Of a stretch of 42,495 nt of DNA, positions 1-42,495 are shown piece by piece. The position numbers and the translations under genes are program-made. The notes beneath the pieces are model-generated. The model was not told the origin of the DNA, searched no databases, and saw only the letters and a program-made list of their open reading frames with translations. Positions within the stretch are counted from its first letter, which is position 1. Every line of letters begins with the position of its first letter. The stretch lies in NCBI GenBank assembly GCA_913044215.1, contig CAJWOT010000007.1, positions 1 to 42,495 on the forward strand, given 5' to 3'. The stretch comes from an uncultured Rhodospirillaceae bacterium. GTDB taxonomy: Bacteria; Pseudomonadota; Alphaproteobacteria; UBA8366; GCA-2717185.

Positions 1-3
1 GCC

Positions 4-465
4 TCAGGCTATTTCCTCGTACCGAGCGCCCAAATTCTCCGGCAGAGACAGATCGCCGCCGAGGAAATTCAGGAACTTCGGATCGATCCTCTCATACATA
101 TCCAGTTTCAATTGGCAATAGCTGGGGTGCGGCTTCAGCTCCGGATGCGCTTCCTGCCACAACATACCCGTCTGCCAGCCCGTGATCTCTGCACCGGTCA
201 GCGTTTTGAGCGCGTTCGGGATCACCTGATTGTCGCGCCGGTACCGCATGGCGAAAATGAGCGACGGCACGATATCCGTTTTCCCCCGGTCGAGAAGCAT
301 CTGCACCGCGACATCCTTCTGCTCCACGGTTCCCGTCGTCGCCAGCTTGCTGAGCGCGGCGACATCACGGTCGGTCAGTTCCTGCGCGCAGGCGGCACCG
401 GTTGCCAGCACCACCACCGCCAGCACGGAACAGATCGATAGGGTTTGCAGAATTTTATCGAACAT
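4..465 (-). pseudogene. DUF3179-like secreted protein, N-terminal part, interrupted by TGA at 4-6 (would continue past the window edge)
   Basis: Signal peptide MFDKILQTLSICSVLAVVVLATGAACAQ; WQEAHPELKPHP...IDPKFLNFL...RYEEIA then TGA GGC, where I expect EEIxWGG. The ORF-track start at 702 is too far upstream; ATG at 465 is the signal-peptide start. Confidence 0.5.
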
Positions 466-636
466 CGCGTAGCGTTTTACCGTCACCGGCCGGGTATCGT
501 ACAGGGGCTCACTATCATGTGTGGCGAGTTGAACCGGCCCCTCCACTCGAGCCCGCGGGAAATTCTTGGCTGACGCGCCGGGCGCCACGTGGCAGCCTAG
601 CCGTCCTGCGCCCGCTTCTTCGCCGAAACGCCATTC

Positions 637-1842
637 ATGTCCTTCAACCGGCTCGTCATCCTGATGTGCGCCTTTTTGTGGCTCAGCCTGCTGGGCATGC
701 ATTCGGTGCCTGCAATGCTGCCACTGTTCACCGAACTATGGTCGTTGAACTACACTCAAGCCGGCTGGCTTGCCGGGATGAACTACCTGACCTATCTGTT
801 CGGCGTGGCCTATGTCGGGGTCACGGACCGGATCGATGCCAGGCGGCTGCTGATCATCGGCGCGCTGCTCAACGTGGCCGGCTATGGCGGCATGGGGCTG
901 GCGGACGGGTTCTGGAGCGCCCTCGTCTTCCGCGGCATTCAGGGGCTGGGCTTCGCCTGGACCTATATGCCGGGCATCAAGGCGATGAGCGACCGTATCC
1001 CGGGCGACGGCAAGGGGCGGGCCGCGGCAATCTACGTCTCCAGCTTCGCGATCGGATCCGGCGTGTCGGTCTGGATCGCGGCCGAGATCGCCGTTGCCTA
1101 TGGCTGGCAGTGGGCCTTCGTCATCCCCGCGATCAGCAACATCTTCGCGGCCGCGCTGCTGTTCTGGTTCCTGCCGGCGATTTCGGTCGAGGGGGCGAGC
1201 GGGCCGCGCAAACTGCTGCCGGACTTCCGGCCGGTATTCCGCAACCGTGCCTCCGTCGGCTATGTCATCGGCTCCTTCGCACATAATTTCGAGCTGCAGG
1301 GTATCCGGTCCTGGACCGTCACCTTTCTGACCTGGGCCGCCGTAACGCAGCCGGACATCCCCGTCACGCTGAACGCCGCGCTGGCCGCCATGGTTTTGAT
1401 CCTGATCGGCGTGCCGAGCAGTTTCGTCGGCGCCGAATTCGGCCACCGCATCGGGTACGCGCGGACCTCCTATCTGGCGATGATCCTGTCCGGCGTGTTC
1501 GCACTGGCGGTCGGTTTCGCCGTCGCCTGGCCGATCTGGATCTTTGTCGGGATCCTGATCGCCCACAACCTGCTGGTGCTGGTCGATTCCGGCACGCTGA
1601 ATGGCGGCGCGGTCAACACGGCCGACCCGGCGCAGCGCGGCAACACGGTGGCGGCCTTCGGCACCGCGTCTGCGGCCGGCGGGCTGCTCGGGCCGGTCCT
1701 GCTCGGCTACATCCTCGACGTGACCGGCGGCGGCCAGAGTCCGGAAAGCTGGGGCATCGCCTTTGCCGTGCTCGGCGGCGTGATCCTGATCGGCGGCGTC
1801 GCGGTTCGGGTCCTGTCGCAGCCGCGCGAGACAAATGGTTAG
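637..1842 (+). CDS. MFS transporter
   Basis: 401 aa, about 12 hydrophobic segments, MFS-like loop GVTDRIDARRLLIIG. Confidence 0.88.
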   Translation: MSFNRLVILMCAFLWLSLLGMHSVPAMLPLFTELWSLNYTQAGWLAGMNYLTYLFGVAYVGVTDRIDARRLLIIGALLNVAGYGGMGLADGFWSALVFRGIQGLGFAWTYMPGIKAMSDRIPGDGKGRAAAIYVSSFAIGSGVSVWIAAEIAVAYGWQWAFVIPAISNIFAAALLFWFLPAISVEGASGPRKLLPDFRPVFRNRASVGYVIGSFAHNFELQGIRSWTVTFLTWAAVTQPDIPVTLNAALAAMVLILIGVPSSFVGAEFGHRIGYARTSYLAMILSGVFALAVGFAVAWPIWIFVGILIAHNLLVLVDSGTLNGGAVNTADPAQRGNTVAAFGTASAAGGLLGPVLLGYILDVTGGGQSPESWGIAFAVLGGVILIGGVAVRVLSQPRETNG

Positions 1843-1910
1843 GAAGAGCGATTTGCGCCCCTTTGCGCGGATGCTACCGTGAAGACCCCACAGCGTCTGG
1901 AGTGTCGACC

Positions 1911-3140
1911 GTGCAGCCCTTGAAAGATGTCCGCGTTCTCGCCGTCACCGTGTTCCTCGCCGGCCCGTTCCTTAGCATGACACTGGCCCGCTTCGGCGCC
2001 GACGTCATCAAGGTCGAGGTACCGAAGGGCGGCGATCCGGTGCGCGCCCTGGGACCGTTCGCCGGACCGGAAGGCGTCAACCCGACGAAGCAGACCGAGC
2101 AGGACATTCCGACGAAGTTCCTGAAACGCACCCAGGGCGTAAAAAGCGTCACCTTGAACCTCAAAGACCCCGAGGGACGCCGCCTGTTCCTGGAACTCGC
2201 CAAGCAATCCGACGTGGTGATCGAAAATTTGGCGCCCGGCTCGATGACAAGACTGGGGTTGGGCTACGAAGATGTCGCGGCGGTCAATCCGGGCATCGTC
2301 TACTGCTCGATCTCCGGCTATGGCCAGGACGGGCCGCACGCCGACAACCCGGCGCACGACCATCAGATCCAGGCGATGGCCGGGCTGATGGACATCAACG
2401 GGCATCCCGACGGGCCGCCGACCCGCGTCGGCGTCTATGTCAGCGACCTGGTGACACCGCTCTATTCCGCCTTCTCGATCCTGGCCGCGCTGCGCCACAA
2501 GGAACAGACCAGCGAGGGGCAGTATCTCGATGCCTCGATGATGGACACGCTCGCGAGCCTGATGTTCATGGAGCCGCTGGAGGAGTTCCTCGCCGACGGG
2601 CACCCGCCGCGCGCCGGCAACAATGCGCGCACCGGGCCGACCGGCCTGTACCATGTGAAGGATGCCGACGTGATCATCACGGTAGGACACGACCACCGCT
2701 TCGTCGCCCTGTGCGACGCGCTGAAGGCCCCGGAGCTGGGCACGGACCCACGGTTCATCGACGCGATCAAGCGGGCGGAAAACCTCGAAGCGTTACGCGC
2801 CGAACTGCAGGACCGCTTCGCCCGCTTCGAGTGCGACGACATCCTGGCCCGGCTCAAGGAACGGGATGTCCCGGTCGCCCCGGTGCGCACCCTGGACAAG
2901 GTGCTGGCCGATCCGCATTTCCGCGATCGTGGCACCTTGCAACCGATGCGCCACAGCCTGGTCGACGAACCGGTCGAGGACGGCGTCACCGTGGGCTTCC
3001 CGATCAAGTTCTCCAGCGGTCCACTGCCGCAGATGCGCGGCGCGCCCACCCTCGGCATGGACAATGAGGACGTGTTCGGCCGGTTGCTCGATCTGGGCGC
3101 CGAGGAAATCCAGGCGCTGAAGGATAAGGGTGTCGTCTAG
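1911..3140 (+). CDS. CaiB/BaiF family (class III) CoA-transferase
   Basis: QPLKDVRVLAVTVFLAGPFLSMTLARFGADVIKVE; VTLNLKDPEGRRLFLELAKQSDVVIENLAPGSMTRLGLGYE; start taken as GTG 1911. Confidence 0.92.
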   Translation: MQPLKDVRVLAVTVFLAGPFLSMTLARFGADVIKVEVPKGGDPVRALGPFAGPEGVNPTKQTEQDIPTKFLKRTQGVKSVTLNLKDPEGRRLFLELAKQSDVVIENLAPGSMTRLGLGYEDVAAVNPGIVYCSISGYGQDGPHADNPAHDHQIQAMAGLMDINGHPDGPPTRVGVYVSDLVTPLYSAFSILAALRHKEQTSEGQYLDASMMDTLASLMFMEPLEEFLADGHPPRAGNNARTGPTGLYHVKDADVIITVGHDHRFVALCDALKAPELGTDPRFIDAIKRAENLEALRAELQDRFARFECDDILARLKERDVPVAPVRTLDKVLADPHFRDRGTLQPMRHSLVDEPVEDGVTVGFPIKFSSGPLPQMRGAPTLGMDNEDVFGRLLDLGAEEIQALKDKGVV

Positions 3141-3155
3141 GCGCCCGACCCGCCG

Positions 3156-3899
3156 ATGATCGGCGACTTCACCTTCGAGCAACTGCTGCTGGTCGCAGGG
3201 TTCGCGTTCTTCACGCAGATCGTCGGCGGCATCGCGGGGTATGGCACGGGCCTGCTGCTGCCGCTCGTCCTCGTCCCGCTGATCGGCGCGGAGGCCGTCG
3301 TGCCGGTGATCTCGCTGGCGGCACTGATCACCAACCCGACCCGCGCCATCACCTTCTGGAAGTTTCTCGACCGGCGCAAGACGATCTTCGTCACGCTCTG
3401 CGCCCTGCCCGCCACCGCTGTCGGCGCCTACTGGTTCACCCTGCTGACCGGGCGCGGCGCGCAGATCCTGATCGGCTGCCTGCTCATCGCCATGGTGCCG
3501 CTGCGCCATATGCTGCGGCGGCTGCGGGTCCAGCTCAAAGGCGGCGGCATGGCCAGCGCGTCCTTCGGCTTCGGGTTCCTGATGGGTGCGACCCCCGGCA
3601 CCGGCGTGGTGCTGCTGTCGATCCTGATGGCGGCGGGGCTGGCCGGCAATCAGGTCATCGCCACCGACGCCGCGATTTCCGCGTTACTCGGTCTGGTCCG
3701 AACCGGAATCTACGCCGGCTTCGGCGCGCTGCCGTGGGATCTGGCGTTCCTCTCGGTGCTGATCGGCGCGATGGCGACCCCAGGCACCTTGACGGCACGC
3801 TGGATCAGCCGCCGTTTCACGGCTGAATTCCATAACAGTATCTTCGACGTCGTAATCGTGATCGGTGGGAGCGTCCTGCTCTGGCAGGTGTTCGCTTAG
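3156..3899 (+). CDS. Sulfite exporter TauE/SafE family membrane protein
   Basis: Multi-TM 247 aa; GGIAGYGTGLLLPLVLVPLIGAEAVVPVISLAALITNPTRA. Confidence 0.85.
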   Translation: MIGDFTFEQLLLVAGFAFFTQIVGGIAGYGTGLLLPLVLVPLIGAEAVVPVISLAALITNPTRAITFWKFLDRRKTIFVTLCALPATAVGAYWFTLLTGRGAQILIGCLLIAMVPLRHMLRRLRVQLKGGGMASASFGFGFLMGATPGTGVVLLSILMAAGLAGNQVIATDAAISALLGLVRTGIYAGFGALPWDLAFLSVLIGAMATPGTLTARWISRRFTAEFHNSIFDVVIVIGGSVLLWQVFA

Positions 3900-3903
3900 G
3901 GGT

Positions 3904-5109
3904 TTACGCCCCGTCCATGCCCACGATGCAGACCGAGCACACATTCTGGTGCGGGAAGCCGCCCAGATTGTGGGTCAGACCGAAGACCGGCTGCTCGCTG
4001 CGCTGCCGCTCGGCGGCGCGGCCCTGCATCTGCAGATACATCTCGTAGATCATGCGCAGGCCGGACGCGCCGATCGGGTGGCCGAAACATTTCAGCCCGC
4101 CATCGATCTGACACGGGATCTGCCCGTCGGCGTCGTAGAAGCCGTTCATGACGTCGTTGATCGCGCCGCCCTCCGACGAGATGTGCAGATCTTCCATGGT
4201 CACCAGCTCGGTGACGGAGAAGCAGTCATGCACCTCGATCAGGCTGACCTGGTCGCGCGGCTTCTCGATGCCGGCTTCCTCATAGGCGCGCTTCGCCGCC
4301 GTGCGGGTCGTGATGAAGTGACTGCCGTCCCAGGAATTGTGCTGCGATTCCGTGCCGTTCGACACGGCGAGCTGCAGCGCCTTGACCGTCACCAGATCCT
4401 TCTTGCCGAGCGACTTGGCGATCTCCGGCGTGGTCACGATGGCGCAGGCCGCACCGTCCGACACGCCGCAGCAGTCGAACAGGCCGAGCGGCTCGGCGAT
4501 CATCGGCGCGTTCATGACCTTGTCTTCATCGATCTTGTTGCGCAGATGCGCCTTCGGGTTCTTCGACCCGTTGTCATGGCTCTTGATCGAGATATGCGCC
4601 ATGGCCTTCTTCATGTCCTCGCGCGACTTGCCATGCTTCGCGCCATAGGCCGCGGCGAGCTGCGCGAAGTTGCCGGGCGCGGAGGTGTTGGCCCAGAACA
4701 TGTCGTTGACGGCACCGCGGGTGCGCTGCGGCAGGCCGCCATAGCCGGTGTCCTTGAGCTTCTCGACGCCGAGCGCCAGGGCGATGTCGCAGGCCCCGGA
4801 GGCGACGGCATAGACCGCGCCGCGGAAGGCTTCCGAGCCGCTGGCGCAGTAGTTCTCGACGCGCGTCACCGGGATGAAAGGCAGACGCAAGGCCATCGCC
4901 AAGGGCACGCCGGACTTGCCGACATGCTGTTCCTCGATCGCGGTGGAGAACCAGGCGGCCTGGATGTCGTTCTTTTCGATGCCAGAATCCTCCAGCGCCT
5001 CGATGAACGCCTCGACCATCAAATCTTCGGCGTTGTCGTTCCAGCGCTCGCCGAACTTGGCGCAGCCCATGCCCAGAATCGCGACCTTATCCTTGATTCC
5101 CGTAGCCAT
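3904..5109 (-). CDS. Thiolase family protein (SCP2-type acetyl-CoA acetyltransferase-like)
   Basis: KVAILGMGCAKFGERW; active-site VENYCASGSEAFRGA; CFGHPIGASG; HNLGG. Confidence 0.93.
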   Translation of the reverse strand: MATGIKDKVAILGMGCAKFGERWNDNAEDLMVEAFIEALEDSGIEKNDIQAAWFSTAIEEQHVGKSGVPLAMALRLPFIPVTRVENYCASGSEAFRGAVYAVASGACDIALALGVEKLKDTGYGGLPQRTRGAVNDMFWANTSAPGNFAQLAAAYGAKHGKSREDMKKAMAHISIKSHDNGSKNPKAHLRNKIDEDKVMNAPMIAEPLGLFDCCGVSDGAACAIVTTPEIAKSLGKKDLVTVKALQLAVSNGTESQHNSWDGSHFITTRTAAKRAYEEAGIEKPRDQVSLIEVHDCFSVTELVTMEDLHISSEGGAINDVMNGFYDADGQIPCQIDGGLKCFGHPIGASGLRMIYEMYLQMQGRAAERQRSEQPVFGLTHNLGGFPHQNVCSVCIVGMDGA

Positions 5110-5126
5110 GTTCGTCGTCTCCTCGC

Positions 5127-6587
5127 TCAGTCTCCGGCCTCGATCGGCGCGGCTTTCCAGAAATAGCGGCGGAAGCCGCGTTTGCCGTCGTAATCTTTCA
5201 CCCGGAACATCATACGCATCGGCAGGCCCACATCCAATTTGGCACCGGGCGTGACGTCCGTGAAGTCAATCATCATACGCCCGCCCTCGTCGAATTGCAC
5301 CATGCCGTAATAGGCCGGCGGATCGGCGGAATAGGTCAGGCTGTCCGCGGTGTAGGAGTTCATCTTGCCGGTCATTTCGGCGAAGGAATGGTCCTCCTGC
5401 GTGTGAAAGGCCTCGCAGTTTGGATTCACGCAGACCGCGGTCTTCGGGTATTGCAGGGTGCCGCATTTCGTGCATTTGCCGCCGACGAGCCCCAGGATCA
5501 TGTCCTTGTTGCGGTAAAGCGTGGTCATGCCGCTCTGCCGGTCGACCTCTGCGCGCAACCCGTGCTCCGAATTGATCAGTTCGTTGAAGGACAGGAACTT
5601 GTTGTAATTGGTTTCCTCTCGCCGACGGGCAAGATGGCCGTTGATGCCGGTGCGTTTCGGCAGCTTGGCCAGCGCGTCCGTCGTCTCGACCAGGATCGCG
5701 TCCGCGCCCTGTCCGAACCCGACGACCAGAATCTTCTGCCCCGGCGCGGCCTCTTCCAATGCGTTCACCAGCATGACCAGCGGGTGTGCAACGCCGGACT
5801 CGCCCATATTGGCCTGCAGGTTATCGCGCACGCCGTCTCCGGCGACCCCCAGCCGCTTGGCGATCATACCGGCGACGCGGCGCGCAGCCGCCGGGAAGCA
5901 GAATTGATCGACCGCATCGGCCGCGACGCCAGCCTTCGCCAGCATCTTCTCAACCGCATCCGGCACGATCTTGAGATAGCCCTCGTCGCGGATCCAGCGC
6001 TCCTCCCAGACATAGTCGTAGGCGTTGTCCTGGCCGCGGTAATGGTCGACGAAATCGACCGTTTCGGTGTGATATCCCAGCACCGTGGCCACCACGTCGC
6101 CCTCACCGACCAGCAGCGCCGCCGCGCCGTCGCCGGTGGTCAGCTCCAGCGGGTTCGCCGCCTTGGTCCGGCGCTTCTCTCCGCTCGCCAGAAGCACCGG
6201 GCCACCGGCGCCACCCGATGCCTGCAAGGCCGCGATCAGGCCCGAGGTTCCGGCACGCTGCGAGGCCGCGATATCCATGGTCTGAATGCCGCTGTCGAGG
6301 CGCAGTGCCTCGGCCACGATGCCGCTGTTCTGCCGGTCTTGGAACGGATAGCTGGTCGACGCCATGTAGAGCGCGGCCAAGCTATTTCGGTCGAAACCGC
6401 CCAGACAATCACGCGCCGCCTCGACAGCCATGGTGACGCTGTCCTCGTCCCAATTGGCCATCGACCGCTCGCCCTTGGCGAGCCCCTTCAGCGCTGGATT
6501 GAACCAGGAATTCGCGTCCGCGATCGACTGGCGGCTCAAGCGAATGCGCGGCACGTAACCGCCAAAGGACAAAATCCCCGCTGCCAT
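5127..6587 (-). CDS. HMG-CoA-synthase-like (thiolase fold) protein fused to C-terminal DUF35 Zn-ribbon/OB-fold
   Basis: N-term GILSFGGYVPRIRLSRQSIADANSWF; C-term GGKCTKCGTLQYPKTAVCVNPNC Zn ribbon, then an OB-like segment; nucleophile region DIAASQRAGTSG has Gln where Cys is expected. Confidence 0.88.
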   Translation of the reverse strand: MAAGILSFGGYVPRIRLSRQSIADANSWFNPALKGLAKGERSMANWDEDSVTMAVEAARDCLGGFDRNSLAALYMASTSYPFQDRQNSGIVAEALRLDSGIQTMDIAASQRAGTSGLIAALQASGGAGGPVLLASGEKRRTKAANPLELTTGDGAAALLVGEGDVVATVLGYHTETVDFVDHYRGQDNAYDYVWEERWIRDEGYLKIVPDAVEKMLAKAGVAADAVDQFCFPAAARRVAGMIAKRLGVAGDGVRDNLQANMGESGVAHPLVMLVNALEEAAPGQKILVVGFGQGADAILVETTDALAKLPKRTGINGHLARRREETNYNKFLSFNELINSEHGLRAEVDRQSGMTTLYRNKDMILGLVGGKCTKCGTLQYPKTAVCVNPNCEAFHTQEDHSFAEMTGKMNSYTADSLTYSADPPAYYGMVQFDEGGRMMIDFTDVTPGAKLDVGLPMRMMFRVKDYDGKRGFRRYFWKAAPIEAGD

Positions 6588-6741
6588 GTTTCTCTCTCCC
6601 TACGGCCGGTGGCGCCCGTTCAAGCGGACGCGTCGTCTACCGTCACGCGATACACCCTCACGGCGGATTTGTCTATTCGTCGCACCCGTTTCGCGACAAC
6701 CTAGAACCGCCTATAAAGAACGTCAGCGAGGAGAACCGAAG

Positions 6742-8052
6742 ATGCTGACAGCCGTCGAAAACGATCTGTTAACCCGAACCGGACCCGCAGCGCCGATGGG
6801 ACAGTATTTCCGCCGCTTTTGGCAGCCCGTCGCCCTGTCGGAAGAACTGGCGGAAGCGGACGGACCGCCGGTCCGGGTCAATATCCTGGGCGAGGCGCTG
6901 GTTGCATTCCGAGACACGGAAGGCCGGATCGGCTTGATCGACTCCTATTGCCCGCATCGCGGGGCCGATCTGTTCTACGGCCGCAACGAGGAGTGCGGCC
7001 TGCGTTGCGTCTATCACGGCTGGAAGTTCGGCGTGGACGGCAAGGCCATGGATCTACCCAACGTGCCGCCCGGCGTACGCATGCACGATACGATGCGGGT
7101 GAAGGCCTACCCGACGCGGGAATATGGCGGCTATGTCTGGGCGCATCTGGGACCGCCCGCCGAAGAACTGCCGGGCGGCGTGCTGCCTGAAATACCGCAG
7201 CTCGAATTCGGGCAGATTCCATCCGAAAACCGTTACGTCACCAAACAACTCCTGGAATGCAATTGGGCGCAGATCATCGAAGGCGATCTCGACACTTCAC
7301 ACTTTTCCTTCCTGCACATGCCGGCGCCCAGCGTCGCGTCGAACAAGAACCCGGACGCGCCGGCGGACGAGCGCCGTCTGCGCTGGATCCGCAACGACCC
7401 GATGCCGCAATTTTCCATCAAACAGCATGAGGTCGGCTTCGTCGTCGGCGGTATGCGCGAGGCTGACGGCGAGAAGTACTGGCGCATGACGCAATACATG
7501 CTGCCCTCGCACGGCACCGGCCCGTCGACCATGCCGGGCGAAACCTATTTCGGCTTCACCGTCGTGCCCGTCGACGACGAGGCATCCTGGGTCTTCACCT
7601 ATGCCTGGAACCCGGAACGGGTGATCGACGCGGCGGAGCGCGAGAAGCTGGACAACGGGCACGGAGTGATCGCCAAGCTGGGCGAGGACTACCGGCCGCT
7701 CAAGAACCGCTCAAACGACTTCATGATCGACCGCGAGGTGCAGAAGCACCGTACCTTCACCGGTGTCGCCGGTTTGGCCGAACAGGACGCGATGATCCAA
7801 CAGAGCCAGGGCTATATCGCCGACCGCACGCGCGAGAACCTGACCGCCACCGACGCCGCTATCGTCCGCTTCCGCCGCACGGTGATGGAAGCAGCACAAG
7901 CCTTGGCGGACGGCACCGAACCCGAAGCCCCGCAGCTGCATGACTACTACAAGACCCGCCCGGGCAGCTGGTTTGCGGCCGAGGGCGTGCCGTTCGAGGA
8001 CGTGCTGCAGGAACGCTTCGGCGACCCGCTGGGGCGTGTGCCAGTGAACTAG
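6742..8052 (+). CDS. Rieske aromatic ring-hydroxylating oxygenase, alpha subunit (phthalate 4,5-dioxygenase-like)
   Basis: Rieske CPHRGADLFYGRNEECGLRCVYHGW; mononuclear Fe motif EGDLDTSHFSFLH; ATG 6742 with upstream GAGGAGAA. Confidence 0.93.
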   Translation: MLTAVENDLLTRTGPAAPMGQYFRRFWQPVALSEELAEADGPPVRVNILGEALVAFRDTEGRIGLIDSYCPHRGADLFYGRNEECGLRCVYHGWKFGVDGKAMDLPNVPPGVRMHDTMRVKAYPTREYGGYVWAHLGPPAEELPGGVLPEIPQLEFGQIPSENRYVTKQLLECNWAQIIEGDLDTSHFSFLHMPAPSVASNKNPDAPADERRLRWIRNDPMPQFSIKQHEVGFVVGGMREADGEKYWRMTQYMLPSHGTGPSTMPGETYFGFTVVPVDDEASWVFTYAWNPERVIDAAEREKLDNGHGVIAKLGEDYRPLKNRSNDFMIDREVQKHRTFTGVAGLAEQDAMIQQSQGYIADRTRENLTATDAAIVRFRRTVMEAAQALADGTEPEAPQLHDYYKTRPGSWFAAEGVPFEDVLQERFGDPLGRVPVN

Positions 8053-8067
8053 CGCGGAAATTTCGCG

Positions 8068-9018
8068 TTAACCAACCAACGGCATCACTTCCGAGGCGAA
8101 CGCCTCGATCGTGTCCAGCGAACGCTGCACGTCGCTGTCTTCGAAGCCGATTAGCACCGTGTTGAGGCCTGCATCGGCATAGGCGCGGGCGTCTTCGGCG
8201 ATCTGCTCGGCCGAGCCGGAGAAGGCCCATCGGTCGGTGCCGCCGGCCTCCGCGGTAAGCTTGTAGGTCGGGGCGAACATCGCGGTGTCGATCTTGGACG
8301 GGTCACGTCCCGCTTCTTCGGCGAATTTGTGGATATCAGCCAGGGCCGCGGCGAACTTGTCGGGCGTGTCCATCATGTGGCGCGGGTTGCGCATCACCGG
8401 ATACCAGCCGTCGCCAAGCCGCGCTGTGCGCTTGCGCGCCGCCATGCCCTCGCCGCCAATCCAGATGGGCGGACCGCCCGCCTGTACCGGTTTCGGTTCG
8501 AAGGACACGTTCTTGAAGGACACGAAATCGCCGTCATAGACCGGTGCTTTTTCGGTCCACAAGGTCTTGAATGCCTCGATATACTCGTTCGATGCTGCGC
8601 CGCGCCGCTCGAAAGGCGGCGCGCTCAACAACGCCAGTTCCTCACGCATCCAGCCCACGCCGACACCGGCCGTCACCCGCCCCTTCGACAGCAGGTCGGC
8701 GGTGGCAAGCTGTTTCGCCGTCTGAATCGCCGGCCGGTGCGGGATCACCATAACCGAGGTCAGCAGGCGGATCTTCTCCGTCACTGCGGCCGCATAGGTC
8801 AGGCAGGTGAGTTGATCGAGACAGTCGCCCGTGTCGAGCCCGGGCCAGTTACCGTCATCGCTGTAGGGGTATTTCGGGTCGATCTCATGCGCAATGATGA
8901 TGTGGTCGCTGATACCGAGATAGGCGTACCCCAGTTCGTCCGCCCTCTGCGCCAGGGCCCGCAGACCGTCTGTCTTTGCCGCGGCGCCACGCGTGCCCAG
9001 ATGCAAACCGAAATCCAT
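8068..9018 (-). CDS. LLM class (luciferase-like) flavin/F420-dependent oxidoreductase
   Basis: MDFGLHLGTRG...LGYAYLGISDHIII...LLSKGRVTAGVGVGW. Confidence 0.92.
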   Translation of the reverse strand: MDFGLHLGTRGAAAKTDGLRALAQRADELGYAYLGISDHIIIAHEIDPKYPYSDDGNWPGLDTGDCLDQLTCLTYAAAVTEKIRLLTSVMVIPHRPAIQTAKQLATADLLSKGRVTAGVGVGWMREELALLSAPPFERRGAASNEYIEAFKTLWTEKAPVYDGDFVSFKNVSFEPKPVQAGGPPIWIGGEGMAARKRTARLGDGWYPVMRNPRHMMDTPDKFAAALADIHKFAEEAGRDPSKIDTAMFAPTYKLTAEAGGTDRWAFSGSAEQIAEDARAYADAGLNTVLIGFEDSDVQRSLDTIEAFASEVMPLVG

Positions 9019-9072
9019 AGCGTTTCCTCCCTGTCTACCGAATTCGCGTTCAGAGGGTCTCTGAACGTTTCG

Positions 9073-10293
9073 TTACCAAGCCGCCTCCAGCAGGGACAGC
9101 ATCTGCTCGACATAATCGTCCGGCCTATTGCCCGGGTTGGCGTTGAAATTCTTCAAGGTATCCTGCGCGAGAAGCGGCAACTCCGCTTTCGGTATATCCA
9201 CATCGCTGATCCGCACCGGCATGCCGATGCCGCGATAGATCTCGTCCAGCCGGTCCGCCGTCGCGCCGGCGGCATCGGCCGAACTCATGCCCTTGCGCCA
9301 CACGCCCAGCGCATCGGCGATCCGGGCCGCACTTTCAATATTCTCCGGAGGGGTCAGGCGGGTCACCGTCGGCATCACGCAGGAGGTCGATTCGCCCTGC
9401 CAGACATGGTGGTAGCGGATGTGCAAAGCGGTCGCGAGCGCGTAGGCGCTGGCGCCGGTTTGATCGCGCGCGGTGCGGCGGCCCTGATCGTCGTCACCGG
9501 CCCGGTTTTGCAGGAAGGCGGCGGCGCAGAGATCGATGCGGAGGGCGGCGTTCTCCGGCTCCTCCATGATCCGCGGCAAAGCCTCGTGCAGAAGCTTGAA
9601 GCCGTGCCGGTGATCTCCTTCGACCAATGGGCTCATATCGGTCGCGCCCAGGGTGCGGAGCGTGCTGGAAAAATTCGTCGTCGCCGTCGAGCGGATCAGT
9701 TCCGCCGGTGCGCTCAGCAGGGCATCAGCGTCCCAGAACAGGGCCACTGGCCGCGTCTTGGGATCGTAATACTCCATGCGGTGGTCGAGATCCTCGTTCT
9801 TCAGCCCCGATCCGGCGCGGTTCATCGCCGTGTTCGGCGTGGTCACGACATTGATGATCGGCGGTTTCGGCGCCATCAGGCGCGGGCTGTAGGCGGGCTT
9901 GCCCTCGGGATATTGCGTCATCAGGTCGAAGGGGTCGCCCTCTTCGGCCATCAGGATGGCCACCACGCGGGCGCCGACGATGACGCTGCCGCCGCCCACA
10001 GCGATCAGCAGGTCGGCGTCCGCGGCCTTCGCGGCGGCCACGCCCTTCTCAACCGCCGGCCAGGTCGAATCCTTGTCCATACCGTCGAAGGCGCCGACAT
10101 AGAGCGATCCCAGATTATCGGAAATTCGGCCCAGCAGATCCGTCTTGCTGGCGACGGTCTTGCCGCAGATGACGAAGGCCCGTTGCGCCTTTTGCCGGTC
10201 CACTTCGGTCTTCAGCTTATCCAGCGCGCCGGTCCCGGAATAAAGCCGCAACGGGTAGCCGACGGCGCGGAATGTTCGCGATTCGAGGCTCAT
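9073..10293 (-). CDS. Iron-containing alcohol dehydrogenase / maleylacetate-reductase-like
   Basis: DLLIAVGGGSVIVGARVVAI; NVVTTPNTAMNRAGSGL; fold-typical C-terminus. Confidence 0.85.
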   Translation of the reverse strand: MSLESRTFRAVGYPLRLYSGTGALDKLKTEVDRQKAQRAFVICGKTVASKTDLLGRISDNLGSLYVGAFDGMDKDSTWPAVEKGVAAAKAADADLLIAVGGGSVIVGARVVAILMAEEGDPFDLMTQYPEGKPAYSPRLMAPKPPIINVVTTPNTAMNRAGSGLKNEDLDHRMEYYDPKTRPVALFWDADALLSAPAELIRSTATTNFSSTLRTLGATDMSPLVEGDHRHGFKLLHEALPRIMEEPENAALRIDLCAAAFLQNRAGDDDQGRRTARDQTGASAYALATALHIRYHHVWQGESTSCVMPTVTRLTPPENIESAARIADALGVWRKGMSSADAAGATADRLDEIYRGIGMPVRISDVDIPKAELPLLAQDTLKNFNANPGNRPDDYVEQMLSLLEAAW

Positions 10294-11228
10294 GCGAGCG
10301 CTCCCGCCAAATAGTCGCCGACCTCGTCGATGGCGTCCTGAGCACAGGGGATAATGCGACCCATCTGCATGAAGCCGTGGATCGTGCGGTCGTACTGGGT
10401 GTAGCGGACCGCGACTCCCGCGGCCTCAAGCCGGTCCGCATAGGCCTTGCCTTCGCTGCACAGCGGATCGAGGCCGGCGGTGAGCACCAGGGTCGGCGGC
10501 AGGCCGCTCATATTCTCGCGCCGCAACGGCGAGGCGTCCGGTTCGAACACCGAGTCCGCATGGCCGAAATAGTGCTCGTGGAACCACTCCATGACCGGTG
10601 TCGGGATCGGGAAAATCTCACCCATGGCGCGACGGGTCTCGTGATCGCCGCGGCCATGGTCGGTCACCGGATAGATCAGCGCCTGGCAGCGCAGCGCGGG
10701 GCCGCCCGCATCCACAGCGCGGTGCGCCGCAACGGCCGCCAGGTTGCCGCCGGCGCTGTCGCCCGACACCGCGAGACGGGTGGGATCTCCACCAAAGGCG
10801 GCGGCATTCGCCGCAACCCAGTCCAGCGCCGCGCTGGAATCCTCGACCCCCGCGGGATAGCGGTGCTCCGGGGCGAGCCGGTAATCGACCGAGACGACGA
10901 TCGCGCCGGACCGGTTGGCCAGACGCCGGCACAGCGGATCGTGCGTGTCCAACGAGCCGATCACGAACCCGCCGCCATGCAGGTAGACGCAAACCGGCAA
11001 GCCGGTTTGATCGGAAGGCCGATAGATACGCAAATCTAGCGCACCGCCAGGCCCCTCGATGGTCCGATCCTCGATAGCGTGGACCGGTTCCGGGTCGAGA
11101 TTGGTCTTCACCGTGCCTGCCGCCTGGAAGGCTCGTGCCTCGTCCGGCGTCATTTCGATCATCGGCGGCGCATCGGCGGCGGCCACCCAGTCGAGCATCT
11201 TCTGCGTGCCCGCATCCGGTTCGTACAC
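10290..11228 (-). CDS. Alpha/beta hydrolase (hormone-sensitive-lipase-like)
   Basis: YLHGGGFVIGSLDTHD; SVDYRLAPEHRYPAG; nucleophile GDSAGGN; ATGA 4-nt overlap with the downstream Fe-ADH gene. Confidence 0.93.
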   Translation of the reverse strand: MYEPDAGTQKMLDWVAAADAPPMIEMTPDEARAFQAAGTVKTNLDPEPVHAIEDRTIEGPGGALDLRIYRPSDQTGLPVCVYLHGGGFVIGSLDTHDPLCRRLANRSGAIVVSVDYRLAPEHRYPAGVEDSSAALDWVAANAAAFGGDPTRLAVSGDSAGGNLAAVAAHRAVDAGGPALRCQALIYPVTDHGRGDHETRRAMGEIFPIPTPVMEWFHEHYFGHADSVFEPDASPLRRENMSGLPPTLVLTAGLDPLCSEGKAYADRLEAAGVAVRYTQYDRTIHGFMQMGRIIPCAQDAIDEVGDYLAGALA

Positions 11229-11245
11229 GTTTCTTCTTTCCTCGT

Positions 11246-11872
11246 TTAATTCTCGGCGCGCGGCTGCGCGCCCGCGTTCTTCACCAATTCCTCGATCGCC
11301 TCGTAGGGCTGCGCGCCCACGACGCCATAGCCGCCGGCAGCGAATGTCGGCACCCCGGTGACGCCGCTTTGATGCGACCGCACCCAGTCCTGGTCGACCG
11401 CGTCCTTGAACGTCCGCTGCTCCAGAACTTCGCGGGCAGCCTCTTCCGGCAGGCCAACCGCGCGCACCACATCCATCAGCACGTCGATATCGCCGATATT
11501 GCGGGCGTCGACGAAATAGGCGCGGTACAGCGCGTCATGGATGCCGTAACCGCCCTCCTGCGTGTCGGCCCACTTGCCAAGTTCTTGAGCCAGCCGGCTG
11601 TTGTAGGTGTGCGTACGCTTGCCGTAGGGCAGGCCTTCCGCCTCCATCAGCCCCTTCATGCGGGCATACATCGCATCGACGTCGACACCACGGCCGGCGA
11701 AAAGGTCTTCCAGCGAGCGGCCTTCCGTCGGCGTGTCGGGATGCAGAGGGAAGTGCACAAGCTGCACGTCGATGTCATAACTTTCCCGGAGCTTATCAAT
11801 ACGCACGGTACTGAGATAACACCACGGTCATACGTAATCGGTGAAAACCTGGAACGTGACGGTTTCGGCCAT
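11246..11872 (-). CDS. DsbA/FrnE-like thioredoxin-fold oxidoreductase with in-frame UGA at the active site (candidate selenoprotein, UPWC motif)
   Basis: From ATG 11872 (SD GGAAGGA upstream): MAETVTFQVFTDYV-[TGA 11830-11828]-PWCYLSTVRIDKLRESYDIDVQLVHFPLHPDTP...; cis-Pro TGVPTF; no other stop before TAA. The ORF track starts only at an internal GTG (11806). Confidence 0.75.
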
Positions 11873-12224
11873 GAATAATCCTTCCGAAAAATTGCTGGGG
11901 ATGATGCCTGTCGGCCAGCAGCAGGCGTCCGTCTGGAACTGATGCTATGACGTTGGACCGGACATTTCTATGCCGTTCTTATCGGTTGGGACATGCTCGC
12001 CTCGCCTAAAAGGCGAACAACTGGACCCTTTTCACAATGATATTACCGGAAATGATCGCGTACCCGCACGCATCTGGTTGTTCCCGCGACCAAACTCGCC
12101 ACATGCGGCGGTGGCTCCGTCAGAGACGTAAAGCCAATAATCCGCCCGCGTCGCAACGGGCGTATCCGCCAAGCAGCGGGACACAACGTTACAGACCAGC
12201 TACCGGTTCAGTTTCTAGCGCCGC

Positions 12225-13280
12225 CTACTTAAATGCCGGCATCACATCGTGGGTAAGAATGCGCAGGCTGTTTTTGACCTGGGCCTCCGTCAGCATCCCA
12301 CCGGCGTTGAGCTCCGCGATGACACCATCGATGCCCAATACTTCGCTCCACTCATTGAAACGGTCGATGAGACTTTGCGACGATCCGAAAGCCACACGGC
12401 TTTTCAGAATATCGTCGTAAGTCAGCGACTGCAGCGTCGCTATCGTCTTCGCCGCCCCAACCGTGCTGCTGCCGGCACTGGCCGCGTTGGCCTGCGACGC
12501 CGCGACCATTTTCGCCTGACGCTCAAAATAATAGACGATGTTTTCGCGTGGCTCCTCGAGCGCCGCCTCCTGCGTATCCGCGGCATAGACCGGCACGCGA
12601 AGATAGACGCTGCCATTCCCGGCATGACCGGCTTCCTTCCAGCCCGCGCGATAGACGTCGAGATTTTCCCGCAGCGCCTCCAACCCGTCGCCCCGCAATC
12701 CGACGAACAGGGGCAAACCTTCCTTGGCCACTTTTGAAAACGTGCCCGGCGACGTTGCCGCCATCCGCATCGGCGGCGTCGGTTTCTGAACCGGCTGCGG
12801 CACCACTTGCGCTTCAGTTACCTTGTAGAATTTACCGTCGAAAGAAAACGGTTTTCCCTTCCACGCCTCGCGCAACACGGCCAAGGCTTCGTCGAACCGT
12901 TCTTGGCTCTCATCGTAATCGATGTTGTAGCTGTTATAAGCCCGCCGAAATCCGCTGCGGCCGATACCAAACTCCAACCGGCCACCGCTGATCTGATCCA
13001 ACGTCGCTGCTTCCTCCGCAACACGGAGCGGGTTGGTCAAGGGGAGCACGTAGACCGCCATGCCGATCCCCATCCGATTGGTTCGCGCCGCAATCGCGCT
13101 TGCGGTGACGATCGGCGATGACAGGACGGAACGTTGCGGGCTGAAATGGAACTCGGAAAGCCAGGCGCTGTCCAATCCCCAAGATTCAGCGGCGTCCACC
13201 AAATCGAACCCTTCACGGAATGCCTCCACATCCGAACCGCTTTCGCGGAACCCGAATTCCATGAACATCCCTATATGCAT
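12225..13280 (-). CDS. LLM class flavin-dependent oxidoreductase
   Basis: MHIGMFMEFGFRESGS...AWLSEFHFS...ISGGRLEFGIGRSGF. Confidence 0.92.
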   Translation of the reverse strand: MHIGMFMEFGFRESGSDVEAFREGFDLVDAAESWGLDSAWLSEFHFSPQRSVLSSPIVTASAIAARTNRMGIGMAVYVLPLTNPLRVAEEAATLDQISGGRLEFGIGRSGFRRAYNSYNIDYDESQERFDEALAVLREAWKGKPFSFDGKFYKVTEAQVVPQPVQKPTPPMRMAATSPGTFSKVAKEGLPLFVGLRGDGLEALRENLDVYRAGWKEAGHAGNGSVYLRVPVYAADTQEAALEEPRENIVYYFERQAKMVAASQANAASAGSSTVGAAKTIATLQSLTYDDILKSRVAFGSSQSLIDRFNEWSEVLGIDGVIAELNAGGMLTEAQVKNSLRILTHDVMPAFK

Positions 13281-13304
13281 GATCTACGCTTTCTGTACTG
13301 GCGG

Positions 13305-13865
13305 CTAGGCGCCGCTTTTTTCCCGGAACTCCGGATAAAGGTTCACATAACCCAAAGCGACGCGCTTTTCGGCATTCGCGCGGGCCTTTTCCTTGCTCAT
13401 CGGAATGAATCCGAAACCTTCGACGAGCCGGTTCATGAAACTCATCCGCGCGCACACCGCGATCGCATCGTGCAAGGCCTTTTCATCCCAACCAGCCTCG
13501 AACACCGCATCTGCGTCTTCTTGCGCCATCTCGCTCGGCGCCAGAGTCAATTTACGAATGAATTTGAACAGTGGCTTGAATTTGTCGTCGACCGGCGCCG
13601 AATCGATGTTTTCGAGCAGCTTATCGACAAGCCCCTCCTCGATGCCCCAGGCATAAGCAGCCGCAGAGTGCGCGGTGTAAGCGAACTTGCAATTCGCCGT
13701 ACCAACGACAAAGGCCGCAATCAACTCTCGTTCGCCGGGCGTAAATGGCGACGGCCCGTTCATGATCGCCTGTCCCATCTGCGACCAAGGCCCGTAAATA
13801 TCCGTATAGGTGCCAAACACGTTCGCCGGACCGGCGTCCTCCGGTAATGACTTGAAAAAGGACAT
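13305..13865 (-). CDS. Carboxymuconolactone decarboxylase/AhpD-like family protein
   Basis: FTPGERELIAAFVVGTANCKFAYTAHSAAAYAWG...AVFEAGWDEKALHDAIAVCARMSFMNRLVEG. Confidence 0.85.
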   Translation of the reverse strand: MSFFKSLPEDAGPANVFGTYTDIYGPWSQMGQAIMNGPSPFTPGERELIAAFVVGTANCKFAYTAHSAAAYAWGIEEGLVDKLLENIDSAPVDDKFKPLFKFIRKLTLAPSEMAQEDADAVFEAGWDEKALHDAIAVCARMSFMNRLVEGFGFIPMSKEKARANAEKRVALGYVNLYPEFREKSGA

Positions 13866-13950
13866 ACCGTCCGACCTCACAGTTATTCAGGGAGTTCCCC
13901 GCGCATAGGGGAGAAGTCTATTCCATTTCAACGCCAAGACAAATTTGACG

Positions 13951-16290
13951 TCAGCTCTTCGCCTCTTTTCGCGCCGCATCGAGTAGCGAAAGCAGGTAGG
14001 GCGGTGTCACAGGGCATTGCGTGACGCGAACGCCAAACGGCGCCAACGCATCCTCGATCGCACCGGCGATGGCGGCCAGTGCCGGAATCGTGCCCCCTTC
14101 ACCAGCGCCCTTGACACCAAGCGGGTTCAGCGGTGTCGGAGTCTCCATATGAACTTGCTGCGCGCGTGGCACATCCGTCGCCATTGGAACCAGATACTCG
14201 CCAAAATTGACGGTCTGGGGCTGCGCGTCTTCGTCGTAGTGCATCCATTCGTATAGCGCATTGCCGACACCGTGCGCGATGCCTCCCATGACCTGTCCCT
14301 CGACCATCTTCGGATTGATCATCGATCCGCAATCATGGGCGGTGGTGTAGCGGAGAATTTTCACGTCGCCCGTTTCTATGTCGACCTCCACTTCGGCGAC
14401 ATGGGCACCATTCGCATAGGTCGACCGCTCCGGCGTGAAGTAGGACGTCTCTTCCAGTCCGGGAATGACGCCACCGGGCAAGGCAAAGCCGGGCATGCCA
14501 TTGGTGAATGTCGCAATCTCCGCAAAACTCTTGCCATGATCCGGCACACCTTTGACGAAAACTTTGCCATCGGCGAGATCGAGATCTTCCTCCGCTGCCT
14601 CCAGCAAATGCGCCGCGGCTTTGACCAACTTCTCGCGCACCGTGTTCGCCGCCATTTGCGCGGACGGGCCCGCGTTCGCCGTTATTCGGCTCGCAAAGGT
14701 CCCGATCCCGATGCCAACGCCGGCGGTATCCCCCGGGGTAACGGAAACGTCCTCCGGCTTCACACTCAACCGGTCGGCGACGATCTGTGCCAGCATGGTT
14801 TGGTGTCCCTGCCCTTGCGGCGCGGCGCCGGTCTGGACCGCGACCTTACCGCTCATCTCGACCTTGACATTGACACCCTCGAAAGGCCCGAGACCGGTTC
14901 CCTCCACGTAAGACCCCAGACCGATGCCGATATAGCGTCCGTCTTTCCGTGCCGCAGCCTGCCGTTCCCGGAAGCTTTCGTAGTTGGCCAGCGCCAACGA
15001 TTTTGCCTGGCATACCGGATAGTCCCCGCTGTCATAGACGACCGGACTGCCATCACGGAACACCAGCCCGACGGGGTAGGGCATTTGTTCCGGTTGAATG
15101 AAATTGCGCCGACGGACTTCTGCCGGATCGATGCCGAGCTCCTGCGCAACCCGGTCCATCAACCGTTCCATGACGAAGGCCGCCTGCGGCCGACCCGCAC
15201 CCCGCACGGGTGTCGTGGCGACCTTATTCGTGAACACCGCGACGAGATTTATGTGATAGGCCGGCAAGACGTAAGGGCCCGGGATTGTCGTTGAGGAGAT
15301 GAACGGCGTGATGATTCCCCAGGGCAAATAGGCGCCGCTGTCATGTATGAGGCGCCCCCGAATGCCGCGCAGCTTGCCATCCCCGTCGACAGCGACCTCC
15401 ATATCCCAGTATTGATCCCGCTCTTGATAGGTCGCGATAAAATTTTCCCGGCGATCCTCGGTCCACTTGACCGGACGGCCGAGCTGCCGGGCGGCGGCGG
15501 CGGCACAGAATTGTTCCTGATAGTACATGCCTTTCGGGCCGAACCCGCCGCCCACATCCGGTGGCGCTATGACTCGAATCTGCGTTTCGCTTACACCCAT
15601 CATCCGGGCATAAACATTGCGCAACATATGGGGTGCCTGAGTGTTGCTCCACAGGGTCATCGAGTCCGTGACCGGATCGTCCGCGGCAACGACGCCCCGG
15701 CATTCCATCGCGTGGCCGCCGCCGCGATGGGTGAAGAAGCTCTCCTTGACAACATGCGCCGCCCCGGCGAAAGCATCCTCGACATCACCATAGGTCATGG
15801 GAAAATCAGCCGCGATGTTATCGTCCCGGTCGGCATGCGCCGTCGCCGCACCAGGCTCCAGCGCCGCCTTGCAGTCGGCGGACACCGGCAGCGGTTCGTA
15901 ATCGACGATCACCCGTTCTGCCGCGTCCTCCGCAATATAACGGTCGTCGGCGACGACGAAGGCAACGGCCTCGCCAGCGAAACAGACTTCGTCTTTCGCG
16001 AGCGCGAAATAGGTAATGGGATGACGGATCGCCGGGTTCGGGACCAGTAACAGCAACCGCTGATCGCGAAAAGGCTGCGGCAGGTCGTCCTGGGTCAAGA
16101 CCGCATGAACCCCTGGCATGGCCAGGGCTTCTGCGCAATCGATCTTGCCTACCTTGGCATGGGCGTACGGGCTGCGCACGACGGCAGCGTGCAGCATGTC
16201 CGGCAGATGGAAATCGTCGATGAACTTACCGCGGCCGGACAGAAGCGCCGGATCTTCGACGCGGGGAACCGAACTGCCGACCCAGCTCAT
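13951..16290 (-). CDS. Xanthine dehydrogenase family molybdopterin-binding subunit (CoxL-type)
   Basis: MSWVGSSVPRVEDPALLSGRGKFIDDF; GGGFGPKGMYYQEQ; RGAGRPQAAFVMERLMD; GAGEGGTIPALAAI. Confidence 0.94.
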   Translation of the reverse strand: MSWVGSSVPRVEDPALLSGRGKFIDDFHLPDMLHAAVVRSPYAHAKVGKIDCAEALAMPGVHAVLTQDDLPQPFRDQRLLLLVPNPAIRHPITYFALAKDEVCFAGEAVAFVVADDRYIAEDAAERVIVDYEPLPVSADCKAALEPGAATAHADRDDNIAADFPMTYGDVEDAFAGAAHVVKESFFTHRGGGHAMECRGVVAADDPVTDSMTLWSNTQAPHMLRNVYARMMGVSETQIRVIAPPDVGGGFGPKGMYYQEQFCAAAAARQLGRPVKWTEDRRENFIATYQERDQYWDMEVAVDGDGKLRGIRGRLIHDSGAYLPWGIITPFISSTTIPGPYVLPAYHINLVAVFTNKVATTPVRGAGRPQAAFVMERLMDRVAQELGIDPAEVRRRNFIQPEQMPYPVGLVFRDGSPVVYDSGDYPVCQAKSLALANYESFRERQAAARKDGRYIGIGLGSYVEGTGLGPFEGVNVKVEMSGKVAVQTGAAPQGQGHQTMLAQIVADRLSVKPEDVSVTPGDTAGVGIGIGTFASRITANAGPSAQMAANTVREKLVKAAAHLLEAAEEDLDLADGKVFVKGVPDHGKSFAEIATFTNGMPGFALPGGVIPGLEETSYFTPERSTYANGAHVAEVEVDIETGDVKILRYTTAHDCGSMINPKMVEGQVMGGIAHGVGNALYEWMHYDEDAQPQTVNFGEYLVPMATDVPRAQQVHMETPTPLNPLGVKGAGEGGTIPALAAIAGAIEDALAPFGVRVTQCPVTPPYLLSLLDAARKEAKS

Positions 16291-16772
16291 GCGAGTTGGC
16301 TCTTGCGCGCCGCGACATAGGCGAGCGCGGCATCGACCATGCCTTGATATCCGGTGCAGCGGCACAGATTGCCCGAGAGCGCAATACGAATTTCCTCTTC
16401 ACTCGGATCGGCGTTGGTCTCCAGGAACTCGGTGAGCGTGCACAACACGCCGGGCGTGCAATAGCCGCACTGCAGTCCGTGATGGTCTGCAAACGCCTGC
16501 TGCAGCGGACTCAAGCCTTCCTTCGGCGACAGGCCTTCGATGGTCGTAACGTCGCACCCATCGGCTTGCACCGCGAGGGTGAGGCAGGATCGTGCAGAGC
16601 GCCCGTCGAGCAAGACCGTGCAAGCACCGCAGACACCGTGCTCGCAGCCCACATGAGTCCCCGTAAGCATGAGTTCATGCCGCAAGAAATCTACCAAGGT
16701 CCAACGCACCTCGACCTCGCGGCTTACCGCTTCGCCATTGACGGTTAATTGAATTTCACGTCTCTCGCCCAT
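16287..16772 (-). CDS. (2Fe-2S)-binding subunit of molybdenum hydroxylase (CoxS-type)
   Basis: TGTHVGCEHGVCGACTVLLDG; QCGYCTPG; GNLCRCTGYQ. Confidence 0.96.
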   Translation of the reverse strand: MGERREIQLTVNGEAVSREVEVRWTLVDFLRHELMLTGTHVGCEHGVCGACTVLLDGRSARSCLTLAVQADGCDVTTIEGLSPKEGLSPLQQAFADHHGLQCGYCTPGVLCTLTEFLETNADPSEEEIRIALSGNLCRCTGYQGMVDAALAYVAARKSQLA

Positions 16773-16774
16773 GC

Positions 16775-17647
16775 CTACGCCCTCCCTTGCAGCGTCCGGT
16801 CATGGGCCTTGATCAGCGCCCGTCGTGCATAGACGACGGCCAAACGCTGCCGATACGCTGCCGACGCGTGCACATCGTCGATTCCGGCGACGGTCTCCGC
16901 TGACTTCGCCGCCGCGGCGAAAACCGCTTCGCTTGGCAACTGCCCTATCAACGCAATCTCCGCATCGTGCAGGCGGACGGGCCCGGTATCGACACCGGTG
17001 AGCGCGACGGCAACCCGCGCGATCGTCCCATCGCTATTCAGGGTCATCAGTGCGCCCGCTCCCGCCATCGCAAAATCGCCATGCCGTCGCGCCATCTCCA
17101 GAAATGCATAGCCATGATCTTTCGGCCAGCAGGGTGCGGTAATGCCGACCAACAATTCGTCGGGCTCCAGGTTCGGCATCATGTAACCGAGCGACCAGTC
17201 GGCGATTGGGATATCTCTTGTCCCCCGCGCGCTGCCGACATGCAGTGTCGCATCCAAAGCGCTGAACACCGCGGGCATCTCTGCCGAAGGATCGAGATGC
17301 GAAAGGCTACCGCCGACCGTACCACGGTTGCGCGTTTGGATATGGCCGACATTTTCCAGGGCCTCGATCAACAAGGGGCAGCGCGCCTGTACCATCGGCG
17401 AATCCAAGGCATCGCGCTGCCGGACCATGGCACCAAACCGGATCCCGTCACCTTCTTCGCGAATTTCCGTCAGCTCCGGAATACGGTTGATATCGATAAT
17501 GTGTTCGGGCGCCAGATAGCGGAAATTCATCATCGCCATCAAAGACTGTCCGCCGGCGAGGATCTTGGCGTCTTCCAAATTGGCAAGCATCGCCAGAGCG
17601 TCGTCGACGCTTTCCGGGCGGTGATAGGAAAAGGGAGCAGGTTTCAT
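16775..17647 (-). CDS. FAD-binding subunit of molybdenum hydroxylase (CoxM-type)
   Basis: MKPAPFSYHRPESVDDAL; AGGQSLMAMMNFRYLAPEHIIDINRI; GGSLSHLDPSAEMPAV. Confidence 0.95.
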   Translation of the reverse strand: MKPAPFSYHRPESVDDALAMLANLEDAKILAGGQSLMAMMNFRYLAPEHIIDINRIPELTEIREEGDGIRFGAMVRQRDALDSPMVQARCPLLIEALENVGHIQTRNRGTVGGSLSHLDPSAEMPAVFSALDATLHVGSARGTRDIPIADWSLGYMMPNLEPDELLVGITAPCWPKDHGYAFLEMARRHGDFAMAGAGALMTLNSDGTIARVAVALTGVDTGPVRLHDAEIALIGQLPSEAVFAAAAKSAETVAGIDDVHASAAYRQRLAVVYARRALIKAHDRTLQGRA

Positions 17648-17725
17648 GTCGGGTGATCGTTTTCCGCGCTACTGGCAACCGCTGCGATCATCAAATTCGC
17701 GACGATGCGATGCAAGCGTGAATTT

Positions 17726-18514
17726 TTACTCGCCCTTCAGGAACAGGACTTCCGTCCGCCGCGGCAGTTTGGCCTGGCTGAAAAGGATCGTATCGCTGTC
17801 ATGAGTGCGGATCGGGTACAGCGCCTTCGCCTTTTCGATGAATTCCTCCACCGCCCCGAACCAACCGTAATGCATCGGGATGATCAGTTTCGGGCGAATT
17901 TGCGCCAGCACGCGGAACAGCTCGCTATGGCTCATGGTCATGAAACCGTCGATCGGCGCGAACGCGATATCGATGCGGCCGAGCTCACCCAATTGCTGTT
18001 TCGACAGCACGTGATGCAGATGACTGATATGCACCACGCAGAGATCGGCGGACTCGAAAACGAACATGGAGTTGCCATTCGCCATCCTGCCGGTGATATC
18101 GGACAGGTTGGTCGGTACGTTGCGGACCCGCATGTCTTCGATAAACAAATTATGCCGCGCGACACCGCCCTTCGGATCCCAGCCGCCTAACACATGCTTT
18201 ATACCGTCGGCGATGAAGTCGGTTTAATGGGACTCGTGGGAGTTGTTCATCGTCACGATGTCCGGGATCGCCGTGAGCGGCAGATACCCGTTGTAGTCGG
18301 TGAGGGCCTTTACGCCCACCGCCGACTCGATCGTGAAGCTGGCATGCCCAACATAGGTGATGCGAATATGTTCGGCCGGCACCGATGCTGTCTGCCCCAG
18401 AGACGCCCGAATGACCGGTAGAGGCTGGGACGCAATGGGGAAGCATGTGGCAATTGCCGGCCCGATCCCGACCGACACGACCAATCCAAATATGGCGGCA
18501 AACAAGGATTTCAT
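17726..18514 (-). pseudogene. MBL-fold metallo-hydrolase with signal peptide, interrupted by in-frame TAA (18226-18224)
   Basis: MKSLFAAIFGLVVSVGIGPAIA...YVGHASFTIES...DIVTMNNSHESH-*-TDFIADGIKHVLGGWDPKGGVARHN...VVHISHLHH; same frame continues on both sides of TAA. Confidence 0.82.
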
Positions 18515-18646
18515 GGGCCTGTTCCTCCCGATGAACCCATTTCTAGAAGCTTAGCACGGTTACAGCCAGGTGCGAGACGTTGCTGCACCCTGTCCTGCGC
18601 GCTAGGCTTCTCGCAATTGCGCGACGAACCGGAAGGTGGAGTTCCT

Positions 18647-19870
18647 ATGAAGTTCGGAATTTTTTATGAGTTGCAGTTGCCCCGGCCCTGGGGCCCTGAC
18701 AGCGAACGGCAACTGTTCAACAATGCGCTGGATCAGATGGAATTGGCCGACAATCTGGGCTTCGACTACGCCTGGGAAGTCGAACATCACTTCCTTGAGG
18801 AATATTCGCACTGTCCGTCGCCGGAAGTCTTCCTGGGCGCGGCGAGCCAGCGCACGAAAAATATTCGCCTCGGACACGGCATCATCCAGCTGACCACCAA
18901 TCATCCGGCCCGCGTCGCAGAGAAGGTTGCCTCGCTCGATCTGCTAAGCAACGGCCGTGTCGAATTCGGCATGGGCGAAGGCGGCAGCGTGACCGAATTG
19001 GGACCGTTCGACCGCCCGCTCGAAACCAAACGTGAGGTTTGGGAAGATGCCGTTCGCGCCGTCATGCCGATGTTCAAGGATGGCGGCTGGGAATATCACG
19101 GCGAGTATTTCGATTTCCCGCTGCGCAACGTGCTACCGAAACCGGTGCAGAAACCGCACCCGCCGCTCTGGGTGGCGTGCTCGCAACTGAAGACGATCGA
19201 ATATGCGGGGCGCCGCGGCATGGGCGCGCTGGGATTCCAGTTCGTCAGCGGCGATGCCGCGAACGCGTGGGTGCATGCCTACTACAATTCCTTCACCAAA
19301 AGGCAGGACAAGCTGACTGATTACCAAACCAACCCGAACATGGCTTTGGTCAGCTATTTCATGTGCGCGGAAACCGACGAAGAAGCGCGCCGCCGGGCCG
19401 ACGGCATCCCGTTCTTCCAGTTCGCATTGCAGTTCTATAGCGCCGGCCGAATCGGCGCGCAGCGCGACCGGCCGCCGCCCGGAACCGTCGATCTGTGGGC
19501 CGAGTATGAGCGTTGGAAGTCCGAGAATCCGGAAGCGCATGCGCGCGCTATCTCCGGCGGTCTGATCGGTTCACCGGAGACGATCCGCAATCGCCTTCGC
19601 AAATATTCCACGTCCCATGTCGACCAGATCATTCTGCTGAATCAGGCCGGCAAGAACACGCACGAGCATATCTGCGAGAGCTTGGAACTGTTCGCCAAGG
19701 AAGTCATGCCGGAGTTCCAGGCGAACGAGCCGGAACATCAGGAATGGAAGCAGAAGGTCCTGTCTGGCGAGATCGAGCTCGAAGAGATCGACACATCGCC
19801 TTACGAGAGCCGGTTCAGCAAGAATTCGGTGCAGGCCGACTCGATCCGCAGCGCCGACGCGGCGGACTGA
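18647..19870 (+). CDS. LLM class flavin-dependent oxidoreductase
   Basis: MKFGIFYELQLPRPWG...AWEVEHHFLEEYSHCPSPEVFLGAASQRTKNIRLGHGI; SD GGAAGGTGGAG. Confidence 0.94.
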   Translation: MKFGIFYELQLPRPWGPDSERQLFNNALDQMELADNLGFDYAWEVEHHFLEEYSHCPSPEVFLGAASQRTKNIRLGHGIIQLTTNHPARVAEKVASLDLLSNGRVEFGMGEGGSVTELGPFDRPLETKREVWEDAVRAVMPMFKDGGWEYHGEYFDFPLRNVLPKPVQKPHPPLWVACSQLKTIEYAGRRGMGALGFQFVSGDAANAWVHAYYNSFTKRQDKLTDYQTNPNMALVSYFMCAETDEEARRRADGIPFFQFALQFYSAGRIGAQRDRPPPGTVDLWAEYERWKSENPEAHARAISGGLIGSPETIRNRLRKYSTSHVDQIILLNQAGKNTHEHICESLELFAKEVMPEFQANEPEHQEWKQKVLSGEIELEEIDTSPYESRFSKNSVQADSIRSADAAD

Positions 19871-19876
19871 CGGTCG

Positions 19877-21118
19877 TCAGCGCTGGATAACCGCGTCGAC
19901 GTCGATCTCGACGAGGATTTCCGGGCTGGCGAAACCGTCGACGATGAGGCCGGTGCCGACGGGATGCACGCCTTTCAGGTAAGGGCCGACCGCCTGATAG
20001 ACCGCGTCGCGATAGGCGCGGTCGGCGATGTAGATGGTGATCTTGCAGATATCATCCAGGCTTGATCCCGCGCTCGCCAGCAAATCCTTGATGGTTCGCA
20101 TGGCGTGGTCCGCCTGCGCCCCGGCATCGCCATGCGCGAATTCTTCGCCCGCCGTCGGGGTGCCGGTTTGCCCCCACAGATAAACCCGGTCGCCGGCGAC
20201 GACAGTCTTGCAGAAGCGTGAGCCCAGTTTCGGCCCGTCGGGATATTCGTCATCGGTGTCGAACTTGTACAGGCGCGCGTGCGGCGTCCCTTTCGCCAAG
20301 GTGATCGCCATATCGATCTCGAACAGAATTTCGGGGCGCGCGAAGCCGCGCACGATCAGACCGGTCGAACAAGGATAGGTATCGCCCAAATGCCGTCCCA
20401 GCACCTGATAGACCGGCTCCCGATAGGCGCGGTCGCCGATGTAAACCCGCAGTTTGCAGACATCGTCGAAACTAGCACCCGCCTCTTCGAGCAAGGCCCA
20501 CGCATTCCGCATCGCCAAATCGGCCTGTTCGGCAGCATCCTCCGGCCGGTGACCAGACCCAGCATTGCGGGACCCATCCAGGGTCGCCCCGGTCTGTCCG
20601 CGCAGATAGATCTCATCGTCTGTACGGACCACCATGCAGGAATTGCGTGTGACGCCAGTCTGGTTGAACCAGTTTTCCGTGTTGAACAAGCGAAACTTTT
20701 CGTGCCCGCCGGCGGACGGAATGACCGCTTCGATATCTAACTCGACCTTCATCTGCGGCGTCGCTAAACCCTTGACGACAAGGCCGGTGCCCACAGTTGC
20801 GGTGTCCTTCAAATGCTTCGCGACCGTGCTATACACCGGCACACGGTAGGCCCGGTCAGTGATATAGGTCGTGACCTTGCAAATATGCTCCAGGCTGGAC
20901 CCGGCTTCTTCCAGCAGCGTCTTCACATTGCGCATCGCCTGATCGGCCTGCGCCGCAGCGTCCTCCGCACCCACCATGTTCTGATCGAGATTGAGGCCGG
21001 TTTGGCCGCGCATGAATATCCGGTTCCCCGCCTTGGCGACCATGCTCATATCATTTTCCAAGGTCTGACCCGGGTAGACATCCTTCGTGTTGAATTTTCG
21101 AAACCGTTCGATCTTCAT
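19877..21118 (-). CDS. Three tandem RidA/YjgF-family domains in one polypeptide
   Basis: Three internal repeats: MRGQTGLNLD/LRGQTGATLD/LWGQTGTPTA; CKVTTYITDRAYRVPVY/CKLRVYIGDRAYREPVY/CKITIYIADRAYRDAVY; TPQMKVELDIEAVI/RPEILFEIDMAIT/SPEILVEIDVDAVI. Confidence 0.92.
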   Translation of the reverse strand: MKIERFRKFNTKDVYPGQTLENDMSMVAKAGNRIFMRGQTGLNLDQNMVGAEDAAAQADQAMRNVKTLLEEAGSSLEHICKVTTYITDRAYRVPVYSTVAKHLKDTATVGTGLVVKGLATPQMKVELDIEAVIPSAGGHEKFRLFNTENWFNQTGVTRNSCMVVRTDDEIYLRGQTGATLDGSRNAGSGHRPEDAAEQADLAMRNAWALLEEAGASFDDVCKLRVYIGDRAYREPVYQVLGRHLGDTYPCSTGLIVRGFARPEILFEIDMAITLAKGTPHARLYKFDTDDEYPDGPKLGSRFCKTVVAGDRVYLWGQTGTPTAGEEFAHGDAGAQADHAMRTIKDLLASAGSSLDDICKITIYIADRAYRDAVYQAVGPYLKGVHPVGTGLIVDGFASPEILVEIDVDAVIQR

Positions 21119-21196
21119 GACCGTCCCCCTGCCCGCGGAAGCCCAATTGCGCTAGAAATAGTATTCCAGTCTAACCGCTTTAAGGACCCCACAGCC

Positions 21197-21681
21197 ATGG
21201 TCCGGTCGGCCGAACCGGCAGACGCACCCGCTCTGTGCGCGCTTTACAACCACTACATAAAAACCTCGATCGTCACCTTCGAGGAAGAACCCGTCACCGC
21301 GGAAGACTTCCGGCACCGCATCGAAACCATCCTCGAAGCGTATCCGTGGCTGGTTTACGAAGAGGCCGGCACGATCGGCGGCTACGTCTATGCCGGCCCT
21401 TGGAAGATGCGCAACGCCTATCGGTTTTCAGCCGAAACGACGGTCTACCTGGACGAGGCGTTCCACGGCAAAGGGATCGGGACAGCGCTGTACGAAAAGC
21501 TGATTCAGGATTTGCGTAACCGCGACATCAATGCCGTGATGGCAGGCATTGCGCTACCTAACGACGGTAGCGTCGCGTTGCATGAGAAGGTTGGCTCCCG
21601 AAAAGTCGCGCATTTTGAAAAGTTGGCTGGAAGTTTAACAAGTGGATCGACGTCGCCTATTGGGAACAAATGCTGCGGTAG
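21197..21681 (+). pseudogene. GNAT N-acetyltransferase (phosphinothricin acetyltransferase-like) with 1-nt frameshift near its C-terminus
   Basis: MVRSAEPADAPALCALYNHYIKTSIVTFEEE...GKGIGTALYEKLI...KVAHFEKL, then another frame gives WKFNKWIDVAYWEQMLR*. Confidence 0.85.
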
Positions 21682-21753
21682 CGACCCCACGATTGCGCCA
21701 GCCGCCACCGCGCGGGAGAATGACGCAATGCATAGAGGGAGACTGTCCGCGAC

Positions 21754-22230
21754 ATGGCCAAATCCAAACTCACCGTCAACGGAACGGCGCAAGAGGTCGA
21801 CTGCGATCCGGCGACGCCATTGCTGTACGTCCTACGCAATACACTCAACCTGAAAGGCGCGAAGTTTGGCTGCGGCCTGGAGCAATGCGGCGCCTGTGCC
21901 GTACTTATCGACGGTGAGCCGGTGCTGTCCTGCGTTCGCGCGGTTTCGGAGTTCGACGGACAGAACATCACGACGGTCGAAGGATTGTCGGAGAATGGTG
22001 AACCAAATGCGGTGCAGCGCGCCTTTATCGCGGAAAGCGCGGCCCAATGCGGCTACTGCACAAGCGGCCTCGTGGTCGCAACTACGGCGCTGCTGAAACG
22101 CAACCCGCAACCGAGCCGGGAGGACATCAACGAGGCACTCGCCGACCATCTATGCCGCTGCGGCTCGCATGTCCGGGTGTTGAAAGCGATCGACAGACTC
22201 GCTGCCGCGGGAGGGTCACATGACCGCTAG
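21754..22230 (+). CDS. (2Fe-2S)-binding subunit of molybdenum hydroxylase (IorA/NicA-like)
   Basis: GCGLEQCGACAVLIDG; AAQCGYCTSG; DHLCRCGSHVRVLKAI. Confidence 0.95.
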   Translation: MAKSKLTVNGTAQEVDCDPATPLLYVLRNTLNLKGAKFGCGLEQCGACAVLIDGEPVLSCVRAVSEFDGQNITTVEGLSENGEPNAVQRAFIAESAAQCGYCTSGLVVATTALLKRNPQPSREDINEALADHLCRCGSHVRVLKAIDRLAAAGGSHDR

Positions 22231-24361
22231 CCTCGAAAAACAGCCGAACCTGGATCAGTGGCTGGCGATCACCGGCGACGGCCGTGTGGTAGTGCGCAGT
22301 GGCAAGGTCGATATCGGCCAACGGATTTCGACCGCGCTCGCTGCCATCGCGGCGGAGGAACTCGACGTCTCGCTCGACCGTATCGCCATGGCCACCGTCG
22401 AAACCGGTGTTTCGCCGGATGAGGGTGTCACCTCCGGCAGCAACTCGATGCAGGATTCCGGTCAGGCGATACGTCTCGCCGGAGCCACAGCGCGTCGCTA
22501 CCTGATCAACAAGGCAGCCGCGCAGCTCGATGTCGAACCGGCCTCTCTCGAGATTGCCGACGGGCTGATCCGGTCGCGTGATACCAACCGCTCCGTCAAC
22601 TATTGGGAGCTGCAGGGCGACCAGCCTTTTGAAGTCCCGATCGACCCGGAAGCCACCGTCAAGGCACCAGGAGACTACGAGGAGGTCGGCAATCCGCAAA
22701 CGGCCCGCGGTCTCGCCGACCTGGTCACTGGGCAGCCGATCTTCGTGCACGATATGAATCCACCGGGCATGCTGCACGCGCGCGTCATCCGACCGCCGCA
22801 TTATCACGCGCGGCTGCACGCGCTGGACGAAAGCGCGTGCGAGCGGATCGAAACGTCGGGGGTGCGCGTTGTTCGGGACGGCAGCCACCTTGCTGTCGCG
22901 GGTGCAGACGAATATGCCGTCGTCAAGGCGGCGGAGCGGCTCGCCGCTGCCGCGGACTGGGACATGCGTGGCGGGCTGCCCACCGCCGATATTTTCGACG
23001 CCATGAAAACGAATGAACGGGTCAGTCTGCCAGTCGCCGACGGTATCCCGCGTCGCGAACCTGTGCCGGACCTCCCGGACCCGCCCGCGGACGTCGCGAC
23101 TACGCTGACCGCCCGCTACGAGAAACCCTACCACATGCATGGGTCGCTGGGCCCATCTGCCGCTCTGGCCCAGACCGACGGTGACAAAATCCACATCTGG
23201 ACGCACAGCCAGGGCATCTACGTGCTGCGCGAGGCGCTGGCCGGCGGGCTCGGCATGGCGGAAGAAGATCTTCATATCGTGCATGTCCCAGGGGCCGGCT
23301 GTTACGGCCATAACGGCGCCGACGATGTGGCCGTCGATGCGGCGCTGGTGGCGCGTGCCCTGCCCGGTACGCCGATCCTGTTGAAATGGACTCGCGAGGA
23401 CGAGCATGCCTGGGAGCCCTATTCGACCTGTATGGCGATGGCCGTGCAGGCGAGTTTGGATGCAGAGGGCAATGTCGTCGCTTGGTCGCAAGAAAGCTAT
23501 GGCGACACGTTCATGATGCGACCGCGCAACAGTCCGCCGGGCGAAGGCGCGCGTCGGCTGCTGCCATTGCGCTATATCGAAAACGGCGCCGAAGACCCGG
23601 TGCCGCAGCCGGCCATGCGCTACCATGTCGGCATCCACCGGAACCTCGACCCGCTTTACAAATTTCCAAACCCGCGACTGGTGAAAAATCTGGTCCGCGG
23701 TCTGCCGTTGCGCACCTCCGCGCTGCGCACCCTGGGCGGTTTCGCCAACGTGTACGCCATCGAATGTTTTCTGGATGAACTCGCCGAGGCGGCAGGTATA
23801 GATCCAGTCGAATTCCGATTGCGCCATCTCGATGACGACCGCGCAAAGGCCTGCGTTCAGGCGTTAGCCGACAGCTTGTTCAAGGACAGCAAACCGGACA
23901 ACAGGGGCCGTGGCATCGGATTTGCGCAATACACCAACTCAAAGGCCTACTCTGCAGTCGGGGTGGAGCTGGAAGTCAGCGACGATGCTGCAATCAAGCT
24001 GCACCGCGCCGTGGTCAGCGTGGACGCCGGACAAGTCGTCGATCCGGACGGGCTGATCATGCAAAGCGAAGGTGGCTTCATCCAAGCGGCAAGCTGGGCA
24101 CTGCATGAAGAGGTCAAATTCGACCGCGACGGCGTCACCAGCCGCGATTGGGACAGCTATCCGATACTGCGCTTCGACAACATCCCAGAGATCGAGACGA
24201 TCCTGATTGACCGGCCCGGCGATCCTTATCTCGGAGCCGGTGAGGCGGTCAGTGGCCCGGCGGGTGCAGCGATCGCCAATGCGGTCTATGACACAACAGG
24301 CCTGCGTTTGCGGCGAATGCCTTTCACGCCGGAGGCGCTTCGCGCTGCAGCGATGAGTTAA
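22220..24361 (+). CDS. Molybdopterin-binding subunit of IorB-type molybdenum hydroxylase
   Basis: WLAITGDGRVVVRSGKVDIGQRISTALAAIAAEELDV; SNSMQDSGQAIRLAGATAR; LRTSALRTLGGFANVYAIECFLDELA; overlaps the preceding gene by 11 nt. Confidence 0.94.
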   Translation: MTASLEKQPNLDQWLAITGDGRVVVRSGKVDIGQRISTALAAIAAEELDVSLDRIAMATVETGVSPDEGVTSGSNSMQDSGQAIRLAGATARRYLINKAAAQLDVEPASLEIADGLIRSRDTNRSVNYWELQGDQPFEVPIDPEATVKAPGDYEEVGNPQTARGLADLVTGQPIFVHDMNPPGMLHARVIRPPHYHARLHALDESACERIETSGVRVVRDGSHLAVAGADEYAVVKAAERLAAAADWDMRGGLPTADIFDAMKTNERVSLPVADGIPRREPVPDLPDPPADVATTLTARYEKPYHMHGSLGPSAALAQTDGDKIHIWTHSQGIYVLREALAGGLGMAEEDLHIVHVPGAGCYGHNGADDVAVDAALVARALPGTPILLKWTREDEHAWEPYSTCMAMAVQASLDAEGNVVAWSQESYGDTFMMRPRNSPPGEGARRLLPLRYIENGAEDPVPQPAMRYHVGIHRNLDPLYKFPNPRLVKNLVRGLPLRTSALRTLGGFANVYAIECFLDELAEAAGIDPVEFRLRHLDDDRAKACVQALADSLFKDSKPDNRGRGIGFAQYTNSKAYSAVGVELEVSDDAAIKLHRAVVSVDAGQVVDPDGLIMQSEGGFIQAASWALHEEVKFDRDGVTSRDWDSYPILRFDNIPEIETILIDRPGDPYLGAGEAVSGPAGAAIANAVYDTTGLRLRRMPFTPEALRAAAMS

Positions 24362-25078
24362 GCGAAAAAGATAACGCTCCTTTTCGCCGCCTTTCTGGCC
24401 GGGTGCGTGAGCACGCAACCGTGCAAGGGAACGCCCAGCGCCGACGGGACAATCTGCGCGGTAAACCACGACCCGGGAGTCTCGGAACAGCAGATTCAAC
24501 ATCTTGCAGAACAGGCCGCACGGGAACGCGCCGCGCTGATCGACTATCTCGGCAATGATGTCGGCCCCATCACGGTAATTGTACGCGACAAGGGGAACGC
24601 CCGGCACAAACCGCCAGCGACCATTTTCATCCCGTCACGGCAGATCGCGAAGCGTTACGCCATCACCGCGCATGAGATCACCCACTTTTTGACCCAAGGC
24701 TGGGCATCATTGGTTTTGAAGGAAGGCTTGGCAGTTTACGTACAATTCCACCTAGGAGAGCAGCAAGGCTGGCCGAACTATCGCCGGTCGGTCCATGCTG
24801 CCGCGCGGCACTGGATCGAGAATGATGCCACCGCCATCCGGTCGCCCACCGACGCCGAAGCGGCGTTACAGGGCAGACGCAAGGGCCAACGCCAAAAACT
24901 GTTGGCCACGTATAGCGTATCTGGATCCTGGGTCATGTGGTTGCTAGAGAAAAAGTTTTCCGGCGATATTCAGCGCTTCCTGACGACGCTTTATCGATCC
25001 GGCGACTATCGCGTGGCGCTCAATGAGCGCGACACCGATTTGTATGTGCAATGGCGTGCCTACTTGAATTCGCGGTAA
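24362..25078 (+). CDS. Putative lipoprotein metallopeptidase (gluzincin/peptidase MA-like); start codon unclear
   Basis: KKITLLFAAFLAGC lipobox; ITAHEITHFL (HExxH) then LKEGLAVYVQ; no ATG/GTG/TTG upstream of the lipobox in this frame. Confidence 0.65.
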   Translation, partial: AKKITLLFAAFLAGCVSTQPCKGTPSADGTICAVNHDPGVSEQQIQHLAEQAARERAALIDYLGNDVGPITVIVRDKGNARHKPPATIFIPSRQIAKRYAITAHEITHFLTQGWASLVLKEGLAVYVQFHLGEQQGWPNYRRSVHAAARHWIENDATAIRSPTDAEAALQGRRKGQRQKLLATYSVSGSWVMWLLEKKFSGDIQRFLTTLYRSGDYRVALNERDTDLYVQWRAYLNSR

Positions 25079-25086
25079 GATCGACC

Positions 25087-25526
25087 ATGGCATACGAACT
25101 GAAAACGAAGCAGAACAACGGCAGCGTCGATGCCTATCTCGACACGGTCACGAACGAGAAACGCCGGAACGATGCCCTCTCAGTCATGGAGATTATGGGC
25201 CGCGTAACAGGTCTTGAGCCAAAATTATGGGGCAAGAGTCTGATCGGCTTCGGCAATTACCACTATAAATTCAAAAGCGGCCAGGGGGCGAATGGCCGAT
25301 TACCGCCGTCGCCCCGCGCAAACAGGCGCTCAGCGTCTATATCATGCCCGGTTTCAAGGCCTGTGGAGACCTTATGAAGAAGCTGGGCAAGTATAAGACC
25401 GGCGTTTCCTGTCTTTACGTGAAGCGGCTTGAGGATGTGGAAATTGTAGTTCTTGAGGAACTGATCGCTCGATCCGTCGCCGACATGCGGCGCCTTTATC
25501 CAGAAGACGCGAATCGCAAGGGCTAG
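25087..25526 (+). pseudogene. DUF1801 domain protein disrupted by 1-nt frameshift
   Basis: MAYELKTKQNNGSVDAYLDTV...LWGKSLIGFGNYHYKFKSGQG // (other frame) GEWPITAVAPRKQALSVYIMPGFKACGDLMKKLGKYKTGVSCLYVKRLEDV; break at the GGGGG run around 25284. Confidence 0.85.
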
Positions 25527-25537
25527 TGGCGCCGCAT

Positions 25538-26587
25538 ATGACCGTCAGCAGCAGGAAACCAGAAACCGGCCCCGATGTCTGGCAGGGAGCCAACCTGAAA
25601 CAAGACGCAAGCTGGACCTATCAGTTTACCGAAAGCGATATCCAGGAACTCGAATCGGCATTGAGAGATTGTCCCGCTGAATCGGACGACTTGCGCGCGG
25701 TTACACGAGAGACATATCCGCTGCCAAACCTGTCCGCGACGCTCGCCGAACTGCAGCGCGACGTCGTCAAAGGACGCGGCTTCGTTTTGCTCACAGGGCT
25801 CCCGGTCGACCGCTATAGTCAGCTCGAGGCGGCCACGATTTATTGGGCGATCGGACAATATTTCGGCGTCCCCGTATCGCAGAATGCGGCGGGCCATTTG
25901 CTCGGCCACGTGAAAGACGTGGGGGACCTCAAGGACGGAACAGAACGGCGGGCCTACCAGACCAGCGAAGCCCTGCGATACCACACGGACTCTTGCGACA
26001 TCGTCGGTCTGTTCTGCTGGCGCGGCGCACAGGCCGGCGGCCTCAGCAGCATCGCCAGCGCCGGCGCCGTGCACAACGCGATCGGCCAAAAGAACCCCGA
26101 TCTGTTGGACGCGCTTTACGAGCCGTTCGCCATTTCCCGCATCGGCGAAATTCCAGAGGGCAAACTGCCTTGGTACATGACCCCGGTCTTCAACGACTTC
26201 CGCGACTGTATGACCTGTATCTATCCGGCGCGTGACCTGCGGGCCGCCGCGGTGTTGTCCGGCGCACCGCGTCTCACCCGCCGGCAAGAAGAGGCGCTTG
26301 AGCTCCTCGACAGTGTCGCGGAAGAATTCAGTCTCAAGATGGATTTCGAGCCGGGCGACATGCAGTTCCTGCACAATCACACGGTCCTGCACGGGCGTAC
26401 GGCCTACGAGGATGGTGGGCCGCAAGGCGGCCGCAGGCATCTGCTCCGGTTATGGTTGTCCGCTCCGAACGGCCGCCCGCTACCGCCGCACTTCGCCGAA
26501 CGCTATGGCACCGTCGAACAGGGCGCCGTGCGTGGCGGAATCATTTGCCCGGAGACGAAACTGTCGACGCCAATCGATATCGACTAA
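25538..26587 (+). CDS. TauD/TfdA-family Fe(II)/2-oxoglutarate-type dioxygenase
   Basis: RYHTDSCDIVGLF (HxD), FLHNHTVLHGRTAYED...GRRHLLRLWLS. Confidence 0.88.
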   Translation: MTVSSRKPETGPDVWQGANLKQDASWTYQFTESDIQELESALRDCPAESDDLRAVTRETYPLPNLSATLAELQRDVVKGRGFVLLTGLPVDRYSQLEAATIYWAIGQYFGVPVSQNAAGHLLGHVKDVGDLKDGTERRAYQTSEALRYHTDSCDIVGLFCWRGAQAGGLSSIASAGAVHNAIGQKNPDLLDALYEPFAISRIGEIPEGKLPWYMTPVFNDFRDCMTCIYPARDLRAAAVLSGAPRLTRRQEEALELLDSVAEEFSLKMDFEPGDMQFLHNHTVLHGRTAYEDGGPQGGRRHLLRLWLSAPNGRPLPPHFAERYGTVEQGAVRGGIICPETKLSTPIDID

Positions 26588-26889
26588 CCGTCAACCACTT
26601 CCTCGAAATGACGATCGAACCGGTCGTAGCAGGTCCGCATGTGCTTACGGACCGCTTCGAATTCCGCACTGTCGGCGCGCGCTTGAAGGTCTCGGTCCCG
26701 TTCCTCGATCGAGTCGTACGTGCATTGCCAGGTGACGTCCGGTCCTTCATCCGACGGGTCGACTTTGTGCTGGATCGTTCCGCGTTTCAGGCCGATCGAC
26801 TCACGCACGTCACAGGCGCGCGCCCGGGTCCGGCGCACTGCGTCCGCCATGCTAGGCTTCGCGTAGTAATGAGTCCGTTCAATGAACAT
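26584..26889 (-). CDS. Small protein, probably dimeric alpha/beta-barrel-like
   Basis: MFIERTHYYAKPSMADAVRRTRARACDVRESIGLKRG...; convergent stop overlap (CTAA) with the TauD gene. Confidence 0.55.
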   Translation of the reverse strand: MFIERTHYYAKPSMADAVRRTRARACDVRESIGLKRGTIQHKVDPSDEGPDVTWQCTYDSIEERDRDLQARADSAEFEAVRKHMRTCYDRFDRHFEEVVDG

Positions 26890-26900
26890 GAGACAATCGA

Positions 26901-27830
26901 TTACTCCGCATATTTGCCCGTTAGTTGCGGCGTATGGCGGCCCTCGCCTCCTTGTTCGGTATGTTCGTGCCGTGTCGTACGCGCCCAGGTTCGTTTCAGG
27001 TCGTCGCGAACGTTGAATTTGAGCCGGCCCATGCCTTCGCATTCGAGCTCGATCACGTCACCATCCATGAAGCTGCTGAGTCCGCGGTGGTTGGTCCCGG
27101 TCGCCAGAATGTCACCAGGAACCAGCGTGTGGATTGAGGTCACCCATTCGATACAGCGCGCGATGTTGTGCGCCATGTCATCGGTATTGAAGTCCTGTTT
27201 GATCTTCCCATTGACCCACAGCTTGACGCCGAGGCTCTGTGGATTCTCGACCTCATCCGCGGTTACCAGATAGGGGCCGATCGGCGCGAACGTGTCACGC
27301 GACTTCATCTGAAAGAAAACGTTGCCGGCAGGCGGCAACCCTCGCGCCGATCCGTCAATGAAGTTCATGTAGCCGAACACGTAATCCATCGCGTCGGCCG
27401 CCTTGACGTTAGACGCGCGTTTGCCGATGACGACAGCCAACTCCGCCTCTCCTTCGAAAATAGTGGCGGGCACGTCCGGTAGCACCATCGTATCGCCGTG
27501 CCCGATAATCGCGCTTGGTGATTTGTGGAAGGCGTTGATCGGCGCCGGCTCGGCGAGCGTCCCATCTTCCATGTAATTGACTGCCATACAGTCGATCGTG
27601 ACTGGCCGCGGCAAAGGCGGGCGAATTCGAACGCCAGACACCGCAACACCTGTTCCGGCCTCCGCAGCCGCCTCCAGCGCACTACGGTAGTCAGCGAAAT
27701 TTTCGATCAACCCATTGATCAGATCATGCGGGCCCGTGTGCGGGATATCCTGAACCGCACCGGTAACATCCACGACCGTGTCGCCTTTGACGGCACCCAG
27801 TTTGAAATCATCGAAAAAACACAGCTTCAT
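26901..27830 (-). CDS. Fumarylacetoacetate hydrolase family protein
   Basis: IFEGEAELAVVIGKRASNV; DGSARGLPPAGNVFFQMKSRDTFAPIGPYLVT; GDILATGTNHRGLSSFMDGDVIELECEGMG. Confidence 0.93.
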   Translation of the reverse strand: MKLCFFDDFKLGAVKGDTVVDVTGAVQDIPHTGPHDLINGLIENFADYRSALEAAAEAGTGVAVSGVRIRPPLPRPVTIDCMAVNYMEDGTLAEPAPINAFHKSPSAIIGHGDTMVLPDVPATIFEGEAELAVVIGKRASNVKAADAMDYVFGYMNFIDGSARGLPPAGNVFFQMKSRDTFAPIGPYLVTADEVENPQSLGVKLWVNGKIKQDFNTDDMAHNIARCIEWVTSIHTLVPGDILATGTNHRGLSSFMDGDVIELECEGMGRLKFNVRDDLKRTWARTTRHEHTEQGGEGRHTPQLTGKYAE

Positions 27831-27841
27831 AATGGTATTCC

Positions 27842-28507
27842 TTACTCATGCTCGGGATAGGGGATGCTGTCGGGGTCCATCGTGCGGCGGACGTAGTCCT
27901 GCACTTGCGGGCGGTAGATCTCCCACAGGTATCGCAGTTCGGTCAGCGGCGCACGGTCGAATTCGACGCGCAGATCGACGAGCGGAAACGAATATTCATC
28001 GACGACCAGTACCGCCGCCGATTTCAATAGGCGAAACTCACCGCCGGCTTCGTCTCCCGCCTCAAGCGCCAGGATCAAGCGTTCCGCCAGCGGATCAGCG
28101 GCGCTCGCCTCGAACGCTGCGACCATGGCCGCCGGGATTTGCTCGTTGCGAATGATATTGCCGGTGGCACAGCAGCAGTCACCTTCCGCACCCGCATGGA
28201 TAGAGCCAATCCGATCACCATGGAAGCACGCCGTACCACCATTCTTGTCAATGACCGCAAGCTGACGCCAGCCGATCGTCGGATCATTCACTGTCAGTTC
28301 AGCCACGGTCTCAGACGCACTTTTGCCCGCCTCCAACAGGTCGAGGCCGCGCGGTCCGAGCCGAGGATCGGTGCGATGCTGGGTACAAATGGCGCCAACA
28401 CCCGCACGGGCCCAAGGGACGCGACAACCCACGCCAATACTCGATGTTGTAACTGCCGCACCGAACATACCTGTCCGATTGCACTTTCCCACCAGCGAAA
28501 ATGTCAT
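27842..28507 (-). CDS. DUF1028 domain protein
   Basis: MTFSLVGKCNRTGMFGAAVTTSSIGVGCRVPWARAGVGAICTQHRTDPRLGPRGLDLL; ATGNII. Confidence 0.9.
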   Translation of the reverse strand: MTFSLVGKCNRTGMFGAAVTTSSIGVGCRVPWARAGVGAICTQHRTDPRLGPRGLDLLEAGKSASETVAELTVNDPTIGWRQLAVIDKNGGTACFHGDRIGSIHAGAEGDCCCATGNIIRNEQIPAAMVAAFEASAADPLAERLILALEAGDEAGGEFRLLKSAAVLVVDEYSFPLVDLRVEFDRAPLTELRYLWEIYRPQVQDYVRRTMDPDSIPYPEHE

Positions 28508-28751
28508 ACTCGTCTCCCCGACCTAAAGAGGAAACGGTATCACACCGGTTTCCCGCTTGGCACGGCGGCGTTGCTTTTTGTTCGAACCAAGTTTAAAACC
28601 GCGCCTCATCAACTTTCGGTGGCAGTCATGTCAGGCATCACAAATGCTATGTGTCCGGTCTCCGCTGCGACTCTGTCGAGTCTCGGCTCCGGCACCCATG
28701 ACCAGAACATCTCCACCTTACGGGCCGAAATGTTGATGTAATCGCACAACC

Positions 28752-28777
28752 GCCGGCTCCGAACCTTCGGGGCCGGC
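28752..28777. other. Strong intergenic hairpin, 11-bp stem, 4-nt loop
   Basis: GCCGGCTCCGA-ACCT-TCGGGGCCGGC (one T-G pair); no following U-tract. Confidence 0.6.
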
Positions 28778-28849
28778 TGCACCATGTCTTGAACATTCCC
28801 GTTGCAGGCGCCCTCCGTCCAGAGCCGAACAGGCTATGGAGGAATCGCC

Positions 28850-28918
28850 ATGCATTTGAAGACCAATAGCAACAGCCCCGTCCCCGTCCAAATCGGCGCG
28901 AACGCCGTGCAACAGTGA
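28850..28918 (+). CDS. Candidate 22-aa small ORF/leader peptide upstream of MFS gene
   Basis: GGAGGAATCGCC-ATG; MHLKTNSNSPVPVQIGANAVQQ*; 13 nt before the MFS ATG. Confidence 0.4.
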   Translation: MHLKTNSNSPVPVQIGANAVQQ

Positions 28919-28931
28919 CAGGAAGGGCGCG

Positions 28932-30125
28932 ATGCAGTCCGAATGCATTGCTGACGCCACTTTCCCAGTCGGCCGCAACATTGCGTTACTGAATGGGTTT
29001 TCGGCTGCACGGTCGGCGCTTTTTCTACTGCCCGTACTAGTACCGTATTTCGGCGACCATGTCGGTCTCAGCTTCCGCGAAACACTGCTGACCGAGGCCG
29101 CATTCGCCGCAACGATGGTACTGACCGAGGTGCCCTCCGGTTGGCTCGCGGACCATTGGCGGCGCAAGAACGTACTGGTGTTGGGTGCGGCACTATGGGC
29201 AGCTGGATGTCTCTGTTTCTGGGCCGCCGGCGGATTTGCGGCCGTCGTCGTCGGGCAGGTGCTGATGGGACTTGCGGCGAGCCTGCAGTCCGGCGCCGAC
29301 TCCGCACTACTTTATGACAGCCTGCTTTGCACGGGCGCACAGTCGCGCTACCTGCCCTCAGAATCTCGGCGCCACAGCATCGCGATGGTTTCGCTCGCGA
29401 CGGCGTCTGCCTTGGCCGGCCCGCTCTATGCCTGGGATGTCGACGCGATCTTCGCACTGAGCACGATGGCCTATCTTTTGTCCGGGATTTGCGCCTTAGC
29501 TCTCGTGGAACCGCCGCGGCATCGTGTGTATCGAGGCCGGTTCGATCTCTCCGCGATGATACAGGTGGTGCTGCAGGAGTGCCGATATAACCGTGTCGTT
29601 CTATGGGTGGTGCTGTTCGCCGGTGATCTAATGGCCGCGACCAAGGCATCCGTGTGGACGCAGCAGGCCTATTTGCTGCTGCTCGAGGTCGATCTGTTCT
29701 GGTTCGGTCCGATCACCGCAGCGGCTTTACTGGTCGGCGGTCTCGTCAGTCTGTTTGGGCCGTCGATCGATCGATCCATCGGCGCTCGTGCGGCGCTCGG
29801 CATCGTCGTCGCCGGTGTCGTAGCCGGCTTCGTGCCCGGCGGCAGCTTACCAAGTACTTGGATGGTGCCGATCCTGTTCGTCGCCTTCGCGGCCTATGGC
29901 ATCGCCGACCCGGCCCTCAAGGCGCTGGTCAACGATCGGGTGTCCTCGGACCGGCGCGCGACGATCCTGTCGGTCTTGAGCCTGGTACCGCAGTTGACCT
30001 TCGTCGGTTTGAGTCCCTTCGTCGGCCGGATCGTCGACGACCGTGGTGCCGATAGCGGGTATCTCTTTCTGGCCGGTTTCGCGGCGATATCGGCCGGGGC
30101 AGCCTGGTACGGTCTCGCACGATAG
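28932..30125 (+). CDS. MFS transporter
   Basis: VLTEVPSGWLADHWRRKNVLVLGAALWAAGCLCFW; about 12 TM segments; SD GGAAGGG. Confidence 0.88.
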   Translation: MQSECIADATFPVGRNIALLNGFSAARSALFLLPVLVPYFGDHVGLSFRETLLTEAAFAATMVLTEVPSGWLADHWRRKNVLVLGAALWAAGCLCFWAAGGFAAVVVGQVLMGLAASLQSGADSALLYDSLLCTGAQSRYLPSESRRHSIAMVSLATASALAGPLYAWDVDAIFALSTMAYLLSGICALALVEPPRHRVYRGRFDLSAMIQVVLQECRYNRVVLWVVLFAGDLMAATKASVWTQQAYLLLLEVDLFWFGPITAAALLVGGLVSLFGPSIDRSIGARAALGIVVAGVVAGFVPGGSLPSTWMVPILFVAFAAYGIADPALKALVNDRVSSDRRATILSVLSLVPQLTFVGLSPFVGRIVDDRGADSGYLFLAGFAAISAGAAWYGLAR

Positions 30126-30135
30126 TTGAAATCCG

Positions 30136-31107
30136 CTAGGGCGTGACGATGAGTTTGCCGTGCGCCTTGCGGTCGGTCAGAAGCTTGATGGCGTCGATCG
30201 TCTTTTCCAGCGGCAAGGTATGCGTCACGAGAGGTTTGAGCTGTCCCGCGTTGTGCCAGTCGATCAGGGCTTTGGCAGACGTCTCGAGCTTCTCCGGCGC
30301 ATACCAGCGGAAATAACGCAGTGAGGAGCCCAATACGGCGCGGTGTTTGACCAAGATGCGGTTGGCCGAAATTTTTTGCAGCCCACCGGCAAACCCGATG
30401 ACCAAATAACGACCGCCCCAGCCGGTGGAAGAAAAGGCCGGGTCGAACAATTCGCCGCCGACCGGATCGTAGACGACGTCGACACCCTTACCGTCGGTGA
30501 GCGCCATCACGCGCGCTTTCAAATCCTCGCTCGTGTAGTTGATCCCTTCGTCGGCGCCCCGGCTCTTCGCGGCGGCGAGTTTCTCCTCGGAACTCGCCCC
30601 GGCGATCACACGCGCGCCCATCGCCTTGCCAATCTCCACAGCCGTCAGGCCGACACCGCCGGCGGCGCCCAGCACTAGCATGGTTTCACCCGCCATGAGC
30701 CGCGCTTGCCACCGGATCGCCACATCGCTGGACAGGTAGGAAACGGGAAACGCGCCCCCTTCCTCGAAGCTCATTTCGTTCGGCATCGGGAAAGCATCGG
30801 TCGCTGCCGTCACCGCCTGCTCCGCACATCCACCATAGGCGAGCAACGCCATCACCCGGTCGCCGGGCTTGAACCGGGTCACACCTTCGCCACAGGCGGC
30901 GACGACTCCGGCGCCTTCCAGTCCGGGACTGAACGGCAGGTCTGGTTTGGTTTGGTAGTTACCGGCAACCATGATCGAGTCGGCGAAGTTCACACCAGTC
31001 GCCTTCACGTCGAACAATATCTCACCGGGTCCCGGCGTCGGCGCGGGCACCTCTTCCAGGACAAGATCTTCCACCGGCCCCCAGGCCTTGCAAACGATCG
31101 CACGCAC
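30136..31107 (-). CDS. NADPH:quinone oxidoreductase-like zinc-type alcohol dehydrogenase (MDR family)
   Basis: VRAIVCKAWGPVEDLVLEEVPAPTPGPGEILFDVKATGVNFAD; VLGAAGGVGLTAVEIGKAMGARVIAGASS; GTG start at 31107 preferred. Confidence 0.92.
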   Translation of the reverse strand: MRAIVCKAWGPVEDLVLEEVPAPTPGPGEILFDVKATGVNFADSIMVAGNYQTKPDLPFSPGLEGAGVVAACGEGVTRFKPGDRVMALLAYGGCAEQAVTAATDAFPMPNEMSFEEGGAFPVSYLSSDVAIRWQARLMAGETMLVLGAAGGVGLTAVEIGKAMGARVIAGASSEEKLAAAKSRGADEGINYTSEDLKARVMALTDGKGVDVVYDPVGGELFDPAFSSTGWGGRYLVIGFAGGLQKISANRILVKHRAVLGSSLRYFRWYAPEKLETSAKALIDWHNAGQLKPLVTHTLPLEKTIDAIKLLTDRKAHGKLIVTP

Positions 31108-31254
31108 CAAATCATCTCCAGCTGTGATTTCGCCAGCTCGAAATCTAGAACCAGACGTCATTCATACGTAGGGAAATTTGCACGGTGCCTATGGTTAAGG
31201 CTACTGTTTGACGCAACGCTTACGTGCCTACTCCACTATTGGAAGGAATCGACG

Positions 31255-32475
31255 ATGAAAGACGGATTGCGTTTTGTAGATTGCGATATGCATATCATGG
31301 AACCGGTAGACCTGTTTGACCGGTATCTCGACAAGAAGTTCCGCGACCGGGTTACGCTTCCGGTGGATGCGAAAGGACAATACAAGCGCGGCATGGTTAT
31401 CATCGATGGCCAACCGACGAGCTACGATGCCCTGACCCAGGAACATCGCAAGCCGAAGAAGGGCCGCGAGAAAGCTGAACTCTCCTCGCAACCGCTATCG
31501 GGCTCTCGGATGGCGGATAGCGGCCGTCTCGACTTCGCACAGGAACGCAACTACGACGCCGTGGCGCAGGTGATGGGTATGGAGTTGGAGGGCATCGATA
31601 TCGCTGTCCTGTTTCCGACCATGGGCCTTAGTCTGTTGGCGCGCGACAACATGGATCCGCAACTCTCTTTGGCCTTGGCCCAGGCCTACAACAATTGGAT
31701 GTACGAGTTCTGTCAGTACAGCCCGGACCAGCTCAAATTTGCGGCGATGCTGCCTGTGCACGACGTGAACTTGGCCTGCCAGGAACTCGTTCGTTGCGTG
31801 ACCGAACTCGGCGCCACCGGCTCATTCGTACGACCAAATGTCGTAAATGGCCGGTTTTGGCATTCGAACTATTGGAATCCGCTGTTCGATATGCACGAGC
31901 AACTCGATGTCAGCATGGGTTTCCACGAAGGCACCGGCGCAGCGAACTCCTACATGAACACGCTTTATGGCGAGAATCGTTTCTACAGGCATGTGGCGAG
32001 CCACTGGATCGAGATGCAGCAATGCATGATCGCCATGCTCATCGCCGGCGTCTTCGAGTTCTATCCGAAACTCCGCGTAGGCTATCTCGAGGCGCAGAAT
32101 TCCTGGGTCCCGGGTATCCTCACACGGATCGAATGGGACTATCCGCAATATCGCGACAGCCATGCGCCGTACCTGTCCCTGACACCGAAAGAATATTTCC
32201 AGCGCAATTGCTGGGCCGCGGTCGAAGGCAGTGAGCCGGAAATCGAAGCCACGGCGAGCCTGATTGGCGCCGACCGGATGTGCATCTCAACCGACTATCC
32301 GCACTTCGATTCGAATTTCCCGAACGTCGCGAACAACCTGCTGGACAATGTGAAGCGGGAAACCGCAGCAGCGATCTTCATGGGCGGTGCGCATCTGCAC
32401 AATTTCACCGACGAAGATTTCGCCAAGGCCGACATGGCCATGGAAGAGAAGCAGAAAGCGATGGCCGCGGAATAA
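31255..32475 (+). CDS. Amidohydrolase family protein (ACMSD-like)
   Basis: VDCDMHIMEPVDLFDRYLD; MGFHEGTGAANSYM; RMCISTDYPHFDSNFPN; SD GGAAGGA. Confidence 0.92.
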   Translation: MKDGLRFVDCDMHIMEPVDLFDRYLDKKFRDRVTLPVDAKGQYKRGMVIIDGQPTSYDALTQEHRKPKKGREKAELSSQPLSGSRMADSGRLDFAQERNYDAVAQVMGMELEGIDIAVLFPTMGLSLLARDNMDPQLSLALAQAYNNWMYEFCQYSPDQLKFAAMLPVHDVNLACQELVRCVTELGATGSFVRPNVVNGRFWHSNYWNPLFDMHEQLDVSMGFHEGTGAANSYMNTLYGENRFYRHVASHWIEMQQCMIAMLIAGVFEFYPKLRVGYLEAQNSWVPGILTRIEWDYPQYRDSHAPYLSLTPKEYFQRNCWAAVEGSEPEIEATASLIGADRMCISTDYPHFDSNFPNVANNLLDNVKRETAAAIFMGGAHLHNFTDEDFAKADMAMEEKQKAMAAE

Positions 32476-32495
32476 CGGGGCCAGATCTAAAATTT

Positions 32496-32529
32496 CGGCG
32501 CGGCACCCTAACGGGTCCGCGCCGTTTTT
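32496..32529 (+). terminator. Rho-independent terminator between convergent genes
   Basis: CGGCGCGG-C-ACCC-TAAC-GGGT-CCGCGCCG followed by TTTTT. Confidence 0.85.
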
Positions 32530-32539
32530 GCTGAGGTTC

Positions 32540-33259
32540 CTACTTCAAGTTCGCGTCGAGAAACCCGAGCAGTTTGTCCCAGGCATCGTCGGACGCCTCC
32601 CGGCGATAGCGTTCGTCATTGCAGAAATCCTGAAAGCCATGGCCGGCACCGTCGTAACGGTGGAATTCATGCGCCACGCCCGCCTTTGTCAGCGCCGCGT
32701 CAAGGTCGTCGACATCCGCCGGTGAAGGATTGGCATCTTCGTTGCCGAAAATGCCCATGACGGGGCAGGCCATGCGACCGCAGAGATCGATTGGGGCGAT
32801 GGCGCCATCGCCCATACCGAGTTTGATCCTTCCGCCATAGAGCGTCACCAATGCCTTGTACTGATCGTTGTGGCAGGCGTGCAGCCATGATAGGCGGCCG
32901 CCCCAACAATGCCCCATGATTCCGATCCGGCTCTCGTCGACTTTGTCTGAACGCACCAGCATGTCGAACGCGGCGTTATAGTCCGCAACAGCGCGGTCGT
33001 CCCTGAACTCCTCGCGCTTGACCGCGATATCTTCTTCCGGGTCCCACCAGTGAAAAACGTACGGCGTCACCGACGCATAACCCGCCTTTGCGAGCCGCTC
33101 ACCAACATCGATGGTGAAGGGATCCTTTTCGAGACCTTCATGCGCGATCGGCAGGTGCTGTGCGACGACAATACCGGGGAACGGCCCCGGCCCCTCAGGG
33201 GCGAAGGAAAGAACTTCCATCGGACTGCCTTGGATATCGACGGTGCGTTTCTCGTACAT
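32540..33259 (-). CDS. Dienelactone hydrolase family protein
   Basis: PGIVVAQHLPIAHEGL; nucleophile IGIMGHCWGGRLSWL; HRYDGAGHGFQDF. Confidence 0.93.
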   Translation of the reverse strand: MYEKRTVDIQGSPMEVLSFAPEGPGPFPGIVVAQHLPIAHEGLEKDPFTIDVGERLAKAGYASVTPYVFHWWDPEEDIAVKREEFRDDRAVADYNAAFDMLVRSDKVDESRIGIMGHCWGGRLSWLHACHNDQYKALVTLYGGRIKLGMGDGAIAPIDLCGRMACPVMGIFGNEDANPSPADVDDLDAALTKAGVAHEFHRYDGAGHGFQDFCNDERYRREASDDAWDKLLGFLDANLK

Positions 33260-33280
33260 GGTTGAATCCTTGCGCAACCC

Positions 33281-34330
33281 TTATTGGAAATGCGGTCTGA
33301 CCTGCTCGGCAAATACCCGCATATAATGAATCTGACGATCGAGGTCGCCGCGTTCGGTGCTGAACCAAATCTTATCCGCACCCACTTCGGCCAGGGATCC
33401 GATCCGTTCGATCCAATCACCCACATCGCCCGCGAGCGCATATCGCTCCAGCGCATAGTCCGTCAGGCCCAGCTCCGACATCCGCTTGGGATTACGGCCT
33501 GCCTCCAGCACATGATCATAGAGTTCGTAGCCATCGACATATTCCTGAATCTTATCGCGGAACTGGCCCGGCACGTTTTTGTTGTCGAGGCCAAACCGCA
33601 TGGAGTGATTCAAGATTGACGACACCGAAGCATGAATCGCTTCAACCGCCCGTTCGCTATCCTCATCCAAAGAAGACCGGGTCGTAAACCAAACGTCGAC
33701 ATCGTCAGGATTGCGCCCTTCCGACTCCGCACCGGCGCGAACCCGCGCGATGGTATCACTGACGACCGGCGGCAGGACACCGGTTCCGGCGATGACTCCA
33801 TTGAAGATGCGGCCGCCGAGATGCAACGTTTTAGGACCTTCCGCACAGAATGTGATCGGGACATTTTTCTTAACGGTCTCTTCGTGCCAGCGCACCCGTT
33901 GCGGGCGGCCGTCATAGGTCGCCTCGCCATTGGCCAGCAGTCCGCGAATACAAGTCACATAGTCTTCGATTCGCGCGCGGGTCGCAGCCTTCATGCCAAT
34001 GTTGTAGACCGCGCTGTCCCCGCTCGCGATGTCCATGAAAGCGCGGCCCTCTGTCATCGCATCGATTGAGGCGAGGAAGCCCGCCATGATCTGCGGCTCG
34101 CGTGTCAGCGGATTCGTCGGATGCAAACCGACCAAGGCGTTCTTCGCCACTTGCGCGATCAGCGTTGCCCGAACGTATGCGTCGCCACCGATGAACGTCG
34201 TGTCGTAAGTGCCGATCATTTCGACGCCGCAATCATCGATGATGCGGATCAGCTCGGCGAATTTCTCCAAATCGGCGCGATGCGGGAACGGCGCGCCGCC
34301 GGACACCATCACCCCAAATCGTACTTTCAT
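33281..34330 (-). CDS. LLM class flavin-dependent oxidoreductase
   Basis: MKVRFGVMVSGGAPFPHR...NPLTREPQIMAGFLASIDAMTEGRAFMDIASGDSAVYNIG. Confidence 0.9.
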   Translation of the reverse strand: MKVRFGVMVSGGAPFPHRADLEKFAELIRIIDDCGVEMIGTYDTTFIGGDAYVRATLIAQVAKNALVGLHPTNPLTREPQIMAGFLASIDAMTEGRAFMDIASGDSAVYNIGMKAATRARIEDYVTCIRGLLANGEATYDGRPQRVRWHEETVKKNVPITFCAEGPKTLHLGGRIFNGVIAGTGVLPPVVSDTIARVRAGAESEGRNPDDVDVWFTTRSSLDEDSERAVEAIHASVSSILNHSMRFGLDNKNVPGQFRDKIQEYVDGYELYDHVLEAGRNPKRMSELGLTDYALERYALAGDVGDWIERIGSLAEVGADKIWFSTERGDLDRQIHYMRVFAEQVRPHFQ

Positions 34331-34420
34331 GCGGCCCCTCCCCCGACAAGATTGCCAGCGCTTGCGGCAACCTTAGAATGTCCCAGTGGAACCATAATAC
34401 AGGCGAGAGGGCACGACAAA

Positions 34421-35371
34421 ATGGCCGATACGTTCATTGAAAACGGCAAGGAACTACATCCGGACATGAAACATCTGATCGACGCGCGTGCCACCGCCGG
34501 TCCGGCGGTGACGATCGCTGAACAGCGCACCGCCTGGACCAAATACAGCGCCGCGATGTCCGAACCGCACCCGGATGATATGACCGTCGACGACCGCACG
34601 CTCGCCTGCGGGCACGGTGGCGTGCTCGTTCGTGTCTACCGTCCCGCCTCCGCCACAACAGCTGCACCCTGCATCATCTATTCCCATGGCGGTGGGTTCA
34701 TGAAGGGCGACCTGGACAGTTCCGACAATTTTGCCTGGGGACTATCGCAAGAAACTGCAGCGGTTGTGGTCAGCGTCGACTATCGACTGACACCGGAACA
34801 CCCCTTCCCGGCCGCGTTCGACGATGTTTACGGGGTCGTCTGCTACGTCGCCGAGCACCCCTCCGAATTTGGCGTGGATGCGTCGCGTATTGCTCTGTGC
34901 GGCGACAGTGCCGGCGGCAATCTATCGGCGGCCGCCTGCTTGAAGGCACGCGACGAAAACGGTCCAAAGATCGTTGCGCAGTCCCTCATCTATCCGGGCA
35001 CCGGACTAGACCAAAAGGGCGGATCCTATGATGAAAACGCCGAGGCACCCGGCCTGACAACCGCGGCGACCGAAAAATACCGGGATCTCTACATGACGCG
35101 GCCGGAAGATCATGAAAACCCCTATGCCCGTCCTGTCATCGCCGCCAATCACGCCGACCTGCCGCCCGCTTGGGTGCATACGGCACAGCATGACCCGATC
35201 CGCGACGATGGCAAAATCTATGCGGACAAGTTGCGCGACGCCGGCAACGACGTGTCGTATCGGTGCGCGGACCTGATGATCCATGGATTCTTGCGCGCCC
35301 GCGCACTCGGACCTGGCGGCCGCGCGGAATTTGAAGCGGCTGTCAATTGGCTCAAAGAGAAACTGGCTTAA
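34421..35371 (+). CDS. Alpha/beta hydrolase (HSL-like)
   Basis: YSHGGGFMKGDLDSSDNFA; SVDYRLTPEHPFPAAFDD; CGDSAGGNLSAA. Confidence 0.93.
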   Translation: MADTFIENGKELHPDMKHLIDARATAGPAVTIAEQRTAWTKYSAAMSEPHPDDMTVDDRTLACGHGGVLVRVYRPASATTAAPCIIYSHGGGFMKGDLDSSDNFAWGLSQETAAVVVSVDYRLTPEHPFPAAFDDVYGVVCYVAEHPSEFGVDASRIALCGDSAGGNLSAAACLKARDENGPKIVAQSLIYPGTGLDQKGGSYDENAEAPGLTTAATEKYRDLYMTRPEDHENPYARPVIAANHADLPPAWVHTAQHDPIRDDGKIYADKLRDAGNDVSYRCADLMIHGFLRARALGPGGRAEFEAAVNWLKEKLA

Positions 35372-36660
35372 CGCGCGTTCAGTTCGAGTTTTGAACCATC
35401 TGTGAACCGGGAAAGACGGAACGGCTCCAGGTCGAAACGCGATTTCCCGCCTGTGACCAACTCCGACATGATGAGACCGGTGGCCGCCCCCATGCCGAAG
35501 CCGTGGCCGGAAAATCCCGTAGCGATGTAATAGCCCTCCAGGTCATCGACACCGCTCCAGACCGGTATGGCATCCGGTGTCACCTCGATCATTCCGGCCC
35601 AGGTTTCCGCGATCTCCAACGAACCCAGTTGCGGGAAATTCTCCTGTGCCGCCGCCAGCACCTCACGTAACGTGCCAGGGTCGGGGACCGGATCGAGCAC
35701 CCGCGTCTTTTCGAATTCCGTAACGTCATCGCCCGACCAACTTCGCGGGCGCATCAATTCCTTGAAGAATTCGGCACCAATGCGCAGGCGCGGCTTCATG
35801 GAAGTCTGTAGTGCCGGTAAAAACTCACGGAAATACCGGAAAGCGTCCGGTGTAATCTGGAAATAGCTGCTGCCGGAGCGTGCGATCGTGTAGCCGCCAT
35901 CCTGTCGGCGACGCAGGGACGCGCCAGGGGAACCGATGCTGGTTTGCGAAATCAACGGCGCCGGTTTCGTGCGCAGCACGGATGCTTTCACTTTCAATTG
36001 CGGAAAAGCGTGGCCCAAATTGCCCGAAAAGAAGCTCGACCAGGCACCGGCCGCGCACACGACCGCCTGACAGGCGATCGCTCCTTTCTCCGTCACGACA
36101 CCGGACACTTTACCGGCAGCGCTCTCGACCGTTCGTACGGCGCATTCCGTCAGCACCGTGCCGCCCAGCCTCTCAACCGCCTTGGCCACGGCCGGCGCTG
36201 CCTTCGCCGGTTCTGCCCGGCCATCCGACGGTGTATAGAGACCACCTTTCCACTTTCGCCCCTCGCCGCCGGTCAGGTCGTCGACTTCATCCGGAGACAG
36301 CATCCGGCTGTCGAGCTGATAGTCCCGCGCATGCCCGAGCCATTCTTCGTAGTAGGCAAGATCGTCATCGGTCTTGGCGATGTACAAGGTACCGGCCTGA
36401 TGCCAACCAACATCCGTTTCGATTTCTTTCTCAAGACCTTCCCATATGCGAAGCGATTCGATGATGGCGGGAATTTCGCGATGGTCGCGGCCCTGCTTGC
36501 GCACCCAGCCCCAATTCCGCGAGGACTGCTCGCCGGCGACCCGACCCTTCTCGCACAACACGGTGGGGACGCCGCGTTTTGCGAGCTGATAGGCGGTCAT
36601 CGTCCCGGCAATTCCGGCACCGATAACCACGACCTCGGTCTGCTTTGGAAATTCGCTCAC
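35368..36660 (-). CDS. FAD-dependent (DadA-like) amine/amino-acid oxidoreductase
   Basis: VVVIGAGIAGTMTAYQLAKRGVPTVLCEKGRVAGEQSSRNWGWVRKQGRD; YYIATGFSGHGFGMGAATG; stop overlaps the convergent hydrolase gene. Confidence 0.93.
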   Translation of the reverse strand: MSEFPKQTEVVVIGAGIAGTMTAYQLAKRGVPTVLCEKGRVAGEQSSRNWGWVRKQGRDHREIPAIIESLRIWEGLEKEIETDVGWHQAGTLYIAKTDDDLAYYEEWLGHARDYQLDSRMLSPDEVDDLTGGEGRKWKGGLYTPSDGRAEPAKAAPAVAKAVERLGGTVLTECAVRTVESAAGKVSGVVTEKGAIACQAVVCAAGAWSSFFSGNLGHAFPQLKVKASVLRTKPAPLISQTSIGSPGASLRRRQDGGYTIARSGSSYFQITPDAFRYFREFLPALQTSMKPRLRIGAEFFKELMRPRSWSGDDVTEFEKTRVLDPVPDPGTLREVLAAAQENFPQLGSLEIAETWAGMIEVTPDAIPVWSGVDDLEGYYIATGFSGHGFGMGAATGLIMSELVTGGKSRFDLEPFRLSRFTDGSKLELNAR

Positions 36661-36916
36661 TGTCTGCCTCGTCGATTTCTGTGCTCGGCCACACCGTCGG
36701 ACACAGCCTCGGAGTTACTTCGCCTTTACACGATCCATGACCGTTTGCGGCTCGGTGCCCGTCAAACTTGAACCCGGAGCTATCCATAATGCGGGAAAGT
36801 GCGATAGAGGCAAAGCTACACATCGCCGCAGCGTTCTGGCCAACGCAACCGGATCTGGCAGAAAATGTCCGAATTATGTCATTACTGCCAATTCATGTTT
36901 ATGTGAATGTCCCGGT

Positions 36917-37941
36917 ATGTACATGCTGCCAAAGCCGCAAAGCGCCTCCCAATACGAGGTCACGCCCCGAAGCATCGCTATGCTGTGCTTCGAGAATGCA
37001 CAGGGGATCGATGTCACGGGGCCGCTTTCCGTATTTGCGACTGCCGCCGACCTACTTGATCCGGCACCGTCCCGCGCCCACACGCAGCTTGTCGTGGCGC
37101 CGAGCGCATCACCTCTTTCGATCTCCTGCGGCCTGACGATCCTACCTGACGCTCCGTTCGAGACGGTGAACTTGGCCGAGATCGATACACTTATCGTCGC
37201 CGGCGGTTACGGCGTGCGTGAGGCGCTGGCGAACAGGGCATTGATCGACTGGCTCAAGGGGGCTGTGTGTCAGGTTCGTCGAACCGCTTCTGTCTGCACC
37301 GGTGCCTATCTGCTTGCTGAAGCCGGTGTGCTGGATGGCAAACGAGCGACGACCCATTGGCGACACTGCCAGGCCTTCGCCGACGCCTACCCCAAGGTTG
37401 ACGTCGAACCTGACGCAATTCACGTCAGAGACGGAAACATATACAGCTCCGCCGGCGTAACCGCCGGCATGGACCTGGCACTGGCTCTTGTAGAGGCGGA
37501 TTACGACCGAACGCTCGCGTTAGAAGCCGCTCGAAATATGGTCATATTCTTGAAGCGGCCCGGCGGGCAATCACAATTCAGCGCCGCCTTGGCGGCACAG
37601 GATGAGGAAGAGGGGCCGCTCGGCAAATTACAGCTCTGGATTTTGGATAATTTGGATGCCGATTTGAGCGTTCCCAGCTTGGCCGACCGAGTCGCGATGA
37701 GTCCGCGCAACTTCGCCCGGGTATTCGCCCGGCGCACCGGAACCACGCCGGCGAAATTTGTCGAAGCGGCGGACTCGAATCAAGCCGTCGCCGGCTCGAG
37801 GATACCAACTCACCGGTCGACGGCATTGCGCAGGACTGTGGCTTCGGCAACGCTGAACGTCTGCGTAAGGCTTTTCAACGCCGATTTCGCATTACGCCAC
37901 AGGATTATCGCCGCCGCTTTCGCGTTTTGGCCGCGGACTAA
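36917..37941 (+). pseudogene. GlxA-family transcriptional regulator (DJ-1/PfpI + AraC HTH) with 1-nt frameshift inside the HTH domain
   Basis: VTPRSIAMLCFENAQGIDVTGPLSVF; SVCTGAYLLAEAGVLDGKRATTHWRHC; SVPSLADRVAMSPRNFARVFARRTGTTPAKFVEAA // LESSRRRLEDTNSPVDGIAQDCGFGNAERLRKAFQRRFRITPQDYRRRF*. Confidence 0.9.
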
Positions 37942-37963
37942 CGCATAACAAAGGGAGAAACTG

Positions 37964-38560
37964 ATGACCTACACCACCGGATTGCTGTTGTTCGAAAACC
38001 TGGAAGAACTCGATGCTATCGGCCCGTGGGAAGTATTCACCATGGCAGCTGGCGAGCGGGGCAGCGGCAAGGTCGTGACGATTTCGGAGAAGGGCGGCAT
38101 GGTGCGCTGCGCCAAGGGCCTGCGTATCGAGTCCGATTACAGTTTCGACGATGCGCCGAAACTCGACATCCTCGTCGTACCGGGCGGCCAAGGCACGCGA
38201 ACCGAAGTCGACAACAAGACCCTGATCGATTGGGTTGCCAAAGTCGCACCGGACTGCACCTGGGTGACCAGCGTATGCACCGGTTCGATGCTGTTGGTTG
38301 AGGCCGGCCCAGCGCGGGATAAGCGCGTGACAACCCATTGGGGATTTGTCGAGACGTTGCGCGAGCGCGGCGGGGCAGCGGAGGTTATCGATGATATGCG
38401 CTTCGTCAGAGACGGCAATGTCGTCACATCGGCTGGCGTATCCGCTGGAATCGATATGGCGTTGTGGGTCGTCGGCCAGATGGACGACATCGCCTTCGCC
38501 CGGCATGTGCAGCGGCGCATGGAGTACGATCCGGCGCCGCCCTACACCGCCGCCGCATAA
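37964..38560 (+). CDS. DJ-1/PfpI family protein
   Basis: GLLLFENLEELDAIGPWEVF; VTSVCTGSMLLVEAGPARDKRVTTHWGFVETL. Confidence 0.92.
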   Translation: MTYTTGLLLFENLEELDAIGPWEVFTMAAGERGSGKVVTISEKGGMVRCAKGLRIESDYSFDDAPKLDILVVPGGQGTRTEVDNKTLIDWVAKVAPDCTWVTSVCTGSMLLVEAGPARDKRVTTHWGFVETLRERGGAAEVIDDMRFVRDGNVVTSAGVSAGIDMALWVVGQMDDIAFARHVQRRMEYDPAPPYTAAA

Positions 38561-38935
38561 GGTCCTGCATTTCACAGATCGCTATCGCAAGATTCTAGCA
38601 CTAAGCTATAAAGCATCGCGTCATCGCTCGAAACGAGATGTTTTATCGTGACAGACCAAAACGACGGCCCGGTCGACCAAGATAGCGATAGCTGGGTGAT
38701 TCCAATTCCAAATTCGGAATGACCCGCCTATGCGGTCATGCCCCGGCCGTTATTTCAGCGGTTACGCGCCCTCGCCAAGGGGCGCCAGACACTCTTAACA
38801 ATTCCGCCCGCCACCGACGAGGCCGAAGCGGAACCAAATGGAATTCGAATGGAAGAAGCCCCTCCATTCGAGGCCGATTTGGACCGGGTCATCCCCCTGC
38901 CTATGCAGGCAACGGACGATTTGTGATCCAAATCG

Positions 38936-39202
38936 ATGGAGGAAATGCCGTCCTTTGAAGGGGAAGAGACCGAAGAGAGCTCTCTGCCGCTGGATGTGCT
39001 GGAGCGGCTGCTCGACGGCGAGCACCCGCTCAAAGTCTTCCGGCGGCACCGTGCGTTGACGCAAAAGCAACTCACTGACCTTACCGGATTGAACGCGACC
39101 TACCTGTCACAGATCGAGACCCGTAAACGGCGAGGTTCGACCCGTGTCTATCGTCGACTAGCAACCGCACTCGGCGTCGATATCCGCGACCTCATCGAAT
39201 AG
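38936..39202 (+). CDS. XRE-family HTH protein (antitoxin-like)
   Basis: HPLKVFRRHRALTQKQLTDLTGLNATYLSQIETRKRRGSTRVYRRLATALGVDIRDLIE. Confidence 0.88.
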   Translation: MEEMPSFEGEETEESSLPLDVLERLLDGEHPLKVFRRHRALTQKQLTDLTGLNATYLSQIETRKRRGSTRVYRRLATALGVDIRDLIE

Positions 39203-39207
39203 AAACG

Positions 39208-40713
39208 CTAAATCGCGACGACCGGCAGGCCTTCCAATAGATCCAATTTTGCTCCGCGCAAGTTCCTGCACGCTCGGATCGAGTCGCCGAGTTCGATGTA
39301 GCCTTCAGTGTCCCGATCATAGCGCGGCCATACCGGCAGGCCTTCTGCGTTGGGATCGCCGGTCTTAGCGAAATTTGTCCAATATCCCATGAGCGTGCGA
39401 GACAAGGCACCGTCGGTCTCCGAGTAGTCGGGCTTCGCCTTGAACTGACCGCACTTAACGCCGCCGCCAAAAATATAGGCAATCTCCGCCCCATGATAAG
39501 CGCCCAGGGTCTCGCCCGCTTTCCAGGGCGGCACCCGGGTAAAGAAATAGGAATAGGCAGCGATCCCCGCATCGCACAGCCAGCGTGCCTGAGTTCGCGC
39601 GGGTAGTGTCATTCGCTGATCCGTCCGTAGAGCCATCATCGCGCCATACGCATCGGACGACGCCGGATACGCCTGCAGAACCGCGTCTGCCCGGTCGCCC
39701 AGTTCACGCCGGACGACCGCGTCGAACTTCTCTTCCGTATCGAAGTGCGCGCTCATAGGCCGATCGAACATCGTCGCCTCATCCGCGTTGATGCCGATGA
39801 TCAACGGCACATGGGCGATATCGCCTTTTGCATAGAGATCGCGAGGATCTTCGGGGATCACCCAGCCATCGACGAAAGGATTGCTGTTGAAATCGGCGGC
39901 ACCGTGCAGTTCCTCCCAGGATTTTTCGCGAAGCGCCGCCGCACTGTCGCAATCGAGCCTCGTTGCGATCGCGACGCCTTGCGCCTCTCGGTCCGCCAAG
40001 CTGTCACTGACATCGCGCAACGCACCGCTTTGGCAGATACCGCGGTGGAAGAGTCCTCTTGCTTGCGGCGCCGCCATCAACAGTGCCACGCTGCGGCTAC
40101 CGGCGGATTCGCCGAAGATCGTCACATTGTCCGGATCGCCGCCAAACGCCGCGATATTGTCCCGCACCCAGCGCAGAGCGGCGATCTGATCCATTAGACC
40201 GTAATTTCCGGAGGCACCGTGATCGGATTCCGCGCTTAAGGCCGGATGCGCCAGAAAGCCGAAAACATTCAAACGATAATTGACGGTGACGACCACGACC
40301 CCTTCGGCCGCCAAATTGACACCGTTGTACATGAGATTATCGCCCGCGCCGACGCGAAACCCGCCACCATGGATCCAAACCATCACAGGCAGCCGCGCCG
40401 CCGGATCGCGCGCCGGCGACCAGACGTTCAGATACAGACAGTCTTCGTCTCTCGGGCCATCCGGCCGCGTTCCGAACATAGAGATCACGCCGCCCGGAGG
40501 TTGCGGTGCCGCGGGCGGGAAAACTGTCGCATAACGCACGGCCGACCATGGGACAACCGGTTGCGGTGGCCGCCAGCGCAGTGCCCCTACCGGCGGTGCG
40601 GCATAGGGTACGCCGCGAAACACCGTCACCGCATCGTCTTCCGGCGCCGCGCAACCTGCCACAAGACCGCCAGTTACCTCGACTGTTGAATTGCTGAGGG
40701 ATTGATCATCCAT
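39208..40713 (-). CDS. Carboxylesterase/lipase family (type B) protein
   Basis: FRGVPYAAPPVGALRWRPPQP; EDCLYLNVWSP; VMVWIHGGGF; GESAGSRSV; AYHGAEIAYIFG. Confidence 0.95.
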   Translation of the reverse strand: MDDQSLSNSTVEVTGGLVAGCAAPEDDAVTVFRGVPYAAPPVGALRWRPPQPVVPWSAVRYATVFPPAAPQPPGGVISMFGTRPDGPRDEDCLYLNVWSPARDPAARLPVMVWIHGGGFRVGAGDNLMYNGVNLAAEGVVVVTVNYRLNVFGFLAHPALSAESDHGASGNYGLMDQIAALRWVRDNIAAFGGDPDNVTIFGESAGSRSVALLMAAPQARGLFHRGICQSGALRDVSDSLADREAQGVAIATRLDCDSAAALREKSWEELHGAADFNSNPFVDGWVIPEDPRDLYAKGDIAHVPLIIGINADEATMFDRPMSAHFDTEEKFDAVVRRELGDRADAVLQAYPASSDAYGAMMALRTDQRMTLPARTQARWLCDAGIAAYSYFFTRVPPWKAGETLGAYHGAEIAYIFGGGVKCGQFKAKPDYSETDGALSRTLMGYWTNFAKTGDPNAEGLPVWPRYDRDTEGYIELGDSIRACRNLRGAKLDLLEGLPVVAI

Positions 40714-40832
40714 CGCTTCGACTTTCACACGCACGAAATACGCAACAATAACACGACAACTCACACCGACCCATTGGCCTTGCGTGCACCACGGGCCTAA
40801 GCTCGTCAACGAACCAATTAAGTGAGGCGACC

Positions 40833-41210
40833 ATGATACGCGGCATCGACCATATTGAGCTCATCGTGCGGAACTTCGACGAGTACATCGAATTCTTGCA
40901 AAAACTCGGCTTCGAACTCCTGACCCATACCAAACATCACGGCGAATCCGCGGAGTTGAAACCGCCGGGGGATGATCAGCCGATATTTGAGATTCATCAG
41001 GCAACCGGTGAGGAGGTGATCGGCGTCAACCATATCGCCTTCCGGGTCGACGATGTGAACGACGCCCACGGGTCGCTGAAGGACCTTGGTATCGCATTCA
41101 GCGGGCCACCGAAGCTGATCAAGGAAACCGGCCGAACCAATATCAATCTGCGCGACCCGGACGGGTGGCGGTTGCAGTTGGTGGATTCCGAAAGGAAGCA
41201 GCCGGACTAA
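40833..41210 (+). CDS. VOC family (glyoxalase-like) protein
   Basis: IRGIDHIELIVRNFDEYIEFLQKLGFELL; GVNHIAFRVDDVNDAHGSLKDLGI; NINLRDPDGWRLQLVDS. Confidence 0.92.
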   Translation: MIRGIDHIELIVRNFDEYIEFLQKLGFELLTHTKHHGESAELKPPGDDQPIFEIHQATGEEVIGVNHIAFRVDDVNDAHGSLKDLGIAFSGPPKLIKETGRTNINLRDPDGWRLQLVDSERKQPD

Positions 41211-41234
41211 GGGCCCATCCGAGGCGTCCGACGA

Positions 41235-42495
41235 TCAACCGTAAGTCGTCTCCGGATCCAAGGGAAAGATCGGCCTGGTGAGCGCCTTGTAGGGAAATTG
41301 GCTGAAATCGGCGCTGCCGACTCCGACCGCGTTGCATTCGACGACATGCGCTGCCATCGCACCGAATGTCGGGCGATATTGGATTTTCGATTTCAGCACG
41401 ATGAACCTCTTGGCGACCGGGTCGATACCGAGAAAACGGAACATGTCGAGGTCGAGCGGTTCAACCCGCCCCTCGCAAACCACGATTTCCAGCGCACCGG
41501 TATCGAGGACCGCTGTTCGCCCGAGGTCCACCTGCATTCCGGTGAAGACGGGGCCCCGAACGGTGAACTTTCCGTCCGAAATCCGCGTCACACGCCCCGT
41601 TAATCGCAATGGTTCGCCCGCCCGCCCGATCGCCTCCAAATCGAATTTCCCGCCGACAGGCAGGGTCACCTCGGCCCCGATCCCGGCCGCGATCAGCGCT
41701 TCGACCGCCTCCGGATCGTAGACTGGTCCTGCCAGCAGGTTTTCAAGTTCTTGGTTCAATGCCTCGCCGATCAACGCCATGCAATCCAGTGTGCCGCCGG
41801 AGTTACAATTGTCCGCCATGTCGAGCAGAATGATTGGCCCGCCTCGCAACGTCTTCGCGCGCGCGACCTGCTGCCGATACGGCGGACAGTCATAGATGAA
41901 GCCTTCCCGCGTCCGCCATGCGAGATCGAGGATGTCGCGGCAAGCGGCAACGCCCTTTTCAGGTCCGTTGCTGACGGCGAGGACACTCAACCTCGTATCG
42001 GGCGTGTCGGCGAGCGGAAATCCGCCGAACACGCTGACCGACAACACATCGTCCGATTCCAGCGCGGTCGCCCGCGCCATGATTTCGCGCATCGGCGCCT
42101 CATCGGTCGCCTGCCGTAGAATGTTCGGCAGCACGGGGCAATGCGCATAGGCAAGCTGCGGCGAGATCTCGCCTGCAATCATCTCCACAAGCAGTTCACC
42201 GACCCGGTATCCGGCTTCGTACATATCGAGATGTGGGTAGGTTTTGTACCCGACCGCCACATCGCAATGGCGCACCGTCGCCTCCGACATATTGGCGTGA
42301 AAATCGAGTCCGATGCCGATAGGTAGATCGGGCGCAACAGCGCGTATCCGCGCCAGCAACTCCCCTTCTCCATCAGCGAAATCATCGGTCACCATCGCGC
42401 CGTGCAAGTCGAGCAGCAGACCGTCGCAACCTTGCGCCACGCAATCACAAATCTCTTGCGCGACCTGGTCGAATGCATCCTGCGCGACGGGGCCG
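41235..42495 (-). CDS. M81 family metallopeptidase (MlrC-like), 5' end outside the window
   Basis: LLLDLHGAMVTDDFADGEGELLARIR; GLDFHANMSEATVRHCDVAVGYKTYPHLDMYEAG; frame stays open to the window edge (GPVAQDAFDQVAQEICDC). Confidence 0.93.
   Translation of the reverse strand, partial: GPVAQDAFDQVAQEICDCVAQGCDGLLLDLHGAMVTDDFADGEGELLARIRAVAPDLPIGIGLDFHANMSEATVRHCDVAVGYKTYPHLDMYEAGYRVGELLVEMIAGEISPQLAYAHCPVLPNILRQATDEAPMREIMARATALESDDVLSVSVFGGFPLADTPDTRLSVLAVSNGPEKGVAACRDILDLAWRTREGFIYDCPPYRQQVARAKTLRGGPIILLDMADNCNSGGTLDCMALIGEALNQELENLLAGPVYDPEAVEALIAAGIGAEVTLPVGGKFDLEAIGRAGEPLRLTGRVTRISDGKFTVRGPVFTGMQVDLGRTAVLDTGALEIVVCEGRVEPLDLDMFRFLGIDPVAKRFIVLKSKIQYRPTFGAMAAHVVECNAVGVGSADFSQFPYKALTRPIFPLDPETTYG

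Follow-up and report, generated by a model that had tools for sequence, protein, structure and literature searches.

Gene, reading frame and in-frame UGA

The window, that is, the whole stretch of 42,495 nucleotides analysed here, is one contig (C7) of a draft genome of 4.75 Mb in 525 contigs. On its minus strand, positions 11872 to 11246 hold a frame that reads MAETVTFQVFTDYV-UGA-PWCYLST..., which, when TGA is translated as selenocysteine (Sec, U), gives a complete coding sequence of 208 residues with the N-terminus MAETVTFQVFTDYVUPWCYLSTVRIDKL and a single recoded codon, U15. The frame runs from an ATG (11872-11870), located 6 nt downstream of a ribosome-binding site, GGAAGGA, read directly from the sequence (11885-11879), to a TAA (11248-11246), and its assignment to a FrnE/DsbA-like selenoprotein was based on this translation, on Pfam and on full-length orthologues with one TGA. 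The sole in-frame stop is the TGA at 11830-11828, at the first Cys position of the DsbA/FrnE CPWC motif; as Sec15 it would be the first residue of a UPWC redox motif, aligned to the corresponding Cys of the CPWC motif of D. radiodurans FrnE. Without read-through, standard ORF calling gives a protein of 186 residues from GTG 11806. The preliminary description of this DNA had proposed the same Shine-Dalgarno sequence, ATG and read-through frame, and had pointed out the internal GTG start of the ORF track; all of this was recovered here.

When the whole window was scanned for further TGA codons with an open, GC3-rich frame on both flanks, eight in-frame sites were obtained, among which recognisable protein on both sides was found by eye only at 11830-11828, and no other convincing recoded TGA was detected in the window.

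The surroundings of the gene (window positions 5130-17647) encode oxidoreductases and hydrolases, including luciferase-like monooxygenases, Fe-ADH, Abhydrolase_3, a Rieske oxygenase and a molybdoenzyme of the xanthine-dehydrogenase type. This context was not repeated in relatives, and no recurring gene neighbour was found across their loci, luciferase-like proteins being close to the gene in only 8 of 81; gene context thus yields no clue to the substrate. The largest neighbour cluster is, from its coordinates, apparently a spurious antisense ORF over the selenoprotein gene itself.

Conservation of the UGA and of the hairpin behind it

The conservation of the in-frame TGA was followed at increasing distances. 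The genus is represented by five genomes, whose copies are 81-98% identical to that of the window, and the family by the 11 orthologues that were found (69-98% identity); every one of these genes has exactly one in-frame TGA, in the family orthologues at the same codon, which is more than chance would give. The placement of the TGA at the first Cys of the CPxC motif made in the preliminary description is confirmed. When 386 genomes of the class were sampled, a close homologue was found in 17 of them, each time with the TGA. A broader set of 108 loci was composed of 80 named loci from a species-genome collection (the best 80 of 319) plus the family and class orthologues; some of these loci repeat the same gene, and 90 sequences are distinct 3' of the UGA. 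In this set, which includes the best 80 of 319 loci, alignment of the active-site column revealed TGA in 107 loci and TGC in one; as only the best 80 of 319 were kept, more distant Cys forms may exist. The preliminary description had considered that close relatives might all carry TGC, but all of them carry TGA. In the homologue alignment, conservation at residues 1-18 is among the highest of the whole protein, and past the TGA the frame is open and conserved to its end.

The sole Cys form in this set (108 loci, including the best 80 of 319) is encoded by a betaproteobacterial metagenome-assembled genome (locus L144:4001-4600, plus strand; genome G397), in which no selA match was found and in which the gene keeps only two of the seven pairs of the hairpin described below. 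It thus appears that Sec was replaced by Cys at this locus once the Sec machinery had been lost.

The UGA is followed by a stem-loop of the bacterial SECIS type, supported by pairing, covariation, a loop G and the consensus fold, whose upper part (minus strand, 11814-11796) consists of a 7-bp stem, UCAGUAC (11814-11808) with GUAUUGA (11802-11796), closing the 5-nt loop CGUGC (11807-11803). The stem starts 13 nt past the UGA and the loop 20 nt past it. In the RNAalifold consensus the structure extends outwards to 11820-11791 through a lower stem of 3 bp (11820-11818 paired to 11793-11791), one pair of which has changed on both sides in 22 cells. The bacterial SECIS model has been described as an upper stem of 4-16 bp and a loop of 3-9 nt with a G in its first two positions, at 16-37 nt from the UGA and with a minimum free energy of -7.5 kcal/mol or less (PMC13188914). 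The hairpin found here fits this model in having 7 bp, a 5-nt loop with G at position 2 and a distance of 20 nt, and the window sequence reached -12.2 kcal/mol over 60 nt, although only 66 of 107 sequences folded at -7.5 kcal/mol or below when a 39-nt slice was used. Loop position 2 is G, followed by U or G, in all 107 UGA sequences (from loci including the best 80 of 319).

Covariation was assayed on a gap-free alignment of 63 nt from the UGA in the 90 distinct sequences (from loci including the best 80 of 319). In the stem, columns 17-23 with 29-35, 98.7% of the cells were paired, and 18 compensatory cells were counted against a shuffled mean of 2.3, with none of 500 shuffles as high. Pair 21-31 is U-A in 76 sequences and C-G in 14, never mixed, and its change couples a synonymous change in a Ser codon with Ile25Val; on a tree built without residues 15-26 this double change required six changes, of which well supported branches enforce at least three. 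In three related sequences, the A-U of pair 19-33 has become U-A. The codons within the hairpin are nearly fixed (Leu20 as CTC and Arg24 as CGT, each in 87 of 88), the commonest codon having a mean share of 90% there versus 63% elsewhere in the gene. In a clade of three loci (L073, L077 and L110), Ser21 is replaced by Cys, which gives UPWCYLC and places one more Cys close to the active site; the SECIS stem of these loci is altered in a compensating manner (AGT to TGT together with ATT to ATA).

This conserved hairpin is neither of the two put forward in the preliminary description, although it overlaps the first of them. The first (9 bp, loop AUCUC) has one pair broken in 65 of the 90 sequences and showed covariation below all shuffles, and in the second only 51% of the cells were paired, which is no better than in slid versions. 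The SECIS detail is the only part of the earlier selenocysteine reading that proved wrong, the reading as such being supported by the conserved UGA, by selA, selB and selD, and by the covarying hairpin.

Selenocysteine machinery and alternative readings of the UGA

The Sec machinery, proposed earlier as the element to look for in the genome, was recovered with the exception of one component. Contig C79 carries selA (563 bits) with selB (450 bits) immediately behind it, and contig C23 carries selD (420 bits), all above the curated cutoffs. The selD gene (C23:23574-24500) has its own in-frame TGA, in LSHGGGUGCKVAP, so that SelD is a second probable selenoprotein in the same genome. In contrast, tRNA-Sec was not found in the source assembly, nor was it detected near selAB or selD by ARAGORN or Rfam; the candidates tried proved to be tRNAs for Ser, Leu, Ser, Cys and Lys. 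As a tRNA-Sec with anticodon TCA is carried by 10 of 12 genomes of the family, as the source genome is an incomplete draft, and as the stretch bearing this tRNA in a sister genome (G004) has only partial matches of 64-68% in the source assembly, its absence is probably due to a missing contig. The gene and the machinery also occur together across genomes: of the 26 genomes that carry the UGA form, 25 have selA, versus 2 of 36 without the gene, and the single genome with the Cys form has none. The comparison genomes were chosen by running number, four of them belonging to the same order, and form a phylogenetically uncorrected sample. The only genome with the UGA form and no selA (G022) is 77% complete.

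The preliminary description had taken as its main alternative that the TGA is a nonsense change of a Cys codon (TGC or TGT), the gene being a pseudogene, to which a sequencing error can be added. A draft fragmented into 525 contigs and the other broken genes that were reported in the window would fit with this, but the same TGA is carried by 90 distinct sequences from many assemblies (loci including the best 80 of 319), so that neither an error nor a recent nonsense mutation is tenable, and the rest of the protein is open and conserved to its end, the SECIS covaries and the Sec machinery is present; this explanation is thus nearly refuted. Slightly less improbable, but still very unlikely, is that translation takes place only from GTG 11806, the outcome of standard ORF calling, to yield 186 residues devoid of the first strand and the active site. 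The GTG lies within the loop region of the SECIS, residues 1-18 would be lost despite their conservation, the first strand and the UPWC motif are integral to the predicted fold, and such a start gives no reason for TGA and hairpin having been kept in 107 loci (including the best 80 of 319).

The third possibility, that a variant code or general read-through lets a different amino acid (Trp or Cys) be inserted at the UGA, is hardly credible, as nothing was found in its favour and several observations oppose it. The selA, selB and selD genes are complete and relatives have tRNA-Sec(TCA); the UGA occupies the redox Cys position and is followed by a hairpin of the SelB type; TGA still terminates the family orthologues L034, L036 and L037; and the sole genome with a Cys codon among the loci (including the best 80 of 319) has no selA. 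The apparent stop is, from these comparisons, almost certainly a selenocysteine codon, and we hold with high confidence that the product of the gene is a FrnE/DsbA-like thiol-disulfide oxidoreductase, probably cytoplasmic, in which Sec, inserted through SECIS-directed decoding of UGA, would serve as the nucleophilic residue.

Family relationships and possible role of the protein

The protein matched the Pfam family DSBA (PF01323) at residues 8-196 with 110 bits, and its best solved relatives by sequence profile are the structures of D. radiodurans FrnE (2e-29), in agreement with the DsbA/FrnE-like oxidoreductase named in the preliminary description. The model of its fold (pLDDT 90.4) likewise had D. 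radiodurans FrnE as its best match (TM 0.86, about 30% identity). The features of the FrnE subfamily are thus found in the predicted protein: a thioredoxin fold of the DsbA type, a CPWC-type motif with Sec in place of its first Cys, and a cis-Pro loop. The intactness of this loop had been pointed out before, and its TGVP sequence is common to D. radiodurans FrnE. No evident signal peptide was seen by eye, as the protein opens directly with its first strand.

The nearest solved relative by sequence and fold, D. radiodurans FrnE (DR_0659; 5cnw, 5co3, 5coh, 5cp1 and 5xwh), aligns its CPWC to the UPWC motif but uses Cys where the window protein would use Sec. It also has a C-terminal CXXXXC motif, which is thought to regenerate the active site (PMC8945050), whereas the window protein ends before this point; no CXXXXC is present in its 208 residues, in which Cys18 is the only Cys. 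As this motif occurs in many but not all FrnE proteins, some accepted ones being without it (PMC8945050), its absence is not disqualifying.

Selenoproteins of this kind have been known since 2005. The FrnE group corresponds to COG2761. DsbA-like selenoproteins with UxxC were predicted that year from nine Sargasso Sea sequences assigned to COG2761 (PMC1088965). The GOS survey lists them as "DsbA 1", with PF01323 and 63 sequences (PMC2398784), a 2016 survey counted them (PMC5029168), and a 2026 inventory names them "DsbA-like protein form 1" (PMC13188914). The window protein has in common with this form the PF01323 domain, UxxC at the redox site, a SECIS right after the UGA, a marine proteobacterial setting and, with respect to PMC1088965, COG2761. 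Judged by domain, motif and COG, it is a well supported member of this already described class. Another thioredoxin-like selenoprotein family with UxxC, the DsbG-like/Rcas_1661 family lipoproteins (NF041057), was rejected, the match of 33.5 bits against a cutoff of 190 covering only the C-terminal half.

With regard to mechanism, by analogy with established bacterial Sec biology, the ribosome arriving at UGA 11830-11828 would encounter SelB loaded with Sec-tRNA-Sec and recruited by the hairpin at 11814-11796, and the chain would be continued with Sec rather than terminated. Placed where the first long helix begins, the U15-P-W-C18 motif would then cycle between Se-S bonded and reduced forms, with U15 attacking disulfides and C18 resolving them, the family suggesting a cytoplasmic reductase or isomerase. 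As CXXXXC is absent and Cys18 is the sole Cys, regeneration would need another reductant, for instance glutathione or thioredoxin.

Unlike DsbA-like form 1, the family of the window protein has UPWC as an invariant motif and next to no Cys forms (loci including the best 80 of 319). It is conceivable, though we consider it rather doubtful, that these proteins make up a distinct, almost exclusively Sec-using FrnE subfamily, present in Alphaproteobacteria and more thinly in metagenome-assembled genomes labelled as other Proteobacteria, Myxococcota, Rokubacteria and Acidobacteria, which may not have been split from the generic "DsbA-like" selenoprotein class. Equipped with UPWC and one resolving Cys but lacking a regenerating motif at the C-terminus, such a subfamily may depend on Sec, perhaps for a reaction that Cys-containing FrnE proteins perform poorly.

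As standard ORF calling cuts the gene to 186 residues without the active site, and as no NCBIfam model scored above its cutoff for the protein, it has likely been overlooked, or annotated from a wrong start, in many genomes. The alignment together with the covarying SECIS constitutes a ready model for finding further members, and the near-pure use of Sec, with a single Cys form in a genome that lacks selA, makes this family a clean test case for the retention of selenium by an enzyme.
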